From: a bacterium
Lineage (GTDB): Bacteria; Bacillota; Clostridia; Lachnospirales; Lachnospiraceae
Direction: 5' to 3'
DNA: 64,000 bases
Assembly: GCA_023663725.1 (NCBI GenBank)
Contig: JAMPGX010000003.1
Location: 62,001 to 126,000 of the forward strand
In this document: positions 1 to 64,000 of the stretch, piece by piece
Layout: each line of letters opens with the position of its first letter
Position numbering within the stretch: position 1 is the first letter of the stretch
Notes under the pieces: model-generated
The model's database searches: none
Told to the model about the DNA's origin: nothing
The model's input: only the letters and a program-made list of their open reading frames with translations
Position numbers and translations under genes: made by a program

Positions 1-1227
1 AGAAGCTATCTGGAGGGGGGGCGTGTATTCTCCAGAGCGCTGAGGTTCTGGCAGACTGTTCCGGTTGTCGTGTCGAGCCTGGGAATTCTGATTCTGCCCA
101 TTACCTATGTGCAGGGCGTGGTGACAGACTATTCTCTGGGTCCCAAGGCATATGCTCTGTATGCGAGTCTTGTGATCTATTTGGTCCTGATTCTGTACTA
201 TTGTCTCCGGTACTGGGAAGCGCTCGATGGGGATAAGAGATTGACAATCATTCTCGCGATTCCGATCTATGCGGTGGTAGCAGTGATTCAGATGCTTCTG
301 CCGGAGACGCTGATTGTGATCGTTGCCTCGACGATGATTATGCTGGGCCTTATCCTGAGCAATGAGAATACGGAAAAGTATATGGATGAGAAGACCTCCC
401 TGTTCAACCAGTTCTCCTTTGAGACGGTTCTGGATGAGACGGACTTTCAGAGGCAGAAGCTGTCCGTGGCAGTTCTGTGCTTCTGTAAGACGGAGAACAG
501 CATGGATTGGGAGCAAAACAGCCGTATTTTTCAGGATATTTACAGGGAAATCCGACCGTACCGTCTGCAGGGATACCGTATCTGTGAGAATGGTGTGGCC
601 TTTATCACCAATTCGGAGGACAGAGCCCGAACGGTGTTGGAGGAGGTCAAGAGCGCTCTGGAGGATCACTATGGTCAGGAGAGTCTGATTATCGCGACGA
701 GACTTCTGTCTGAAGAGAGTACCGTCTCCAAGCAGGACTGCATGCGCAGCGTCATTGCTTTCTGTACGGAGACCGGAAGTCATTTTGCCTATATCGACTA
801 TCTGACCCATATATATAATCGTAACGCTTTTGAGCGGGATATTGCCAAGCTGCAGGATGGCGACGAGGGATATTATGTTATCGCAGATCTGAACGGTCTG
901 AAGATGGTGAATGATACCATAGGACATTCGGCAGGAGATGAGCTGTTACAGAGGTTTGCGCGATTGCTGGCTGATGCGGCGGGGACTCAGGGAAGAGTGT
1001 ACCGTCAGGGTGGAGACGAATTCGCGGTACTGTACAACGGGAACGCGGAGGAGTTGGTCCGCGAGCTGAAAAAGCAGTGCGACGTTCATAATCAGACCCG
1101 CAACATACCCATCAGCTACGCTATAGGCTATTGCCATCTCAGCGAAGAAGATTTCCTGAACGTGGCTGACCGGAGAATGTACGAGGATAAGAGAAGAATC
1201 AAGCAGGGCAAGACCGGCGCTTCATAA
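1..1227 (+). CDS. Membrane diguanylate cyclase (GGDEF), 5' end outside window
   Basis: The frame is open from base 1, so the true start lies upstream and 408 residues are visible. About four hydrophobic stretches fill the first 115 residues, then a linker leads to a C-terminal GGDEF domain at roughly bases 790-1215. Visible motifs are YLTHIYNRNAF, the metal-binding DLNGLKMVNDTIGH and the active-site RQGGDEF. The signature is intact, so synthesis of cyclic di-GMP from two GTP at the membrane is expected. The central 100-residue part matches no domain I recognise. It ends 30 bases before an MBOAT acyltransferase and may be co-transcribed with it, which would link c-di-GMP to surface glycan acylation (inference). 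Confidence 0.85.
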   Translation, partial: RSYLEGGRVFSRALRFWQTVPVVVSSLGILILPITYVQGVVTDYSLGPKAYALYASLVIYLVLILYYCLRYWEALDGDKRLTIILAIPIYAVVAVIQMLLPETLIVIVASTMIMLGLILSNENTEKYMDEKTSLFNQFSFETVLDETDFQRQKLSVAVLCFCKTENSMDWEQNSRIFQDIYREIRPYRLQGYRICENGVAFITNSEDRARTVLEEVKSALEDHYGQESLIIATRLLSEESTVSKQDCMRSVIAFCTETGSHFAYIDYLTHIYNRNAFERDIAKLQDGDEGYYVIADLNGLKMVNDTIGHSAGDELLQRFARLLADAAGTQGRVYRQGGDEFAVLYNGNAEELVRELKKQCDVHNQTRNIPISYAIGYCHLSEEDFLNVADRRMYEDKRRIKQGKTGAS

Positions 1228-1257
1228 TTAGGTAGAACAGGAGATGGTAAGTCAGGT

Positions 1258-2721
1258 ATGCTATTCAATTCGGTTGTCTTCATCATTATCTTCCTGCCCA
1301 TTGCGTTGCTGGGCTGGTATCTGTTACAGCAGTTGAAAAGCGCTGTGTGGGCAAGGCTTTTCCTGATCGGCATGTCTCTCTGGTTCTATGGGTATTACAA
1401 TATCTATTATCTGTGGATATTGATTGCAAGCGTGTTATTTAATTATCTATGCGGCAAGCTGATTGTCGCCGCAAGGAGAGTCTGCCTGCGAAGGCTGTGG
1501 CTTGCCTGCGGTATCGTGGGCAATCTTGGCTTGCTGTTCTATTTTAAGTACTTCAACTTTTTCCTGGACAATTGCAATTTCCTGCTGCACACGCAGTGGC
1601 AGATCGAAAGCATTGCCCTGCCGCTCGGAATCAGCTTCTACACCTTTCAGCAGATATCCTATCTCGCGGACTGCTGCCGGCAGGATGCGGGAAAGTATTC
1701 CTTTATAGAATATGCCTGCTTTATCACCTTTTTTCCCCAGCTGATAGCGGGGCCCATCGTGCTCCACGGCGAATTTATCCCTCAACTGCGGGAGAGGCAG
1801 AACCGTCGGCCTACCGCCGAGGGCATGTTTGACGGGCTGGGGCTGTTTATTCTTGGGCTGGCCAAGAAGGTGTTGTTGGCGGATGTGCTGGCCATCATTG
1901 TCAATGGAGAATACGGCAGTATTCCCTATCTGGACGCCCTGTCCGCATGGATTACGATTATCTGCTATATGCTGGAGCTGTATTTTGATTTCAGCGGGTA
2001 CTGTGATATGGCGAGGGGAATCGGCAAGATGATGGGCTTCTGGCTGCCGGAGAATTTTCATTCTCCCCTCATGGCCACGTCCGTCAGAGACTTTTGGCGC
2101 AGATGGCATATGACACTTGCGCGGTTCCTGACGTCCTATATCTATATTCCTCTCGGCGGTAACAGGCGGGGCAAGGCGGTGCAGTGCGTGAACATCCTCA
2201 TTGTATTTTTGGTCAGCGGCTTCTGGCATGGGGCGAACTGGACCTTCGTGGTGTGGGGGCTGCTTCACGGTCTGGCGATGGTGTGGGAGACTCTGCTGCC
2301 GAGGCTTCGCTTCCGCAGGGATTGGATGAACCGGCTGGCGACAGGACTGTTTGTGACATGGACGTTCTCCATATTCCGCAGCGACTCGCTGGGGATGGCG
2401 TGGGCCATGTTCAGGAAGCTGTTTATCGGCGGGTGGACAGGCTTTGTCCTGGGGCTGTGCAATACCCTGCAGCTCCCTGAGACCTACGTGGTCAGGAAAT
2501 TTCTGGAGATCGCATTGCCGCGTTTGCAGAATCCCTTTTATGTCTGCTGCCTGATTGTGCTGCTGGGCGTTTCCGCTATACTGATCGCCGGAGACAGGGC
2601 GGAGGTGTGGCTGGAGAAGAGGGGGCGCACAGGTGGAGGGCTGGTGATTCTCGCCCTGTTGTTCGTGTGGTCTGTGATCTCTCTGTCACAGGTGAGCACA
2701 TTCCTGTATTTTGATTTCTAG
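1258..2721 (+). CDS. MBOAT-family O-acyltransferase (AlgI/DltB-like)
   Basis: A 487-residue polytopic membrane protein with about ten hydrophobic segments. It carries the MBOAT core: FFPQLIAGPI near residue 160, YFDFSGYCDMARGIG near 242, the RDFWRRWHMTL block, and SGFWHGANWTFVVWGLLHG near 320, whose histidine is the conserved catalytic residue of the family. Relatives move acyl groups across the membrane to exported polysaccharides or teichoic acids. The next gene encodes an SGNH-like partner, the usual pairing for alginate- or peptidoglycan-type O-acetylation. The substrate cannot be told from sequence; the absence of dltA/dltC nearby argues against D-alanylation. Confidence 0.9.
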   Translation: MLFNSVVFIIIFLPIALLGWYLLQQLKSAVWARLFLIGMSLWFYGYYNIYYLWILIASVLFNYLCGKLIVAARRVCLRRLWLACGIVGNLGLLFYFKYFNFFLDNCNFLLHTQWQIESIALPLGISFYTFQQISYLADCCRQDAGKYSFIEYACFITFFPQLIAGPIVLHGEFIPQLRERQNRRPTAEGMFDGLGLFILGLAKKVLLADVLAIIVNGEYGSIPYLDALSAWITIICYMLELYFDFSGYCDMARGIGKMMGFWLPENFHSPLMATSVRDFWRRWHMTLARFLTSYIYIPLGGNRRGKAVQCVNILIVFLVSGFWHGANWTFVVWGLLHGLAMVWETLLPRLRFRRDWMNRLATGLFVTWTFSIFRSDSLGMAWAMFRKLFIGGWTGFVLGLCNTLQLPETYVVRKFLEIALPRLQNPFYVCCLIVLLGVSAILIAGDRAEVWLEKRGRTGGGLVILALLFVWSVISLSQVSTFLYFDF

Positions 2722-2745
2722 TGTACTGGCATGCTCCAGTACACT
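2718..2745. repeat. Short perfect hairpin overlapping the MBOAT stop codon
   Basis: AGTGTACTGG (2720-2729) and CCAGTACACT (2736-2745) pair perfectly around a six-base loop. The stop codon TAG (2719-2721) is inside the element. There is no following T run, so it is not a classical terminator. The tip CTAGTGTACTG matches the terminal inverted repeat of the R2 element at 59799-59963, so it may be a minimal relative (inference). Confidence 0.5.
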
Positions 2746-2782
2746 GGTACTGTACGCTGCACTGGCGCGCTGAGGCGGGCAG

Positions 2783-3868
2783 ATGGGAGTTTGCATGGAT
2801 AAAAAGAAAGCCCTGACGAGATTGATATTGTTGATTGCGGTTGGTTTTGTGCTGACGGGAGGTATCACCTACCTCTTTGACCCCTTTTATCAATACCACA
2901 AGCCCATCCTGGGGATGGAGGCGGTGCTCTATGACAGGGACAATCAGGTGGTGGGTACGATTCGCAATTTTGACTATGACATGGTGCTGCTTGGCTCATC
3001 CGTGGTGGAGAACGCAGACAGCACATTCCTGGATCAGACGTATGGGGGGCAGACGCTGAAGGTGATTCGGGCTTCAGGCTCCGCGGCGGACCTGCTCTAC
3101 TACCTGGAGATGGCGCATGACTGCCAGGAGCTTACGAGGGTGTTCTGGTGCATGGATATCTTTGCGCTGACCGCCGGACAGGAGGTGACTCTGCTGGGAG
3201 GAGACACGCCGCGTTACCTGCACACGAGAACTATGCTGGATGACATCCCCTACCTGTACAATAAGGAGATATTATTCCAAAGGATTCCCCAGATGTTCGC
3301 CTACCACGCTCAGGGGCGCAATACCGGCGGTCATGCCTACGACTGGTCGGACGGCAAGGAGTTCAGCGCAGCCAAGGCGATGCAGGCATATGAGAAGCCT
3401 GCGGAGGCTATGCCTGAGACACAGACTCCAGGCTGGGAGCAGGAATTGTCTGCGAATCTGCAGATGATCGGCGATGAGATCACGCAGCACCCGCAGGTGG
3501 AGTATGTCTTCTTCTTCCCTCCCTACTCTATGATGTGGTGGGACAGCGGGCATGTCAACGGACTGGGAGAGGCGTATCTCGCCCTGCTGGAGCAGACTTT
3601 CTCCGAGCTGCTTTCCCATGCCAACGTGAGGCTGTTCTATTTTCAGGACCAGCAGGATATCGTCTGCAACCTCGACAACTATATGGACATGATCCACTTT
3701 GCGCCGCAGATCAACCAGTATATGCTGCAATGCATAGCGGAAGGCAGCTGCGAGGTCACCGAGGACAACGCGCAGGAATACCTGGACCACATGCGCCAGG
3801 TCTACGACTACATCATCACGGAAGGAATATTCCAGTATTACCCTTCAGAGCTATCGCGCAGCGGGTAA
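2783..3868 (+). CDS. SGNH/AlgJ-like partner of the MBOAT acyltransferase
   Basis: A 361-residue protein with one N-terminal membrane anchor (residues about 10-31) and an extracytoplasmic body. MVLLGSSVVENADS near residue 72 resembles block I of SGNH/GDSL hydrolases, and DNYMDMIHFAP near residue 296 resembles the C-terminal DxxH block. Partners of MBOAT proteins with this arrangement (AlgJ/AlgX, DltD and PatB types) complete acyl transfer outside the membrane. A second in-frame ATG at 2795 (MDKKK) has a GGGAG upstream and is an equally good start. The last codons lie in a 26-bp sequence that is repeated before the next gene. Confidence 0.7.
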   Translation: MGVCMDKKKALTRLILLIAVGFVLTGGITYLFDPFYQYHKPILGMEAVLYDRDNQVVGTIRNFDYDMVLLGSSVVENADSTFLDQTYGGQTLKVIRASGSAADLLYYLEMAHDCQELTRVFWCMDIFALTAGQEVTLLGGDTPRYLHTRTMLDDIPYLYNKEILFQRIPQMFAYHAQGRNTGGHAYDWSDGKEFSAAKAMQAYEKPAEAMPETQTPGWEQELSANLQMIGDEITQHPQVEYVFFFPPYSMMWWDSGHVNGLGEAYLALLEQTFSELLSHANVRLFYFQDQQDIVCNLDNYMDMIHFAPQINQYMLQCIAEGSCEVTEDNAQEYLDHMRQVYDYIITEGIFQYYPSELSRSG

Positions 3869-3976
3869 AGTCGCGAAGGCGTCGGAGAGAAATTTTCATG
3901 AGAGCATTAACGAATGAAAGTTTCTCTCATAAGGTGGCGGCGAAGTGACTTTACCCTTCAGAGCTATCGCGCAGCG
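3838..3976. repeat. Palindromic element bracketed by a 26-bp direct repeat
   Basis: An identical 26-bp sequence occurs at 3838-3863 (the last codons of the SGNH-like gene) and at 3951-3976 (just upstream of the serine hydrolase). Between them is a palindrome: GGGTAAAGTC (3863-3872) pairs with GACTTTACCC (3947-3956), and inner arms such as ATGAGAG (3898-3904) pair with CTCTCAT (3924-3930). It could be a small hairpin element or the product of a local duplication. Confidence 0.65.
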
Positions 3977-3997
3977 ATTTTTATAAGGAGGCAAACT

Positions 3998-5191
3998 ATG
4001 TATGACTACAGACAGGCTATTGATCGAATCATGCGGCGGGAGGTGGACGAGGGGCAGATTGCCGGAGCTGCCTACCTGTTGATTCAGGGGGGCAGAGAGC
4101 GCTATTTTAGCGCCTGCGGCTATGCGGACAGAGAGAGGGAGACGCCGATCAGACGGGACACGATCTTCCGGCTCTTTTCCATGACCAAGCCGATCACGGC
4201 GGTGGCTGTGATGCTGCTGGTGGAGCGGGGAGAGCTGGATCTGCGGGACGCGGTGAGCCGCTATCTTCCCTCCTTTGAGAAGATGACAGTGTGGAATCCG
4301 GATGGAGCTCCTCTGCCGGCGGAGCGCGAGATCACTGTGTATGATCTGTTGAATATGACCTCCGGCATCCCCTATCCTGAGAACTGGGAGGGCTGCAGCG
4401 CCTCCGGTCTGTTGATGGATGATCTGTTCCGCGAATTGAAGGCGGCTCAGGCCGCAGGACAGCGATTGTTCACCAGGGAGTGGATCGACCGGATTGCGCG
4501 GGTTCCTCTGGCGTTTCAGCCGGGAGAGCGCTGGATGTACGGCCTCTCCGCGGATGTGCTGGGAGCGGTGATTGAGGTGGTGACGGGAAAGCGCTACGGG
4601 GATTTCCTGCGCGAAGAGATCTTTGCGCCGCTGGAAATGAAGGACACGGGATTCTTTGTGCCCGAGGATAAGAGGCACCGCTTTGCCCAGAATTATTACT
4701 GGAACGAGGAAAAAAGGGCGCTGGAGGTCTACGAGGGCTGCAATCTGGGGGAGTACTATGGGGAGGATGTGTCCTTTGAGTCCGGCGGGGCGGGGCTGGT
4801 GTCCACGATGGAGGACTACGCCCATTTTGCGCAGATGCTACTGCAGGGCGGCGTGTATGGGACGACGAGAATTCTCGGCGAGAAAACGGTGCGGTTCATG
4901 CGTCAGGACAGGCTGTCGCCCCGCCAGAAGGAGCCTTTTGCCTGGGACAGCAACCTGGGATGCGGCTATGGCTGCCTGATGCGGGTGCTGACGGACCAGG
5001 GAGCCGCGGGAACCGTCGGCAGTCTGGGAGAATACGGCTGGGACGGCTGGACGGGAAACTATATGACGATAGATCCAGAGGACGACATGGTAATGCTCTA
5101 CTTTATCCAGAGATGCGGCTATAGCAGCACCTCCGCGCTGCGCAGGCTGCGCAATGTCACCTATGGGGCGCTTGAGCGGCTGGAGAACTGA
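3998..5191 (+). CDS. Beta-lactamase-fold serine hydrolase (EstB/class C-like)
   Basis: 397 residues from the ATG at 3998, chosen because AAGGAGG lies 7 bases upstream; the longer open frame from 3914 runs through the palindromic element. The nucleophile motif is SMTK (Ser61, Lys64), the second motif is YGLSADVLG, and a WTGN near the C-terminus stands in for the KTG-like third motif. These are features of the class C beta-lactamase/D-aminopeptidase/EstB esterase family. No signal peptide is evident, so a cytoplasmic esterase or peptidase is more likely than a drug-resistance enzyme. It is convergent with a paralogue at 5252-6412. Confidence 0.85.
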   Translation: MYDYRQAIDRIMRREVDEGQIAGAAYLLIQGGRERYFSACGYADRERETPIRRDTIFRLFSMTKPITAVAVMLLVERGELDLRDAVSRYLPSFEKMTVWNPDGAPLPAEREITVYDLLNMTSGIPYPENWEGCSASGLLMDDLFRELKAAQAAGQRLFTREWIDRIARVPLAFQPGERWMYGLSADVLGAVIEVVTGKRYGDFLREEIFAPLEMKDTGFFVPEDKRHRFAQNYYWNEEKRALEVYEGCNLGEYYGEDVSFESGGAGLVSTMEDYAHFAQMLLQGGVYGTTRILGEKTVRFMRQDRLSPRQKEPFAWDSNLGCGYGCLMRVLTDQGAAGTVGSLGEYGWDGWTGNYMTIDPEDDMVMLYFIQRCGYSSTSALRRLRNVTYGALERLEN

Positions 5192-5204
5192 TCTCACCAT
5201 CGCG

Positions 5205-5246
5205 GCTCCGAAGCATGGAACGGCAATGCTTCGGAGCTATTCTTTT
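5205..5246 (+). terminator. Rho-independent terminator
   Basis: A perfect 12-bp stem, GCTCCGAAGCAT (5205-5216) with ATGCTTCGGAGC (5226-5237), is followed by TATTCTTTT. It terminates the plus-strand serine hydrolase. The minus-strand side lacks a T run. Confidence 0.88.
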
Positions 5247-5251
5247 CTGAA

Positions 5252-6412
5252 TTACAGCAGCGCATAGGAAATGGCGCGGATGCGGGGGTGGTAGTACTGT
5301 TCGTCATTGGGGATCAGATTGTGCATATATACAATGGAAAGTCCCTCTTGCGGGTCCGCCTCGCACCAGCTTCCGAAGCCGCCGGTCCAGCCAAACGAGC
5401 CGAGGGAGCCGTTTAAATCTCCCGCTGCTCGGTCGATCAGCGTGCGGAAGCCGTAGCCGTAACCGTATCCCCTGTCAGGAAAGTCTCGAAGCTGGGTCTC
5501 ATCCAGCGTGTTTGAGCGCATCAGGTCAATCGTCTTGCGGCTCATGACGCGCCTGTCCTTCCATGTGCCCCCGCAGGCAAGCATCTGCATCAGATGCGAG
5601 TAGTCCTCCACATTGGAAAAAAGCCTTGCCCAGCCCGCCTCATTCTCTGCGCCTGGAAGATGCTTTTTGTCAAAAAAGTCCGGCCCAGGGCCATATTTTC
5701 CCTCCGCATCCAGGGCGTAGAGCGCTACCAGGCGCTCCCTTGCACCGTCAAAGAAGATTGCGGCAGTATTTTCCATCTCCAACGGGTCGAAGAGCAGCTC
5801 CTTCAGAGCGTCGTTTACAGGCTTATCGCATATTTTCTCGATGATGCCCGCGGCGAGCTCGCTGGAGAATCCGTAGATCCAATGGGAGCCAGGCTCGCAG
5901 GCCAGCGGTGCGGCCGAGACAGCGGCAAGCTGCTCCTGCAGGGTGTAATGTCCCTTTTCCCACAGAGGCCTCATGCATTCCTGCATTCCCCGCAGCGTCA
6001 TATCCTGAGTGGACGCGTCGGAATTGCAGTAGGGAAGCCCGCACTTCATGGAGAGCGTATCCCGAATCGTGATGGGCCTCTCTGTCGGGACGACGCTCAC
6101 GCAGCCGTTGGCGTGACACAGATATTTTGTGCTGGTTTTCCATTCGGGAAGGTAGTTTCCCACCGGGTCGCTCAGCAGGAATTTGCCCCGCTCATAGAGC
6201 ATCATCATGGCAGTGTAGAGCGGAATCTTGGACATAGATGCCTGCCGAAAGAGGGAGTCCTTCGTGACGGGAGCTTTACTGGTCAGGTCGGTATAACCGA
6301 AATAGCCCTCATATAGAGTGTTTCCCCGCTGCATGACCTTGAGAGAACAGCCGGGCAGTCCCCGCTCCACAAAGCTTTCCAAAAGCTGATCAACGTCTTT
6401 TGCTGTAGCCAT
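5252..6412 (-). CDS. Beta-lactamase-fold serine hydrolase, paralogue of 3998-5191
   Basis: 386 residues. The nucleophile motif is SMSK (RQASMSKIPL near residue 60), the tyrosine motif is YGFSSELAAGI, and the third motif is GWTGGFG near the C-terminus. The overall organisation matches the convergent neighbour, pointing to an old duplication or a shared substrate class. No signal peptide or lipobox is visible. The start ATG at 6412 has AGAGAGGTG upstream. A role in hydrolysing esters or D-amino acid peptides is a family-level guess. Confidence 0.85.
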   Translation of the reverse strand: MATAKDVDQLLESFVERGLPGCSLKVMQRGNTLYEGYFGYTDLTSKAPVTKDSLFRQASMSKIPLYTAMMMLYERGKFLLSDPVGNYLPEWKTSTKYLCHANGCVSVVPTERPITIRDTLSMKCGLPYCNSDASTQDMTLRGMQECMRPLWEKGHYTLQEQLAAVSAAPLACEPGSHWIYGFSSELAAGIIEKICDKPVNDALKELLFDPLEMENTAAIFFDGARERLVALYALDAEGKYGPGPDFFDKKHLPGAENEAGWARLFSNVEDYSHLMQMLACGGTWKDRRVMSRKTIDLMRSNTLDETQLRDFPDRGYGYGYGFRTLIDRAAGDLNGSLGSFGWTGGFGSWCEADPQEGLSIVYMHNLIPNDEQYYHPRIRAISYALL

Positions 6413-6651
6413 ATTTACACCTCTCTGTTGGTTTTATTTTTACCTTAACATGGGAAAAAGCTCTATGTCAACAAAAAACTACAACGTAGCAGCAATAGAG
6501 ACTTTAAGAGACCTTTGGCGGTATGCTGTTAAAATAGCTAAAATATGCGCATTTATTTCTGCCATATCGCACATTGACAAACGCTGTGATATTGATTAAC
6601 CTGAAATTGCAATAACGATTTAGCAAATGATACAGCGAATAGGGATGGTGC
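6413..6651. promoter_or_regulatory. Divergent promoter region
   Basis: On the minus strand TTGACA (complement of 6466-6471) lies 17 bases before a weak TTAAGG -10. On the plus strand TTGACA (6574-6579) is followed after 17 bases by a weak TAACCT -10. Both -35 boxes are perfect and both -10 boxes poor, as for activated or repressed promoters. A LacI-type operator palindrome was not found with confidence. Confidence 0.4.
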
Positions 6652-7695
6652 ATGGATATGGGGGAAAAGAGGACTGCGGGAGCGCAGATCAGGGAGATTG
6701 CGGAGAGATTGGGCGTATCCCAGAGCACTGTGTCAGCGGTGCTGGGAGGCAGAGGGGACAGTGTACGAATCTCCAAGAAGACACAGAAGAGAGTGCAGGA
6801 CATGGCACAGGAGCTGAATTACCACCCCAATATATATGCCAGGCGTCTGCGCCATGCCGAGGAGGAGGTTCCCTATGTGATTGCAGTGTTCTGGCGTCTT
6901 GACAGTCTGAACGCCCGCATCGGCAGATTTATCACAGGCTTGTATGAGGCGGCCGAGAAGAAAAAGTGCAAGGTTGAGATGGTGATACAGCCCTACAACC
7001 CGGGAGAATTGATGAAACATGCGGACATGCTCTCCGGTCATCGCATCAGTGGCGCTATCATTATCGGGCTTTCCACGGCGGATCAGCAGGAGCTGGAGAA
7101 GGGCGAGTATTCGATTCCCATCATATTGATCGAGCGAGAGAGCGCCAAATTTCATTGCATTGTCATGGACACCTATCGCACGGGAGAGCAGTGTATAGCG
7201 TATATGGCGGGACCGGATGTGAAGACGGCAGCGTTTATCGGTTTTGACAACAACAATCGCTCGGAGAGGAAGATGGAGGCCGGGTTTGTCTACGGCTGTC
7301 GGGACAGGGGAATCCGGATAAAAGAGGACTGGAATGTCTATTTGGAGTGCAGTAGCTATGAGAACGGCTATGCGGCGGCGGAGAAGGTGCTGGCCAGCGT
7401 GAAACTGCCGTCAGCCTGGCTGGTGGCGGATTGCAGGCTGGCCGGAGGTATCCTGGACTGCTGCCATGATAGGAAGCTGCGGATTCCGGAGGATGTGCGG
7501 TTGCTCTTTTTTGAGGATTCGGAAATCTTGAAGTATAACAAGCCGCCTCTTTCGTCGGTCGATGTCCCCTCCTTTGAGATGGCGGAGACAGCCCTCGACA
7601 TCGTATTGATGTCCGGCAATCAGAAGCTGGATGTTCCGATACGGAAGGAGCATGCGCCGCTTTATTTTATTCGGGAAAGCAGTGGAGGACAATGA
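6652..7695 (+). CDS. LacI-family transcriptional regulator
   Basis: 347 residues. The N-terminal helix-turn-helix reads IREIAERLGVSQSTVSAVLG, followed by the hinge-proximal NYHPNIYARRLR typical of LacI/GalR proteins. The rest is a periplasmic-binding-protein-like sugar-sensing domain, with PSAWLVADCRLAGG and the late PPLSSVDVPSFEMAETA block common to the family. It sits 42 bases upstream of the esterase/arabinofuranosidase genes in the same direction and is the likely local repressor of the cluster. An alternative start is the ATG at 6658. Confidence 0.93.
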   Translation: MDMGEKRTAGAQIREIAERLGVSQSTVSAVLGGRGDSVRISKKTQKRVQDMAQELNYHPNIYARRLRHAEEEVPYVIAVFWRLDSLNARIGRFITGLYEAAEKKKCKVEMVIQPYNPGELMKHADMLSGHRISGAIIIGLSTADQQELEKGEYSIPIILIERESAKFHCIVMDTYRTGEQCIAYMAGPDVKTAAFIGFDNNNRSERKMEAGFVYGCRDRGIRIKEDWNVYLECSSYENGYAAAEKVLASVKLPSAWLVADCRLAGGILDCCHDRKLRIPEDVRLLFFEDSEILKYNKPPLSSVDVPSFEMAETALDIVLMSGNQKLDVPIRKEHAPLYFIRESSGGQ

Positions 7696-7737
7696 GTATC
7701 GGCCGGATGACGGCGGAGTATAGATGGAGGCAAAAAT

Positions 7738-10056
7738 ATGCAGACAAAGAGAAATCAGGCACTGACAATGCATCCCCTGTTTTTTGACCCGATCTACAGC
7801 AGGGCCTATATGGAGGAGCAGGACGGAAAGCGCAGTCTCAAATACAGGGACGATATCTGGGGCGTTCGTCTGGAGGACAATGGGGACGTAACTTTTTCCA
7901 TGTATGCACCCACGGCTGGGGCTGTGGAGGTGGCCGGAGTAGGCGGCAGCATGGGCAGGGAGAGAATTGTTCTTGACAGGGGGGAGGACGGGTGCTTTTC
8001 CAAGACCGTGTCGGGAATCGCTCCCGGCTTTCACTACCATTTCTGGTATGTGGACGGTGTGCAGGTGACTAATCCGGTGGCTCCAGTGGCCTACGGCTGC
8101 TTTGGCGCGACCAATTTCTTCGAGGTGCCCAGGCAGGGGGAGGATTTCTGGTTCCTGAAGGACGTCCCTCACGGCGACGTGCAGATTCGCAGCTATGTTT
8201 CCTGCGTCAACGGCCATGTCAAGAAATGCTATGTCTACACGCCGCCCTCCTATGGGAAGGAGCCGGAGAAAAAGTATCCGGTGCTGTATGTGCAGCACGG
8301 TGTGGGGGAGGATGAGACGGGATGGATCTGGAACGGCAAGTTGAATTTCATCCTTGACAATCTGATCGCGGAGGGAAAATGTCGGGAGATGCTGGTGGTC
8401 ATGTGCTGCGGTTATGCGTTTCTCAAGGATGAGGATCCCGTGTTTTTCCCTGGCGATTTTGGCCGTGAGATGAGGGAGAGCGTCATCCCGTTTATTGAGA
8501 GCAGCTTTAGGACGGCGAAGGGGAGAAGCAACAGGGCCATGGCGGGGCTGTCGCTGGGCTCGGCTCAGGCCACCCAGATTGTCGCCAGGTATCAGGAGCT
8601 CTTCGCGCATCTGGGAGTGTTTTCCGGCCTTCGAGATCAGGAGATGGACAGAATCCTTGCTAAGCATACGGAATACCCGATGGAGACAGTGCTGATGACT
8701 GCCGGAGAGGGAGAGAAGGGGCTGGATGACGCCCAGAGAGTCTATACGGATCAGCTGAAGGAGCTGGGCGTGGCAGGCGGCCAGAGAAATTATCCGGGCC
8801 ATCACGAATGGCATGTGTGGAGAGCGAGCCTGAGAGATTTTGCGGAGCTGATCTTCAGGGGAGAAGCTGCGCCGGAGCAGGAGGAGGCATTCGTATATCG
8901 GGAGCCAGAGCTGGGCAGCGAGCAGTTGGACCGCCAGACTTACGCGGAACATATCCTCATGTTCGACCCGATCTACAAGGGGCTGATTCTGGCTGTGGAT
9001 GAGAAGGGAAGACCGGCTGGAAAATATCGGGACGAACACTGCGGCGTGGAGGTGTTGGATGCTGCCAGCGGCAGGGCAAGATTCTGGCTGCGGGCCGAAG
9101 GAGCCAAGACTGTGGAGGCGGATGTCTGGGGCATGGGCAGCTTTGCCATGGCGCAGGATGCCGATGGCTGGTGGACCTGTGAGGTGGAGGGCATCGAGAA
9201 GGGCTTCCACTATTACGGCGTCAAGGTGAACGGCGTGGACGTGCTGGACAGCAATGCTCCTGTGGGCTACGGCGGCTTTCGAGCCATCAATTATCTGGAG
9301 ATGCCGGAGGAGGATTTCGAGGAGTACAGGCTGAGGCAGGTTCCCCATGGAGCCGTGCATTTGAATTATTATCGGTCAAGGCATACGGGACGCACCAAGC
9401 TGTGCTATGTCTATACTCCCGCGTCCTACGACAGCGAGCCGGAGCGCAGATATCCGGTGCTCTATCTGCAGCATGGCGGCGGTGAGAACGAGACGGGATG
9501 GCTCTGGCAGGGCAAGCTCGCCAACCTGGTGGACAATCTGACGGCGGCAGGCGAGATGCAGGAGATGATCATCGTCATGAACACGGGCTACAGTTTCCCA
9601 GAGAGCGGGGACTATCATCCCGCGATGGGAGCTTTCACGGAGGAGCTGGCTGACAGTGGGGTTCCCTATATCGACAGCGCGTATCGGACAATTCCTGACA
9701 GGCAGCACAGGGCGATGGCCGGTCTGTCCATGGGCGGGATGCAGACCCAGAGGTGCGTCTTTGCCAATCCTGAGCTCTTTGCGTGGGCCGGCATCTTTTC
9801 CGGAGGGCTGACTATCCGCAATGATGAGGTGGATTACAGCGATATCCTGTTGAATCCCCAGAGGTTTGCGGAGCGGTTCCGTATGCTGTTTGTGGCCTGC
9901 GGGATGCAGGAGTGGAGCTATGAGGATACGAAAAAGAACGAGGAGACGGTGCTGGCGGCGGGCGTGCCCATTGTCACGTTTGAGGGTTACGGCTATCACG
10001 ACTGGACCTTCTGGAGACACTGCGCCAACGATTTCCTGAGAAGGCTTTTTCAATAA
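7738..10056 (+). CDS. Double-domain carbohydrate esterase (CE1/esterase D type, two catalytic copies)
   Basis: 772 residues made of two homologous halves of about 385 residues. Each half begins with an E-set/CBM48-like beta domain (matching openings LFFDPIYSRAY and LMFDPIYKGL) followed by an alpha/beta hydrolase. Nucleophiles are Ser272 in AGLSLGS and Ser664 in AGLSMGG; the catalytic histidines are in GHHEWHVW and GYHDWTFW. Both triads look intact. Such enzymes remove feruloyl or acetyl groups from xylan side chains. No signal peptide, so it should act on imported oligosaccharides. AGATGGAGG lies just upstream of the ATG. It heads the GH51/esterase run. Confidence 0.88.
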   Translation: MQTKRNQALTMHPLFFDPIYSRAYMEEQDGKRSLKYRDDIWGVRLEDNGDVTFSMYAPTAGAVEVAGVGGSMGRERIVLDRGEDGCFSKTVSGIAPGFHYHFWYVDGVQVTNPVAPVAYGCFGATNFFEVPRQGEDFWFLKDVPHGDVQIRSYVSCVNGHVKKCYVYTPPSYGKEPEKKYPVLYVQHGVGEDETGWIWNGKLNFILDNLIAEGKCREMLVVMCCGYAFLKDEDPVFFPGDFGREMRESVIPFIESSFRTAKGRSNRAMAGLSLGSAQATQIVARYQELFAHLGVFSGLRDQEMDRILAKHTEYPMETVLMTAGEGEKGLDDAQRVYTDQLKELGVAGGQRNYPGHHEWHVWRASLRDFAELIFRGEAAPEQEEAFVYREPELGSEQLDRQTYAEHILMFDPIYKGLILAVDEKGRPAGKYRDEHCGVEVLDAASGRARFWLRAEGAKTVEADVWGMGSFAMAQDADGWWTCEVEGIEKGFHYYGVKVNGVDVLDSNAPVGYGGFRAINYLEMPEEDFEEYRLRQVPHGAVHLNYYRSRHTGRTKLCYVYTPASYDSEPERRYPVLYLQHGGGENETGWLWQGKLANLVDNLTAAGEMQEMIIVMNTGYSFPESGDYHPAMGAFTEELADSGVPYIDSAYRTIPDRQHRAMAGLSMGGMQTQRCVFANPELFAWAGIFSGGLTIRNDEVDYSDILLNPQRFAERFRMLFVACGMQEWSYEDTKKNEETVLAAGVPIVTFEGYGYHDWTFWRHCANDFLRRLFQ

Positions 10057-10074
10057 TTTTGTAGGAGGATAGGT

Positions 10075-11691
10075 ATGGCACAACAGGCAAAGATTACGAT
10101 TCACCCTTTGTACAGGACGGGAGAGATCTCTCCCAGATTATTCAGCACTTTTTTGGAGCCGATTGGCACGATGGTGAACGGAACCATGTTTAATCCCAAG
10201 CATCCCACGGCGGATGAACAGGGATTCCGGCAGGACTTCATCCGTGCGCTGCGGGCCACGGATATGCCGGCGGTGCGGCTGCCAGGCGGCAATTTTGTGT
10301 CGGCGTGGAACTGGAAGGACTCCATAGGGCCTAAGGAGCAGCGCAAGGTCAGGCTTGACCCCGCATGGCATCAGTATATCACCAACGAGGTGGGCCATGA
10401 CGAGTATCTGCAGTGGACGGAGAAAGTGGGAACGGAACCGCTGTACACGATCAATCTGGGAACTGGGGATATGCGGGACGCGATGGATTTGGTGGAGTAT
10501 ACGAACCACGAGGGCGGCACCTGGTGGTCTGACCTGCGCCGGCAGAACGGCCATGAGAAGCCCTATGACGTGAAGACCTGGTATCTGGGCAATGAGATGG
10601 ACGGCCCCTGGCAACTGGGCTCCTGGGACAAAGATCCCAGAGGATACGGCGTAAGGGCCAACGAGGTGTCCAAGGCGATCAAATGGATTGACGGCAGGAT
10701 CGAGACGGCGGTGTGCGCCTCCTCCGCCCCCTTCATGGACCACTATCCCCAGTGGGAGGAGACCGTGCTGCAGGAGTGCTACGAGTCCGTGGACTATCTC
10801 TCGATGCACCACTATCACAGCGCGCCTCCCGGAGACATCAAGGCGCTGCTGGGAGGGGCGGCGTACTATGAGGACTTTATCAATACGGAGGTGGCGCTCT
10901 GCGATCTGATTGCGGCAAAGTGCCGTTCCCCCAAGAAGCTGATGCTCTCCATCGACGAGTACGGCGCCATGATTCGGCCCAACAGTCCGCTGCATCCTGG
11001 CTATGGCTATCACAATATGATCGAGGCTCATTATCGATTTGACCCTGAGAGAAAATATATCCGGCACGATCCGGACAATATGACAGAGCGTTTCAGACAG
11101 GGCGGGGACGTGTTGCAGATGCTGTCCATGGTGTCCATCCAACTGGCGTTCCTGCGCCACGCGGACCGGGTGAAGATCGGATGCATGACAGGCGGCCTGG
11201 GCGCTCTGTGCTCCGCCAACAGGGAGCATGTATGGAAATCGGCGTCCCACTATGCTTTCACACAGATGATGGAGTATGCCCGCGGCACCTCCATGCAGAC
11301 GGCGGTGGAGTGCGAGACCTTCGATCTGCCCGGATATGCCATTGACGATACCTCTCAGTACACGGGTAAGGAGGGACTTAACTACATTGACGCGGCGTCG
11401 GCCTGGGATCAGGAGCAGGGCAGACTGACTGTGTTTGTCATCAACCGCAGCGAGGAGAACGAGTATCCCCTGACCGTGGATGTGAGCGGTTTTGAGGGAT
11501 ATGCGTTCGAGAGCCATCAGGAGATGTACAGCGCTGACTTAGAGCTCAGGAACAGCTATGAGGAGCCTGACCTCCTGCATCCGGTCGAGCATCAGGGAGG
11601 GAGCTTTGAGAGAGGCATTCTGCGGACGCATGTGAAGCCTTTGTCCTGGAATGTCATTGTCATGAAAAAGGGGCCGGCGGCCGAGGGATAA
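10075..11691 (+). CDS. GH51 alpha-L-arabinofuranosidase
   Basis: 538 residues, the usual length for intracellular GH51 enzymes. The catalytic (beta/alpha)8 barrel carries the acid/base Glu174 in WYLGNEMDGPWQ and the nucleophile Glu295 in LSIDEYGAM; RLPGGNFVSAWNWKD near residue 65 is also characteristic. A C-terminal beta domain follows. It removes arabinofuranosyl side chains from arabinoxylan or arabinan oligosaccharides in the cytoplasm. It starts 18 bases after the double esterase behind TAGGAGG and ends 12 bases before a carboxylesterase, so the three are almost certainly one operon. Confidence 0.95.
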   Translation: MAQQAKITIHPLYRTGEISPRLFSTFLEPIGTMVNGTMFNPKHPTADEQGFRQDFIRALRATDMPAVRLPGGNFVSAWNWKDSIGPKEQRKVRLDPAWHQYITNEVGHDEYLQWTEKVGTEPLYTINLGTGDMRDAMDLVEYTNHEGGTWWSDLRRQNGHEKPYDVKTWYLGNEMDGPWQLGSWDKDPRGYGVRANEVSKAIKWIDGRIETAVCASSAPFMDHYPQWEETVLQECYESVDYLSMHHYHSAPPGDIKALLGGAAYYEDFINTEVALCDLIAAKCRSPKKLMLSIDEYGAMIRPNSPLHPGYGYHNMIEAHYRFDPERKYIRHDPDNMTERFRQGGDVLQMLSMVSIQLAFLRHADRVKIGCMTGGLGALCSANREHVWKSASHYAFTQMMEYARGTSMQTAVECETFDLPGYAIDDTSQYTGKEGLNYIDAASAWDQEQGRLTVFVINRSEENEYPLTVDVSGFEGYAFESHQEMYSADLELRNSYEEPDLLHPVEHQGGSFERGILRTHVKPLSWNVIVMKKGPAAEG

Positions 11692-11703
11692 GGAGGGGAC
11701 GAT

Positions 11704-13230
11704 ATGATCAGAATTGCGCAGACAGAGAACGGACTTGTGAGGGGAATAGAGGCGGCAGACCCCAGAATCACAGCTTTTAAGGGGATTCCCTTTGCGGCGC
11801 CTCCCGTGGGGGAAAACAGATGGAGAGCTCCTCAGCCTGCCGCTGACTGGGAGGGAGTTCGGGAGGCATATCGGTTCGCGCCGATCTCGATGCAGAATGT
11901 GCCGGGGCTGGGAACGGATATCTACTGTCGGGAATGGCATGTGGACCCGGAGATTCCCATGGGCGAGGACTGCCTGTATCTGAACGTGTGGACAGGCGCG
12001 AAGGACCCGCAGGAGAGAAGGCCGGTGCTGGTGTGGTTCTTTGGCGGAGGGCTGCAGTGCGGCTATCCGGCGGAGATGGAGTTTGACGGGGAGCGGCTGG
12101 CCAGAAGGGGCATTGTCGTGGTGTCCGTCAATTACCGTGTCAATGTATTTGGTTATCTGGCGCACCCGCAGCTTACCAGGGAGCAGCCCCAGGCGCCCTC
12201 CAACTTCGGCAGTCTGGACCAGCAGGCAGGGCTGAGGTGGGTGGCGCGCAATATCGCGGCATTCGGAGGCGATCCTGCATGTGTTACGATTGCGGGGCAG
12301 TCTGCGGGCGGCGGAAGCGTTCTGTCGCAGATGGCGTGTAAGGACAATGCCGGACTGTTCCAGAGGGCGGTGATCATGAGCGCCATGATCAGAAGTCCTT
12401 ATCAGGCGGGAGGAATCGGAACGCCGGAGAAGCTTGAGGACGCTGAGAAAAATGGGGAGGCATTTTTTACTTTTCTCGGTGTGAAGACGCTGGAGGAGGC
12501 GAGAGCGCTGGATGCAGAGTTTATCCGCGACCGCTATGACGAGTATACCCGTTCCAATCGGGCTATGTTCACGGTGCTGGACGGTCAGTTTTGTGTTGGA
12601 GACCCCCTGGAGATGTACGCGGCGGGAGAATGTGTGGATGTGCAGGTGATGGCCGGAAACACGGGAGACGAGTTTATCAGCGAGATACACGCGTCCAGCG
12701 AGGAGGAGCTCGCGCGGCAGGCGCAGAAGATTTTTGGGGCGGACGCCGACAGATTTCTGGCCTGTCCGGAAGCCCATGTCAGGACGAAGACGGGCTATGC
12801 TCCGGTGAGCGGCATCAGTTGTACCGTGAAGAGCGAGTTTTTGGCTAACGCGGCGGGCAGCCGGCCCAGAAAGAATTATTGTTACAGCTTCAGGCCCGAT
12901 ATCCCCGGTTGGGACAATCCGGGAACATTTCACTCTGTGGATCTGTGGTTTTTCTTTGAGACGCTGGCGAAGTGCTGGAGACCATTTGTGGGCAGGCATT
13001 ACGATCTGGCCCGGCAGATGTGCAACTATTGGGCCAATTTTATCTCAACGGGAGACCCCAACGGCCAGGATGCGGACGGGCGGGATATGCCGCTCTGGGA
13101 CGCATATACGCCGGAGCGCCGCACCGAGATGATCTTCGCGAGCGACGGACCGGTGGCCATGACGAACCGAGAATCCGATTTTGTACAACTGTTGACAGAG
13201 CAGGTCGGCAAAATGTTGAGACAGGACTGA
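11704..13230 (+). CDS. Type-B carboxylesterase (PnbA-like)
   Basis: 508 residues of the esterase/lipase alpha/beta hydrolase family. Motifs in order: KGIPFAAPPVGENRW near residue 23, the EDCLYLNVW block near 88, the oxyanion-hole FFGGGLQCG, the nucleophile Ser200 in IAGQSAGGGS, and the histidine block HSVDLWFFF near 410. No signal peptide. Placed directly after GH51 with AAGGAGG upstream, it may remove a further acyl or aromatic ester from the same imported oligosaccharide (inference); the family is promiscuous, so the substrate is open. Confidence 0.93.
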   Translation: MIRIAQTENGLVRGIEAADPRITAFKGIPFAAPPVGENRWRAPQPAADWEGVREAYRFAPISMQNVPGLGTDIYCREWHVDPEIPMGEDCLYLNVWTGAKDPQERRPVLVWFFGGGLQCGYPAEMEFDGERLARRGIVVVSVNYRVNVFGYLAHPQLTREQPQAPSNFGSLDQQAGLRWVARNIAAFGGDPACVTIAGQSAGGGSVLSQMACKDNAGLFQRAVIMSAMIRSPYQAGGIGTPEKLEDAEKNGEAFFTFLGVKTLEEARALDAEFIRDRYDEYTRSNRAMFTVLDGQFCVGDPLEMYAAGECVDVQVMAGNTGDEFISEIHASSEEELARQAQKIFGADADRFLACPEAHVRTKTGYAPVSGISCTVKSEFLANAAGSRPRKNYCYSFRPDIPGWDNPGTFHSVDLWFFFETLAKCWRPFVGRHYDLARQMCNYWANFISTGDPNGQDADGRDMPLWDAYTPERRTEMIFASDGPVAMTNRESDFVQLLTEQVGKMLRQD

Positions 13231-13297
13231 GTCGGAATCGGGTCAGAAATGGCTGAGATAGAACAAAACGGTATTACGCAGATAGGATGAGAAAAAA

Positions 13298-14719
13298 GTG
13301 AGCAGAATACTCAAAAAGCTGTTTTCTGGAGACAAGGTATTTTACATCAGAGTGTTGACATTGGCGCTACCCATTGCGCTGCAAAGCCTGATTACCGTGG
13401 GCGTTAATATGCTGGATACGATCATGGTGGGGAAGCTGTCGGAGGAGGCGCTCTCGGCCACCTCCCTGGCCAACCAATTTATCAGTATCTATCAAATTTT
13501 CTGCATGGGTCTGGGTATGGGCGCCTCAGTGCTGGTATCCCGGTACTGGGGCATGCGGGAGGTTGAACCGCAGAAGGCGGCGAAGGCGCTGAAAAAGACG
13601 ATATGCATCATGGTTCGGCTGACGCTGGGACTCGCGCTGTTGTTCGCCGTCGCCACTGTCGCCATGCCGGGGACCATCATGAGGATGTACACGCCGGAGG
13701 CTTCGATCATCTCACTTGGCGTTATCTATTTCAGGTATTCCATCATCACATACTTCTTTCTGGGACTGTCCCTTGTCTGCACGATCGTATTGCGCAGCGT
13801 GGGACAGGTGAGAATGCCGCTGTATGTGTCGATCGGCGCTTTTTTTGTGAATCTGGTGGCGAACTATGGACTGATCTTCGGCAAACTGGGAATGCCCAGG
13901 ATGGGGATTGCGGGGGCCGCCCTGGGGACGCTGATCGCCAGGGTATTCGAGGCGGGCGTGATCTGCGGATATCTGTTTTTCTTCGATAAAGCCATCGGCT
14001 TTCGCATCCGCCATCTCTTTATGAAGACGGGCGACCTGTTGGAAGAATACATTCGAATCAGTATTCCCGTGCTGGTCAGCGACGGCATACTGGCCATCGG
14101 CAACAACACAGTGGCCATGGTGGTAGGACACTTGAGCATGGCTTTTGTGGCGGCCAACGCCATCACCAGTGTCACGCAGCAGATGAGCAATGTGCTGGCT
14201 CAGGGCGTGGCCCAGGCGGGCGCCATTGTGACCGGTCAGACGCTCGGCGAGGGTGATCGGGAGAAGGCGCTGAATCAGGGCTATGCCTTCCTGGGGCTGG
14301 GTCTGGGACTGGGCCTGTTTGCCGCGCTGGTCATCAGATTGATCAGCGGCCCTGTCATCCATGCCTACAGCATGTCTCAGGAGACTACGGAGGTAGCTCA
14401 TCAGTTGATGGACGCCATAGGCTTTATCATGATCTTTCAGTCTACCAACAGCATTATGACCAAGGGGGTGCTGAGGGGCGGAGGAGATACCAAGATGCTG
14501 ATGCTGGCAGACAATATCTTTCTGTGGCTGCTGTCCATCCCTCTGGGGCTTCTGGCAGGGTTTGTGCTGAGACTTCCGGCGTTCTGGATCTACACCTGCC
14601 TGAAGGCGGACCAGATTGCCAAGACGGTATGGTGCGTATTTCGGCTGCGGGGTGGCAAATGGATCAAGAAGATCACCACCGGAAAGATCGCGGAAGAAAA
14701 AGAGCTATCCGCTGGCTGA
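13298..14719 (+). CDS. MATE-family multidrug/solute exporter
   Basis: 473 residues with twelve hydrophobic segments in two related halves, starting at a GTG behind AGGATGAG. The N-terminal LTLALPIALQSLITVGVNMLDTIMVG and the second-half SIPVLVSDGILAIGNNTVAMVVG are typical of NorM/DinF-type MATE proteins, which export organic cations or aromatic compounds against Na+ or H+. It follows the esterase cluster by 67 bases, so export of released phenolics is one possible role (inference). The stop codon overlaps a hairpin serving the opposite strand. Confidence 0.93.
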   Translation: MSRILKKLFSGDKVFYIRVLTLALPIALQSLITVGVNMLDTIMVGKLSEEALSATSLANQFISIYQIFCMGLGMGASVLVSRYWGMREVEPQKAAKALKKTICIMVRLTLGLALLFAVATVAMPGTIMRMYTPEASIISLGVIYFRYSIITYFFLGLSLVCTIVLRSVGQVRMPLYVSIGAFFVNLVANYGLIFGKLGMPRMGIAGAALGTLIARVFEAGVICGYLFFFDKAIGFRIRHLFMKTGDLLEEYIRISIPVLVSDGILAIGNNTVAMVVGHLSMAFVAANAITSVTQQMSNVLAQGVAQAGAIVTGQTLGEGDREKALNQGYAFLGLGLGLGLFAALVIRLISGPVIHAYSMSQETTEVAHQLMDAIGFIMIFQSTNSIMTKGVLRGGGDTKMLMLADNIFLWLLSIPLGLLAGFVLRLPAFWIYTCLKADQIAKTVWCVFRLRGGKWIKKITTGKIAEEKELSAG

Positions 14720-14741
14720 GGCGTTCAGCCGGCGAGGTAGC
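14693..14741 (-). terminator. Terminator of the minus-strand microprotein gene
   Basis: An interrupted stem (GCTA/TAGC outer arms, CGC/GCG, inner GGCTGA/TCAGCC) spans 14704-14741. In the minus direction it is followed by CTCTTTTTC. It lies inside the end of the MATE gene and faces the 36-codon gene. Confidence 0.7.
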
Positions 14742-14778
14742 CCTTGCCTGACGGGAAACTGGCGTCTATATGCTCTGC

Positions 14779-14889
14779 TTATTCCGTGGTGTCTGTCTCC
14801 GCGGCCACTGCGGATACCACAGAAGATACTACGGCTACAATGACGGCGATGATGATGATTAACAGGCCGCCGGCTAATACGATAAACAT
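14779..14889 (-). CDS. 36-residue hydrophobic microprotein
   Basis: A short gene easily missed by length cut-offs. On the minus strand a perfect AGGAGG is followed after 9 bases by ATG (14889) and 36 codons to TAA. The product starts MFIVLAGGLLIIIIAVIV, forms one transmembrane helix of about 28 residues rich in Ile/Val/Ala, and ends in an acidic tail ETDTTE. It has its own promoter (14950-14978) and terminator (14693-14741), strong support for real expression. Function unknown; single-helix microproteins of this kind often modulate membrane complexes or act as small hydrophobic toxins. Confidence 0.72.
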   Translation of the reverse strand: MFIVLAGGLLIIIIAVIVAVVSSVVSAVAAETDTTE

Positions 14890-14949
14890 ATTCTGATTCC
14901 TCCTGTTCCATGCGTGATCTTGACGTTCTGATCTTGATGTTCTCTATCT

Positions 14950-14978
14950 AGTATAGCGTGTCCGCACGAAAAAAACAA
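14950..14978 (-). promoter_or_regulatory. Sigma-70 promoter of the microprotein gene
   Basis: On the minus strand TTGTTT (complement of 14973-14978), a 17-base spacer and TATACT (complement of 14950-14955). The leader contains two near-identical 14-base tandem units (TGATCTTGACGTTC / TGATCTTGATGTTC on the plus strand, about 14912-14939). Confidence 0.7.
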
Positions 14979-15202
14979 TCATAAAAAGAATTTTTGTCTA
15001 AAATAATTTCCATTTGAGTTTCGGCAGTGTGGGACACATTTCATCAAGGACGGAAAAAGCTACACGTTATCTACTCGCGACCTATGCAGTCAAGCGAGAA
15101 AAGCAAATATCAATTATTGAGTAGCCGCCTCTCTTTTTTGTGCATGGATAGAGCGGACAAATATAGAAAACGGCAGAGCATAGAATTTATGAGGTGATTA
15201 GA
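14979..15202. other. AT-rich intergenic segment upstream of the aph-like gene
   Basis: No gene is supported here. A weak plus-strand promoter may be present (TTGTGC, 18 bases, TATAGA, about 15139-15168), and CTACTCGC/GAGTAG arms around 15070-15123 could form a loose stem. The drop in G+C begins here, marking the left edge of the AT-rich island that holds the kinase gene. Confidence 0.4.
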
Positions 15203-15919
15203 GTGGCATATATTGATGAAATTGTTATTCGGGAAAAATGTTCAGGGGGTATGTCCCCGGCAGAGGTATACAAATGCCAGCTTAAAGACACAGTGTGCTA
15301 TCTGAAAAGGATTGACGAAATATTTTCAGCAACCACATACAGTGTGAAAAGAGAAGCTGAAATGATGATGTGGCTATCCGGCAAGCTGAAAGTTCCAGAG
15401 GTAATTGAATACGGAACCCAGGGACCTTCAGAATATTTAATTATGAGTGAAATAAAAGGAAAACACATAGACTGCTTTGTTAATGAACCGATAAAATATA
15501 TTGAGTGTTTAGTAAAAGCAATTCGTCAACTACAAGCAATAGATATAGTAAATTGCCCATTTTCATCAAGAATAGATTTTCGATTGAAAGAATTAGAATA
15601 TCTTCTGATTAATCAACTGGCTGATATCGATGCATCGAATTGGCAAGATACAATAGAATTTGACAATCCGCTGGAGCTTTATAAGTGGCTTTGTGAAAAC
15701 AAGCCGCAAGAAGAGCTTTGTTTTTCACATGGAGATATAGGCGCTAATTTTTTTGTATCCGATGATAGAATCTGTTTTTATGACCTAGCGAGATGTGGAA
15801 TTGCGGACAAATGGGTGGATATTGCTTTTTGTGTGAGAGATATTCGCGATTATTATCCTGATTCTGAATATGAAAAACTCTTTTTCAGCATGTTAGAACT
15901 TGAGCCAGATTATACATAA
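15203..15919 (+). CDS. APH(3')-III-like aminoglycoside phosphotransferase, C-terminally truncated by a stop
   Basis: 238 residues from the GTG at 15203, preceded at proper distance by GAGGTGA; a GTG at 15194 is the longer alternative. Motifs parallel APH(3')-IIIa: EGMSPAKVYK becomes GGMSPAEVYK, then TTYSVKREAEMMMWL, the catalytic loop SHGDIGAN, and the metal site FYDLARCGIADKWVDIAF. Two oddities: the HGDxxxxN loop seems one residue short, and translation stops at TAA just before codons that still encode the family's normal C-terminus (next entry). The gene is far more AT-rich than its neighbours, so recent horizontal transfer is likely. Activity is doubtful. Confidence 0.85.
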   Translation: MAYIDEIVIREKCSGGMSPAEVYKCQLKDTVCYLKRIDEIFSATTYSVKREAEMMMWLSGKLKVPEVIEYGTQGPSEYLIMSEIKGKHIDCFVNEPIKYIECLVKAIRQLQAIDIVNCPFSSRIDFRLKELEYLLINQLADIDASNWQDTIEFDNPLELYKWLCENKPQEELCFSHGDIGANFFVSDDRICFYDLARCGIADKWVDIAFCVRDIRDYYPDSEYEKLFFSMLELEPDYT

Positions 15920-15955
15920 ATTAACTATTATATTTTATTGGACGAAATGTTTTAG
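15920..15955 (+). pseudogene. Untranslated C-terminal codons of the aph-like gene
   Basis: In frame after the TAA (15917-15919) come codons for INYYILLDEMF and then TAG (15953-15955). APH(3')-IIIa ends IKYYILLDELF, so this is the ancestral C-terminus separated by a single nonsense codon. In the known structure the C-terminal Asp-Glu-x-Phe contacts the aminoglycoside. Confidence 0.8.
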
Positions 15956-15999
15956 AATTGCATTTGCGGCAAATAGAGTGAAACAGCTTCCGATTTATC

Positions 16000-16040
16000 G
16001 GGCAGTGAGTCATCCCCAGCTCACTGCCCATTCTGTCATT
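16000..16040 (+). terminator. Terminator after the aph-like gene
   Basis: A perfect 10-bp stem, GGGCAGTGAG (16000-16009) with CTCACTGCCC (16020-16029), is followed by ATTCTGTCATTTT. The T tract is weak but the stem is strong. Confidence 0.7.
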
Positions 16041-16141
16041 TTGACGATGGAAAATTTTTATAAGCATTTTCCGTACAACCTGAAATCAGCTTGTACGGGA
16101 AAGAAAAATTCTACTATTTTTAATAAATATCAATTTTTATC

Positions 16142-16170
16142 TTGACAAATTCCCCCTAAAGGAGTATCTT
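16142..16170 (+). promoter_or_regulatory. Sigma-70 promoter upstream of the Tad pilus locus
   Basis: TTGACA (16142-16147), 17 bases, TATCTT (16165-16170). The first pilus gene starts about 250 bases downstream; the leader 16180-16426 has no gene and no riboswitch that I recognise. Confidence 0.6.
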
Positions 16171-16426
16171 TTGAAGTACCCTATATAGGATGGAGACGAT
16201 CTCTTATCGTTTCCGCAATGGATCAATTTTCAGGTATATCTTCTGTTTCAGAGGTTACCCAAGATGCAAAGTATTTTACTGTAACACGGAGTAGTACATT
16301 GCTGTGTTGACGAATGCAGGGATGTATGTGCGCTTTCTTTTCAGAGCATGTATCTTCAGAAAATGAATGATTACAGGATGAAAAGGAATGAACGGATTTG
16401 GAAAGGACAGGTGACGATTTTTTTAC

Positions 16427-17611
16427 ATGACAGAAATATTGGGAGACCAGCTGGGAACCGCGGCCAAGGCCCTGGCGGATACGCCGCAGCTGGAACTGAC
16501 TGGTTTGCTCGACCGGTTGGTCGATGACTATTCCACCAAGAAGCAACCCTTGCTGATTCAGATGAAGAAGGGACTGATCAGCAGGGAGAGCTTTCTGGAG
16601 GAGGCGGGACGGTATGCGCAGTCGTCTTACGGCATATCTCCCGAACAGGTCGAGGAATTGACCACTCTATTTGGACAGTATATCTTCGGGTACTCCAGGA
16701 TATCCCCGCTGATTGACGATCGGGAGATTTCAGATATTCGGATTGTAAGCCATGAGAATATCCGTGTCAAAAAACAGGGAAGGCGCATGGATGCGGGAAT
16801 CAGTTTTTTATCAGAAAAGGAATACCGGCAGTTCGTGGACTATGTGGCCACGAAAAACCAGGTCAATATCTCCAATCTGAACGCCATTCAGCGTTTTACT
16901 GACTCGGACAGCCATCCGGATTACATTCTGCGCTTCACGATATCCATGCCTCTGGTAAATACCTACAGTGAGCCCTATCTGTGTATCCGCAAGGTGCCCA
17001 GAGACTTTCCGGAGATGCGGGAGTTAATTGACAGGGGGATGCTCGATCAGGAGCTGGCGGAGCTGCTGATCAGCCGTTTTCGCAGCGGTTCAACGCTGAT
17101 CTGCGGAGGGAACTCCTCCGGTAAGACCACGCTCCTGAACGCGCTCAAGGAGACTCTGCCGGATGATGTGGCGATCCTGGTGACTCAGCAGGCGGATGAA
17201 CTGACGACTAAGCGCCATCCAGACATGATGTTCCTGCACTCTCTGCCGGGCAGCGGGGAGAGCCAGGTCAGCTATGACCTGAAGAACATCAGCATCGCCG
17301 GACTGACAATGGATGTGGATTTCTTTATCATCGGTGAGGTCAAGGGGGATGAGGCCCTGTATCTGCTGAACGCGGCCTATACGGGGCAACTCTGCGCCGC
17401 CACTCTCCACGCCCCGTCCGCGGACCGGGCGGTGGACAAGCTGGTGGACTATGCCATGTACGGCAGCAGGTATTCGCGGGACGAGCTGATGCAGATGATG
17501 GAATGTTTTACCACTGTGGTCTATATGGAGAGATATCGGGTAAAGCAGGTGTTTGCCAATCGGGGCTGGGACCGAAGGAGCAGGGAGATGACATATGAGA
17601 GACTGTATTAG
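16427..17611 (+). CDS. cpaF: CpaF/TadA-type pilus assembly ATPase
   Basis: 394 residues of the type II/IV secretion ATPase superfamily. After an N-terminal domain come the Walker A motif GGNSSGKTTLL near residue 226, the Asp-box-like DVAILVTQQADEL, the Walker B region FFIIGEVKGDEAL near 298, and the His-box ATLHAPSADRAVDKLVDY near 325. It powers assembly of Tad (type IVb) pili. The start is preceded only by a distant AGGTGA. It overlaps the next gene by 17 bases, confirming operon structure. Confidence 0.92.
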   Translation: MTEILGDQLGTAAKALADTPQLELTGLLDRLVDDYSTKKQPLLIQMKKGLISRESFLEEAGRYAQSSYGISPEQVEELTTLFGQYIFGYSRISPLIDDREISDIRIVSHENIRVKKQGRRMDAGISFLSEKEYRQFVDYVATKNQVNISNLNAIQRFTDSDSHPDYILRFTISMPLVNTYSEPYLCIRKVPRDFPEMRELIDRGMLDQELAELLISRFRSGSTLICGGNSSGKTTLLNALKETLPDDVAILVTQQADELTTKRHPDMMFLHSLPGSGESQVSYDLKNISIAGLTMDVDFFIIGEVKGDEALYLLNAAYTGQLCAATLHAPSADRAVDKLVDYAMYGSRYSRDELMQMMECFTTVVYMERYRVKQVFANRGWDRRSREMTYERLY

Positions 17612-18536
17612 AATATTGCTGCTGATGGAACTGCTGGTGGGATTTCTGCTGTTGTTTCTGTGGATCAGGCGGGGCAGTATATTGCGTTCGCTGTGGCGCA
17701 GGGCCTATGATTCCCTGGAGATGGCTGCGGCGAGGAGAGTTCAGGACAACAGGCGCAGCCTGCAGGCGCTGTCGGCAAAAAAGAATTTCTGGCAGCGCAT
17801 GGAACAAAGGCTGATATATAGCGGCATAAGCAGATACTTCCCCTTTTTGACCCCAGAGCTGTGGGTTCTGGCACATCTGGCGCTGGCGGCGGCAGCCTAT
17901 TTTCTGGCGCTGCTTCTGGGGGCGACATGGCTGGCGGCGCTTCTGGCAGGGCCCGCGCTATGGCTCCTGATCAATTTGGCGGTGAATGTGTGCATGGGAC
18001 GCAACTATAATGCCACTGACGAAAATCTGATGAAGTTCCTCGACTTTCTGGGAAATTACAGCATCACATCGGGTGAGATCACCGCCGTGCTCAGCCAGGT
18101 GAGTCCCTATGTGGGGGAGCCCTTGAGAAGCGTGCTGGAAGCCTGTTATTATGAGGCACAGACCTCCGGTGACACCAGTATTGCTCTGCTGGCCATGGCG
18201 GAGAAGCTCCAGCATCCAAAGTTCCAGGAACTGGTTCGGAATCTGGAGATCAGCCTCCGATATTCGGCAGATTTGACGGTAATGGTGGCGCAGAGCAGAC
18301 GATCTCTGCGGGAATACACCCGAATGAGACAGGAGAGAAGGTCTCTGGTGCGGGAGGCATGGGTCAATATCGTGATTCTGGGCGCCATGGTAGTGGTCAT
18401 CCTAAAGGCGCTGGAAGCGCTGGTGGGCATTCCGCTGTCCAGGATCATGTTGCACACCCTGCCGGGAATTGGCTGCCTGGCAGTGATCGGGACGATATTG
18501 CTGCTATTTTACAGGCAGGTGAGAAACTTGGATTAA
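17595..18536 (+). CDS. TadB-like pilus inner-membrane platform protein
   Basis: 313 residues. One N-terminal helix (residues 5-25), a cytoplasmic basic linker, a helical pair near 95-130, a soluble helical domain resembling T2SSF/GspF (VRNLEISLRYSADLTVMVAQS near 210-230), and two C-terminal helices (255-275 and 285-305). This is the layout of TadB, which forms the membrane platform with TadC. AGGGAGA precedes the start, which overlaps the end of the ATPase gene. Confidence 0.82.
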   Translation: MRDCIRILLLMELLVGFLLLFLWIRRGSILRSLWRRAYDSLEMAAARRVQDNRRSLQALSAKKNFWQRMEQRLIYSGISRYFPFLTPELWVLAHLALAAAAYFLALLLGATWLAALLAGPALWLLINLAVNVCMGRNYNATDENLMKFLDFLGNYSITSGEITAVLSQVSPYVGEPLRSVLEACYYEAQTSGDTSIALLAMAEKLQHPKFQELVRNLEISLRYSADLTVMVAQSRRSLREYTRMRQERRSLVREAWVNIVILGAMVVVILKALEALVGIPLSRIMLHTLPGIGCLAVIGTILLLFYRQVRNLD

Positions 18537-18559
18537 TATATTGGGGGGAAAGAAAATTT

Positions 18560-19402
18560 ATGGATTTTGTGATGATACACAGAATTTTGCAGGGAATACA
18601 GCTGACAGCCGCGTTGTTGATCGGCGTAGAGGGAATCTGCCTGATGGCCGGCGGACATACCAGGGAGGTGGTTCTGCGCACCTATGATGCCTTCTGTATG
18701 CGGGCCCGCAGCAAAAAGGGGCTGCTGTGGGACTATGAGAAATGTGAAGAATTCCTCCGCGTCAACGGCGCGGCGTACCACTATGGAAAATGGATGAATC
18801 CCATCAGCTTTGTAACCCTCTGCGTGGTTCTGGCAGGCGCGGGAATGTTGATCGGACTCTCCTGGGGTGTGTTGCCGGGAATTGCGGGAGCTGTGCTGGC
18901 TGCCGTTTTGCCGGGGCTGTTGTTGGAGCGCATGAACCAGCGGGATAACGAGGCCATGCTGACAGAGCTGAATCTGGTGTACAACGCGCTGGCGATACAG
19001 ATCAGGGCGGGAGTCTACATCACAGACGCTTTGGCAGAGGTATATGGAAGCGTGAGTCAGGTCCGTCTGCGCGACGGACTCCAGAACCTGTCCGGCGCCA
19101 TCGTGATGAAGGCCGATCTGGATGAAGCGCTGGAACAGTTTCAGGGGCAATTTAACAACCGCTATATCGACTCGCTGTGTATTACGATCATGCAGGCCAT
19201 GGAGTCGGGGCAGGCGGTGGAGCTGCTGGGAGATATCGCGGACCAGATCAGGGATATGGAGCTGACGCTGCAAGGTCGCAGAAAGGAAAGGCTGGATCGC
19301 AGCATCACCTTCTACCAGCTGGGGATATTTGCCGCGATTATCGCGGTGGTGCTGTATGCTTGTGTAGAGCATATGTTTATGAATAATGTGTTTTGGAATT
19401 GA
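18560..19402 (+). CDS. TadC-like pilus inner-membrane platform protein
   Basis: 280 residues from the ATG at 18560, preceded by GGGGGGA; upstream open frame runs back into TadB and is not real. It has an N-terminal helix, a helix pair near residues 80-120 and a C-terminal helix, with a T2SSF-like domain (ELNLVYNALAIQIRAGVYITDALAEVYG near 135; MQAMESGQAVELLGDIADQIRDME near 211). It pairs with TadB. It is followed not by the pilin gene directly but by an inserted R1 repeat. Confidence 0.82.
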   Translation: MDFVMIHRILQGIQLTAALLIGVEGICLMAGGHTREVVLRTYDAFCMRARSKKGLLWDYEKCEEFLRVNGAAYHYGKWMNPISFVTLCVVLAGAGMLIGLSWGVLPGIAGAVLAAVLPGLLLERMNQRDNEAMLTELNLVYNALAIQIRAGVYITDALAEVYGSVSQVRLRDGLQNLSGAIVMKADLDEALEQFQGQFNNRYIDSLCITIMQAMESGQAVELLGDIADQIRDMELTLQGRRKERLDRSITFYQLGIFAAIIAVVLYACVEHMFMNNVFWN

Positions 19403-19414
19403 GTGAAAATCAAT

Positions 19415-19635
19415 TAGACAATTGCGAAACTTGGTTACTATGCGAGTGTCATTGTGTACATTGTACATTCCAACGCAAGCACGCTCTCGCTCCGTTCTCA
19501 CCGTAGCGGTACTAAGCTCGTGCCGAATAAATTCGGCAAACCTCGCTAAGTACCGACGGCTCGAAAGGGCATTGCTTATGGAATATACAATATGCACAAT
19601 TCGGTACTGGCAAAAGACAGTTTTGAAATTACCTA
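19415..19635 (+). repeat. R1 repeat, copy 1 (imperfect palindrome, about 221 bp)
   Basis: Begins TAGACAATTGCG and ends near AAATTACCTA. Outer arms ATTGTGTACATTGTAC..TTCCA and TGGAATATACAATATG..CACAAT are inverted; the centre CGGTACTAAGCTCGTGCCG..CTAAGTACCG can form an apical stem. It lies inside the Tad locus between the tadC-like gene and the small pilin-like gene. Confidence 0.85.
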
Positions 19636-19668
19636 CTAGAATTAATTAAAGAAAAGGAGAGACAAGAG

Positions 19669-19899
19669 ATGAACAGATGGAAAAGAAATGATAGAGTGTG
19701 TGCGGTTAGGAGAGATCGGAAAAGGAGATTTTTGCAGGCTTTGGCGGGGAAGAGCAGTGGCATCGACGGGCTGTTAGTGACGGTGGGACTGTGTATTATT
19801 GCGCTGCTGCTGTGCGTGGTCATGAAGGACAAGCTGGAGATATTTATCGGAACAATCGTGGATGCGCTGTCTGAAAAGGCTGTGGGAATTCTGGGATAG
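19669..19899 (+). CDS. Small Flp1-like pilin candidate
   Basis: 76 residues: a basic N-terminal tail (about 30 residues), then GIDGLLVTVGLCIIALLLCVV as a single hydrophobic helix and a short amphipathic tail. Size, position and layout fit the Flp1-like pilins of clostridial Tad loci, but the classical G/xxxxEY cleavage signature is not obvious. AAGGAGAG precedes the ATG. It is the first gene after the inserted R1 repeat, so its expression may depend on read-through of that repeat or on a separate promoter. Confidence 0.65.
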   Translation: MNRWKRNDRVCAVRRDRKRRFLQALAGKSSGIDGLLVTVGLCIIALLLCVVMKDKLEIFIGTIVDALSEKAVGILG

Positions 19900-19908
19900 G
19901 AGGCTTGG

Positions 19909-20319
19909 ATGAGAGGCAAAAGACAAGGCTCGGTAATGGATTTTATGTCAGTGTGTATCTGTATTCTGGCGATGTCTATCGTGTTGACAGCCTACTTCTA
20001 TTGCAGTGACCTGCTTCTGCGCAAGGGGCAGGTCAGCCAGGTGGCCAGGTGCTATATCCTGAAGATGGAGACGATGGGTTGTCTGACAGAAGGGGATAAG
20101 AACCAGTTGCTGGCGGAATTGCACTCCATAGGGATGCAGGGGATTGATCTGTCAGGGAGTACGGTGAACCCTGTGGAATACGGTGATTCTGTCATCCTGC
20201 ATATCCGCGGGAGAATGCGGGGGAGAGTATGGGAGGAGAAGCATGACCTGTTTCAGTCGGTTTTCACGGCCCGCGAGGTGCCGGTGGAAGAGCTGCGCAT
20301 GTCCACTGCCAAGCATTAG
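19909..20319 (+). CDS. TadE/DUF4320-like pseudopilin
   Basis: 136 residues with a short basic start (MRGKRQGSVMDFM) and one hydrophobic helix (about residues 11-35), then a soluble domain. Short proteins of this shape follow the pilin gene in clostridial Tad loci and are thought to be minor pilins. It begins 9 bases after the pilin-like gene behind TAGGAGG. Family assignment is by position and layout rather than strong motifs. Confidence 0.65.
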   Translation: MRGKRQGSVMDFMSVCICILAMSIVLTAYFYCSDLLLRKGQVSQVARCYILKMETMGCLTEGDKNQLLAELHSIGMQGIDLSGSTVNPVEYGDSVILHIRGRMRGRVWEEKHDLFQSVFTAREVPVEELRMSTAKH

Positions 20320-20905
20320 GCGCCAAAGTCACAGGCGTAAGGGGCTGCAATCCAGGGAAGGGCAGGCGGATGTGGTGATCGCTATGTTCTTGTTCCTGAT
20401 GGCGCTGACCGTGGCATTGTTTCAATTTAAAACATATGTGTATATGGTTGCCGGAGCATATGTGGAGGATGCTCTGGCAGCCTCAGCCCTGGCCTCGGCT
20501 CTGATTGATGTGGAGGAGTATGGAAGGAGCCACAACGTCCGCATAGCAGATACGCGAAATGCGTTTCGAATCTATCGCGACGCACTGTATCATAACCTGG
20601 CGCTGGATGAGGATGGATTCAGTGAAAAGTCGGAATTGCTGACAGGGAGAGTGCTGCTGGAGAAATACGTCGTCTATAATGTGTCAGAGGAGGAGATACA
20701 GATTGCGTCCTATGATGGGGAAGGCAACTGTCTGGCATTGGAGAGCGCTATGGCGGGAACAGTCCGGACGCCGGACGGTATATTGGTAGAGCATACCACT
20801 GTGTACGGATGCATAAGCTTCCAGGTCAATGGGCTGCTCGGTGAGATCATAGATGCGAGAAAAGAGAAAAGTATAGATATAGTGAGGTGCGATAGTGGAG
20901 AATAG
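20243..20905 (+). CDS. Second pseudopilin-like membrane protein of the Tad locus
   Basis: Start placed at the ATG at 20243 because GGGAGGAG lies 5-6 bases upstream; this gives 220 residues and a 77-base overlap with the preceding gene. A later start near the hydrophobic segment (MFLFLMALTVALF) is possible. After a basic segment the protein has one hydrophobic helix preceded by SREGQADVV, then a soluble domain. No firm family match; the position suggests a minor pilin. Confidence 0.55.
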   Translation: MTCFSRFSRPARCRWKSCACPLPSIRRQSHRRKGLQSREGQADVVIAMFLFLMALTVALFQFKTYVYMVAGAYVEDALAASALASALIDVEEYGRSHNVRIADTRNAFRIYRDALYHNLALDEDGFSEKSELLTGRVLLEKYVVYNVSEEEIQIASYDGEGNCLALESAMAGTVRTPDGILVEHTTVYGCISFQVNGLLGEIIDARKEKSIDIVRCDSGE

Positions 20906-21587
20906 AGAAAGAAAGGACAGAGAAAACAGAAAGCTCCATGGAGGTGAGGAGCGCAAAAGGGTATTGCCGGGAGTGATATTGGCAGCTTTTGTGGCGGCAC
21001 TTGTCACTTATGCGGTGCTGCTACATATAGAAAAGAATGCGCTGAGCGCATATGAGAAGGCGGATTGCTGGATTCTGACAGAGAGTGTGGAAAAAGGAAC
21101 CGAGATTGCGCAGAACAATATTCCCCAGTTGTTTCAACGCGTGCAGATGGATGCGCGGCATATTCCGCAGGAGGCGCTGACAGACCCGGAAAGCTTAGTG
21201 GGAAGTCAGGCGGCAATCGCCATTCCGCAGGGAAGCATAGCCACCGCTCCCATGTTCACGAGAAGGGGAATCTATAGGGCAGCGCTGGAGCATCCGGTGA
21301 TTGCAGGCTGCAAGGCGGAGGATCTGTATCAGCTGGTCAGTGGGACACTGCGCAGCGGGGATCGGATTCATATCTACACCGTGGATGAGGAACAGGGCGA
21401 TGCCTATCTGGTCTGGGATGACGTGATGGTATATCAGACATTTGACTCTTCGGGCAATGTCATTGCCCCTCAGGATACGGTATCCGCGGCGGCCAGAATC
21501 AATGTACTGTTGGAGGAGGAGAGCGCGGAGCTTTTTTACAGCGAGCTGTACAAGGGCTCTCTGCGGGTGGTGAAGCTATGGGAATAA
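20895..21587 (+). CDS. CpaB/RcpC-like pilus protein with SAF domain
   Basis: 230 residues starting at GTG (20895), overlapping the previous gene by 11 bases. A charged N-terminus precedes one helix (VILAAFVAALVTYAVLLHI). Then comes an SAF-like domain: WILTESVEKGTEIAQNNI, and AAIAIPQGSIATAPMF. CpaB/RcpC proteins act in the cell envelope during Flp pilus assembly. Its stop overlaps the next start by 10 bases. Confidence 0.75.
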   Translation: MENRERKDRENRKLHGGEERKRVLPGVILAAFVAALVTYAVLLHIEKNALSAYEKADCWILTESVEKGTEIAQNNIPQLFQRVQMDARHIPQEALTDPESLVGSQAAIAIPQGSIATAPMFTRRGIYRAALEHPVIAGCKAEDLYQLVSGTLRSGDRIHIYTVDEEQGDAYLVWDDVMVYQTFDSSGNVIAPQDTVSAAARINVLLEEESAELFYSELYKGSLRVVKLWE

Positions 21588-24500
21588 GGAAGATCAGGAA
21601 ATGCCTTGCTCTGATGACAATGCTTGTAGCACTGTGCTTTGCACTGTCCGACGTACAGGCTGGCAGTGGAGTAAGCATATCCTACAGTCCAGACGGTCAG
21701 GCATTTACCACCAACAGCGGAGACACCTCCGGAATATGGTATGAAAATGGGACGATCGTGCACATTCAGGATGAGCGCCCTGCGCTGTGTCCCAGGGAGG
21801 GAGAGCATGTCTATTATTGGAAACGCACGGGAAGGATTCCCATTGCCTACTGGAAGGTAAGACATCCCTACGGAAAATGCATTCATAATAATTATAGTCA
21901 ATCCACGACTTTTCATGGTGTGCCGTTCGGAAAGAGGAAATGCCATAGAAATTATTATTCCGGCTGGTTGGGATACTGCAGGGATTGCGGCGAGGTCGTC
22001 GCCAACCTTTACTTTTACATGAATGCGGATACCGCCGCGGCGTTGAAGGAGCTTCAGACAGGGATGGCCTATTATTATCTCTGTCCCTGGTGCAATAATC
22101 TGGAGCAGGGGCAGGAGCTTGCGCCTCATATCTGTCAGGAGATATCAGCCAACCAATACCATATCGTCTATGATTCTAATGGCGGCAGAGGCTATATGGC
22201 TTCCAGCGCGCATATGTATAACGACGCAGTTGTCTATGAGGGGCGGGCGGTGACTCCTCAGACGACACTGTCTCTCTGCAGCTTTCAGCGGAGCGGATAC
22301 CGTTTCAGCGGCTGGAATACAAATCCGGACGGCACAGGCCAGGGGTATTCGGATGGGGAGAGGATCACGAACCTGTCAAGCCAGGAGCAGGGAGAAGTGA
22401 CTCTGTATGCCCAATGGACAAAAGAGGAATCCATACTCCGCATCGATCCCGCGGGGGGAAGCTATCGGAATCAAAAGGGAATCTCTGTCTTCCCGGGGCA
22501 ATATGGCGACACTCATTTTCTGGACGAGAGGAAGCTGATTCCTCCGTCGGGATATACGGTATCCTTTGATGCCAGGGGAGGAAAGCCGGTAGAAAGTCTC
22601 ACCAGCAGGCAGATATTTCGGGAATGGAGCATGACCATGCCATTTTGTGGGCAGATGGACGGCAATATCTACCGCTATCTGGGGGAAAATGGTGCGGAGG
22701 ATACCGTTACTGCCAGATATAGCCAACAGGGTATTATTCTGCCCGAGGCCAGCAAATCGGGTCAGGCCTTTGGCGGATGGTATTATGATCCTCAGTGCAT
22801 GCGGATTGCAGGCGGAGCCGGAAGCAGCTTTATGCCTCAGGAGGACGTCACTCTGTATGCTGGCTGGGTGGAGCTGCAGCTACAGTCACAGGACAATTAT
22901 CGCTCTAACAGTGGAAAAGGGGCGGTGGATTTAAGCTGGAACCAGGGAGATGACCTTGGAAAAAGCTATAAGCTATATCAGCGCAGGGAGGGACAGGCGT
23001 GGCAGTTGATCAGTTCGGCTACAGATATCGGCGCGGACCACAGTGTATCCTGCAAAATAGATTATACCGGAAGACAGGGACGCTATCAGGTGCCACTTGC
23101 TGGATTCTACCAGCTTGCGTTGACTGGCGCTCAGGGGGGTAATTACGGAAGTCATATGGGCGGAAAGGGAGGTTTGGCTCAAGGCGTTTTTTATTTGTCG
23201 CAGGGAGAAATCCTGACCTATGAGCTGGGAGGGCAGAATGGTTATCATGGGGGCGGCAGCGCCACAGCCTATGGGGGTGGCGGTGGATACAGCCAGCTAT
23301 CCTCGAACCGGCAGGGGGTACTATTGATTGCCGGAGGCGGCGGGGGTGCCACACAAGCTCACGATGGAATGCCCGGCGGTTCCACGCAGAAAAATGTTTC
23401 CGGATGCGATGGAGAGAGCGGTAAGGCTGGAGGCGGTGGGGGGCTTTATGGGGGCTGCGGAGGCGATTGGACCCTGCATCATCACACAGGGGATTGCCGC
23501 CACTTGCATCAGGGAGACGCGGGCGAAGGAGGAGGGTGCTATACTGTGCAGATAGCCTGTGGAAGCACCTCTTTCCGACAGGAAAAGACGGGCAGCACTT
23601 TTTACTATGGGAATATTACAGACGACGGAAAACCGTGTTTTTGCGTGCGCTGCGGTAGCTATAGCTGTCCTGGACACTCCGGCGCCAACTATAGATATGT
23701 CTGCGATAGCTGTGGCAAAGCGTATGAGCCCCACGCGCCGGCCATATGCGATGTACGCAGAGGATATGCACCGGGCTGTGGCAGGACGCAGGACTATGTC
23801 TGCGGCATGACAGAGGGTCAGGTGCTGGCATCTGAGCCGGCATACGGTGGGGCCAGCTATATCAATACGCAAGCAGGCAGCAACTGTGTAGAGCAGTCAG
23901 GATGGCAGAACGGGGATGGAACCCTGCGGATTACTTCTCTTGCGCTGGGATATCTGGAGATCAACCGGTTAAACGGTGTGGCAGCGCAGGACTGGGGAAG
24001 GCCAGAGAAAATAGATCGGGATACGCTGCGATTGACGGCGTTGGATGAGAAGCGCGTGCGGGTGTCCTTTGCCAAGCCTGCCGACACCGGCACGACTTAC
24101 TATCATAAGGTGGAATCTTATGCTCTGGGCTCAGACCGCGTATTGTACAGCTCAAATGTCACAGTCAATACTTTAGTGACACAGATTCAAGGATACCGGT
24201 ATGTGGTGGACACGCTGGCGGATACCATTGTCAAGGCGTCCCATCAGTGGCATGGAGACGCGGGGGATTATCCGTCCGTGGTGATTCCCATGGGGGATGC
24301 CCTGCAATATCTTCATATAGCCGCGCAGGACCGCGCCGGCAATCTGGGAGAAACGATACATATTCCCCTTTCTGATCAGACCGTGATCTCATGGCCTGTG
24401 AGAACGGAGCAGATACAAATACAGCAGGGCGACAATGTATGGCCTGCGGATGAGTACAATTCATACTATGTCAGGGCAGGTGAGGCGACACCCTTTATGC

Positions 24501-25582
24501 TCTCCTTTCAGGGCGTGCTGTGTGGTCCGGCCAGAGCGGATTATCAGGTGACGCATCTCTATGTCGCTTCCCAGGATCTCACAGAGGGCACAGAAGAGGG
24601 AAGACTGGGCACTATCACTCCGGCAAGGAGTGATATCTCGGCTGGAGTGTGTACCTATCAGGCTCAGGAGCTGCACAAGATATCGGAGGGAAGGCCCTGC
24701 GTGAGAGAGGGCAGCTATACGGTCACCAAGCGCAGCAATCACTGTCGGGATCTGGCGATATCGCAGAAGGTGTATGTACCTGGGGAATTGGATGGGCACC
24801 GGATTCATCTGACGCCGGCGGCCGCGGCGCGCAGTGGTACCAAGATGGTATGCTCAGATCACAATCAGGATGTGCAGCATGGTATATGGGTGATTGTGGA
24901 TGCTGTGCCTCCGGTGATTACAGGCATGGAGCAGTTGGAGGAGATTGACTTTTGGGAGGAAGAGGAGAACGCTGTGATCGAGGTGGAATTGGCTGCCAGG
25001 GACGAGGGAAGCGGACTGGCGGAGTTCTATGTGGAGATATGCAATCAGGACAATGGCAGCAGTCAACGGTTTACCGATTCAGGCACAGGCAGGATTCAGA
25101 TGAGTCTGTCCAGCGAAGATGCTCTGTTTAGCGGGGAGTTTACGGTCATGGTCCATGCCGTAGATCATGTGGGAAACGAGGCTGTGTCTGGCAGCAGGCT
25201 GCAGGGCTTGTCTCTGCGGGCGGAGGTGGAACGGATACTGGAGCCGCATGCTCCGGTGTTTAAGGCCGGAGAAAGCGGAACTCTGACCGTTACCGCCGTC
25301 GGTTATGTGGATCGGATCGAGGTGATTTTCCCAGAGGAGATGACAGCGCTGGACCCGTCTCTGAATCGCACTTATGTGTATGACAGATCGGATTATATCC
25401 GAGTGGAGAAGTTGGATTTCATGGTTCCCCTCAGAGTGCCGGAGGCAGTGATGGAGATCACGGTCAGGGCTTACAAGCGGGATACGGACATTGAGCGGCG
25501 GCCCCAGCTGGCTACTATGACAGTAGATGGAAATGTGTTGGATGAGCTGCGCACCCGTCTAAAGCTTGCGGATGAGAATTGA
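21578..25582 (+). CDS. Giant secreted protein with InlB-type repeats and a glycine-rich domain, in the Tad locus
   Basis: 1334 residues. A signal peptide (about residues 1-29) is followed by two CxxC pairs (YCRDCGE, LCPWCNN), then InlB/Listeria-Bacteroides-type beta repeats (YDSNGGRGYM to VTLYAQWT; FDARGGKP; GGWYYDPQC to VTLYAGWVEL). A large glycine-rich domain (about residues 500-680) follows, then another Cys-rich segment (CFCVRCGSYSCPGHSG, CDSCGKAYEPH), and Ig-like regions near 1100-1210. No LPXTG or C-terminal membrane helix is seen. Its overlap with the CpaB-like gene and adjacency to the prepilin peptidase suggest a pilus-associated adhesin (inference). Confidence 0.8.
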   Translation: MGIRKIRKCLALMTMLVALCFALSDVQAGSGVSISYSPDGQAFTTNSGDTSGIWYENGTIVHIQDERPALCPREGEHVYYWKRTGRIPIAYWKVRHPYGKCIHNNYSQSTTFHGVPFGKRKCHRNYYSGWLGYCRDCGEVVANLYFYMNADTAAALKELQTGMAYYYLCPWCNNLEQGQELAPHICQEISANQYHIVYDSNGGRGYMASSAHMYNDAVVYEGRAVTPQTTLSLCSFQRSGYRFSGWNTNPDGTGQGYSDGERITNLSSQEQGEVTLYAQWTKEESILRIDPAGGSYRNQKGISVFPGQYGDTHFLDERKLIPPSGYTVSFDARGGKPVESLTSRQIFREWSMTMPFCGQMDGNIYRYLGENGAEDTVTARYSQQGIILPEASKSGQAFGGWYYDPQCMRIAGGAGSSFMPQEDVTLYAGWVELQLQSQDNYRSNSGKGAVDLSWNQGDDLGKSYKLYQRREGQAWQLISSATDIGADHSVSCKIDYTGRQGRYQVPLAGFYQLALTGAQGGNYGSHMGGKGGLAQGVFYLSQGEILTYELGGQNGYHGGGSATAYGGGGGYSQLSSNRQGVLLIAGGGGGATQAHDGMPGGSTQKNVSGCDGESGKAGGGGGLYGGCGGDWTLHHHTGDCRHLHQGDAGEGGGCYTVQIACGSTSFRQEKTGSTFYYGNITDDGKPCFCVRCGSYSCPGHSGANYRYVCDSCGKAYEPHAPAICDVRRGYAPGCGRTQDYVCGMTEGQVLASEPAYGGASYINTQAGSNCVEQSGWQNGDGTLRITSLALGYLEINRLNGVAAQDWGRPEKIDRDTLRLTALDEKRVRVSFAKPADTGTTYYHKVESYALGSDRVLYSSNVTVNTLVTQIQGYRYVVDTLADTIVKASHQWHGDAGDYPSVVIPMGDALQYLHIAAQDRAGNLGETIHIPLSDQTVISWPVRTEQIQIQQGDNVWPADEYNSYYVRAGEATPFMLSFQGVLCGPARADYQVTHLYVASQDLTEGTEEGRLGTITPARSDISAGVCTYQAQELHKISEGRPCVREGSYTVTKRSNHCRDLAISQKVYVPGELDGHRIHLTPAAAARSGTKMVCSDHNQDVQHGIWVIVDAVPPVITGMEQLEEIDFWEEEENAVIEVELAARDEGSGLAEFYVEICNQDNGSSQRFTDSGTGRIQMSLSSEDALFSGEFTVMVHAVDHVGNEAVSGSRLQGLSLRAEVERILEPHAPVFKAGESGTLTVTAVGYVDRIEVIFPEEMTALDPSLNRTYVYDRSDYIRVEKLDFMVPLRVPEAVMEITVRAYKRDTDIERRPQLATMTVDGNVLDELRTRLKLADEN

Positions 25583-25590
25583 GGCGCGTG

Positions 25591-26193
25591 ATGTTTTTTC
25601 TGAAGATATTTGGTATGCAGACTGCATTATCATTGGCGGCATTGTGGCTGATTACAAAGCTTGACCCGCAGCATGGGCTGCGGGCGGACGGGGAAGCGGC
25701 AGGAGTGTTGGCGGTGTGCGGCTGTATCGGGGCGGGCTGTATCGAGTGTGGCCACGGCCAGGAGCATATGGCAGAGTGGGCGGCGTATCTGGTATTGGCA
25801 GTATATCTGACGGTCTGCGTCGTCACGGACAGACAGACCTGCAAGACTTATGACTTCCTGCAATGGCCAGCATCCGTGGCTGGCGCTCTGCTGTGTCTGA
25901 CAAGGCCCCTGCCAGCCGGCGCAGGGATGGGATTGGTCCTGTTTGCCCTGCTCCAGTATTATCTGTTCGGACGACTGTATGGCCAGGGGGATGTCATGGC
26001 ATTTCAGATTTGCAGTCTGTATCTCATCGGGGAGGGGGGAGGCTTTCGCCTGTTGCTGCTGCATATGGCGCTGGCCTTTGCCATGCTGGGGGCGGTACAG
26101 TTATTCCGCCATAATATAGACCGGAGAGGGAATCTCAAGGTTCCGGTGCCCTTTCTTCCCTATATCGCCTGTAGTCTGATATGGTTCCTGTGA
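25591..26193 (+). CDS. TadV/CpaA-like prepilin peptidase (A24)
   Basis: 200 residues from the ATG at 25591, with GAGG 6 bases upstream; TTG at 25579 and GTG at 25588 are alternatives. It has about six membrane helices and both aspartyl-protease sites of the A24 family: the first Asp in CVVTDRQTCKTYDFL, the second in YGQGDVMAF (GxGD). It would cleave the leader peptides of the pilin-like proteins upstream. It closes the Tad locus. Confidence 0.83.
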   Translation: MFFLKIFGMQTALSLAALWLITKLDPQHGLRADGEAAGVLAVCGCIGAGCIECGHGQEHMAEWAAYLVLAVYLTVCVVTDRQTCKTYDFLQWPASVAGALLCLTRPLPAGAGMGLVLFALLQYYLFGRLYGQGDVMAFQICSLYLIGEGGGFRLLLLHMALAFAMLGAVQLFRHNIDRRGNLKVPVPFLPYIACSLIWFL

Positions 26194-26226
26194 GGAACGG
26201 CGGGAAATGATGCGCCCTGCCTTCTG

Positions 26227-27621
26227 CTACTGTGTTCCGCTCTTCTCGTGTGAAAACGCGGAGGTATTATCTGCGAGTCTGCGTGTCAGCGCATGGATTC
26301 GCGCATAATAAGCGGTGACCAGAATCAGGTCCGCGCCTGCCCAGGCCAGAATCTCCGCATAGAAGATGCCCTCTGGCCCCAGCAGGCTCGGCAGGGTCAA
26401 GGCCGCGCCGGTGCGCATGACGAACTCGGCGATGCCGGAGGCCATCGGCAGCACGGTATCTCCCATTCCCTGCAGGGAGGAGCGGTATAGGTGGAGCAGA
26501 TAGAGAATCGGCAGAAAGAGGCTCATGATCGCCAGATAATGATAGGCGATATCCGTTGCCGCCAGGACCTCATCGGGATTGCCAGTGATAAAGGAGCCTA
26601 CCAGAGTGCGGCCGGTCAGTAGCATGATTGCGGCGATGGCCAGTGAGGTGGCCAGCGCGATACCCAGGGCGTGCCGCACTCCCAAGCGGATGCGCTTCAG
26701 GAGACCTGCGCCCAGATTCTGCCCTACATAGGTGACCATGGCGTATCCATAGGAGGTGGCGGCTACCTCCAGGATGCCATAGAGCTTGTTGGATGCCGTG
26801 TAGCCAGCGATGAAGATGACGCCAAAGCCGTTGATAATGGATTGGATTACTAGTCCCCCCACGGCGATGATCGTGTTCTGGGCGGCCATGGGGGTTCCCA
26901 GGGAAAAGAGCTGCCAGACCAGCTTGCAGTCGGGGCGCAGATGGTTGGGACGGATATGCAGTAGCTCCATGCGCAGGATGACCAACAGGCAGTACAGCGC
27001 TGCTATGGCCTGGGCAATCAGCGTGGCGGCGGCAGCGCCGCCCACGCCAGTATGCAGACCTGCCACGAACAGAATATCCAGCAGGATATTCAACACCGAG
27101 GCGACGATCATGGCGCAGAGCGGAGTGCGTCCGTCTCCCAGCGCGCGCAGCAGGGAGGCCAGCAGATTGTAAGCCATGACAATGGGAATTCCCGCGAACA
27201 GGATGCGCAGATAGGTCTGCGCCAAGGGCAAGATATCCGTCGGGGTATCCAACAGCTTCAGGAGGGGCAACAGTATGGCCTGACTCAGAAGTTCGATGAC
27301 GATGGCACAGAGAGCGGAGAGAGTTATGGAGGCCCCCACGGTCTCCCGCAACTCCTCCGCTCTGCCTGCTCCAAACTTCTGTGCCGCCAAAATGGAGAAG
27401 CCCTGGGTGATGCCGGTGATCAATCCCAGAATCATCCAGTTCAGCCAGTCCGAGGCGCCCAGGGCAGCCAGGGCATGGACCCCCAGCACCTGTCCCACGA
27501 TGAGGGTGTCCATCACCGTGTAGAGCTGCTGAAATATATTGCCAAACATCAGAGGTAGCGCCAGTCCCAGAATCAGCTTCCAGGGACTGCCCTCCGTCAT
27601 AATCTGTGTTTTTTCCTTCAT
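26227..27621 (-). CDS. MATE-family exporter (second in window)
   Basis: 464 residues, twelve hydrophobic segments. It begins KLILGLALPLMFGNIFQQLYTVMDTLIVG, the usual MATE opening, with the second-half FSLGTPMAAQNTIIAVGGLVIQSIINGFG. It resembles the clostridial DinF/MepA-like branch and is only distantly like the MATE protein at 13298. Convergent with the Tad locus. A sigma-70 promoter lies at 27667-27695. Substrate unknown. Confidence 0.93.
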   Translation of the reverse strand: MKEKTQIMTEGSPWKLILGLALPLMFGNIFQQLYTVMDTLIVGQVLGVHALAALGASDWLNWMILGLITGITQGFSILAAQKFGAGRAEELRETVGASITLSALCAIVIELLSQAILLPLLKLLDTPTDILPLAQTYLRILFAGIPIVMAYNLLASLLRALGDGRTPLCAMIVASVLNILLDILFVAGLHTGVGGAAAATLIAQAIAALYCLLVILRMELLHIRPNHLRPDCKLVWQLFSLGTPMAAQNTIIAVGGLVIQSIINGFGVIFIAGYTASNKLYGILEVAATSYGYAMVTYVGQNLGAGLLKRIRLGVRHALGIALATSLAIAAIMLLTGRTLVGSFITGNPDEVLAATDIAYHYLAIMSLFLPILYLLHLYRSSLQGMGDTVLPMASGIAEFVMRTGAALTLPSLLGPEGIFYAEILAWAGADLILVTAYYARIHALTRRLADNTSAFSHEKSGTQ

Positions 27622-27666
27622 ATCTGTCCTCTTTTATGCGCAATATGGTATCATGGAATATGCTAC

Positions 27667-27695
27667 AGTTTATGATCAAGCTGAGGACAAGTCAA
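27667..27695 (-). promoter_or_regulatory. Promoter of the second MATE gene
   Basis: On the minus strand TTGACT (complement of 27690-27695), 17 bases, TAAACT (complement of 27667-27672), about 45 bases before the start codon. Confidence 0.65.
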
Positions 27696-27714
27696 TGTAT
27701 TTTATTGTAAAATA

Positions 27715-27743
27715 TTGTGTCTTCGGCCTTTTTTTGGTATGAT
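27715..27743 (+). promoter_or_regulatory. Promoter of the glycosyltransferase gene
   Basis: TTGTGT (27715-27720), 17 bases, TATGAT (27738-27743). It is divergent from the MATE promoter; the transcript leader contains an R1 remnant. Confidence 0.7.
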
Positions 27744-27807
27744 AGAACCACATTATGGGGAATGCGCGGCGGATTAAGCTCAGAGAAGCAGAGCAATGCC
27801 TACTGAT

Positions 27808-27864
27808 GAAAGGGCACTGCTTATGGAATATGTAAAATAGAAGGCTTTGTAATTGTCTATACAG
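27808..27864 (+). repeat. R1 repeat remnant (deletion derivative)
   Basis: GAAAGGGCACTGCTTATGGA followed by ATATG matches the right half of R1, and GGCTTTGTAATTGTCTA matches its right end; the segment between them and the whole left half are missing. It lies in the leader of the glycosyltransferase gene. Confidence 0.65.
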
Positions 27865-27884
27865 ATATAACGGGTGGTAGGAGT

Positions 27885-28916
27885 ATGATAACGATAAGCT
27901 TGTGTATGATAGTAAAAAATGAGGAGGCGGTATTGGCCAGGTGTCTGGACAGCGTGGCGGACCTGATGGATGAGATCATTATCGTAGATACGGGTTCCAC
28001 AGATCGAACGAGAGAGATTGCCGCCGGCTACACGGACCGGATCTATGAGTTTGAGTGGGTTCATGATTTCAGCGCCGCACGCAATTACGCGTTTTCGCTG
28101 GCCTCCTGCGACTATATCTACAGCGCTGACGCGGATGAGGTGTTGGATGAGGAGAACCGCGAGCGCTTCCGGCGTCTCAAGGCGGGGATGCTGCCGGAGG
28201 TGGAGATCGTGCAGATGAAGTATGGCAATCAGCTGCAATATAATACCGTCTATAACTATGACGAGGAATATCGTCCCAAGCTGTTCAAGCGGCTGCGTCA
28301 GTTTACCTGGATAGAGCCCATCCATGAGACAGTGCGCCTGCAGCCGGTGGTCTATGACAGCGATATCGTGATCACACATCTGCCGAAGGAGAACCATGGC
28401 GGCCGCGATCTCGCCAATTTTGAGCGGCAGGTGCAGGCGGGACACAGACTTTCCAGGCATTTGCACCATATGTATGCCAGAGAGCTGTTGATGGTCGGGG
28501 AACGGGAGCATTTTCAGCGGGCCCGCGCCTGCTTTGAGGACTCTGTGGAGGACGGGGAGCGCAGCGGAGAGGAGCTGATGGAGGCATTCTGTGTGCTGAC
28601 CAGAGCGTATCGTCTGATGGGAGATGTCCTGGGATTTTTCCGCTATGCCATGAAAGCAATGGCGGCGGGAGGCTGCTCGGAGGTCTGTCTGGAGCTGGGG
28701 CTTTTCTATGAGCAGGATCAGCGGGATGCGGCGGAGGCTGCCATGTGGTACTACAACGCAGCCCATGAGACGGAGCCTGTGCTGGCGCTGGAGAGCGGCG
28801 GCAGAAAGGCGCTTGAAGGACTGGCGCGCTGCTATCGGCAGATGGGCCAGGAGGAACTGGCGGAGGAGTGCTTACTATCTGCAAAAACTGGAATAAGGGT
28901 GGACGAAAGGCAGTGA
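27885..28916 (+). CDS. Family 2 glycosyltransferase with C-terminal TPR-like region
   Basis: 343 residues. The N-terminal GT-A domain opens MITISLCMIVKNEEAVLARC, has IIVDTGSTDRT and the metal-binding YSADADEVLDEEN (DxD-like). The C-terminal 130 residues are helical and repetitive (ARELLMVGEREHFQRARACFED; GGCSEVCLELGLFYEQDQRDAAEAAMWYYNAA), resembling TPRs. Such SunS/SPBc2-type enzymes glycosylate proteins or peptides or build glycans. TAGGAGT precedes the ATG. No acceptor gene is adjacent. Confidence 0.88.
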   Translation: MITISLCMIVKNEEAVLARCLDSVADLMDEIIIVDTGSTDRTREIAAGYTDRIYEFEWVHDFSAARNYAFSLASCDYIYSADADEVLDEENRERFRRLKAGMLPEVEIVQMKYGNQLQYNTVYNYDEEYRPKLFKRLRQFTWIEPIHETVRLQPVVYDSDIVITHLPKENHGGRDLANFERQVQAGHRLSRHLHHMYARELLMVGEREHFQRARACFEDSVEDGERSGEELMEAFCVLTRAYRLMGDVLGFFRYAMKAMAAGGCSEVCLELGLFYEQDQRDAAEAAMWYYNAAHETEPVLALESGGRKALEGLARCYRQMGQEELAEECLLSAKTGIRVDERQ

Positions 28917-28990
28917 CAGTGGTATGATGGTATCTGTCCATGAGCATGCAATTGGCAGGGATAATATGACAGACGAGGAGATATGGACTG

Positions 28991-30052
28991 ATGAAGTGGG
29001 AGGAAAATGTTCGGCGGGTGGTTCCCTATGTGCCTGGGGAACAGCCTGACAGACCCAATATGATCAAGTTGAACACCAATGAGTGTCCCTATCCGCCGGC
29101 CCCGGGCGTGCAGACGGCTATAGAGGCCATGCAGAGCGGGCAATTACGGCTGTATCCCGATCCGGAATCGGGAGCGCTGGTGCAGGGATTGGCAGATTAC
29201 TATGGAGTGAAGAGAGAGCAGGTATTTGTCGGGGTTGGCTCGGATGATGTGCTGGCCATGGCGTTCCTGACATTTTTTAACGCGGACAGACCGATTCTGT
29301 TTCCAGATGTGACTTATTCGTTTTATGATGTCTGGGCGGATTTGTTCCGTATTCCCTATGAGACATGTGCGCTGGATGATGATTTTCATATCTGTCCGCA
29401 GGACTACAGGCGTCCCAACGGCGGGGTGATCTTCCCCAATCCCAACGCGCCGACCGGAGTGTATGAACCGCTTGAGCTGGTGGAGGAGATCGTGAGGGAT
29501 AATCGGGACAGTGTCGTGATCGTGGATGAGGCATATATTGACTTTGGCGGTGAGAGCGCCCTGCCCCTGATTCAGAGCTATGACAACCTGCTGGTGGTGC
29601 AGACCTTCAGCAAATCCCGCGCCCTGGCAGGGCTGCGCATCGGCTTTGCCATCGGCGATGAGAAGCTTATTAAATATCTGAATGATGTAAAATTCTCGTT
29701 TAACTCTTATACCCTCAATCGTCCTACATTGGCGCTGGGTGTGGAGGCGCTTAAGGACGAGGCTTATTTCCGTGAGACCTGCGCCAGAATCGTAGCCACC
29801 AGGGAGCGGATAAAAGGAGAACTGCGGGAGTTGGGATTCTCGTTTCCGGATTCCCGAACGAATTTTGTATTTGCCTGCCATGAGCGGATTCCCGCACAGG
29901 AGATTTTTCAGGCGTTGAAGGAACAGGATATCTATGTGCGTCATTGGGATAAGCCCCGTATCGGCAACTATCTGCGGATTACGGTAGGGACGGACGAGGA
30001 GATGGATATATTGATTTCTTTTTTGAAAAAATATATAAAGAACAGTAGATAG
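28991..30052 (+). CDS. hisC: Histidinol-phosphate-aminotransferase-like PLP enzyme
   Basis: 353 residues of fold-type I aminotransferase. IKLNTNECPYPPAPGV is the substrate-side opening typical of HisC, FPNPNAPTG and VDEAYIDFGG are cofactor contacts, and the PLP lysine is in TFSKSRALAGLRIGFAIG. HisC converts imidazole-acetol phosphate and glutamate to histidinol phosphate. It stands outside a his operon, so a related role (for example threonine-phosphate decarboxylation or aromatic amino acid transamination) cannot be excluded. Confidence 0.85.
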   Translation: MKWEENVRRVVPYVPGEQPDRPNMIKLNTNECPYPPAPGVQTAIEAMQSGQLRLYPDPESGALVQGLADYYGVKREQVFVGVGSDDVLAMAFLTFFNADRPILFPDVTYSFYDVWADLFRIPYETCALDDDFHICPQDYRRPNGGVIFPNPNAPTGVYEPLELVEEIVRDNRDSVVIVDEAYIDFGGESALPLIQSYDNLLVVQTFSKSRALAGLRIGFAIGDEKLIKYLNDVKFSFNSYTLNRPTLALGVEALKDEAYFRETCARIVATRERIKGELRELGFSFPDSRTNFVFACHERIPAQEIFQALKEQDIYVRHWDKPRIGNYLRITVGTDEEMDILISFLKKYIKNSR

Positions 30053-30062
30053 GAGAAAAAAT

Positions 30063-30539
30063 ATGCTGAAACACTACCTGATAATCTTTTTTATTTCCAT
30101 GGTTCCGCTGATTGAACTGCGGGGCGCTATCCCTTACGCGGTGGGCTTTGATCTGCCGCTGCTGCCCAGCTATATCATCTGTATTCTGGGCAATATGCTA
30201 CCGGTGCCAGTGATCTTTCTGTTTGCCCGCAAGGTTTTGGAGTGGGGGGCGGACAAGCCTGTGATCGGCAAATTCTTCACCTTCTGTCTGGAAAAGGGGC
30301 ACAAGGGAGGCGTGAAGCTGCAGAAAAAGGCCGGCAGAGGGCTGTTTCTGGCGTTGCTTCTGTTCGTGGGAATTCCGATTCCCGGCACAGGGGCCTGGAC
30401 GGGAACACTGGCGGCAAGCCTGCTGGATATGAACTTTAAATCCAGTGTGATCGCGGTGCTGCTGGGAGTGGTGCTGGCTGGCGTTATCATGGGACTGCTT
30501 AGCACAGGGCTGTTCAGCGCGATAGGGCTGGCTTTCTGA
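30063..30539 (+). CDS. Small multidrug-export-like membrane protein (COG2426 type)
   Basis: 158 residues with four to five hydrophobic segments. MVPLIELRGAIPYAV near residue 13, FVGIPIPGTGAWTGTLAASLL near 103 and the conserved N-x-x-P-V-P (GNMLPVPVIFLFAR) are signatures of the small-export family found across Firmicutes. The function of the family is not established. It follows the HisC-like gene by 10 bases behind AGGAG, so the two are co-transcribed. Confidence 0.85.
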   Translation: MLKHYLIIFFISMVPLIELRGAIPYAVGFDLPLLPSYIICILGNMLPVPVIFLFARKVLEWGADKPVIGKFFTFCLEKGHKGGVKLQKKAGRGLFLALLLFVGIPIPGTGAWTGTLAASLLDMNFKSSVIAVLLGVVLAGVIMGLLSTGLFSAIGLAF

Positions 30540-30561
30540 CGCTGGCGGGAGAGAGGGAAGC

Positions 30562-31515
30562 ATGGCGGAGGTATATACAGATTTTGCCGAAGTATATGAC
30601 GAACTGATGGACAATGTCCCTTATGAGACCTGGTGTGAGAACATTGTATCACTGATTGAGACATATGGCATCAGTGTGCCGGTTGAGCGGGCGGATTGTC
30701 AGACGGTAGACCAGAGAGCGCAGGAATTGGCATCAGGCGACATAGATTCGGAAGCGTTGGCCCCAGAACGGGAGCCGGTGCCTGACGGTGCAGATTCGGA
30801 AGCGTTGGCCCCAGAGCGTGAACTGGCACATGACGACGCTGAACCGGAGCTGCTGGCCTCCGAGCGGAATCTGGTGCTGGACCTGGGCTGTGGCACGGGC
30901 ACGCTGACAGAGCTTCTGTACCGGCGGGGCTATGACATGATCGGCGTGGACAATTCGCCGCGAATGCTGGAGATAGCCATGGAGAAGCGGGCGGAGAGCG
31001 GCAGCGAGATCCTGTATCTGCTGCAGGACATGCGGGAGCTTGAACTGTACAGCACCGTAGGCACGGTGATTTCCGTCTGCGATTCGCTGAACTATCTTCT
31101 CGAGGAGGAGGAGATGTTGGCGGTGTTTCGTCTGGTGAATAATTATCTGTATCCGGGCGGGCTGTTTCTGTTTGATTTCAATACGGTCTATAAGTATGGC
31201 CAAATCATCGGGGATGCCACTATAGCCGAGAACCGCGAGGACTGCAGCTTTATCTGGGAGAATTATTACCACGAGGTGGAAGAGATCAACGAGTATGATC
31301 TGACGGTCTTTGTGCGGGAGGAGGGAGAGCGGTTCCGGCGCTTTGCGGAGAATCATTTCCAGCGGGGATACCGTCCTGAGACGATGCGCAGGCTGGTGGA
31401 GCAGGCGGGAATGAAGCTGCTGCGGATGTTGGATGCCGATACGATGGGAGAGGTCACTGCTCAGAGCGAGCGGATCTATATGTTGGCCAGAGAGCAGGGT
31501 AAATTGGGAGGCTGA
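30562..31515 (+). CDS. Class I SAM-dependent methyltransferase with repeat-containing insertion
   Basis: 317 residues. The start TDFAEVYDELMDNVPYETWC is typical of the YodH/TrmB-like clostridial methyltransferases, and motif I is LVLDLGCGTGTLTELL, followed by GVDNSPRMLEIA. Between them is an acidic insertion made of three 16-residue units (DSEALAPEREPVPDGA and variants), encoded by 48-bp repeats at 30745-30888. Homologues run almost directly from the N-terminal helices into motif I, so the insertion is probably a recent expansion. Substrate unknown. Confidence 0.87.
   Translation: MAEVYTDFAEVYDELMDNVPYETWCENIVSLIETYGISVPVERADCQTVDQRAQELASGDIDSEALAPEREPVPDGADSEALAPERELAHDDAEPELLASERNLVLDLGCGTGTLTELLYRRGYDMIGVDNSPRMLEIAMEKRAESGSEILYLLQDMRELELYSTVGTVISVCDSLNYLLEEEEMLAVFRLVNNYLYPGGLFLFDFNTVYKYGQIIGDATIAENREDCSFIWENYYHEVEEINEYDLTVFVREEGERFRRFAENHFQRGYRPETMRRLVEQAGMKLLRMLDADTMGEVTAQSERIYMLAREQGKLGG
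30745..30888 (+). repeat. Three 48-bp tandem units inside the methyltransferase gene
   Basis: Units at 30745-30792, 30793-30840 and 30841-30888. The first two share GATTCGGAAGCGTTGGCCCC exactly; the third is diverged. In-frame, 16 residues each. Confidence 0.85.
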
Positions 31516-31516
31516 G

Positions 31517-32413
31517 ATGAGGGACTATATTGTGCGGGCTACGGCTGCGGGAGCGCAGATCAGGGCTTTTGCGGCGACGACCAGGAATCTGGTGGAGGCG
31601 GCCAGGGTCGCCCATGATACCAGTCCGGTGATGACGGCGGCGCTGGGTCGCCTGTTGACCGCAGGCGCGATGATGGGAACTATGTTGAAGGGGGAAAAGG
31701 ACCTGTTGACACTGCAGATTCGGGGAGACGGGCCGGGACGGGGACTCACTGTGACAGCAGACAGCCAGGGACATGTCAAGGGATATCCCCTGGTGCCGGA
31801 TGTGATCCTGCCCGCCAATGACAGGGGCAAGCTGGATGTGGCGGGAGCCATGGGGACCGGCATACTGAGCGTGATTCGCGACATGGGGCTGGGAGAGCCC
31901 TATGTGGGACAGACCCCTCTTCAGACAGGGGAGATCGCGGAGGATCTGACCTATTATTTTGCCTCGTCAGAGCAGGTGCCATCAGGCGTTGGATTGGGCG
32001 TGCTGATGGAGAGAGATAACACGGTAAAGCAGGCGGGGGGCTTTATTCTTCAATTGATGCCCGACGCTGAAGAGTCTGTGATTGCCGCGCTGGAGGAGAA
32101 GCTGTCTCAGGTATCCTCCGTGACTGCGCTTTTGGAGGCAGGCAATACGCCGGAGCAGCTATTACAGCTTCTACTCCAGGGGCTGGAGGTGCAGTTTACG
32201 GATACTGTGGAGCCCAGTTTCTACTGTAATTGTGATAAAGGCCGTGTGGAGAAGGCTCTCATCAGCATCGGGGAGGAGGAGCTGCGGGAGATGGTTGACG
32301 AGGACAGGGAAATAGAGGTGAGCTGCCAGTTCTGCAACAGACGTTTTGCCTTTACGGTGGAGGAGCTAAGGGGTCTCCTCGCAAGAGCAGGAAAAGCGCG
32401 CCTTAGAGACTAA
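31517..32413 (+). CDS. hslO: Hsp33 redox-regulated chaperone
   Basis: 298 residues from the ATG at 31517, preceded by TGGGAGG. The N-terminal domain has RDYIVRATAAGAQIRAFAA and the GEKDLLTLQIRGDGPG block. The C-terminal zinc/redox switch is CNCDKG (CxC) followed by CQFCNR (CxxC), both intact. Hsp33 is activated by oxidation of these cysteines and holds unfolding proteins during oxidative stress. It directly follows the methyltransferase gene and overlaps the convergent minus-strand gene by 4 bases. Confidence 0.97.
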   Translation: MRDYIVRATAAGAQIRAFAATTRNLVEAARVAHDTSPVMTAALGRLLTAGAMMGTMLKGEKDLLTLQIRGDGPGRGLTVTADSQGHVKGYPLVPDVILPANDRGKLDVAGAMGTGILSVIRDMGLGEPYVGQTPLQTGEIAEDLTYYFASSEQVPSGVGLGVLMERDNTVKQAGGFILQLMPDAEESVIAALEEKLSQVSSVTALLEAGNTPEQLLQLLLQGLEVQFTDTVEPSFYCNCDKGRVEKALISIGEEELREMVDEDREIEVSCQFCNRRFAFTVEELRGLLARAGKARLRD

Positions 32414-32913
32414 GGCTGCGCTTTTTCCAGAGAGTTGCGGATGGCTTCCAGAAGCACCAGAGAAGTGTACTTGCTGTCCACATCATAGCTGATATTATCC
32501 AGTGACTGCTGTTCGCAGATCTGCTTGCTCAGGGAGTCAAAAGCGGGCTGGAGCAGCGGATACATAGTGGTCACGGCATCGCTTAAGTTGACCAGCTGGA
32601 CTGAGGTGATGGCGTCTCTGTTTACCATGACCTGTACATTCAGGGTCTGATCGCCCAGCACCAACTCCGTGTTGTATACGCCGGGTATGTATAGAGAGAC
32701 GGCATCAGCGGCAGGCGAAGCGTCATCGGGAGCGTTTGTGCTATTGCCAGAGGGCTCAGTTTCCGTGGGGGCATCGGTTCCGGAGGAATCCTCTTTGTCC
32801 GGCAGGAACATCATGACCAGCAGTACCACGAACAGGATGCCCAGCACGGCGAATATTCCGGTATAAATCAGTTCTTTCATATGGAGGACCACAATTTTTG
32901 TCTTTGCGCTCAT
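32410..32913 (-). CDS. Membrane-anchored FMN-binding-domain-like protein
   Basis: 167 residues from the ATG at 32913, chosen for the AAAAGAGG just upstream; an open frame extends further but has no ribosome binding site. One helix (about residues 17-40) is followed by a Ser/Thr/Pro/Asp-rich linker and a domain reading GVYNTELVLGDQTLNVQVMV and QSLDNISYDVDSKYTSLVLLEA. This resembles FMN_bind domains of RnfG/NqrC, but the flavin-attachment SGAT is replaced (YDVDSKYTS), so covalent FMN is unlikely. Function unknown. Confidence 0.6.
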   Translation of the reverse strand: MSAKTKIVVLHMKELIYTGIFAVLGILFVVLLVMMFLPDKEDSSGTDAPTETEPSGNSTNAPDDASPAADAVSLYIPGVYNTELVLGDQTLNVQVMVNRDAITSVQLVNLSDAVTTMYPLLQPAFDSLSKQICEQQSLDNISYDVDSKYTSLVLLEAIRNSLEKAQP

Positions 32914-33038
32914 GTTTACCTCTTTTCCGCATATAACAGGCCGGGCCTGTAATGCAGCATCCATGTGTATTTGGAAGCTTTGCTCGTTGTTTATATAAGT
33001 TATGCGCCGGAAAATGTGTTTATGACGGAAAAAGGGAT

Positions 33039-33067
33039 TTGCATTTTTTACCAAAAAATATTATGAT
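33039..33067 (+). promoter_or_regulatory. Promoter of dapF-dapL
   Basis: TTGCAT (33039-33044), 17 bases, TATGAT (33062-33067), about 29 bases before the dapF start. Confidence 0.75.
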
Positions 33068-33095
33068 GGAATAGAGGAAGGACGGTGGCCGGAGA

Positions 33096-33938
33096 ATGAA
33101 ATTTACCAAGATGCACGGATGTGGCAATGACTATATCTATATCAACGGCGGCGCTGAGCAGGTCTGCCAGGAGGAGAAGCCTCAGATCGTACGCAGTCTC
33201 AGCGATCGCCACTACGGTGTGGGCGGCGACGGGGTAATCTTCATCAATCCCAGCGACAAGGCGGATTTTGAGATGGAGATGTACAATGCGGACGGCACCA
33301 GAGCCGAGATGTGCGGCAACGGAATCCGCTGTGTCGCAAAGTATGTCTACGATAAAGGTTTGACGGATAAGAGGAATATTTCTATCGTCAGCGCGGGCCA
33401 GATCAAGTATCTGGAGCTGAAGGTCGATGCACGCGGTCAGGTGGCTTCGGTGAAGGTGAATATGGGAGAGCCGATTCTGCAGCCGGCGCAGATACCGGTG
33501 GCGCTATCTGGGCAGCAGGCAGTAAATGTTCCGGTTACGGTGGACGGACAGGAGTATCACATGACCTGTGTGTCCATGGGGAATCCTCACGCGGTGGTCT
33601 TTGTGGACCATGTGGAAGATATGAAGCTGGAGCAGATCGGGCCTGGATTCGAGTGCCACGAGATGTTTCCCAACCGTGTCAACACGGAGTTCGTGCAGAT
33701 CGAGGATAGACGGCATGTGAAGATGCGCGTCTGGGAGCGGGGGACAGGGGAGACTCTGGCCTGCGGGACGGGCTGCTGCGCCACAGTGGTGGCGGGCGTG
33801 CTGTGCGGTCTGACTGAGCCCTCTGTCACCGTCAGCGTGCTGGGCGGGGAGATCGAGGTCACATGGGACAGGGAGAGCAACCAGATCTATATGACTGGCC
33901 CTGCGGTAACTGTATTTGAGGGGGAAGTCAGCCATTAG
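33096..33938 (+). CDS. dapF: Diaminopimelate epimerase
   Basis: 280 residues, usual length. Both catalytic cysteines are visible: MCGNGIRCVAKYV and LACGTGCCATVV. The opening FTKMHGCGNDYIYI is diagnostic. It converts LL-diaminopimelate to meso-diaminopimelate for lysine and peptidoglycan. It lies 72 bases upstream of dapL, the enzyme that supplies its substrate, and has its own promoter at 33039-33067. Confidence 0.98.
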   Translation: MKFTKMHGCGNDYIYINGGAEQVCQEEKPQIVRSLSDRHYGVGGDGVIFINPSDKADFEMEMYNADGTRAEMCGNGIRCVAKYVYDKGLTDKRNISIVSAGQIKYLELKVDARGQVASVKVNMGEPILQPAQIPVALSGQQAVNVPVTVDGQEYHMTCVSMGNPHAVVFVDHVEDMKLEQIGPGFECHEMFPNRVNTEFVQIEDRRHVKMRVWERGTGETLACGTGCCATVVAGVLCGLTEPSVTVSVLGGEIEVTWDRESNQIYMTGPAVTVFEGEVSH

Positions 33939-34010
33939 CCGGACGCCAGACCGTTTATATCCTGCGCGGACAATTCCGCAGATGGAGCTATAAATACAAG
34001 GGGGAGTAGT

Positions 34011-35225
34011 ATGTTCAAGATCAATGACAATTATTTGAAGCTGCCGGGCAGTTATCTGTTTTCAACGATTGGCAGGAAGGTGAATGATTATGCGGCGGCC
34101 AATCCGGATAAACGAATTATTCGCCTTGGCATAGGAGATGTCACTCAGCCGCTGGCGCCTGCCATTATTGACGCCATGCACAGCGCTGTGGATGAGATGG
34201 GAGACGCTGCCACATTTCGGGGCTACGCTCCGGATCTGGGATATGAATTCCTGCGCAATGCCATAGCGGACAACGACTACAAGGCCAGAGGCTGTCAGAT
34301 CAGCGCGGATGAGATCTTTATCTCTGACGGCGCCAAATGTGATTCCGGCAACATTCAGGAGATTTTCAGCATGGAAAATCGGATTGCGGTGTGCGATCCG
34401 GTCTATCCGGTGTATGTGGACACCAATGTGATGGCGGGCAGAGCGGGAACCTACGACGCGAAGAGCGGGACCTGGAGCGATGTGATCTATATGCCCTGCA
34501 CCGAGGATAACGGCTTTGTTCCTCAGCTTCCCAGCCAGACGCCGGATATCATCTATCTGTGTTTTCCCAACAATCCAACCGGTTCTGCGATCACCAGGGA
34601 CCAGTTGCAGGAGTGGGTGGATTATGCCAACAGGGTGGGAACTGTCATCATTTATGACGCGGCCTATGAAGCATATATCTCCGAGGAGAATGTGCCGCAC
34701 ACCATCTATGAGTGCCAGGGGGCCAGAACCTGCGCTATTGAGCTGCGTTCGTTCTCCAAGAAGGCGGGATTCACCGGTGTGCGGCTGGGCTTTACCGTGA
34801 TTCCCAGGGAGCTGAAGGCGGGCGACGTGACATTGCATAGCCTGTGGGCGAGACGCCATGGCACCAAGTACAACGGAGCGCCCTATATCGTGCAGAGAGC
34901 GGGCGAGGCCGTATACTCCGAGGCGGGAAGGGCGCAGCTCGATCAGCAGATTGCCTACTATATGAAGAATGCGGCATATATATATAACGGGCTGAAGGAT
35001 GCCGGCTACACGGTTTCCGGCGGTGTGAACGCGCCGTATATCTGGCTCAAAGCGCCTCGAGGCATGAGCAGTTGGGAGTTCTTTGACTATCTGTTGGAGA
35101 ATGCCAATGTGGTGGGTACACCCGGTTCAGGCTTTGGCCCCAGCGGTGAGACGTATTTTCGCCTGACTGCTTTTGGCAGTTATGAGAACACCGTGGAGGC
35201 CGTGGACCGGATCAGGGCGCTGTAG
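34011..35225 (+). CDS. dapL: LL-diaminopimelate aminotransferase
   Basis: 404 residues. The opening NDNYLKLPGSYLFSTIGRKV, RLGIGDVTQPL, and SDGAKCDSGNIQEIF are characteristic of DapL; the PLP lysine is in RSFSKKAGFTGVRLGF. It converts tetrahydrodipicolinate directly to LL-diaminopimelate, bypassing the acylated intermediates. With dapF it gives a complete two-step route to meso-diaminopimelate. AGGGGGAG precedes the ATG. Confidence 0.97.
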   Translation: MFKINDNYLKLPGSYLFSTIGRKVNDYAAANPDKRIIRLGIGDVTQPLAPAIIDAMHSAVDEMGDAATFRGYAPDLGYEFLRNAIADNDYKARGCQISADEIFISDGAKCDSGNIQEIFSMENRIAVCDPVYPVYVDTNVMAGRAGTYDAKSGTWSDVIYMPCTEDNGFVPQLPSQTPDIIYLCFPNNPTGSAITRDQLQEWVDYANRVGTVIIYDAAYEAYISEENVPHTIYECQGARTCAIELRSFSKKAGFTGVRLGFTVIPRELKAGDVTLHSLWARRHGTKYNGAPYIVQRAGEAVYSEAGRAQLDQQIAYYMKNAAYIYNGLKDAGYTVSGGVNAPYIWLKAPRGMSSWEFFDYLLENANVVGTPGSGFGPSGETYFRLTAFGSYENTVEAVDRIRAL

Positions 35226-35266
35226 GTAGCGTTGGCAGAATAGCCATGTGGAAGGGGGGAACCGGC

Positions 35267-37216
35267 ATGGAGCATGAGCGGGATTACCTGACTGGTCTGT
35301 GGACGCGACAAGCCTTGTATGCCTATTATCAGACGCTCAAGCTGGGCAGCAGGATCCATTTTATGTTCATGGATGTGGACAATTTTAAGATCGTCAACGA
35401 CATCTATGGACACAATCAGGGAGATGCGCTGCTGGTGAATATTGCCGGTATTCTGCAAAAGAGCGCTCCGATGGCCCATGCGGTCAGGATGGGCGGCGAT
35501 GAATTTGTGCTGATTTTTCCCCCAGAGGTCAGTCGGGAGACACTGTGCGAAATTGCCTCTGCAATCATTGAGCGAGTGCAGAGCAGGGAGGGCGCCGAGT
35601 ATATCCAGACCAATATATCGATGAGCATCGGCATCCTCTATGATGAAAGGGTAGATCACACGCTGGAGGACACCTTGCTCAAAAGTGATATGGCCATGTA
35701 TCATGCCAAGGACAATGGCAAAGGTCGCTATGTAGTGTTCAATGATATCGCTGAGCTGGTGCTGGGAGAGCTGGCGATGGAAAAGCGGCAGCAGCAGGCG
35801 ATGCTGAATCAGGAGTTTGAGGTGCGGTATGTACCCATCGTCATGACGCAGACATCGAGGCTCCATATGGCACAGGCCTACCTGGTCTGGCATATGCCGG
35901 ACGGCCGCTGTCTGGGGCAGGAGCATTTTTTCTCACTGTTTATCAAAAACGGCTTTGCGGCGCAGCTCAATGCCTGGGTTATAGAGAGAGTGATACAGGA
36001 CATTGTCACATTCAGAGAAAAAAAGGAAGGGCCGGAGCGGGTGGCAGTGCGGATTTCGCGTCTGCTGCTGTGGAATGGCAGTCTGCTGACCAAGGTGGAG
36101 AAGCTGATACATAAATATGGGGTGAAGGCGGAGGAACTGGAATTGGAGATCGACGAATCAGCCTTTGCTCGGGGCAAGGAAGAGATGATTGCCAATATTC
36201 GGGCGCTGCACAGGTGTGGCTTCCGCATTTCACTCACCGGAGTAGGGCAGGATTTCACCAGTCTGCGGTATTGGGATATGTTGCCCATTGATACGCTGAA
36301 ATTCCAGAGAGAGTACATGCAGCATGCGTTTTCCAGTCATAAGGGGCGCAGGATCATGAAGACATTGATGTCTGTCGGGCGCGAGCTCAAGATGGATATC
36401 GTGGCGGACGGCGTGACCTCTCGGGAGGAGATAATGTACCTCATTGAATGCGGCTGTAATGCCGTGGGCGGCGAATACTTTACTAAGCCTTTGAATGTGG
36501 AGGATTTTCTGGATTATGTGGAAAAGAATCTGCGAACCGAAATGCGGGTGACGGAATTCCCGTTTTGGACGGATTATGCGGCAGTGGACAGCTCTTTGCG
36601 GGCTGTTCCATTGGGCTCAGGGATACATCTGACTGAGGGGATCAGCACGAATTGGGGCGGTGTGTTATTTGACGGCGGCGATGTGGGAGAAAATGTGTTG
36701 GAGCTGCCTGCGGAGCTGTTGGCCAGCGACTCTTACACTGTCTGTATGTGGGTGAAGCCCTTGGAATTAAATGGCTGGAGCAGCGTTCTGTACGCCAGAT
36801 ATAACAATGGCTTTATGTCTGTGGTACCGTATTCTCCGGATCAATCCAGCATCTACAGGGTGCATCAGGATTTTTTTGTCAATCACTTTCATGACATCCT
36901 TATCAGGATGGTGCGGCGGAATAAATGGAGCTTTCTGTGCGTGACCTTTGACGCGATCACTGGCGTGGGACGGCTGTACTTGAATGGCCGGTTGGCGGGG
37001 GAGCTTGAGGACATTCCGCAGCTGCCTGCCTGTAAGCAGATATTGCTGGGCGGCGATCCCTTTCAGCGGTCCTTCCGCGGGTATGTGTCCGGTCTGGTGT
37101 TCTGTGACGGTGTGATGACGGAGTCAGAGATACAGGATTTCTATGATGATTTCTGCAAAGATTCTGGATTTGCAGGAGATACAGAGAACTTCTGGATAGA
37201 GGGAGACAGAGGATAG
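35267..37216 (+). CDS. GGDEF - degenerate EAL - LamG-like fusion protein
   Basis: 649 residues from the ATG at 35267 (GGGGGG just upstream; an ATG at 35246 lacks a site). Residues about 5-160 form a GGDEF domain (MDVDNFKIVNDIYGH, RMGGDEFVLIF), apparently active. Residues 180-425 align with an EAL domain, but the catalytic EAL reads QAY and the DDFGTG loop reads TGVGQDF, so phosphodiesterase activity should be lost. Residues about 450-640 form a LamG/concanavalin-like jelly roll (SYTVCMWVKPLELNGW, WSFLCVTFDAITGVGRLYLNG). No signal peptide or membrane helix, so the lectin-like domain is cytoplasmic. Confidence 0.88.
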   Translation: MEHERDYLTGLWTRQALYAYYQTLKLGSRIHFMFMDVDNFKIVNDIYGHNQGDALLVNIAGILQKSAPMAHAVRMGGDEFVLIFPPEVSRETLCEIASAIIERVQSREGAEYIQTNISMSIGILYDERVDHTLEDTLLKSDMAMYHAKDNGKGRYVVFNDIAELVLGELAMEKRQQQAMLNQEFEVRYVPIVMTQTSRLHMAQAYLVWHMPDGRCLGQEHFFSLFIKNGFAAQLNAWVIERVIQDIVTFREKKEGPERVAVRISRLLLWNGSLLTKVEKLIHKYGVKAEELELEIDESAFARGKEEMIANIRALHRCGFRISLTGVGQDFTSLRYWDMLPIDTLKFQREYMQHAFSSHKGRRIMKTLMSVGRELKMDIVADGVTSREEIMYLIECGCNAVGGEYFTKPLNVEDFLDYVEKNLRTEMRVTEFPFWTDYAAVDSSLRAVPLGSGIHLTEGISTNWGGVLFDGGDVGENVLELPAELLASDSYTVCMWVKPLELNGWSSVLYARYNNGFMSVVPYSPDQSSIYRVHQDFFVNHFHDILIRMVRRNKWSFLCVTFDAITGVGRLYLNGRLAGELEDIPQLPACKQILLGGDPFQRSFRGYVSGLVFCDGVMTESEIQDFYDDFCKDSGFAGDTENFWIEGDRG

Positions 37217-37239
37217 AGGAGGGCAGGCCTATATCCGCC

Positions 37240-37719
37240 TCATCGGGATATATCTGCGTACTCTGCTTTTGCTGCGGAGAGCAGATCATCGGGGGCAAGC
37301 TCAATCTGGGAGCCCAGGCGTCCGCCGCTGACAATGACCGTGGGAAGGTTCTCCGCGGAGCGGTCGATTCGGGTCACATACTGCTTTTTCATGCCGATGG
37401 CGGTACAGCCGCCCCGAATATAGCCGGTGACGGCGTTGATCTCCTTCACATGAATCATGTCTACACTCTTTTCCCCTACGCTGCGGGCGGCGGCTTTGAG
37501 GTCGAGCTCCCGATTAATAGGGATCACAAATACAAAATAGTCGTGTGCTCCCTTTGTCACCAGAGTCTTGTACACCTTGTCATAGGGCAGCTCCAGCTTG
37601 TCCGCGATCTGCAGAGCGTCCACGAATTCATCACATTCATAGGTATACTGTGTGAACGGTATCTTCATGGACTCCAGAATCCGCATGGCGTTGGTTTTGA
37701 TTTCCTTTGTTTTGGACAT
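37240..37719 (-). CDS. ybaK: YbaK/EbsC-type Cys-tRNA(Pro) deacylase
   Basis: 159 residues from the ATG at 37719 (GAGAGAGG upstream). The YbaK fold is recognisable from DALQIADKLELPYDKVYKTLV, FVIPINRELDLKAAARSVG, GYIRGGCTAIGMKKQ and the C-terminal GGRLGSQIELAPDDLL. It hydrolyses cysteine wrongly attached to tRNA-Pro. Monocistronic on the minus strand with a strong promoter at 37767-37795. Confidence 0.93.
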   Translation of the reverse strand: MSKTKEIKTNAMRILESMKIPFTQYTYECDEFVDALQIADKLELPYDKVYKTLVTKGAHDYFVFVIPINRELDLKAAARSVGEKSVDMIHVKEINAVTGYIRGGCTAIGMKKQYVTRIDRSAENLPTVIVSGGRLGSQIELAPDDLLSAAKAEYADISR

Positions 37720-37766
37720 GGTGTGTTCCTCTCTCCCTGCTGTGTCTATCAATTTATACTTCATAT

Positions 37767-37795
37767 AGTATAGTTCGGGAGGGAGAGGGTGTCAA
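37767..37795 (-). promoter_or_regulatory. Strong sigma-70 promoter of ybaK
   Basis: On the minus strand TTGACA (complement of 37790-37795), 17 bases, TATACT (complement of 37767-37772); near consensus. Confidence 0.8.
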
Positions 37796-37833
37796 GCATG
37801 GTTCGATAAGAAGTCTCAAGGAGGTAAATGAAT

Positions 37834-38640
37834 ATGGCACTGATTCAAATGACATATCTTTCCATGGCGCTGCTGCGGACGGTAGAGGTACAGGTGATCC
37901 TCCCCATAGACAAGATAAACCTTACGAGTGGAGACGACGCGCAGGGGAAGGATTATAAGACGCTGTACCTGCTCCACGGGCTGCTGGGCAGCAATGTGGA
38001 CTGGATCTCCGGCACCTGTATCCAGAGATGGGCGGAGGAGAGGAATCTGGCGGTGGTCATGCCCAGCGGAGAAAACTCGTTTTATTTTGACCATGCTCTA
38101 CCCAACAGCGCATATGGCACCTTTGTCGGACAGGAGCTGCCAGCTATGATGAGAAGGACGTTTCCGCTGTCGAATCGGAGGGAGGATACCTATATCGGAG
38201 GGCTGTCCATGGGCGGTTACGGGGCGTTGCGCAATGGGCTGAAGTATTGCGATACTTTCAGTCGCATCATTGCCCTGTCCAGCGCAGTGCATATCTTTGA
38301 GGAAAAGGGGCATGGGCTCTTTGGAGGATTGGCATGCTTTGGAGATAAAAAGGAGGCGGAGAAGACAGATTTGAATCCGAAGATAGCTTTTGAACACGCT
38401 AAAGCGAAAGGACAGGTTCCCCAAATCTATATGTCCTGTGGGCTCGAGGATAGCCTGCTCGCCGCCAATCGCGGGCTAAAGGAATTTTTTGAAAAGCAGG
38501 GCGCGGAGCTGACCTATGTGGAAGCGGCAGGAGGTCATGAGTGGGATTTCTGGAACAGCCAGATTCTTGAGGCCCTGAAGTGGCTGCCGCTGGAGACGCA
38601 GTCCCAGGGGAGCAACAGCGGGCATGTGGTGGAAAAATAG
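37834..38640 (+). CDS. Esterase D/tributyrin-esterase-like alpha/beta hydrolase
   Basis: 268 residues from the ATG at 37834; AAGGAGGT sits 8 bases upstream, whereas the ATG at 37828 is too close to it. The oxyanion region is LYLLHGLLGSNVDW, the nucleophile is in GGLSMGGYGALR, and the catalytic His is in GGHEWDFW. The family includes acetyl-xylan, feruloyl and S-formylglutathione esterases. It is related in fold to the double esterase at 7738 but has a single domain. Substrate unknown. Confidence 0.9.
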   Translation: MALIQMTYLSMALLRTVEVQVILPIDKINLTSGDDAQGKDYKTLYLLHGLLGSNVDWISGTCIQRWAEERNLAVVMPSGENSFYFDHALPNSAYGTFVGQELPAMMRRTFPLSNRREDTYIGGLSMGGYGALRNGLKYCDTFSRIIALSSAVHIFEEKGHGLFGGLACFGDKKEAEKTDLNPKIAFEHAKAKGQVPQIYMSCGLEDSLLAANRGLKEFFEKQGAELTYVEAAGGHEWDFWNSQILEALKWLPLETQSQGSNSGHVVEK

Positions 38641-38686
38641 CGTAAGAAGAAAATGGTGGATGCCAGTAATGTCAGCTGGTAGGTCT

Positions 38687-38908
38687 TTACTCTTCAGGAC
38701 GTTTGTATTCGATCAACTCCCCTACCTCTATATTGAGATACCAACATAATTTGCAAATTAATCCAGTATCAAAGCGGCTGACATCATCACGGCAATATTT
38801 GTTAAAGTTGGTTCGGGGAATATCAAGGTCTTTACAAATCTTGTTTTTACTGATACCTCTTTCTTCCAATATTTCACTGATTCGTAGATGTAAATTTCCA
38901 TAATCCAT
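38687..38908 (-). CDS. XRE/Cro-type helix-turn-helix regulator
   Basis: 73 residues forming one HTH_3-like domain: ISEILEERGISKNKICKDL then RTNFNKYCRDDVSRFDTGLICKLCWYLNIEVGELIEY, the standard five-helix layout. AAGGAG precedes the ATG. Strongly AT-rich compared with the genes on the left. It is divergent from the 59-residue gene, with three 15-bp repeats between them (38954-38998), its probable operator. Confidence 0.88.
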   Translation of the reverse strand: MDYGNLHLRISEILEERGISKNKICKDLDIPRTNFNKYCRDDVSRFDTGLICKLCWYLNIEVGELIEYKRPEE

Positions 38909-38953
38909 AGAGGATACTCCTTTACTTTTCTCTAATTATTTTATATAATAGCT

Positions 38954-38998
38954 AACAGAAATATAATTCACAGAAATGATATTCACACAAATGTTAGG
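38954..38998. promoter_or_regulatory. Three 15-bp iterons between divergent genes
   Basis: AACAGAAATATAATT (38954-38968), CACAGAAATGATATT (38969-38983) and a third, partial CACACAAATGTT (38984-38995 and following) repeat head to tail. The spacing of 15 bp and position suggest tandem operator sites for the XRE protein (inference). Confidence 0.6.
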
Positions 38999-39013
38999 TA
39001 CCAGGGGATAAAC

Positions 39014-39193
39014 ATGGAGAAAAGCGAAATTAAAGATAGATTATTTGATGTACTGAATGATACGGATCATTTACCAATACAGGATATCATGGTTGATGAT
39101 AAAAAGAATTTGGTGAATGTTTATCTTACAGATGGCACAAGATTTTCAGTTCGTGTAGAAAAATATGGTAGCTGGCGTGTTTATAAGGTATAA
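39014..39193 (+). CDS. 59-residue hypothetical protein
   Basis: An ATG at 39014 with AGGGGA upstream, 59 codons, TAA. The product is charged and soluble; the second half (NLVNVYLTDGTRFSVRVEKY) looks like three beta strands. No family recognised. It is divergent from the XRE gene across the iterons and shares its AT-rich composition, so the two probably arrived together and are co-regulated. Confidence 0.65.
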   Translation: MEKSEIKDRLFDVLNDTDHLPIQDIMVDDKKNLVNVYLTDGTRFSVRVEKYGSWRVYKV

Positions 39194-39345
39194 TGGGTAA
39201 AATGTTGTACATTTAACCGAAGTATTTACATTTTATTTATAGCGGGGATTATAACGATATAAATCAGATTTCATTTGATCGGTTGGACTTATTTTTATGA
39301 GGAAAAAGAATATACAAACTATCTTAGAAAAGAGGAGGCGTGTGA

Positions 39346-40017
39346 TTGGAAATGGTCAGGATAGAGGAATATGTGGCGGCTTTAACAGATATGCTAAAGG
39401 ATGCATTTGGTGAGAGATTGATGTATATAGGGCTGCAGGGCAGTTATCTCCGCCATGAGGAAACGGAAAACAGTGATATTGATATTATGGCTGTGATTGA
39501 CGGTCTTTCGGTGGAGGATTTGGAAACCTATCAGAAAGCGCTTGTCTCAATAGGGAATTTTGACAAGTCCTGTGGCTTTATCTGTGGCAAAGCGGATCTG
39601 GAACATTGGAATCCGCTGGAAATATGCCATTTGCTGAACGCGACCAGGGATTATTACGGAGAGCTGAAGAAGCTTGTTCCGGCTTATACCATGGAAGACG
39701 AAAGAAACTATGTCAAGCTCAGTCTGAATAATCTCTATCACGAAATCTGTCACTGTTATATCCATACTGACAGGGCGAATAATATTGCAAAACTGCCGAT
39801 GGCATATAAATCGGTATTCTATATTTTGCAGCATTTGCATTATTTGAGCAGCGGTTATTTCGCTGCGACAAAACAGGAATTGCTTGAATGTTTACAGGGT
39901 GAGGATAGAGCAGTTCTGGAATGGAGTATGTCGTTTCCCAATCAGAGCGACTATGATTTTGACAGAGCTTTTTACACATTGTTTCATTGGTGCCAGGACG
40001 CGCTGTCGAGAGTATGA
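39346..40017 (+). CDS. Nucleotidyltransferase-domain protein
   Basis: 223 residues starting at TTG (39346) behind GAGGAGG; the ATG at 39352 is a second choice. The pol-beta-like signature GLQGSYLRHEETENSDIDIMAV (GS followed by DxD) sits near residue 28, followed by a mostly helical C-terminal half resembling aminoglycoside nucleotidyltransferase-type helper domains. Such proteins transfer NMP to small molecules or proteins. It is not clearly a resistance enzyme. Confidence 0.82.
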   Translation: MEMVRIEEYVAALTDMLKDAFGERLMYIGLQGSYLRHEETENSDIDIMAVIDGLSVEDLETYQKALVSIGNFDKSCGFICGKADLEHWNPLEICHLLNATRDYYGELKKLVPAYTMEDERNYVKLSLNNLYHEICHCYIHTDRANNIAKLPMAYKSVFYILQHLHYLSSGYFAATKQELLECLQGEDRAVLEWSMSFPNQSDYDFDRAFYTLFHWCQDALSRV

Positions 40018-40160
40018 TTTAGGAACAGCATCCTTTTCGCTGAAGGCTGGGAAGTGTGAAAAAACTGCCGAGGCTTTTGAGTTGTAAGGATTTCACAAAA
40101 CTTTTAGCACTTTGATCGTATTCGCAGGTGCGAGGTCATCTACAAAGATTGTAAAAATAC

Positions 40161-40191
40161 TTGACATTAACGTAACGGAAACCCTTATACT
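40161..40191 (+). promoter_or_regulatory. MerR-type promoter with 19-bp spacer
   Basis: TTGACA (40161-40166) and TATACT (40186-40191) are near consensus but separated by 19 bases, the over-long spacing typical of promoters that MerR proteins activate by twisting DNA. A near-palindrome TTAACGTAA lies in the spacer. It precedes the MerR-methyltransferase gene, implying autoregulation. Confidence 0.72.
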
Positions 40192-40219
40192 ATTGGTAGG
40201 GAGGGGGACGATCGACAGC

Positions 40220-41380
40220 ATGCGAGAACGGTATACAGCCGGAGAACTGGCCCGGTGTGCGGGGGTATCCGCGCGAACCATCCGGTTTTATGAGGAAAAA
40301 GGTATCCTGCAGCCCAGGGAGCGGTCGGACGAGGGGTATCGCCTGTATGATGGCAGCGCGGTCCTGCGGCTGCAGGAGATATTGATGCTGAAGTATATGG
40401 GACTGTCTCTGGAGCAGATTCAGTATGTTTTGAGTCAGGGGGAGCAGATGCCGGCCGCCCTGCTGCTGGAGCGCCAGAAGGAGCTGGTCTTGGAGGAGCG
40501 TCGCTGTCTGGACCGTATCCTGGAGAGCATCGACCAGGCGCAGCGGTACTGCAGGGAGGGGGAATTGCCGGTATCCCGCCTGTCGGAGATCATGCAACTG
40601 GTGACAAAGAATCAACAGGCGGACTTTCGCTATGGCCTGTATGAGCGCTATGGAACCGGCAGCCAGAAGTGGCATCAGTGGTTATTTGATCAGTTGCCGT
40701 TGGAGCCGGGGATGAAGGTGCTGGATGTGGGCTGTGGTCATGGAAACGTGTGGCATCACAATTGGCAGAGGATTCCCGCGAGATGCGGTATCACTCTGCT
40801 GGACAAGGAGACAAAGGGCCTGCAGTACCTGCGTGGGATTTACCGGAAGCGCCAGGGGGAGCTGGCGGCGGGAGTAAAGCTTACCTTTCTGTGCGAGGAT
40901 GCGGAGAGCTGGCAGTGTCCGCCTGCAGGATACGATCTGATCCTGGCAGGGCATCTGTGGAGCTATATCCGGGATAAGGAGGGAGTGCTTGGCAGGCTGC
41001 GCCGCGGACTGGCGGAGGGCGGCAGACTGATTTCCACTTTTACCTCTCAGGTTTGCGTCAGCGATGTCAATCGGATATTGGAACCCGTCCTGGGCAGGAG
41101 AGTGCTGAGAGCGTATCAGGAGCGCAAACAGGCTTTTGCCGCACAGATGGAGGAGCTTTTTGCCGGAGAGTTTGGCAAAGTCTCCCGAATGACTTATCAT
41201 AACGGTCTGCGTATCGGGCAGCCGGAGGAGCTGCTGCAATACCTGTGCGGTCTGGACGGAGAGTTGGAGGCCCAGCTTAAGGCAAAGGAGCAGGAGGTAA
41301 AAAAATACTTTCGGGAACTGGCCCGGCGGGGAGAGATGCCGGAGATCGGCACCGAGGGACTTTGTTATCGCTGCGAGTGA
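40220..41380 (+). CDS. MerR regulator fused to a SAM-dependent methyltransferase
   Basis: 386 residues from the ATG at 40220 (the upstream open frame runs through the promoter). Residues 1-70 are a MerR winged helix (YTAGELARCAGVSARTIRFYEEKGIL, DEGYRLYD), then a coiled-coil dimerisation helix. Residues about 150-386 are a class I methyltransferase with motif I VLDVGCGHGNVWHHNW. So the effector-binding part of the regulator is a methyltransferase, perhaps sensing or modifying a small molecule. An R1 repeat follows immediately. Confidence 0.9.
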   Translation: MRERYTAGELARCAGVSARTIRFYEEKGILQPRERSDEGYRLYDGSAVLRLQEILMLKYMGLSLEQIQYVLSQGEQMPAALLLERQKELVLEERRCLDRILESIDQAQRYCREGELPVSRLSEIMQLVTKNQQADFRYGLYERYGTGSQKWHQWLFDQLPLEPGMKVLDVGCGHGNVWHHNWQRIPARCGITLLDKETKGLQYLRGIYRKRQGELAAGVKLTFLCEDAESWQCPPAGYDLILAGHLWSYIRDKEGVLGRLRRGLAEGGRLISTFTSQVCVSDVNRILEPVLGRRVLRAYQERKQAFAAQMEELFAGEFGKVSRMTYHNGLRIGQPEELLQYLCGLDGELEAQLKAKEQEVKKYFRELARRGEMPEIGTEGLCYRCE

Positions 41381-41405
41381 CAGAGCGGGCAGAAAGAGAC
41401 TATTA

Positions 41406-41625
41406 TAGACGATTGCGAAAATCGGTTACTATGCGAGTGTCATTGTGCACATTGCATATTCCAACGAAGGCACGCTCTCGCTTCGTTCTCACTGTAGCGG
41501 TACTAAGCTCGTGCCGAATGAATTCGGCAGACCTCGCTAAGAACCGACAGTTCGAAAGAGCCTACTTATGGAATATGCAATATACACAATTCGGTACTGG
41601 CATAAGGCTGTTTTGCAATTGCCTA
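41406..41625 (+). repeat. R1 repeat, copy 2 (about 220 bp)
   Basis: Begins TAGACGATTGCG and ends CAATTGCCTA. Arms ATTGTGCACATTGCATATTC and GAATATGCAATATACACAAT are inverted. Same central CGGTACTAAGCTCGTGCCG as copies 1 and 3. One base shorter than copy 3 around AGAGCCTACTTATGG, which breaks any shared reading frame. Confidence 0.87.
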
Positions 41626-41657
41626 AAAGAGCTTATTATATGGAGAGGAGAAGAGGA

Positions 41658-42227
41658 ATGATACCGACAAGGGAAAAAGCGGAGGAGTTGTTGCGGGACG
41701 GGGAGGCGTGCAATCAGGGACAATGGGCGGAACACAGCAGGGTAGCAGCCCGGTGCGCGGAGAAGATAGCCGCCGCCTGCGGGGATATGGATGCGGAAAA
41801 GGCTTATGTGCTGGGGCTGCTCCACGATATCGGGCGCAAGTTTGGAGTCAAGCATATGGGGCATATTTATGACGGTTATCGCTATATGACGGAGCTGGGG
41901 TATGACGAGGTGGCCCGTATCTGTCTAAGCCACTCCTTCAGCATACAGAGGTTGGAGGATTACGTCGGCAATTGGGATATCACCCCAGAGCAGCAACAGG
42001 AGCTGCGAGGACTGCTGGAGGAGATGGTATATGACGACTATGACAGGCTGATTCAGGTCTGCGACTCGCTGGCGGGAATCACGGTGATGGACATGGAGGA
42101 GCGCATGGCGGACGTGAGACGGCGCTATGGCAGTTATCCCCAGGACAAATGGGACCGGAACCTGGAGCTGAAAGGATATTTTGAGGAGAAAATGGGGCAG
42201 GATATCTATGCTGCGGTAGGGGATTGA
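41658..42227 (+). CDS. HD-domain hydrolase
   Basis: 189 residues from the ATG at 41658 (GGAG 8 bases upstream). The metal site of HD phosphohydrolases is visible: His in WAEHSRVAARC, the HD doublet in GLLHDIGRKFG, later H in CLSHSF and Asp in VCDSLAGI. Such enzymes remove phosphate from nucleotides or other small phosphoesters. First gene of a tightly packed run (HD, MazG-like, phospholipase-like, P-loop kinase). Confidence 0.87.
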   Translation: MIPTREKAEELLRDGEACNQGQWAEHSRVAARCAEKIAAACGDMDAEKAYVLGLLHDIGRKFGVKHMGHIYDGYRYMTELGYDEVARICLSHSFSIQRLEDYVGNWDITPEQQQELRGLLEEMVYDDYDRLIQVCDSLAGITVMDMEERMADVRRRYGSYPQDKWDRNLELKGYFEEKMGQDIYAAVGD

Positions 42228-42247
42228 AAGGAGGCGCACTGGTATTT

Positions 42248-42577
42248 ATGAGTAGAACTTTTGCAGAAATGCAAGACATATACAAAGAGGTTGTTAATCG
42301 ATTCAATAAGATTGAGTTGCGGGAATGGAAAGCAGAAGGGGCTATGATCGAATTGGCAAAGCAGGTCGGCGAATTGGCAAAGCAAGTCATGATCAAAGAA
42401 AGATATTATGCTCTGGAAGGAGAAACACCGGATGTTGACGAGCGTTTAGGTAATGAGATGGCGGATGTAGTCGCACAAATCATGAGATTGGCTGATTATT
42501 ACAAAATTGATTTAGAAAAGGTTTTCATTGAAGCCAGAGAAGATGAAGACAGATACTTAAGATCAAGAGGGGTTTAA
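42248..42577 (+). CDS. MazG-like nucleotide pyrophosphohydrolase
   Basis: 109 residues from the ATG at 42248; AAAGGAGG lies rather far (13 bases) upstream. The helical MazG signature is visible: EGAMIELAKQVGELAKQVM, then GNEMADVVAQIMRLADYYKIDLEKVF with the acidic metal ligands. These enzymes hydrolyse NTP or dNTP to NMP and pyrophosphate. More AT-rich than the flanking genes, suggesting it was added to the operon. Confidence 0.8.
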   Translation: MSRTFAEMQDIYKEVVNRFNKIELREWKAEGAMIELAKQVGELAKQVMIKERYYALEGETPDVDERLGNEMADVVAQIMRLADYYKIDLEKVFIEAREDEDRYLRSRGV

Positions 42578-42630
42578 ATTGCGATATGCAAAACGGAGGT
42601 TCATTTGAACCTTTCATGGAGGGAAGAGAT

Positions 42631-43311
42631 ATGGCGTCATGGATGGTACATTTGCGGGTGGCGGACAAGCTGCTGGAGCGACTTGAGGGAATTGCGGAAA
42701 CGGAGTTTGTCGTGGGCAATATCGCCCCGGACAGCGGCATACCCAATGCGGACTGGACGGCCTATACGCCTTCCACGGAGGTATCGCATTTTAAGACATA
42801 TCTGGAGGATGGAACAGTTCAAATAGATGTGGAGTCCTATCTGGGGCAGTATTTTACTCCAGAGCAGCGGGCGGGCTATGATCGGGGACAGTATTCTTTT
42901 TATCTGGGATATCTGACGCATCTGCTCACGGATATCGAGTGGGTTGCTCAAGTATATGCTCCCAGCAAGGCTAGATACCCCCAGGCTTACGAGGAGGACC
43001 CTCATAAGCTGCTGTGGACGCTGAAAAAAGACTGGTATGATCTCGATTTTCTATATCTGAAAAAGCATCCGAATTTTCGGGCTTTTCAGATCTATGAGAA
43101 TGCGGAGGGCTTTGTCAACCGCTACATGGATCGTTTTGCCAGGGACGCCTTTGACAACCGGCGGCAGTATATCACCGGTTTTTATCGGGGAGGCAGGGAG
43201 GATATCGAGCGGGAATATATCTATCTGACCGAGGCCCAGGCGGAGCAGTTTGTGGAGGACTGTGTGGAGGCGGTGACGGACAGACTGAAGGGGATACTGG
43301 AGGGAGTATGA
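42631..43311 (+). CDS. Zinc-dependent phospholipase C-like hydrolase
   Basis: 226 residues from the ATG at 42631, behind GGAGGGAAGAG. SWMVHLRVADKLLERL at the N-terminus, VGNIAPDSGIPN, VSHFKTYL and YSFYLGYLTHLLTDIEW carry the Trp/His/Asp zinc ligands of the bacterial phospholipase C / S1-P1 nuclease fold. No signal peptide, unlike secreted phospholipases, so an intracellular phosphodiester substrate is likely. Overlaps the next gene by ATGA. Confidence 0.78.
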   Translation: MASWMVHLRVADKLLERLEGIAETEFVVGNIAPDSGIPNADWTAYTPSTEVSHFKTYLEDGTVQIDVESYLGQYFTPEQRAGYDRGQYSFYLGYLTHLLTDIEWVAQVYAPSKARYPQAYEEDPHKLLWTLKKDWYDLDFLYLKKHPNFRAFQIYENAEGFVNRYMDRFARDAFDNRRQYITGFYRGGREDIEREYIYLTEAQAEQFVEDCVEAVTDRLKGILEGV

Positions 43312-43958
43312 GACAGGGCAATGGAGAGCCAGGTAATGAAGAGTATCAGGGAAAACGTGATATAATTCTGGTGACTGGGATTCCGGCGGCGGGTAAGAGC
43401 GTGCTGGCGGAGAGACTTTCCGCAGAATTGGGACTGCCCTGGTTTTCCAAGGACAGGATCAAGGAGAAGCTTTTTGACACCATTGGGTTTACGTCCCGTG
43501 AAGAGAAAGTGAAACTGGGCATAGCCGCCACAAGTATCCTGTATGATCTGGCGGAGCAGATGATGCGGTGTCATAAGCCCTTTATCCTGGAGAACAATTT
43601 TGAAGCGAGCTGCCGACAGGAATTGGCCGAGCTGCTCACGCGCTACGGATACCGGACGCTGACCCTGCGCCTGACGGGGGATTATGCCCTTATATATGAA
43701 CGCTTTGCTTTGCGGGATAAGAGCGGTGAGCGGCATCCCGGCCATGTGACCAACAGCAGGTATTCCCCGGACAGCGGCGCAGCCCCAGGCCCAACCGTCA
43801 CTCTGGAACAGTATATCGCGGGTATTCAGAGCAGAGAGATGGACAGCTTTAGCATAGGGGGCAGGGTCATTACGGTGGATACGACGGATTTTTCTCAAGT
43901 GGATTATGCGGCTGTCTGCCGCCAGGTGAGAGACTGGCATTACATCTTATCTCCGTAA
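43308..43958 (+). CDS. P-loop kinase (AAA_33/zeta-like)
   Basis: 216 residues. Walker A GIPAAGKSVLAERL follows a short variable tail, then FSKDRIKEKLFD and ILENNFEAS match small kinases that phosphorylate sugars, nucleotides or RNA ends. Translationally coupled to the preceding gene (ATGA overlap). Its 3' end overlaps the convergent Pnkp-ligase gene by 19 bases; both begin with a nucleotide-kinase-type P-loop. Substrate unknown. Confidence 0.83.
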   Translation: MRQGNGEPGNEEYQGKRDIILVTGIPAAGKSVLAERLSAELGLPWFSKDRIKEKLFDTIGFTSREEKVKLGIAATSILYDLAEQMMRCHKPFILENNFEASCRQELAELLTRYGYRTLTLRLTGDYALIYERFALRDKSGERHPGHVTNSRYSPDSGAAPGPTVTLEQYIAGIQSREMDSFSIGGRVITVDTTDFSQVDYAAVCRQVRDWHYILSP

Positions 43959-46132
43959 AACATATTTCTCAGCGTGCAGATATCTCTGGGAACGTCGCTT
44001 AAGTCCGGCGCGTCATGCAGCTTTCTCACCCAGCCGTAGAACTCGTTGGCGGTGGGGGTGGTCAATGTGGAGGTGCGGGAGATATGCCCTTTCTGAATGG
44101 TCTCTTGTGCCACGCCGCGCATAAATTTCCAGAAGTTATAGTAGGCCAGCTTCAGCTTGGTCATATATCCCGCGCTGTCCTCGATGACGAAGCCCTCGAT
44201 CTTGCGGCCCTGATACTCGTAATCCTCCTCCAGCACCTCATAGTACCAGTCGTAGAATTCCTGCCAGGAGGCGATCTCACAGGCTTTTTCCTTGGGCCTT
44301 AAGCCGAACTGCTCCGCCACATGGCACATATCGTCGTACTCATATTTGACAAAATCCATTTGGTTATAGACGATATCCAGCAGATACAGGCCGCTCTGGG
44401 GATACTCGATGACATGGGGATCGTGCTGCATATCCACACATTCAAAGACAAAGGAAACCTGATTTTCCCGAATATACGCCTTTAATTTCTCCAGATTCTC
44501 GGCGGACACCTTTTCATACAGCATATCCCTGAGCCATCCGGCATACTGGCTGTCGATCGTGGACTTGCTGGCGATAAACAGCTCGTCCTCATATTCGTTG
44601 TAGCTGACAATCCCCAGGAAACCGTTCTCCTTCACATAGGCAGTGACCGGAAATTGCAGCCCGTATTGCAGGATATCGAATTTGGTCTCCGGACGCTCGT
44701 TGATATTGAAAAACTTATCGTAAGCCCGCGCTATCACTTTGCCTTTCAGGGTGTCCAGATAGAGCCCTCTCGCCCTGGTGGTCTGTTCGTCCCATGCCTT
44801 GTCATAGAACGCCTTGCTGGTAAAATTAAAGGACGAGATATTGCCGAAGCGCTTTTCGCGGATATACCGGTTGGCGCGCAGCGCGATAATCGTGTCGCCC
44901 ACAGAGCTGTCGGTTACAGTCTGTTCCTGTCGCATCTCAGGGGTCTTAAATACCTCGTTTTTCACCTCTATGGTATGGATGCCCTCCGCGTCAACCTGCA
45001 CGCAGCGCAGACAGCCGCCAAATTCCACCTGCCCCTCCAGATTGTACACCCTGTCGTTGACCATGACAGGGAGCTGCTTGGTGTTCCGGTGTCCGTGAAT
45101 CTGGATATAGTTGTCCGGCGTGGTCTCGTAGAAGGTCTCCGCAATCTTCTCAAAATCATTGTAGTTTCCCACACCCTTGATCATCTGCTCCGTGGCCACC
45201 AGGGACAGGTTGTCGGGGACCGTGGAAAGCCCCGCGTGGGTGACCAGAAAGACCTGCTCCCCATAGGTGTAGTAGGCGCACTGGCCGAATTTCCGGTACA
45301 ACTGCCGTAGCAGCTTTTTGTCCATGTGGGCCTCGTCCAGAACGGGCCTGGTCACCAGCTCAAACTCCTTGGAGCGTCCCACCTCGTCGTTGGCGTACAG
45401 CCACAGCCATCTCTCGTGGTTGCCCTCCAGCAGCAGCACGTTTTTCCTGTCCTTTATGGAGAGGAGGAAGTCCAGCACCTCCACATTTTCTATACCCCGA
45501 TCTACATAGTCGCCCACAAATATGTAAAATTCGTCGTCCCTGATGCCGCCGTTGTCCGCGAGGTACTTTTGCAGCACCGTGTTGCAGCCGTGGATATCGC
45601 CGATGTGGTGGATGCGCCTGTAGGCCGACAGATCGATCCGCTTTAGCCAGATCGTATCCAGTTCATCGGGCGTGATCACCTTGACCCCGGAGGGGATCTT
45701 CTGGGTGGCAAAGCGGGAGTACATCCGCTCGATCACCTCTTCGGAAACCCGCTTCAACGGCTCCCGCCCTGCGTTCCGGCGCTTTACCTCCTCCATGGGA
45801 ATGCCGGTGAAGTCCACGCAGTACATCCGGTAGCGGTAGGTATCGCACATCTCCTTGTAACGGTTTATCTCCGAGGTCTTGGAGTTGGTGGCGTCGATCA
45901 CGGTAAATTCGCCGTTCTGCATCCGGATCTCCAGTAAGCTGAACAGCATCTTCCACACGGCCTTGTCGTTGCTCTGGCTGATGCCCACCGAGCCGTCCAC
46001 CAGCATGGAAGGCCCCTGACACAGCAGACGGATATCATCTGCCGACAGCGCGTATCTCTTCAGGCCGTGCTCCTCGATCCAGGTGGATTTCCCGCATCCG
46101 GCCGAACCTCTGAGTAAAAGTAAGATTCTCAT
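43940..46132 (-). CDS. Tripartite RNA repair enzyme: polynucleotide kinase - phosphatase - T4 Rnl1-like ligase
   Basis: 730 residues. Residues 1-160: kinase with P-loop RGSAGCGKST (8-17) and IDATNSKTSEINRY. Residues 172-360: calcineurin-type phosphoesterase with GDIHG (178), GDYVDRG (207), GNHE (237), THAG (299) and GHRN (347). Residues 415-730: RNA ligase with KFFNINERPE, adenylylated-lysine motif KENGFLG (Lys501), FVFECVD (561), EGFVIED (646) and KLKLAYY (659). The three parts would heal 5'-OH and 2',3'-phosphate ends and seal them. Domain order matches clostridial Pnkp, but the ligase looks Rnl1-like and no hen1 neighbour is seen. Confidence 0.9.
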   Translation of the reverse strand: MRILLLLRGSAGCGKSTWIEEHGLKRYALSADDIRLLCQGPSMLVDGSVGISQSNDKAVWKMLFSLLEIRMQNGEFTVIDATNSKTSEINRYKEMCDTYRYRMYCVDFTGIPMEEVKRRNAGREPLKRVSEEVIERMYSRFATQKIPSGVKVITPDELDTIWLKRIDLSAYRRIHHIGDIHGCNTVLQKYLADNGGIRDDEFYIFVGDYVDRGIENVEVLDFLLSIKDRKNVLLLEGNHERWLWLYANDEVGRSKEFELVTRPVLDEAHMDKKLLRQLYRKFGQCAYYTYGEQVFLVTHAGLSTVPDNLSLVATEQMIKGVGNYNDFEKIAETFYETTPDNYIQIHGHRNTKQLPVMVNDRVYNLEGQVEFGGCLRCVQVDAEGIHTIEVKNEVFKTPEMRQEQTVTDSSVGDTIIALRANRYIREKRFGNISSFNFTSKAFYDKAWDEQTTRARGLYLDTLKGKVIARAYDKFFNINERPETKFDILQYGLQFPVTAYVKENGFLGIVSYNEYEDELFIASKSTIDSQYAGWLRDMLYEKVSAENLEKLKAYIRENQVSFVFECVDMQHDPHVIEYPQSGLYLLDIVYNQMDFVKYEYDDMCHVAEQFGLRPKEKACEIASWQEFYDWYYEVLEEDYEYQGRKIEGFVIEDSAGYMTKLKLAYYNFWKFMRGVAQETIQKGHISRTSTLTTPTANEFYGWVRKLHDAPDLSDVPRDICTLRNMFYGDKM

Positions 46133-46219
46133 GTTATTCCTCCATGTTGTGTTGAAATGAAATCCCCGCCGGAGTGACTATGCCCGTATGAGATGAGTTT
46201 CCGGAGGGGAGATGATTCA

Positions 46220-46248
46220 ATTATAGTATGTAAACAGTTCAGACGCAA
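46220..46248 (-). promoter_or_regulatory. Promoter of the Pnkp-ligase gene
   Basis: On the minus strand TTGCGT (complement of 46243-46248), 17 bases, TATAAT (complement of 46220-46225), about 90 bases before the start codon. Confidence 0.75.
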
Positions 46249-46441
46249 TAGCCTGGTGGTATAATCTGTATACTCTGTTTGTATATTTATCGCGCATGCA
46301 TTCCGACATACGCAAGTGAGCTTGTTATTATTTAACGGAATCGACAGTGTGAGCATCAGCGACTGTGTGGCGGATGTGATTTTGAGGCTGGCAAAGGCGA
46401 AGCTGAGGGTAGTAGGGGATTAAGAGAAAGCAATAATCAAA
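46249..46441. other. Intergenic segment with an orphan coding-like tail
   Basis: On the plus strand 46337-46423 reads NGIDSVSISDCVADVILRLA and on to a stop, with no start and a stop close upstream. It looks like the C-terminal tail of a lost gene, but I recognise no family. Nothing else seen. Confidence 0.3.
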
Positions 46442-46484
46442 AATGGGATGCGTTTCCACTTAGGTGCGCATCCCATTCCTTTTT
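46442..46484. terminator. Bidirectional terminator
   Basis: A perfect 11-bp stem, AATGGGATGCG (46442-46452) with CGCATCCCATT (46467-46477), followed by CCTTTTT on the plus strand and by TTTTGATT on the minus strand. It ends the Rpn-type gene at 46483. Confidence 0.83.
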
Positions 46485-47466
46485 ACCAATATTGTTTTAC
46501 CTTTTCGCTGGATTCAATTTCAGACAATTGGAATCTCTCTGCGATCCGCTTTATAGTTTCTGCTAATGAAACCCCTAAATCTTTACACATTAAAACGGCA
46601 CCTTTAATCTGGCCCGTTAATTCACTCTCTTCCCTCATCTGCTGAATTGCCAAACACATATTCACATCTCCTTTCCCATCGGGATATTTCAGCTTGGATC
46701 CCGTAACAACATTTATTACTTCAGCTGCCTGTCTTTCTATGCTTTGGAATTTTAAGTTTTCCCTTACAACCCTATCCAATGTTTCCTTATCTTTAGAATA
46801 TTTGATGTACAGCATCACTTCCCTCAGGGTTGAGTGAAATTCATTAATTTCGTCATCCGACATTTCTTTTGGGGCAATCAGGTTCACATGGTAGTCCGGC
46901 GCGTGTGTCAGAATGGCATCGTCCACATCGGAATACATTTCTTTCAGGGAGAGCGGCGCATCCCAGCTGTCTGATCCAAAATATATTACAAGGGTGACCA
47001 CAGGGATAAGGCGGTCTGTCTTCCAGAAGCCGCTTAAAAACTCACCGTTTGTTGGAGCCTCTTTTTCTTGTGGATTATCTACCTGTTTTGATTTCGATTC
47101 CTTTATGGCCTGTCTATGGGCATTGGACGCCTCGCTGACTTGGTGGGATAGTTGGAGAAAATCGTAAACACCATTCTTGACCGGAAGGGCATAATGAATC
47201 TCAGCTTGGTTTTCGATACCCATGACACAGTATGCCGTTCTGCCGTCCGTCATGGCATACAGAAGCTTCAGCACATCCCGATATTTCTGCTCCGGCACGC
47301 CTGCACCGCTGGTTCCATATGGAATCACAATCTCCGTCGTGTCCAATTCTGTCAGCCGGGCAGGGTCGATCTTCTGATCCCCATGGTATAAAAGCTGGTT
47401 AAACGCATCTGCAAAGACAATCGGATTCTCAATATATTCCTTTGTTACAGTATCTATCTTTCCCAT
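46483..47466 (-). CDS. Rpn-family recombination-promoting nuclease/PD-(D/E)XK transposase-like protein
   Basis: 327 residues from the ATG at 47466 (MGKIDTVTKEYIENPIVFAD), the normal start of this gut-Firmicute family. An open frame extends to 47706, but a promoter lies inside it at 47531-47559. FADAFNQLLYHGDQKIDP, LDTTEIVIPYG and YCVMGIENQAEIHYALP give the PD-(D/E)XK-type core with an E-x-Q variant of the last motif. Relatives are linked to RecA-independent DNA exchange and are often mobile or multicopy. Function here unknown. Confidence 0.82.
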   Translation of the reverse strand: MGKIDTVTKEYIENPIVFADAFNQLLYHGDQKIDPARLTELDTTEIVIPYGTSGAGVPEQKYRDVLKLLYAMTDGRTAYCVMGIENQAEIHYALPVKNGVYDFLQLSHQVSEASNAHRQAIKESKSKQVDNPQEKEAPTNGEFLSGFWKTDRLIPVVTLVIYFGSDSWDAPLSLKEMYSDVDDAILTHAPDYHVNLIAPKEMSDDEINEFHSTLREVMLYIKYSKDKETLDRVVRENLKFQSIERQAAEVINVVTGSKLKYPDGKGDVNMCLAIQQMREESELTGQIKGAVLMCKDLGVSLAETIKRIAERFQLSEIESSEKVKQYW

Positions 47467-47530
47467 GATAAAATTCCTTTCTTCCATGGGAAGATTCTTT
47501 CCATTGGGAGGGCTCTTTTCCATTAATAAC

Positions 47531-47559
47531 AGTATACGCTGAAAAAGATTTTTTCTCAA
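47531..47559 (-). promoter_or_regulatory. Promoter of the Rpn-family gene
   Basis: On the minus strand TTGAGA (complement of 47554-47559), 17 bases, TATACT (complement of 47531-47536), about 65 bases before the ATG at 47466; supports the shorter start. Confidence 0.72.
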
Positions 47560-47981
47560 TAGCATTTTCAAAATCGTCTGAAAGATTTCAGTCAGTCTGA
47601 TTTTCTGTTCGGCTTTCATGAAATTTAGCAGTCTTTCCCAGCCAATTTTGCGGTGTCGGAGTTTAAATTCAAGTGTGTTGAACTTTTGGGATCTTCCGGT
47701 TTTCATTCGTGCTTTCAGCCGGATTTTTGTAAACGAGTTGAATTATAGTTGAACTATTTGCCCCGAATCTCATGAATTTTGAACTCCAAAACAGGACACA
47801 AATGCCGAATTTACGGAATTCCCCGCAAAACACCCACCTTGTGCAGTACCTAATGTGGGGAGGTACACCAGCCCAGGGCATCGGACATATCCTCCCCCTA
47901 GCTTGAGTCGGCGCCCGCAGCGTTCACGGAACAGTCGTCTCAGCCATAGATGCCATCTCTACGGTCTCTATCAGAACATTG
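47560..47981. other. Intergenic region without a supported gene
   Basis: AT-rich near 47700-47800, then more G+C-rich. GGGGAGG (47857-47863) and CCTCCCC (47891-47897) form inverted arms around a 27-base loop. Short open frames on both strands have no ribosome binding site or recognisable product. Confidence 0.4.
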
Positions 47982-48650
47982 TCACATTTCAAGCGATTTT
48001 CGTAGGTATAGGAGTCCTCCCCATTTTGCATCAGGATATTTTTTTTCGATAAATCCCTCTGCCGTATCACTTATATAATAATCTGGAGACGTACCGTACA
48101 CAGAATTATCTGTGCCGTCCTCATTAAAGGCTTTGCCATACATATAGATCAATAAGTGCTTGCTGTTCGGAAGGCAGTCTACAACAAATGAATTTGCCAG
48201 CCCCTCCCCGGAAGTGTTGTTATTACCCACAACGGTTACATGATCCTTATTCTTTACAGCAGCGATGAAGCCGTCTGCCGCGGATGCTGTTATATCAGAG
48301 ATCAGAAAATAGATGTTTTTCTGCCTGTCGCATTTCCCTGTATATTTTATATCTCTGGTCGCAGATAAATAATCTCCTCCGGACAGACGGGGATCATTTG
48401 CCGGTTGAAAGCGATGCATAAAATGGGTTTGCAGGATATTTTCCCGCAGGACACACTGATTATTTTGGGAGTTTAACATATACCAACTGCTTTTCATTTC
48501 CGTATCGGATGAAAAAAGCTTCGGATACAGATAGTCTGTTCCGAAATTCACGGCTCCGCCGGAATTTTCTCTAAGGTCAACAATGATGTTGTCATATTCG
48601 GCCGTCTTGCGGATGATCCCGCTAAAGTACAGTATATTGGGTTTGCAGGA
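47982..48650 (-). pseudogene. S41 (tail-specific) protease fragment, 5' truncated
   Basis: On the minus strand the frame from 48650 reads IIVDLRENSGGAVNFGTDYL, then the nucleophile region ISDITASAADGFIAAVKN and VYGTSPDYYI, all typical of the catalytic half of S41 peptidases. A TGA at 48651-48653 precedes it in frame, with no start codon, signal peptide or PDZ region. A full family member would be roughly twice as long. It is therefore a decayed remnant, although translation from the internal ATG at 48551 is formally possible. Confidence 0.75.
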
Positions 48651-48729
48651 TCATGACAAGAAATTCTTGCCGGAAATAATTGTCCGATGAACATGGGCAG
48701 TAATGCTGTAAAAAAACGGGAAAAATGAA

Positions 48730-48758
48730 TTGATTTCGCGGTAGAAAGTGGATATAGT
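48730..48758 (+). promoter_or_regulatory. Promoter of the AAA-nuclease gene
   Basis: TTGATT (48730-48735), 17 bases, TATAGT (48753-48758), 39 bases before the ATG; GAAAGAGGTGG is the ribosome binding site. Confidence 0.7.
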
Positions 48759-48797
48759 ATAACTATAGGGATGGCATGAGCCGGAAAGAGGTGGAAT

Positions 48798-50552
48798 ATG
48801 ACCAGGACAATTGGAATCGGCAACCAGGATTTTGAGACGATCCGAAAAGCGAATTATTTTTATATAGATAAGACGGATTTCATACGCGAGTGGTGGGAAA
48901 ATGGGGACAGTGTGACGCTGATCACCCGGCCCAGGCGCTTTGGGAAGACGTTGAATATGAGTATGTTGGAGCAGTTCTTTTCCGTGAAATATGGCGGGCG
49001 CAGCGATCTGTTTGAGGGACTCTCGATCTGGCAGGACGAAAAGTATCGCAGCTTACAGGGGACTTTTCCGGTGATTGCGCTGAGCTTTGCAAAAATAAAG
49101 AGCGCGTCCTACTACAATGTCAGGAAAGAGATCTGCCAGACGATCGCGGAACTGTTCAGCCAGTTCCACTTTCTGCTGGAAAGCGACAAATTGAATGAGA
49201 GTGAAAAAAGATCGTTTGGCAAGGTGTCTGATGATATGGAAGATTATGTTGCCACAAATTCATTAAATCTTCTGTCAAACTGTCTGATGAAATTCTATGG
49301 GAAAAAAGTAGTCATTTTGCTGGATGAATACGACACGCCCATGCAGGAGGCTTATGTGAGCGGATACTGGGACGAATTGGTGTCTTTTACCAGGAGTCTG
49401 TTCAATGCGACCTTTAAGACGAATCCTTATATGGAAAGAGCTGTTATGACAGGGATTACTCGCGTGAGCAGGGAATCTATGTTTTCTGATTTAAATAACC
49501 TGGAGGTGGTGACAACTACCTCGGAGAAGTATGCGGATTCTTTCGGCTTTACAGAGGAGGAAGTCTTTGCGGCGCTGGAGGAATATGGGCTGTCAGATCA
49601 GAAACAGCAGGTCAAGGAGTGGTATGACGGCTTTACTTTTGGCAGAAAAAAAGATATTTATAATCCGTGGTCTATTATCAATTATCTGGAAAAGAAAAAG
49701 GCGGGCGCCTATTGGTCCAACACCAGCTCCAACAGGCTCGTGGGCAAGCTGCTTCGGGAGGGCAATCCAGATGTGAAAAAGGCATTTGAGCAGTTGCTTC
49801 AGGGGGGAAGTATTAAGACAGAGATCGACGAACAGATCGTATATAATCAACTGTCCATGACAGATAACGCCATCTGGAGCCTTCTGCTGGCCAGCGGTTA
49901 CCTGAAAGTGAAAAGCTATCGGGCATATATTGGGGAAGACGGAGAATGGCGGGAGGATTATGAGCTGGAGCTGACCAATTTTGAGGTCCGCGTCATGTTC
50001 CGAAGGATGGTGCGCGGCTGGTTTGAAAGCCCCTCCTCCGATTACAATGATTTTATCCGGGCACTGCTCTTGGGCGATGTGGAGGCCATGAATCTGTATA
50101 TGAATAGGGTGACGCTGGAGATGTTCAGCTATTTTGACACAGGCAGCAGCTCCAGAGGGGAGGCAAAACAGGCAGAGGAGGATGTCTCAAGCAATGCGCC
50201 GGAGCGTTTCTACCACGGTTTTGTGCTGGGCCTGATGGTGAAACTGGCGGACCGTTACAGCATTACGTCCAACCGCGAAAGCGGGTTCGGCCGTTATGAC
50301 GTGATGCTGGAGCCCCGAGATAAGGCCAAGGACGACGCCATCATTCTGGAGTTCAAGGTACAGGGGTTGCGGGAGAAGGAGCTGTCCGATACGGTATCCG
50401 AGGCCCTGCGGCAGATTGAGGAGCGGAATTATCAGGCGTCTCTGGTGGAAAAGGGCATCCCGAAAGAACAGATACGAAAGTATGGATTTGCCTTTTGCGG
50501 AAAGAAAGTGCTGATCGGCACTGCGGAGGGAAAGTGCAGGAAAACCGGATAG
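48798..50552 (+). CDS. AAA-ATPase with C-terminal PD-(D/E)XK nuclease domain (DUF1703 type)
   Basis: 584 residues. The opening MTRTIGIGNQDFETIRKANY, the atypical P-loop TRPRRFGKTLNMSM near residue 43 and the Walker B VVILLDEYDTPMQ near 173 define this family. The C-terminus has GFGRYDVMLEP and AIILEFKVQG, the D...ExK core of a nuclease fold. The family is abundant and often multicopy in gut Firmicutes and Bacteroidetes. Its role is not established; a defence or mobile-element origin is often proposed. Confidence 0.9.
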   Translation: MTRTIGIGNQDFETIRKANYFYIDKTDFIREWWENGDSVTLITRPRRFGKTLNMSMLEQFFSVKYGGRSDLFEGLSIWQDEKYRSLQGTFPVIALSFAKIKSASYYNVRKEICQTIAELFSQFHFLLESDKLNESEKRSFGKVSDDMEDYVATNSLNLLSNCLMKFYGKKVVILLDEYDTPMQEAYVSGYWDELVSFTRSLFNATFKTNPYMERAVMTGITRVSRESMFSDLNNLEVVTTTSEKYADSFGFTEEEVFAALEEYGLSDQKQQVKEWYDGFTFGRKKDIYNPWSIINYLEKKKAGAYWSNTSSNRLVGKLLREGNPDVKKAFEQLLQGGSIKTEIDEQIVYNQLSMTDNAIWSLLLASGYLKVKSYRAYIGEDGEWREDYELELTNFEVRVMFRRMVRGWFESPSSDYNDFIRALLLGDVEAMNLYMNRVTLEMFSYFDTGSSSRGEAKQAEEDVSSNAPERFYHGFVLGLMVKLADRYSITSNRESGFGRYDVMLEPRDKAKDDAIILEFKVQGLREKELSDTVSEALRQIEERNYQASLVEKGIPKEQIRKYGFAFCGKKVLIGTAEGKCRKTG

Positions 50553-50617
50553 AATGTGCGCGCTGATAAGAAGAGATCGGCAGTAATGCAGATTGTGAAG
50601 AATTCTGGTGAATAAGT

Positions 50618-53185
50618 ATGAAAAGAAAAAGCTATAAAAGGGCGGCGGACAAAGGAGTTTCCCTGCTTCTTTCGATTTTGCTTGTCTTTGGTATTCTGGG
50701 AGTTGTGGTATTCTCTGTATCTCAAAAAATATCGAAGGAAATGTCTGAGTCGGCGATCCAGAATCTGGATGAGAGTCTGGATTTGATAAAAAGCACTATA
50801 GAGTCAATTCTGAGCAAAGAAGCGGAGTTCCAGAAGCTGATTGCACAGGAGATCGCTCTGCGGCAGGAGCCGGAGGAGTATATCGCTTCTTATCAGAAGA
50901 ATCAGACGATGGTAAAAATCTCGTATATCAGGGAAGGGGAAACGGTAGGAATTTCCAGTACGGGGGATGCTTTTTCCGAAGAAGGGCTGGACTTTTCGGG
51001 CGGCATGATAGAAGGTCTGGCAGTGTCCCACTCTTATATAAATTATATGGGAACGTGGGCATATTCTCTCAAATGTCCGGTGACCAGGGATGAGCGGATA
51101 ATCGGAACGCTCTATGTGGAGTATACTTATGATTCCCTCGATAAATCGCTTCCCGACGGATTCGACGGCAAGCAGGCCATGCTTTATATTATGGATGCGA
51201 AGACGGAGAGATTCGTGCTGAAACCCAAGGGAATGGGAGAGCGCAACGCGGGACATCTGGATCTGGAAGATTTTTACAGGGCAAACGACATTCGGGAATC
51301 GGAGCTTCAGGCGGAAGTAAAGAATTGTATACAAAACGGGAAAAATATTATGTTCTACCACGATATACGTGGAAAAAGCGCCCTGAATTATATGTGGACC
51401 GTGAATGGCGGTACCATTTATTTAGTCGGGTATGTGCCGATTGAAGCCATTCTACGGGAAGGGAAGAGCGTAAATCAGAACATTCTGATTGTCGTGGCGG
51501 TTATGCTGGTCGCGTTTTTCCTGTGCTGTGTTCTGTATTATCTGAATCAGAGGCAGCAGAGAAAGATTATGCGGGAACGGGAAGCGGAACGGGAGTTACA
51601 TAACAAACAGCTGGCGGAAGCGCTGCATGCGGCGCAGCTGGCGAGCAATTCCAAAACCATGTTTCTCTCGAATATGTCCCACGACATTCGTACGCCGATG
51701 AACGCAGTGCTTGGTTTTACCACCTTGCTTGAAAAGGACGCCGAAAATCCGGATAAGGTGCGTGCATATACGAAAAAGATCATGGCGTCCGGACAGCATT
51801 TGCTCAGCTTGATTAACGATATCCTGGATGTATCCAAGATTGAGAGTGGGAAGGTTGTGCTGAATGTGGAAGAGTTTACGCTGAATGCGCTGGTATCTTC
51901 CGTTGATGTAATCGTCCGACCGATGGCAAGCGCGAGGGCACAGGAATTCCATGTGGAAGTCAGGGATATTAAGCATGAGCGGCTGTTGGGCGATGAGACA
52001 AGAATCAATCAGATTCTGATAAACCTTCTTTCCAATGCCGTTAAATATACGCCGGAGGGAGGAAATATCTGGTTTAGGATCATCGGTTTGAAACAGCGTT
52101 CCAGCCAGTTTGAGCATATCCGAATCGAAGTGGAAGATGACGGATACGGGATGACACAGGATTATTTAAAAGTAATTTTTGACGCGTTTACCAGAGCAGA
52201 GAACAGTACGACGAACAAGGTTCAGGGAACGGGTCTCGGCATGGCGATTACCAAAAATATCGTTGAGCTTATGGGAGGAACCATTGAGGTTTTCAGCGAG
52301 GTCGATCGGGGAAGCCTGTTTCGGGTAGAATTGGAATTTCGCATCCCCGAGGGACAGGCGGATAAGCTGTTTTGGGAGCAGAGCGGCATATCTCGGATTC
52401 TTTTTGTGGGTGAAGACGGGCAGGAAGGCCAGAACATTCAAACGCTCATGGATGATATGGGCGTTGCCGTGGATATCGTGTCAGATGAGAAGAGTGCGCT
52501 ATCCGTATTGCAGAATTCCGGGGATATTCAAAATGTTTACCAGCTGGCGTTGTTGGATGTCGATGTATCTGTTATGGATGATGCTTCGACGTTAGAGCAA
52601 ATGAGAAAGCTTTTGCCTCCTAACGCGCCACTTCTCTTTATGACTGACCATGACGTGGGAAAGGCAAATCATATGGTGGATACGCTTACAAAGCCGTTTT
52701 TTGTCTCCGCTCTGAAAGAACGCGTCATGGAAATACAGGCGGAAGAAGCAGGGGAGAGTAAGGAGTCGGAAGCCGAAGAAGCCGGAGGTCTCCAGGGGCT
52801 GCATTTCCTCGCGGCAGAAGACAATGAAATCAATGCGGAAATACTGTCGGAAATCTTGACAATAGAGGGTGCAGGCTGTGAAATTGCCGAAAATGGCAGA
52901 CTGGCAGTGGAGCGTTTTGCGAATGCGAAAGAGGGTGAGTTTGACGCGATACTCATGGATGTCCAGATGCCGGTGATGAACGGTTACGACGCGACGAGAG
53001 CAATCAGGGCGATGAAGCGGAAGGATGCGGGAGAAATCCCAATCATCGCTATGACGGCAAATGCCTTTGCGGAAGATGAAAGGGAAGCTTTGAATGCCGG
53101 AATGAATATCCACCTTGCAAAGCCAATCGACGTGGAACTGTTAAAGCAGGTGATCAGAAGCTGTGTATATAAAAAAACCGGATAA
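50618..53185 (+). CDS. Hybrid sensor histidine kinase with extracellular sensor and two receiver domains
   Basis: 855 residues. One helix (about 14-36), an extracellular Cache-like sensor (37-285), a second helix (289-310), then a coiled linker. HisKA carries the phospho-acceptor His355 in NMSHDIRTPMNAVLGF; HATPase has NQILINLLSNAVKY, DDGYGM and GTGLGMAI. The first receiver (about 590-700) is degenerate (LLDVDVSVMDD, without the usual acidic pocket); the second is intact with the phospho-Asp in AILMDVQMPVMNGYDAT (about 781). The next gene is a solute-binding lipoprotein, a likely co-sensor. Confidence 0.92.
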   Translation: MKRKSYKRAADKGVSLLLSILLVFGILGVVVFSVSQKISKEMSESAIQNLDESLDLIKSTIESILSKEAEFQKLIAQEIALRQEPEEYIASYQKNQTMVKISYIREGETVGISSTGDAFSEEGLDFSGGMIEGLAVSHSYINYMGTWAYSLKCPVTRDERIIGTLYVEYTYDSLDKSLPDGFDGKQAMLYIMDAKTERFVLKPKGMGERNAGHLDLEDFYRANDIRESELQAEVKNCIQNGKNIMFYHDIRGKSALNYMWTVNGGTIYLVGYVPIEAILREGKSVNQNILIVVAVMLVAFFLCCVLYYLNQRQQRKIMREREAERELHNKQLAEALHAAQLASNSKTMFLSNMSHDIRTPMNAVLGFTTLLEKDAENPDKVRAYTKKIMASGQHLLSLINDILDVSKIESGKVVLNVEEFTLNALVSSVDVIVRPMASARAQEFHVEVRDIKHERLLGDETRINQILINLLSNAVKYTPEGGNIWFRIIGLKQRSSQFEHIRIEVEDDGYGMTQDYLKVIFDAFTRAENSTTNKVQGTGLGMAITKNIVELMGGTIEVFSEVDRGSLFRVELEFRIPEGQADKLFWEQSGISRILFVGEDGQEGQNIQTLMDDMGVAVDIVSDEKSALSVLQNSGDIQNVYQLALLDVDVSVMDDASTLEQMRKLLPPNAPLLFMTDHDVGKANHMVDTLTKPFFVSALKERVMEIQAEEAGESKESEAEEAGGLQGLHFLAAEDNEINAEILSEILTIEGAGCEIAENGRLAVERFANAKEGEFDAILMDVQMPVMNGYDATRAIRAMKRKDAGEIPIIAMTANAFAEDEREALNAGMNIHLAKPIDVELLKQVIRSCVYKKTG

Positions 53186-53222
53186 AGAGGAAAAAATAAG
53201 CTTGAATAAGGAGTAATCAAAA

Positions 53223-54542
53223 ATGATCATGAGAAAAGAAAGAAAAAATGTTTTCAGGAAAGCGGCGGCAGTATTGATGACAGGAGCGGCGGTGCTTACC
53301 GTGACAGCCTGTGGGAACAGGGACGGCTTCAATCTGGTAGAGTCACAGGAGACAGAAGCGCGGATCGTGACGCTGTACAGTCCGATGGAAAAGACGAACC
53401 CCGATGCAGAAAACGTGGCAAGAAGCGCCTGTGATAAGACAATCGTCATGGCGGAGGAAGAACTTGGCGTGTCCGTTGGCTATATCACATATACGGCAGG
53501 AAATTATCAGGATAAGACTTATGATGATGTAGCGCTCGATCGGGCGCGGCACAATATGGATGATATGTATCTGCTGAATCCTGATGTGATCAAGACGCTG
53601 GGAGAAGAAGGACTGCTTATGGACCTGTCGGGGCTTGCATGTGCGGACAATCTGCGGGATGTTGTAAAAACCGCAAATACAATCAATGGAAAACTGGTGG
53701 CCATTCCACAGGAGGTAGTGGCCTATGGTCTGTTTATCAACAAAGATATGTTCGACCAATATCAGCTGGAATTGCCGCAGACCCCGGAGGACTTCCTGGA
53801 ATGCTGCAGAGTATTCAAAGAAAACGGAATTGAAACACCGGTGGGGGCAAACCGCTGGTGGCTGGAAACCTTTGTTCTGGCTATAGGCTATGCAGATCTG
53901 TATAACGGCGGAAACACGGAGGCGGAGATTGCGGCTCTAAACAGCGGAGAAAGCAAGTACAGCGACTATATGCGCCCCGGATTTGAGTTCCTTCAGAAGA
54001 TGATCGATTGCGGCTATATCGACGCAGAAAAGGCTCTGGTCAGCGAAGCAATCGAAGGTGAAGGGGCGGATTTTCTCGCAGGGGAAACGCCTATTGTCAT
54101 GGCGTACTGGGGAGCGGCCAATACGAATACCGCATACGGAGATCCGGATTTCAATATGCTGGTCATCGGTTTCCCCAGCAGCAGAGGCCAGATGCCCGTG
54201 ATGCCAATGACGGGATTTGGCGTCGGCGCCAATGCGGAGCACGCAGAGGACGCCATGCGCGTTATGGACGTGATTCTTTCCGACGAAGCGCTCCAGGTAT
54301 ATGCGGAGACGAATAAAGTCATCTCACCGTCCAAAAATGTGGAGGTGGAATGTATTCCCGCATTAAAACCGTTGAACGACAGGATACAGGAAAATGTCTA
54401 TGTTCTTGGAGCCAATGCGAATATGCAACTCGAACAGTGGGGGAATACCTGTCTCATCGTGCGGGATCTGTTAAATGGCGCTACGGTGGACGAGTGCATG
54501 GCGGAATTTGACAGACTCCAGGAGGAAACGCTGACGAAGTAG
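53223..54542 (+). CDS. Extracellular solute-binding lipoprotein (family 1, sugar type)
   Basis: 439 residues. A basic start and hydrophobic stretch end in the lipobox LTVTAC (cysteine near residue 29), so it is a surface lipoprotein. DLSGLACADNLRD, VAIPQEVVAYGLFINKDMFDQY and EDFLECCRVFKENGIETPVG are typical of ABC sugar-binding proteins. No permease or ATPase genes are adjacent; instead it follows the hybrid kinase by 37 bases, suggesting it presents ligand to that sensor. A hairpin terminator follows at 54567. Confidence 0.9.
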   Translation: MIMRKERKNVFRKAAAVLMTGAAVLTVTACGNRDGFNLVESQETEARIVTLYSPMEKTNPDAENVARSACDKTIVMAEEELGVSVGYITYTAGNYQDKTYDDVALDRARHNMDDMYLLNPDVIKTLGEEGLLMDLSGLACADNLRDVVKTANTINGKLVAIPQEVVAYGLFINKDMFDQYQLELPQTPEDFLECCRVFKENGIETPVGANRWWLETFVLAIGYADLYNGGNTEAEIAALNSGESKYSDYMRPGFEFLQKMIDCGYIDAEKALVSEAIEGEGADFLAGETPIVMAYWGAANTNTAYGDPDFNMLVIGFPSSRGQMPVMPMTGFGVGANAEHAEDAMRVMDVILSDEALQVYAETNKVISPSKNVEVECIPALKPLNDRIQENVYVLGANANMQLEQWGNTCLIVRDLLNGATVDECMAEFDRLQEETLTK

Positions 54543-54566
54543 AGGCTGCGGAGTGGCAATGGATAT

Positions 54567-54588
54567 GCAACTTTAAGTTGCGTTTTTC
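54567..54588 (+). terminator. Terminator of the kinase/binding-protein unit
   Basis: GCAAC (54567-54571), a short loop, GTTGC (54577-54581), then GTTTTTC. Confidence 0.68.
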
Positions 54589-54682
54589 TCCAAAAGAGAA
54601 CTGTGAAGTTGGTAGTATCTCCCACGGCAATCGTTGTATGATAGTTTCGTCAGCACGATCAAGGATGTAATGTTTTTGCCCA

Positions 54683-54736
54683 TAAAAAGAGGGTGAGTAC
54701 CCGGGGAACGCTAGTTCTCAAGGGAGCTCACCCTCT
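54683..54736 (-). terminator. Terminator of fba
   Basis: AGAGGGTGAG (54688-54697) pairs perfectly with CTCACCCTCT (54727-54736); in the minus direction it is followed by TTTTTATG. Confidence 0.8.
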
Positions 54737-54749
54737 TATAATCTGTCTC

Positions 54750-55718
54750 TTAAGCCTTTCCGTTGGAACCGAGAACATTCACAATCTTGTGAGCGACCAT
54801 ATCCTTCACGGCTTGACGAGCAGGTTTCAAATACTGGCGGGGATCAAAGTGATCCGGATGCTCTGCAAAGTATTTGCGCATAGTTCCTGTCATGGCAAGA
54901 CGGATATCGGAGTCGATATTGATCTTACACACAGCGAGCTCTGCAGCCTTGCGAAGCTGTTCCTCAGGGATACCGACCGCGTCGGGCATATTGCCGCCGT
55001 ACTGGTTGACCATCTTGACAAACTCCTGCGGAACGGAGGAGGAGCCGTGCAGAACGATCGGGAAACCGGGCAGGCGCTTAATGCACTCCTCCAGCACGTC
55101 AAAACGAAGCGGAGGGGGAACAAGAACGCCGTCGGCGTTCCTGGTACACTGAGCGGCCGTGAACTTATATGCGCCGTGGGAAGTGCCGATTGCGATTGCA
55201 AGGGAGTCACATCCGGTTCTGGAGACGAACTCCTCAACCTCCTCAGGGCGGGTGTAGGACTCATGTCCTGCCTCTACCATCACTTCATCCTCGACGCCGG
55301 CCAGAGTACCCAGCTCAGCCTCGACTACGACACCCTTGTCATGAGCATACTCCACAACCTGCTTGGTCAGGGCGATATTGTCCTCGAAGGACTTGGAGGA
55401 CGCATCGATCATAACGGAGGTGAAGCCGCCGTCGATACAGGATTTACACAGCTCGAAGGTATCGCCGTGGTCCAGATGCAGGGCGATGGGAATCTGGGGA
55501 TTCTCAGCGACTGCCGCTTCCACCAGCTTAACCAGATAAGTATGGTTCGCGTAAGCTCTCGCGCCCTTGGACACCTGAAGAATCACAGGGCTGTTCAGCT
55601 CGCCGGCTGCTTCTGTGATGCCCTGAACGATCTCCATGTTGTTGACATTGAATGCACCAACCGCATAACCGCCATTGTATGCCTTCTCAAACATTTCCTT
55701 TGTTGTAACTAATGGCAT
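54750..55718 (-). CDS. fba: Class II fructose-bisphosphate aldolase
   Basis: 322 residues from the ATG at 55718 (MPLVTTKEMF), with AGGTGG 8 bases upstream; GTG/ATG codons at 55730 and 55724 are too close to it. Zinc and substrate motifs of class II enzymes are visible: ALHLDHGDTFE, MIDASSKSFEDN, EAELGTLAG, GTSHGAYKF, IVLHGSSSVP and KINIDSDIRLA. It cleaves fructose 1,6-bisphosphate in glycolysis. Monocistronic with its own consensus-like promoter and terminator. Confidence 0.97.
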   Translation of the reverse strand: MPLVTTKEMFEKAYNGGYAVGAFNVNNMEIVQGITEAAGELNSPVILQVSKGARAYANHTYLVKLVEAAVAENPQIPIALHLDHGDTFELCKSCIDGGFTSVMIDASSKSFEDNIALTKQVVEYAHDKGVVVEAELGTLAGVEDEVMVEAGHESYTRPEEVEEFVSRTGCDSLAIAIGTSHGAYKFTAAQCTRNADGVLVPPPLRFDVLEECIKRLPGFPIVLHGSSSVPQEFVKMVNQYGGNMPDAVGIPEEQLRKAAELAVCKINIDSDIRLAMTGTMRKYFAEHPDHFDPRQYLKPARQAVKDMVAHKIVNVLGSNGKA

Positions 55719-55783
55719 TGTCATTACCACCTTTCCTAATATTATTTTGACCGGCCCAAGACCGGATATTCACTACAGTTTTT

Positions 55784-55812
55784 ATTATAACCCAAAGGAT
55801 GTCCTTACGCAA
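55784..55812 (-). promoter_or_regulatory. Promoter of fba
   Basis: On the minus strand TTGCGT (complement of 55807-55812), 17 bases, TATAAT (complement of 55784-55789). Confidence 0.8.
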
Positions 55813-55882
55813 GCATATTCTGGAAAATATGGCGTATTCTCCCATTTGCCAGCGTGATAAGTTTTCTCCGAACATATAGCGC

Positions 55883-55911
55883 TTGCGCATTTATGGCGAG
55901 AAGGGTATAAT
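55883..55911 (+). promoter_or_regulatory. Promoter of the methyltransferase gene at 55951
   Basis: TTGCGC (55883-55888), 17 bases, TATAAT (55906-55911). Confidence 0.8.
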
Positions 55912-55950
55912 GCACTCAAGGCTTTCGTTCTGAAAAGGAGAGACATAATT

Positions 55951-56556
55951 TTGCGTGGAATACAAGAATATTATGATAAAACGGCGGCGCAGTGGGCGGA
56001 GGATGGATATAAGGCGGACGCGGAGTTGGGCTGTCTGGGTGAATTCCTGGCGATGCTGCCCGATGGGGGCAGAGTGCTGGATCTGTGTTGCGGTGCGGGC
56101 TATGAAAGCGGCCGTATAAAGGCGCGGGGATTCGAGGTGGTGGGGATTGATTTCAGTGGGGAAAGCCTGCGCATTGCCCGAACTCGGAATCCTGAAATTA
56201 CCTTTTTGCAGGCGGATATGTTGAAGGATTATTCGGATATCGGTATTGTTGACGGTATTCTGCTCAGCGCCGGTTTGGTACATGTGGAGAATCAGGATCT
56301 TCCTCTGGTGTTTCGGCATATGGCTACAGTGCTTTCGCCCGGCGGCTATGCGCTGTGCTCTGTCAGGGAGGGGAGCGGTAGGCTGGAGGAGTGGAGTATG
56401 AGGGAGATTGACGGCGAGACATATGATCGCAATTTCATCGCTCACACTCTGGACGAGTTATTGACGGCGGCGGAAGGCATCCTTACCTACCAGCGTGAAC
56501 TGCCCTGTGAAATGGCTATCTGGCATCAATACCTTTTCCGTAAAGACAGCCTTTAG
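55951..56556 (+). CDS. Class I SAM-dependent methyltransferase
   Basis: 201 residues starting at TTG (55951), about 10 bases after AAAAGGAG; no good ATG lies nearby in frame. Motif I is VLDLCCGAGYESGRIKARG, followed by VVGIDFSGESLRIAR and FLQADMLKDY, the standard SAM-binding order of methyltransferase domain 25/41 proteins. Substrate unknown. A second methyltransferase of unrelated detail begins 44 bases downstream, possibly in the same transcript. Confidence 0.87.
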   Translation: MRGIQEYYDKTAAQWAEDGYKADAELGCLGEFLAMLPDGGRVLDLCCGAGYESGRIKARGFEVVGIDFSGESLRIARTRNPEITFLQADMLKDYSDIGIVDGILLSAGLVHVENQDLPLVFRHMATVLSPGGYALCSVREGSGRLEEWSMREIDGETYDRNFIAHTLDELLTAAEGILTYQRELPCEMAIWHQYLFRKDSL

Positions 56557-56599
56557 GTACAATTAATTCCATAATTGGAGCTGTGTAAAGGAGAATGAG

Positions 56600-57217
56600 A
56601 TGCTTGATAACAAGGGGTTTGATCTATGGGCTGATGGATATGATAAGAGTGTGGGTGTCTCGGACGAGGATGGCACTTACCCGTTTGCGGGGTATAAGCG
56701 AATCTTGAATGAAATTTACAACAGAGTGCTTACGGGTAGAGGTAATACGATATTGGATATTGGTTTTGGCACCGGTACTCTTGCCAATAGATTGTATGAG
56801 CAGGGCTGCCATATTTGGGGACAGGATTTCTCGGAAAGAATGATTGAGCTGGCGAGAGCAAAGATGCCCCAAGCAGAATTATTCCAGGGAGATTTTTCAG
56901 AGGGGCTGGTGGAGCAATTGAAGCATAATAGATATGACACAATTATTGCCACTTATTCCCTGCATCATCTGTCAGATGAGCAAAAGCTCAGATTGATAAA
57001 AAGTATTCTTCCCTTATTGAATGAGGGGGGATGGCTCTACATTGGAGATGTGGCATTTGAAACACGTGCGGAGCTGGAACGATACAGAGCATTGATTGGT
57101 GAGGAATGGGATGATGACGAAATCTATTTTGTGGCGGATGAGCTGACGAAATCATTTCCACAGATGAGATTTGAAAAGTTCTCATTTTGTGCCGGACTGT
57201 TTTCATTTAACAGATGA
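56600..57217 (+). CDS. Class I SAM-dependent methyltransferase (YrrT/AdoMet-MTase type)
   Basis: 205 residues. Opens GFDLWADGYDKSVGVSDEDGTYPFAGYKRIL, much like the YrrT-type methyltransferases of Firmicutes; motif I is ILDIGFGTGTLANRLYEQG, then GQDFSERMIELARAK and YDTIIATYSLHHL. AAGGAG precedes the ATG. More AT-rich than its left neighbour. YrrT acts in methionine-to-cysteine recycling, but no mtn/luxS genes are adjacent, so the role is uncertain. Confidence 0.87.
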   Translation: MLDNKGFDLWADGYDKSVGVSDEDGTYPFAGYKRILNEIYNRVLTGRGNTILDIGFGTGTLANRLYEQGCHIWGQDFSERMIELARAKMPQAELFQGDFSEGLVEQLKHNRYDTIIATYSLHHLSDEQKLRLIKSILPLLNEGGWLYIGDVAFETRAELERYRALIGEEWDDDEIYFVADELTKSFPQMRFEKFSFCAGLFSFNR

Positions 57218-57265
57218 TTGTAAATACTTTTCCCCAAAAAGATAGAAAAAAATTGATTATATATC

Positions 57266-57294
57266 TTGACAAAGCCGGCTCTCTCATATAAACT
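57266..57294 (+). promoter_or_regulatory. Promoter of the T-box-aspS transcript
   Basis: TTGACA (57266-57271), 17 bases, TAAACT (57289-57294). Confidence 0.75.
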
Positions 57295-57300
57295 ATACAA

Positions 57301-57728
57301 AGCAGAACACTCAAAGGCGAGGTTTCAGACTGTAGTTTTTGTGTGTTTTGTTTTTTATATCATAAGAAAATGCAGTGAAGGAGACCCTTGTCAGGGGAAG
57401 CGACAGGAAGGCTATGGCTTTGGATGCATACACCCAAGGCTGGCAGGCGTGAGAAAAGGTAGCTTGCCGCCACCGACTGAGAGCATGGCCAGCGGAAACT
57501 GACTCACAGGCAACACTCCGGAGCAGGCTGTCTGAACCTGGCCGCAGGGCTGTATGGCGGAAGCATATTTTGCCGTAGCTTATGCTGGCGAGTAAGTAGG
57601 ATGGTTCGTTGTACGCGTTAAGTGCGAGAGTGGGCAGGAGCACGGAAGAGTTTTTGCCAATGCGGGTGGTACCGCGGATATCGATATATCCGTCCCGGAA
57701 TACAGCAATTGTATTTCGGGATTTTTTT
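57301..57728 (+). promoter_or_regulatory. T-box riboswitch (tRNA-sensing leader of aspS)
   Basis: The diagnostic T-box sequence AATGCGGGTGGTACCGCGG is at 57659-57677, with a stem III-like GTGC..GCAC hairpin just upstream (about 57630-57651). A 12-bp terminator stem follows: TCCCGGAATACA (57693-57704) with TGTATTTCGGGA (57710-57721) and a seven-T run. In T-boxes uncharged tRNA binding stabilises the antiterminator; the downstream aspS predicts tRNA-Asp. I could not assign the specifier codon by eye. The terminator's right arm can also pair with ATCCCTCGAAATAC just downstream. Confidence 0.92.
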
Positions 57729-57794
57729 ATCCCTCGAAATACAAGGCGAAGCGTGAAAAGAGATATTATTGAAGCATGGGAAGGAGAGACAGAC

Positions 57795-59546
57795 ATGACA
57801 CAGAAAAACAGTTACAGAGATATGCACATTGGACAGATCAGCGAGCAGCTGATCGGCAGCGGCATCAGGGTGGCCGGATGGGTGGAGAATATCAGAGATC
57901 ACGGCGGCGTGTCCTTTGTGGACCTGCGGGATATGTATGGCACCTTACAGGTGGTGCTGCGCGACACGGAGCTGCTGAAAGGGCTGAGTCGGGAGATGTG
58001 CGTCTCGATCTACGGTATCATGGAAAAGAGGGATGAGGATACCTACAATCCCCGTATACCCACCGGAACGATAGAGCTTGAGGCCAGAAGTGTTGAGGTG
58101 CTGGGAAAGGTGTATCGGCAGCTGCCCTTTGAGGTGATGACCTCACGGGAGACCAGGGAGGAGGTGCGCCTGATCTACCGCTATCTGGACCTGCGCAACG
58201 CCAAGGTGAAGGATGCTATCGTGTTCCGCTCTCAGGTGATCAGCTTCCTGCGGCAGAAGATGACGGAGCTGGGATTTCTGGAGATTCAGACCCCTATTCT
58301 CTGCGCCTCCTCCCCGGAGGGAGCCAGGGATTATATCGTGCCATCTCGCAGACACAAGGGAAAATTCTACGCATTGCCCCAGGCTCCCCAGCAGTATAAG
58401 CAGCTATTGATGGTGTCGGGATTTGACAAATATTTTCAGATTGCTCCCTGTTTTCGGGACGAGGACGCCAGGGCCGATCGGTCTCCCGGAGAGTTCTATC
58501 AACTGGACTTTGAGATGAGCTTTGCGACCCAGGAGGATGTGTTTCGGGTGGGCGAGGAGGTGCTGTCGGCAACCTTTGAGAAGTTTGCCCCGGAGGGCTT
58601 TGCCATCACGCAGGCCCCCTTTCCGGTGATCAGTTATCGTCAGGCAATGCTGGAGTATGGCACCGACAAGCCCGACTTGCGCAATCCCCTGCGCATTCTG
58701 GATGTGACAGCGTTCTTTCAGGAGTGTAGCTTCCGGCCTTTTCTGCACAGAACCGTGCGGGCGATCAAGGTCCATGCCGAGATGAGCAAGGGCTTCCACG
58801 AAAAGCTGTTGTCCTTTGCCACGGGTATGGGCATGGGTGGCCTGGGGTATCTGGAGGTGGCGCAGGACCTCTCCTATAAGGGGCCGATCGACAAGTTTAT
58901 TCCTCAGGAAAAAAAGGGGGAGCTGGCGCAGCTTGCCGGTCTGGAGGCTGGAGACACTATATTTTTCATCGCGGATAAGGAGGAGCGGGCAAATTACTAT
59001 GCCGGCAGGCTGCGCGTCGAGCTGGGGGAAAAGCTGGGGCTGGTGGAGCAGAACGCTTATCGCTTCTGTTATGTGAACGATTTCCCCATGTATGAGATCG
59101 ACGAAGAGACCAGGCAAATCTGCTTTACGCACAATCCGTTCTCCATGCCCCAGGGTGGACTGGAGGCGCTGCGGCAGAAAGAGCCCCTTGACATTCTGGC
59201 CTATCAGTATGATATTGTATGTAATGGAGTGGAACTGTCTTCGGGAGCCGTGCGCAACCATGATATGCAGATTATGGTCGAGGCTTTTGCCATCGCGGGC
59301 TATGACGAGGAGACGCTGAAGCGCAAGTTTGGAGCCCTGTATCAGGCATTTCAGTTCGGTGCGCCGCCTCATGCGGGCATGGCCCCTGGGGTGGACCGTA
59401 TGCTGATGCTGCTTCGGGGCGAGGAAAATATTCGCGAGGTCATTGCCTTTCCCATGAGCGGCACGGGCCAGGACCTGATGTGCGGTGCGCCGGGAGATGT
59501 GACGGAGCAGCAGCTCAGAGAGGTGCATATCAAGTTGCGGGATTAG
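57795..59546 (+). CDS. aspS: Aspartyl-tRNA synthetase, probably non-discriminating (AspRS/AsxRS)
   Basis: 583 residues from the ATG at 57795 (GGAAGGAGAG upstream), the normal bacterial length including the GAD insertion. The anticodon domain has GWVENIRDHGGVSFVDLRD; class II motifs are RYLDLRN..., CFRDEDARADRSPGEFYQLD and GVDRMLMLLRG. The His in RDHGG (Leu in E. coli) is a residue associated with non-discriminating enzymes that also charge tRNA-Asn, which fits gatCAB downstream. The stop codon TAG is also the first triplet of an R1 repeat. Confidence 0.97.
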   Translation: MTQKNSYRDMHIGQISEQLIGSGIRVAGWVENIRDHGGVSFVDLRDMYGTLQVVLRDTELLKGLSREMCVSIYGIMEKRDEDTYNPRIPTGTIELEARSVEVLGKVYRQLPFEVMTSRETREEVRLIYRYLDLRNAKVKDAIVFRSQVISFLRQKMTELGFLEIQTPILCASSPEGARDYIVPSRRHKGKFYALPQAPQQYKQLLMVSGFDKYFQIAPCFRDEDARADRSPGEFYQLDFEMSFATQEDVFRVGEEVLSATFEKFAPEGFAITQAPFPVISYRQAMLEYGTDKPDLRNPLRILDVTAFFQECSFRPFLHRTVRAIKVHAEMSKGFHEKLLSFATGMGMGGLGYLEVAQDLSYKGPIDKFIPQEKKGELAQLAGLEAGDTIFFIADKEERANYYAGRLRVELGEKLGLVEQNAYRFCYVNDFPMYEIDEETRQICFTHNPFSMPQGGLEALRQKEPLDILAYQYDIVCNGVELSSGAVRNHDMQIMVEAFAIAGYDEETLKRKFGALYQAFQFGAPPHAGMAPGVDRMLMLLRGEENIREVIAFPMSGTGQDLMCGAPGDVTEQQLREVHIKLRD

Positions 59547-59764
59547 GTGATTGAGGAACTTGGTTACTAGAAGAGTGTCATTGTGCAGCTTATATATTCC
59601 AACGCAGGCACGCTCTCGCTTCGTTCTCACCGTAGCGGTACTAAGCTCGTGCCGAATGAATTCGGCAGACCTCGCTAAGTACCGACGGTTCGAAAGAGCA
59701 CTGCTTATGGAATATATAAGTTGCACAATTCGGTACTTTCTTAAGGCAGTTTCACACTTGACTA
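59544..59764 (+). repeat. R1 repeat, copy 3 (about 221 bp)
   Basis: Starts at the aspS stop codon (TAGGTGATTGAGG) and ends CTTGACTA. Central part is nearly identical to copies 1 and 2 (CTCGTGCCGAATGAATTCGG). Outer arms diverge in parallel: GTGCAGCTTATATATTCC against GGAATATATAAGTTGCAC stays paired. Confidence 0.87.
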
Positions 59765-59775
59765 ATTGATGCGTG

Positions 59776-60030
59776 TAGTCGATTGGGGAACTTGGTTACT
59801 AGTGTGCTGTACCGTTCACTTTCAGTTAAATGACGCAGAATGAATTTTCAGTCTGCAAGGCGGCTGAATGAGGCGTAGCGGTGGCTACGTCGATTGAAGC
59901 CAACGCAGCAGTTGGAAATTCAGGCAAGTCATTTAGCGAAATGCGAATGGTACAGTACACTAGAAGAGAGTTATAGTGTAATTTGTATGTTTCTATGCAG
60001 CATTGGCAATAAACAGTTTAGCAATTACCA
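59776..60030 (+). repeat. Internally deleted R1 derivative, split by R2
   Basis: The left piece, TAGTCGATTGGGGAACTTGG and TTACTAG, matches the start of R1. The right piece after R2 (59964-60030) continues AAGAG and ends GTTTAGCAATTACCA, like the R1 right end. The palindromic middle is missing. Confidence 0.68.
59799..59963. repeat. R2 palindromic element with 36-bp terminal inverted repeats
   Basis: Arms at 59799-59834 and 59928-59963 are imperfect inverted repeats (CTAGTGTGCTGTACC against GGTACAGTACACTAG; TTAAATGAC against GTCATTTAG). Inside are GTAGC..GCTAC and TGAATTTTC/GAAATTCA arms. CTAG at both tips fits a target duplication or is part of the arms. No coding capacity. Confidence 0.75.
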
Positions 60031-60044
60031 ATACTGCATTGATA

Positions 60045-60255
60045 TAGGCAATTGCGAACCCCTTTATTGCCAGTACCGAATTGTGTATATTGTACATTCC
60101 ATAAGCAATGCCCTTTCGAGCCGTCGGTACTTAGATGCTGTTTTATAGCATCTTATGTACCGCTACAGTGAGAACGGAGCGAGAGCGTGCTTGCGTTGGA
60201 ATGTACAATGTGCACAATGACACTAGCATAGTTACTGGCTTTTCGCAAACGCCTA
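60045..60255 (-). repeat. R1 repeat, copy 4 (inverted, about 211 bp, replaced apical hairpin)
   Basis: Reverse orientation relative to copy 3. Arms are conserved, but the central hairpin between the two GTAC boxes is unrelated to other copies: AGATGCT (60134-60140 region) pairs with AGCATCT around TTTTAT. It ends 30 bases before gatC. Confidence 0.83.
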
Positions 60256-60284
60256 AAATGATGGAGAACTGAAAGGAGATGGCT

Positions 60285-60578
60285 ATGGCAAATCAGATTT
60301 CGGAGGAGACGATTGATTATATTGGTATTCTGGCGAAGCTGGAGCTGACGGGGGAAGAGAGAGAGCAGGCGAAGCGGGATATGGGGAAAATGTTAGATTA
60401 TATCGATAAGCTGGGAGAACTGGACACCGCCGACGTAGAGCCCATGTCCCATGTGTTCCCCGTGCAGAATGTGTTTCGGGAGGATGTAGTGACGAATGGA
60501 GACGGAAGCGCACAGACTCTGCGGAACGCTCCTGAGGAGAAGGATGGAATGTTCGTGGTTCCCAGAACCTTCGAGTGA
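60285..60578 (+). CDS. gatC: Aspartyl/glutamyl-tRNA amidotransferase subunit C
   Basis: 97 residues from the ATG at 60285, with AAAGGAG 7 bases upstream; the ATG at 60279 lies too close. ISEETIDYIGILAKLELTGEE and the C-terminal DVEPMSHVFPVQNVFREDVV are diagnostic. GatC is the belt that holds GatA and GatB together. It is separated from aspS by 740 bases of repeat elements, so the operon may have been split from its synthetase by insertions. Confidence 0.96.
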   Translation: MANQISEETIDYIGILAKLELTGEEREQAKRDMGKMLDYIDKLGELDTADVEPMSHVFPVQNVFREDVVTNGDGSAQTLRNAPEEKDGMFVVPRTFE

Positions 60579-60639
60579 GGAGAGCAGGAGAAGGTGCTGG
60601 AAGGGAAATGGGCGGAACTAAAATAGAAAGGAATCAGAT

Positions 60640-62106
60640 ATGGAATTGCTATCACTTTCGGCTGTGGAGCTGTCCGCGGCCATCAAGGAGGGAAGGGCAA
60701 CTGCTCCCGAGGCCATGGAAGCGGTACTCTCCCGAATAGACAGCGTGGAGGAAGAGTATCACTGCTATGTGACGGTTGACCGGCAGGGGGCCATGCAGCG
60801 AGCGGAGCAGGCGCAGCGGCGGATAGAGGCAGGGGAATTGGTCGGCCCTCTGGCCGGCGTGCCCATGGCGGTCAAGGACAATCTGTGTACGGAGGGAATG
60901 CTGACGACCTGTTCCTCCAGGATACTGGAGAATTTTGTGCCCACCTATACGGCCCGCGCTGTGCGTGATCTGGAGGCGACCGGGGCTGTACTCATCGGTA
61001 AGACCAACATGGACGAGTTTGCCATGGGCTCCACCACGGAGACCTCCTACTATGGCCCTACCCGCAATCCTCGCAGTCCAGAGCATGTGCCGGGGGGGTC
61101 CTCCGGAGGCAGCGCGGCGGCTGTGGCGGCGAGAGAATGCTTTTTTGCCCTGGGTTCCGACACGGGCGGTTCTATCCGCCAGCCTGCAGGGTTCTGCGGC
61201 GTGGTAGGCATGAAGCCTACCTATGGCACAGTGTCCAGATACGGTCTCATCGCCTACGGCTCCTCTCTGGACCAGATTGGTCCTTTGACGGGAAATGTGA
61301 CCGACTGCGCGGCAGTGCTGGAGGTGCTTGCCTCTCACGATCCTCAGGATTCTACCTCTGTGGAGCGGAAGGACACGGATTTTATGTCTGCTCTGACGAA
61401 AGATGTCGGGGGAATGCGCATCGGGATTCCCCGAGATTACTTTGGAGAGGGCCTGGATGGGGAGGTAAGAGAGGCAGTGCTGAGAGCGGCCGAGACGCTT
61501 AAGGATAGAGGAGCCATTCTGGAGGAGTTCGATCTTGGGCTGGTGGAGTACGCCATCCCGACCTATTACACGATTGCCGCGGCTGAGGCCAGCTCCAATC
61601 TGGAGCGCTTTGACGGCATCAAATACGGCTATCGCGCACCGGGAGACATAGGACTTCACAGCATGTACAAAAAGACTCGTTCCCAGGGCTTTGGCCCGGA
61701 GGTGAAGCGGCGGATTATGCTGGGCTCCTTTGTGCTCAGCTCAGGGTATTACGACGCTTATTATCTGAAGGCTCTGAAGGTGAAGGCCATGATCAAGAGG
61801 GCCTTTGACGAGGCTTTTTCCCACTATGACCTGATCCTGGGTCCGGTGGCGCCCACCACTGCTCCCCGGCTGGGTGAGAGCCTGGCGGACCCGATCAGGA
61901 TGTATCTGGGCGATATCTATACTATAGCTGTTAATCTGGCAGGCTTGCCGGGCATCTGCCTGCCCTGCGGAAATGACAGGCAGGGCCTGCCTATCGGATT
62001 GCAGCTGATCGGGGACTGTTTTCAGGAAAAAAAGCTGCTGCGGGCCGCCTACGCTTATGAGCAGGCGGAGGAATGCGGCGGAAATGGAGGGGCTATCCAT
62101 GACTAA
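60640..62106 (+). CDS. gatA: Aspartyl/glutamyl-tRNA amidotransferase subunit A
   Basis: 488 residues, amidase-signature family. The Ser-cisSer-Lys triad is visible: Lys in GVPMAVKDNLC, cis-Ser and nucleophile Ser in PGGSSGGSAAAVAA and SDTGGSIRQPAGFCG. GatA frees ammonia from glutamine and passes it to GatB. It follows gatC by 61 bases and overlaps gatB by 8 bases. Confidence 0.98.
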   Translation: MELLSLSAVELSAAIKEGRATAPEAMEAVLSRIDSVEEEYHCYVTVDRQGAMQRAEQAQRRIEAGELVGPLAGVPMAVKDNLCTEGMLTTCSSRILENFVPTYTARAVRDLEATGAVLIGKTNMDEFAMGSTTETSYYGPTRNPRSPEHVPGGSSGGSAAAVAARECFFALGSDTGGSIRQPAGFCGVVGMKPTYGTVSRYGLIAYGSSLDQIGPLTGNVTDCAAVLEVLASHDPQDSTSVERKDTDFMSALTKDVGGMRIGIPRDYFGEGLDGEVREAVLRAAETLKDRGAILEEFDLGLVEYAIPTYYTIAAAEASSNLERFDGIKYGYRAPGDIGLHSMYKKTRSQGFGPEVKRRIMLGSFVLSSGYYDAYYLKALKVKAMIKRAFDEAFSHYDLILGPVAPTTAPRLGESLADPIRMYLGDIYTIAVNLAGLPGICLPCGNDRQGLPIGLQLIGDCFQEKKLLRAAYAYEQAEECGGNGGAIHD

Positions 62107-63529
62107 GGAATATGAAACCGTCATCGGTCTGGAGGTGCATGTGGAGCTGGCCACCCGGACCAAGATATTCTGCGGCTGCTTTACCGCCTTCGGAGGCAGG
62201 CCCAACGCGCACACCTGTCCGGTCTGTACTGGAATGCCGGGAGCGCTCCCTGTGCTGAACCGTCAGGTGTTGGACTATGCGGTCTCAGTGGGACTGGCCA
62301 TGAACTGTGAGATCACCAGGTATTGCAAATTTGACAGGAAGAATTATTTTTATCCAGACAATCCGCAGAATTATCAGATATCTCAGCTCTATCTGCCCAT
62401 CTGTCGCGATGGCTATGTGGAGATTGAGACCACGGAGGGCAGCAGGAAGGTGGGTATCCATGAGATTCATATGGAGGAGGATGCGGGCAAGCTGATTCAT
62501 GATACCTGGGGGGACTGTTCTCTGGTGGACTATAACCGTTCGGGTGTTCCGTTGATTGAGATCGTGTCTGAGCCGGATATGCGGAACGCGCAGGAAGTTA
62601 TCGCGTTTCTGGAAAAGCTGAGACTGATCATTCAGTATCTGGGAGCCAGTGACTGCAAACTGCAGGAGGGCTCCATGCGTGCTGATGTGAATTTGTCTGT
62701 GCGCGAGAAAGGGGCCGCCGCATATGGCACCAGAACAGAGATGAAGAATCTGAGCAGCTTCCACGCGATCACCCGGGCCATTGAGGGGGAGCGGGAGAGA
62801 CAGATCGATCTGCTTGAGTCGGGGGAGGCCGTGGTGCAGGAGACCCGCCGCTGGGACGAGACCAAGGGCTGTTCCTATGCCATGCGCTCCAAGGAGGACG
62901 CGCAGGATTATCGTTATTTTCCCGATCCGGATCTGACGCCGATCACGATCAGTGAAGAATATCTGGAGGAGATTCGGGCGAGACAGCCGGAGCTTCGCAC
63001 GGAGAAGATGGCGAGATATAAGGCGCAGTACGATATCCCTGAGTACGACATCGAGATTATCACTGCGAGCAAGCACATGGCTGATCTATTCGAGGCGGCG
63101 ACAGCCATATGCGGTCAGCCTAAGAAGGTGTCCAACTGGCTTATGGGGGAGACGATGCGCCTGCTGCGGGAGCAGGAGATGGATCCTCAGGATATACAGG
63201 TAAGCCCACAGCATCTGGCGGACCTGATCGACATGGTGGAGAAAAAGGAGATCAACGGCGGCGCGGCCAAGACAGTGTACGAGGCCATGTTTGCACAGGA
63301 TGTTGAACCCAGACAGTATGTGGAGGAGAGAGGCCTGAAGACGGTGAATGACGAGGAAGCTCTGCGAAAGACAGTGGATGAGGTGCTTGCCGCCAACCCG
63401 CAGTCTGTGGCGGATTACCGCGGCGGCAAGGAAAAGGCCCTGGGGTTCCTCGTAGGGCAGACGATGAAGGCCATGAAGGGGAAGGCCGATCCTGCCAGTG
63501 TCAACCGGATATTAAAGGAACGGATATAA
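62099..63529 (+). CDS. gatB: Aspartyl/glutamyl-tRNA amidotransferase subunit B
   Basis: 476 residues from the ATG at 62099 (GGAGGGG upstream). KEYETVIGLEVHVELATRTKIFCGC, the zinc ligands in FCGC and TCPVCTGMPG, and FDRKNYFYPDNPQNYQISQ are diagnostic; the C-terminal YqeY-like domain is present. It activates the side-chain carboxylate of Asp-tRNA-Asn or Glu-tRNA-Gln and amidates it. No terminator was seen in the 12 bases before the convergent last gene. Confidence 0.98.
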   Translation: MTKEYETVIGLEVHVELATRTKIFCGCFTAFGGRPNAHTCPVCTGMPGALPVLNRQVLDYAVSVGLAMNCEITRYCKFDRKNYFYPDNPQNYQISQLYLPICRDGYVEIETTEGSRKVGIHEIHMEEDAGKLIHDTWGDCSLVDYNRSGVPLIEIVSEPDMRNAQEVIAFLEKLRLIIQYLGASDCKLQEGSMRADVNLSVREKGAAAYGTRTEMKNLSSFHAITRAIEGERERQIDLLESGEAVVQETRRWDETKGCSYAMRSKEDAQDYRYFPDPDLTPITISEEYLEEIRARQPELRTEKMARYKAQYDIPEYDIEIITASKHMADLFEAATAICGQPKKVSNWLMGETMRLLREQEMDPQDIQVSPQHLADLIDMVEKKEINGGAAKTVYEAMFAQDVEPRQYVEERGLKTVNDEEALRKTVDEVLAANPQSVADYRGGKEKALGFLVGQTMKAMKGKADPASVNRILKERI

Positions 63530-63541
63530 AGTGTGGAGCAG

Positions 63542-64000
63542 CTACTCTTCTATCCTGTATAGGAAATCATATATGGAGGAAATGAATTGCAGAACCATAT
63601 CCGGATTGGATTCATTGACTACCACGCTCAATATGACGTCATCATCCTGAAAGACAAACGCCTCTTGAATTCGGGGACAGCTCTGAATATATAATCCGAC
63701 AGGCACCGGCTCTGCCATGCTCTGTGGATCATGAGGATTGGCAGGATAGTCCGGTGTTTCTGTCATGATGCCGTCTTCCTGCTTGGCGTTAATCTCCTCT
63801 ATGAGAGCGGCATCCACATAGTAGTAGTAAGGCGCAAGCTTCTCCTGCAGCTCTTCGGGCAATACCTGACGCATATCCTGAAAAAATTCATTGTATGCGT
63901 ACTGATTCATAATGGCAGGTCCGCCTGCCATTATGTCCACATCTCCTGCCGCGACATAGACCATCAGCCGTTGGGCGGTATTTACGCTTGTCTGATCATG
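63542..64000 (-). CDS. Hypothetical protein, N-terminus outside window
   Basis: The minus-strand frame is open to the window edge (the last visible upstream residues read DQTSVNTAQRLMVY), so only the C-terminal 152 residues are present. No transmembrane segment, Cys motif or repeat is visible in this part. VAAGDVDIMAGGPAIMNQYAY and the end SNPDMVLQFISSIYDFLYRI suggest a compact alpha/beta domain, possibly the extracytoplasmic part of a membrane protein. I do not recognise the family. Confidence 0.6.
   Translation of the reverse strand, partial: HDQTSVNTAQRLMVYVAAGDVDIMAGGPAIMNQYAYNEFFQDMRQVLPEELQEKLAPYYYYVDAALIEEINAKQEDGIMTETPDYPANPHDPQSMAEPVPVGLYIQSCPRIQEAFVFQDDDVILSVVVNESNPDMVLQFISSIYDFLYRIEE

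Follow-up and report, generated by a model that had tools for sequence, protein, structure and literature searches.

R1, a palindromic repeat of about 220 bp, is probably a MITE of an IS1182-like element, with an interior that is a copy of a widespread hairpin and with arms that evolve by copying at the DNA level. It was followed from the window, that is, the whole stretch of 64,000 nucleotides that was analysed (C33:62001-126000), which belongs to a draft genome of 3.63 Mb referred to as G000. The assignment of R1 as a non-autonomous transposon (MITE) is well supported by comparison of sequences. The conserved hairpin is a larger and more surprising find than the MITE identity: it represents a large, apparently uncatalogued family. 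No description of an R1-type repeat was found in the literature searched, which lay mostly outside subscription journals and bioRxiv. The features of the window are listed in Table 1.

Table 1. Features of R1 and related elements in the window
Feature	Position	Strand	Evidence or remark
Copy 1 of R1	19415..19635	+	sequence match
Truncated R1, right end only	27805..27859	+	end motif, judged by eye
Left target-site duplication of the focal R1, AAAGAGACTATTA	41393..41405	.	
Focal R1 copy (copy 2), well-supported MITE, TAG...CTA ends	41406..41625	+	duplication; empty sites
Left terminal inverted repeat of the focal R1, IS1182-like type	41406..41420	+	
Main stem P1, 5' arm, focal copy	41442..41463	+	91% complementary to 41569-41590
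Conserved one-sided bulge CACGCTCTCGCT, focal copy	41471..41482	+	
Conserved core segment TAGCGGTACTAAG, focal copy	41495..41507	+	
Conserved core segment CTAAGAACCGACA in the focal copy, consensus CTAAGTACCGACG	41537..41549	+	
Main stem P1, 3' arm, focal copy	41569..41590	+	
Right terminal inverted repeat of the focal R1, IS1182-like type	41611..41625	-	
Right target-site duplication of the focal R1, AAAGAGCTTATTA	41626..41638	.	two differences
Copy 3 of R1	59544..59764	+	initial TAG is the stop codon of an aspS-like frame
Different palindromic element between copies 3 and 4, ends similar to R1	59776..60031	+	
Copy 4 of R1	60045..60255	-	opposite orientation to copy 3

All four copies reported by the initial annotation are present in the window: copies 1-3 are on the forward strand, and copy 4 is inverted. 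The TAG...CTA termini are common to the copies, whereas the CAATTG motif, which had also been taken as a shared boundary, varies (the left end of the focal copy reads GACGATTG). The focal copy folds at -83.7 kcal/mol (z -6.78), which was equalled by none of 200 shuffled sequences; the minus strand gave a folding z of -7.06. Two copies had been placed directly after stop codons. The TAG of copy 3 (59544-59546) is itself the in-frame stop of the aspS-like (aspartate-tRNA-synthetase-like) frame 57609-59546, and copy 1 starts 13 bases beyond the last base of 18359-19402. The paired changes that had been noticed between the arms of the copies are real; in addition, a paired C-G at alignment columns 50/172 is present in the focal copy only.

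A search of the genome with R1, as had been proposed, gave at least 102 distinct matches, of which at least 65 are full length. These counts come from the fetched stretches only, with 40 of 119 first-look candidates scored, and are hence lower bounds. The congener G017 has at least 24 matches, at least 20 of them full length, with an identity of about 74%. In the window, a different palindromic element is situated between copies 3 and 4, so that 59544-60255 is an array of three elements, located between the aspS-like gene and gatA and gatB (assigned with Pfam); a gatC probably lies between them, judging by position. One more related copy of the middle element was found in the fetched stretches of G000. 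Upstream of the aspS-like gene there is a long stretch (57240-57610), for which the sole Rfam match up to an E value of 1 was far under its gathering score.

Several variants of these elements were also observed. A palindrome of about 142 bp, whose ends are those of R1 and whose core is unrelated, occurs in multiple copies and frequently adjoins R1 (L098:1095-1236, L110, L103, L104, L082 and L087 in G000, and several loci in G017). R1 forms of 150 bp (L072:625-775 and L088:1024-1175) keep both arms, and the apical part of the hairpin is gone. Contigs C5 and C25 stop 54 bases into an identical R1 end (L091:2837-2890 and L092:1-54), which looks like an assembly break at a perfect palindrome; this is perhaps a very young copy.

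The proposal that R1 is a non-autonomous MITE is supported by target-site duplications, by empty sites, and by an element that encodes a transposase and shares the ends of R1. A duplication score of 8 or more was obtained for 13 of the 62 full-length copies of G000 and G017, compared with 0.56% of 1240 shuffled flank pairs; the score was below 8 in the other 49 copies. The good duplications are 11-14 bp long, and in several R1 arrays the spacing between neighbouring elements is approximately one duplication length. In the empty-site comparison, which covers the focal locus only, R1 is missing from the congeners G056 and G052, where both flanking genes are present with roughly 43 and 60 bp between them, respectively. 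In G067, this locus is occupied by about 200 bp of different sequence. Furthermore, the end pattern TAGRYRWTTGYRAAA (up to one mismatch) had 193 matches in the genome versus 22 for the reversed control.

The partner element was located on contig C44 by tracing ends that lack the R1 interior. It has a transposase of 485 amino acids, which is preceded by the end TAGGCGTTTGCGAAACGCC; the opposite end, GTTTCGCAATTACCTA, lies in C33:1-146, a stretch that overlaps with the beginning of C44. The best NCBIfam match of this transposase is IS1182 (NF033551), and the best Pfam match is DUF772. Since the NCBIfam score of 78 bits is far under the curated cut-off of 270, the partner is named IS1182-like only. 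Its ends (TAGGCGTTTGCGAAAC / TAGGTAATTGCGAAAC) and its duplications of 9-13 bp further distinguish it from the IS1182 family and mark a putative separate lineage. A DDE_Tnp_1 (Pfam) transposase on contig C43 was also considered as the partner, and was set aside because no R1-like end pair flanks its gene.

The G000 assembly has one copy of the partner transposase. The protein was matched in 23 of the 101 genomes of the genus (own genome included), mostly over short or distant stretches. G017, which is 87% complete, has at least 20 full-length R1-type copies, yet no transposase match. The ends recur in long homologues from congeners, which are flanked by duplications of 11 bp (GTATATTCTAA, in G084) and 13 bp (ATTTTGTAGCCCC, in G053); the long homologue of G005, also with these ends, showed no clear target duplication. 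Both ends were found at 58 of 80 named transposase loci, 1.6-1.8 kb apart. Exact duplications of 9-13 bp, mostly 11 or 12, are present at 32 of these 58 loci; five further loci have a duplication of 12-13 bp with one mismatch, and one has a duplication of 4 bp. No duplication was found at 18 loci (one of these without an upstream flank), and at two the flank is cut, so that duplication is not judgeable. A search of plasmids with the partner transposase gave five records. R1 and the IS1182-like element thus share ends of 15-16 bp and a similar duplication length, and the latter may mobilise R1 in trans. A covariance-model search around the 80 named loci found no core beside the IS.

The core is the inner part of R1, approximately 125 bases. 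Its covariance model was built from 18 sequences: 111 candidates yielded 107 extracted cores, of which 23 were kept and 18 used. The P1 arms account for 12 pairs in the model and are often much longer in the elements. Inward from P1 are the block GCAGRC/GTCTGC, the one-sided bulge ACGCTYTCGCT, which is conserved (also given as CACGCTYTCGCT), the variable stem P2, and a 2-nt bulge. The core stem CGGTACT/AGTACCG is conserved, the apex is either AAGCTCG...ACCTCGCTAAG or a simple hairpin, and inserted hairpins are optional. These pieces occur in differing combinations within G000. The GTAG of the core varies, and CGTAA, CGCAG, and CGTCG were seen. One arm in Eisenbergiella porci is 88 bp long with 4 mismatches. 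Long near-perfect palindromes around the core, with arms of roughly 70-88 bp, were seen at L406 (E. porci), L407, and L415 (CE91-St56); it is known that very long near-perfect palindromes are usually unstable in bacteria.

The interior is conserved within and between genomes. In G000, the number of rare variants per column is 2.7 at the left end, 1.9 at the right end, and 0.3-1.3 in the interior (columns 31-190). Many interior letters are identical in G017 and, in the core, across 46 genomes. Gene conversion among the copies could contribute to this sameness; as the apex is variable, the fit to a simple conversion gradient is poor.

The core model matched at least 72 of the 101 genomes of the genus, at least 122 of 299 genomes (at least 121 of 298 genera) sampled from the family, probably Lachnospiraceae, and at least 5 of 398 genomes across the phylum, of which four belong to that family and the fifth does not; all these figures include the own genome. 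Five congeners searched singly gave at least 15, at least 42, at least 40, 8, and at least 53 matches. Weak matches in other congeners have the same core with unrelated, yet self-complementary arms, mostly with no IS1182-type ends nearby. Among 18 named genomes, all chosen as IS carriers, the core is present in eight: Roseburia inulinivorans DSM 16841 (39 matches), bacterium D16-36 (35), Lachnospiraceae CE91-St56 (31), D16-51 (19), Eisenbergiella porci (12), Acetatifactor stercoripullorum (12), Parablautia intestinalis (3), and 1XD42-76 (2). It is missing from the other ten, for example Ruminococcus torques and Blautia massiliensis. Rfam 15 gave no match at the gathering score in the window and none up to an E value of 10 for the focal copy. 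The core pattern was not found in viral contigs with an exact pattern, a strict search and so a weak negative. Because the core is conserved over many genera, something probably recognises it.

The hairpin does not seem to be bound to one kind of terminus. Both IS1182-type ends were found at 4 of 17 loci of other congeners (L225, L226, L230, and L231) and at 1 of 22 readable loci at the family level (L346; 27 loci were surveyed and five were not located), and the arms at the congener and family-level loci are unrelated. The regions read for L228 among the former and for L349 among the latter were misplaced. These ends are also present at L411 of R. inulinivorans, besides R1 in G000 and G017. 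In G006, at least 7 of at least 15 core copies are inside a larger repeat with the inverted ends AAATGGAAAGTTAG, of which 489 bp are common to two copies at 99%. Both stretches of G006 that were searched against Rfam also hold the TwoAYGGAY motif. No transposase or target duplication was found for this repeat of about 490 bp. At L397 of G006 (about 1434-1921), the stop of the frame 1076-1435 marks the beginning of the repeat. Since the core in G006 has other ends, the hairpin appears to be carried in at least two frames, and it may be a cargo riding on several transposons.

Covariation in the hairpin is very strong. In the covariance-model check, a covariation of 0.711 was obtained on 56 rows compared with 0.189 for shuffled alignments, none of 500 shuffles being equal; the double-change cells on these rows numbered 552 versus 140 shuffled. 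With 88 distinct rows from other genomes, the values were 0.717 and 0.200. It should be mentioned that the alignments A3-A5 were fitted to the model, which favours the pairs of the model, and that the 56-row A5 and the 91-row A3 include opposite-strand palindrome matches (L221 and L229 in A5; L229 in A3). In the tests run, neither a lack of covariation, nor a lack of common boundaries, nor an already catalogued family was encountered.

Paired changes are also seen among the copies of G000. Rare double changes (in up to three copies of G000) that keep Watson-Crick pairing occupy 27 cells and represent 18 distinct changes, where approximately 0.5 cells are expected if the changes are independent; paired-change cells are not independent of one another. 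Unpaired rare double changes occupy 11 cells, which is above expectation too, and all of these are in columns 1-29. Beyond alignment column 29, there are 21 paired double changes and no unpaired one. The rare single changes in R1 comprise 155 unpaired and 17 paired changes. Among the paired R1 changes, several involve a transversion in either partner. In CE91-St56, two copies differ at 15 arm positions, of which 10 are paired in both. In general, the arms vary from species to species and also among the copies of a genome, with self-complementarity retained. This supports the proposal that the fold is under selection or is copied as one unit, and for the arms copying at the DNA level is the better reading. 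Template switching during replication can yield paired changes in one step, as described in PMC8794818. Together with the occurrence of paired changes within one genome, this favours arm copying on DNA, perhaps with selection, a reading that we hold with moderate confidence. Copying of the arms from flanking host DNA at insertion was considered and seems less likely: related copies of G048 share diverged outer arms. These shared arms and the paired differences in CE91-St56 fit better with inheritance accompanied by paired drift.

A mechanism can be outlined on this basis. R1 would depend on the transposase of the IS1182-like element that has the same ends of 15-16 bp, and its interior would be one copy of a palindromic element that is widespread and combines a conserved asymmetric core with long arms. 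Replication most likely templates one arm on the other repeatedly (quasipalindrome template switching), which would keep the pairing on DNA while the arms drift. The core would most likely be recognised in the form of a hairpin that extrudes from single-stranded or supercoiled DNA; this is the weakest step. The broader proposal, of a selfish or domesticated DNA hairpin throughout the Lachnospiraceae, with a conserved asymmetric core recognised by some host or element-borne factor, carried as cargo between unrelated transposons and having template-switching arms, is possible but tentative.

The orientation of the elements relative to the neighbouring genes, which were defined by a crude longest-frame rule, differs between samples. 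In 44 elements outside G000 and G017, no orientation preference was found (13 both-sense and 16 both-antisense). Of 69 near-full-length copies in G000, 16 are both-sense and 25 both-antisense, and the left end of R1 is no more than 60 bp from the 5' end of a leftward-leaving gene 30 times, compared with 12 times for the mirror case; in G017, the corresponding numbers are 7 and 5. In G000 and G017 pooled, many distances of R1 to the 5' ends of genes are about 28-36 bp. A role as a 5'-UTR or terminator was considered; the orientation is unbiased in the 44 outside elements, though biased in G000.

The initial annotation also offered a mobile structured RNA. In such a reading, the hairpin would act as a transcript, for instance as a trans-acting RNA or as an element that stabilises mRNA or is processed by RNase III, and selection on the RNA fold would account for the paired changes. 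The strong covariation, the conserved bulge and core stem, the orientation bias within G000, and the company of TwoAYGGAY in the G006 repeat are in line with this. Wobble pairs are informative here, since under selection for an RNA fold G-U is tolerated and A-C is not. When one sequence per genome was counted (46 of the 56 rows of A5), all stems together had 40 GU and 39 AC in 1742 cells, and the P1 arms had 8 GU and 12 AC in 550 cells, which speaks against an RNA; in P2 and P3 together the numbers were 24 GU and 5 AC, which leans towards one, and the P3 share is in one column. All R1 cells in G000 likewise favour GU (335 GU and 174 AC in 4886 cells), and about 125 of these GU cells are two nearly fixed wobble pairs (columns 34/190 and 35/189). 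Against this, the rare R1 changes are symmetric: 13 GU and 13 AC among changes in a single copy, 23 and 25 events among changes in up to four copies, and 18 and 12 events (p 0.36) in the inner region for up to three copies. The lack of orientation bias in the outside elements, the lack of an Rfam match, and the 88-bp arm with 4 mismatches also disagree with an RNA. Some core stems and the fixed R1 wobbles lean towards the RNA reading, but the symmetric wobbles over 46 genomes and the unbiased outside elements do not, and we consider it unlikely.

It is also rather unlikely that R1 is an ordinary selfish MITE with a functionless core, the copies being recent or homogenised by recombination among about 100 and the palindromy being a habit of MITEs. 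The ends, duplications, and empty sites would be explained in this way, as would the unrelated 142-bp palindrome, which has the same ends and is also multi-copy. A functionless core is difficult to reconcile with its conservation in at least 121 of the 298 genera sampled, with the scarcity of IS1182-type end pairs at the congener and family-level loci, where the arms are unrelated, and with the variation within G000. The terminal ends are the part needed by a transposase, but they are more variable there than the interior. A recognition site of a site-specific recombinase or an HUH-type enzyme acting on a folded single strand, like integron attC or REP/RAYT, would make the IS1182-like ends one of several vehicles. 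The conserved one-sided bulge, the 2-nt bulge and the variable apex inside the hairpin would suit such a site, and so would the absence of orientation preference outside G000 and the repeat with other ends in G006. REP/BIME elements have a short hairpin with a GTAG foot and a RAYT tyrosine transposase, and integron attC sites have core boxes plus a gene cassette; neither the attC boxes nor the REP foot is evident by eye in the core, and this explanation seems improbable. The reading of R1 as a MITE of an IS1182-like element, with a widespread hairpin inside and arms copied on DNA, is retained as the probable one.

ERIC elements are palindromic. As described in PMC10969869, those of enterobacteria are also, like R1, intergenic; they number from tens to hundreds per genome and have a family-level spread. 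R1 differs from ERIC in host lineage and length, and in that a transposase element with matching ends has been identified. The IS-derived MITEs treated in the same text are, like R1, short, mostly intergenic and without a transposase; they have a stable predicted hairpin, and their terminal inverted repeats and target duplications resemble those of an IS. In contrast to the MITEs reviewed there, R1 shares ends of about 16 bp with the IS, and its interior is a conserved, widespread hairpin with an asymmetric core, which also occurs away from these ends. The main text of PMC10969869 does not mention IS1182, Clostridi-, or Lachnospir-. The TwoAYGGAY RNA (RF01731), listed in PMC2864571, is a structured motif from gut bacteria and Clostridiales. 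The 489-bp repeat of G006 contains this motif together with the R1-type core, but the motif is a separate stretch with a separate model, and in Rfam the TwoAYGGAY model had no match in the R1 copies of the window. Mutation of hairpins by template switching, in the account of PMC8794818, leads one to expect that both partners change at once and that the stems stay perfect; RNA genes were studied there, whereas R1 is a high-copy mobile palindrome.

These results add a large, apparently unlisted family of structured elements to those of gut bacteria, with cultured carriers such as Roseburia inulinivorans, and link a lineage of IS1182-like transposases to a prolific MITE. R1 insertions lie near ribosome-binding sites, and one supplies a stop codon. 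The family is also a test case for the question of whether compensatory changes in stems prove an RNA function: the symmetry of the wobbles in the arms and the absence of orientation preference outside G000 indicate copying on DNA despite strong covariation. If the hairpin is indeed a cargo with template-switching arms, its copies would be a natural record of arm-to-arm copying.
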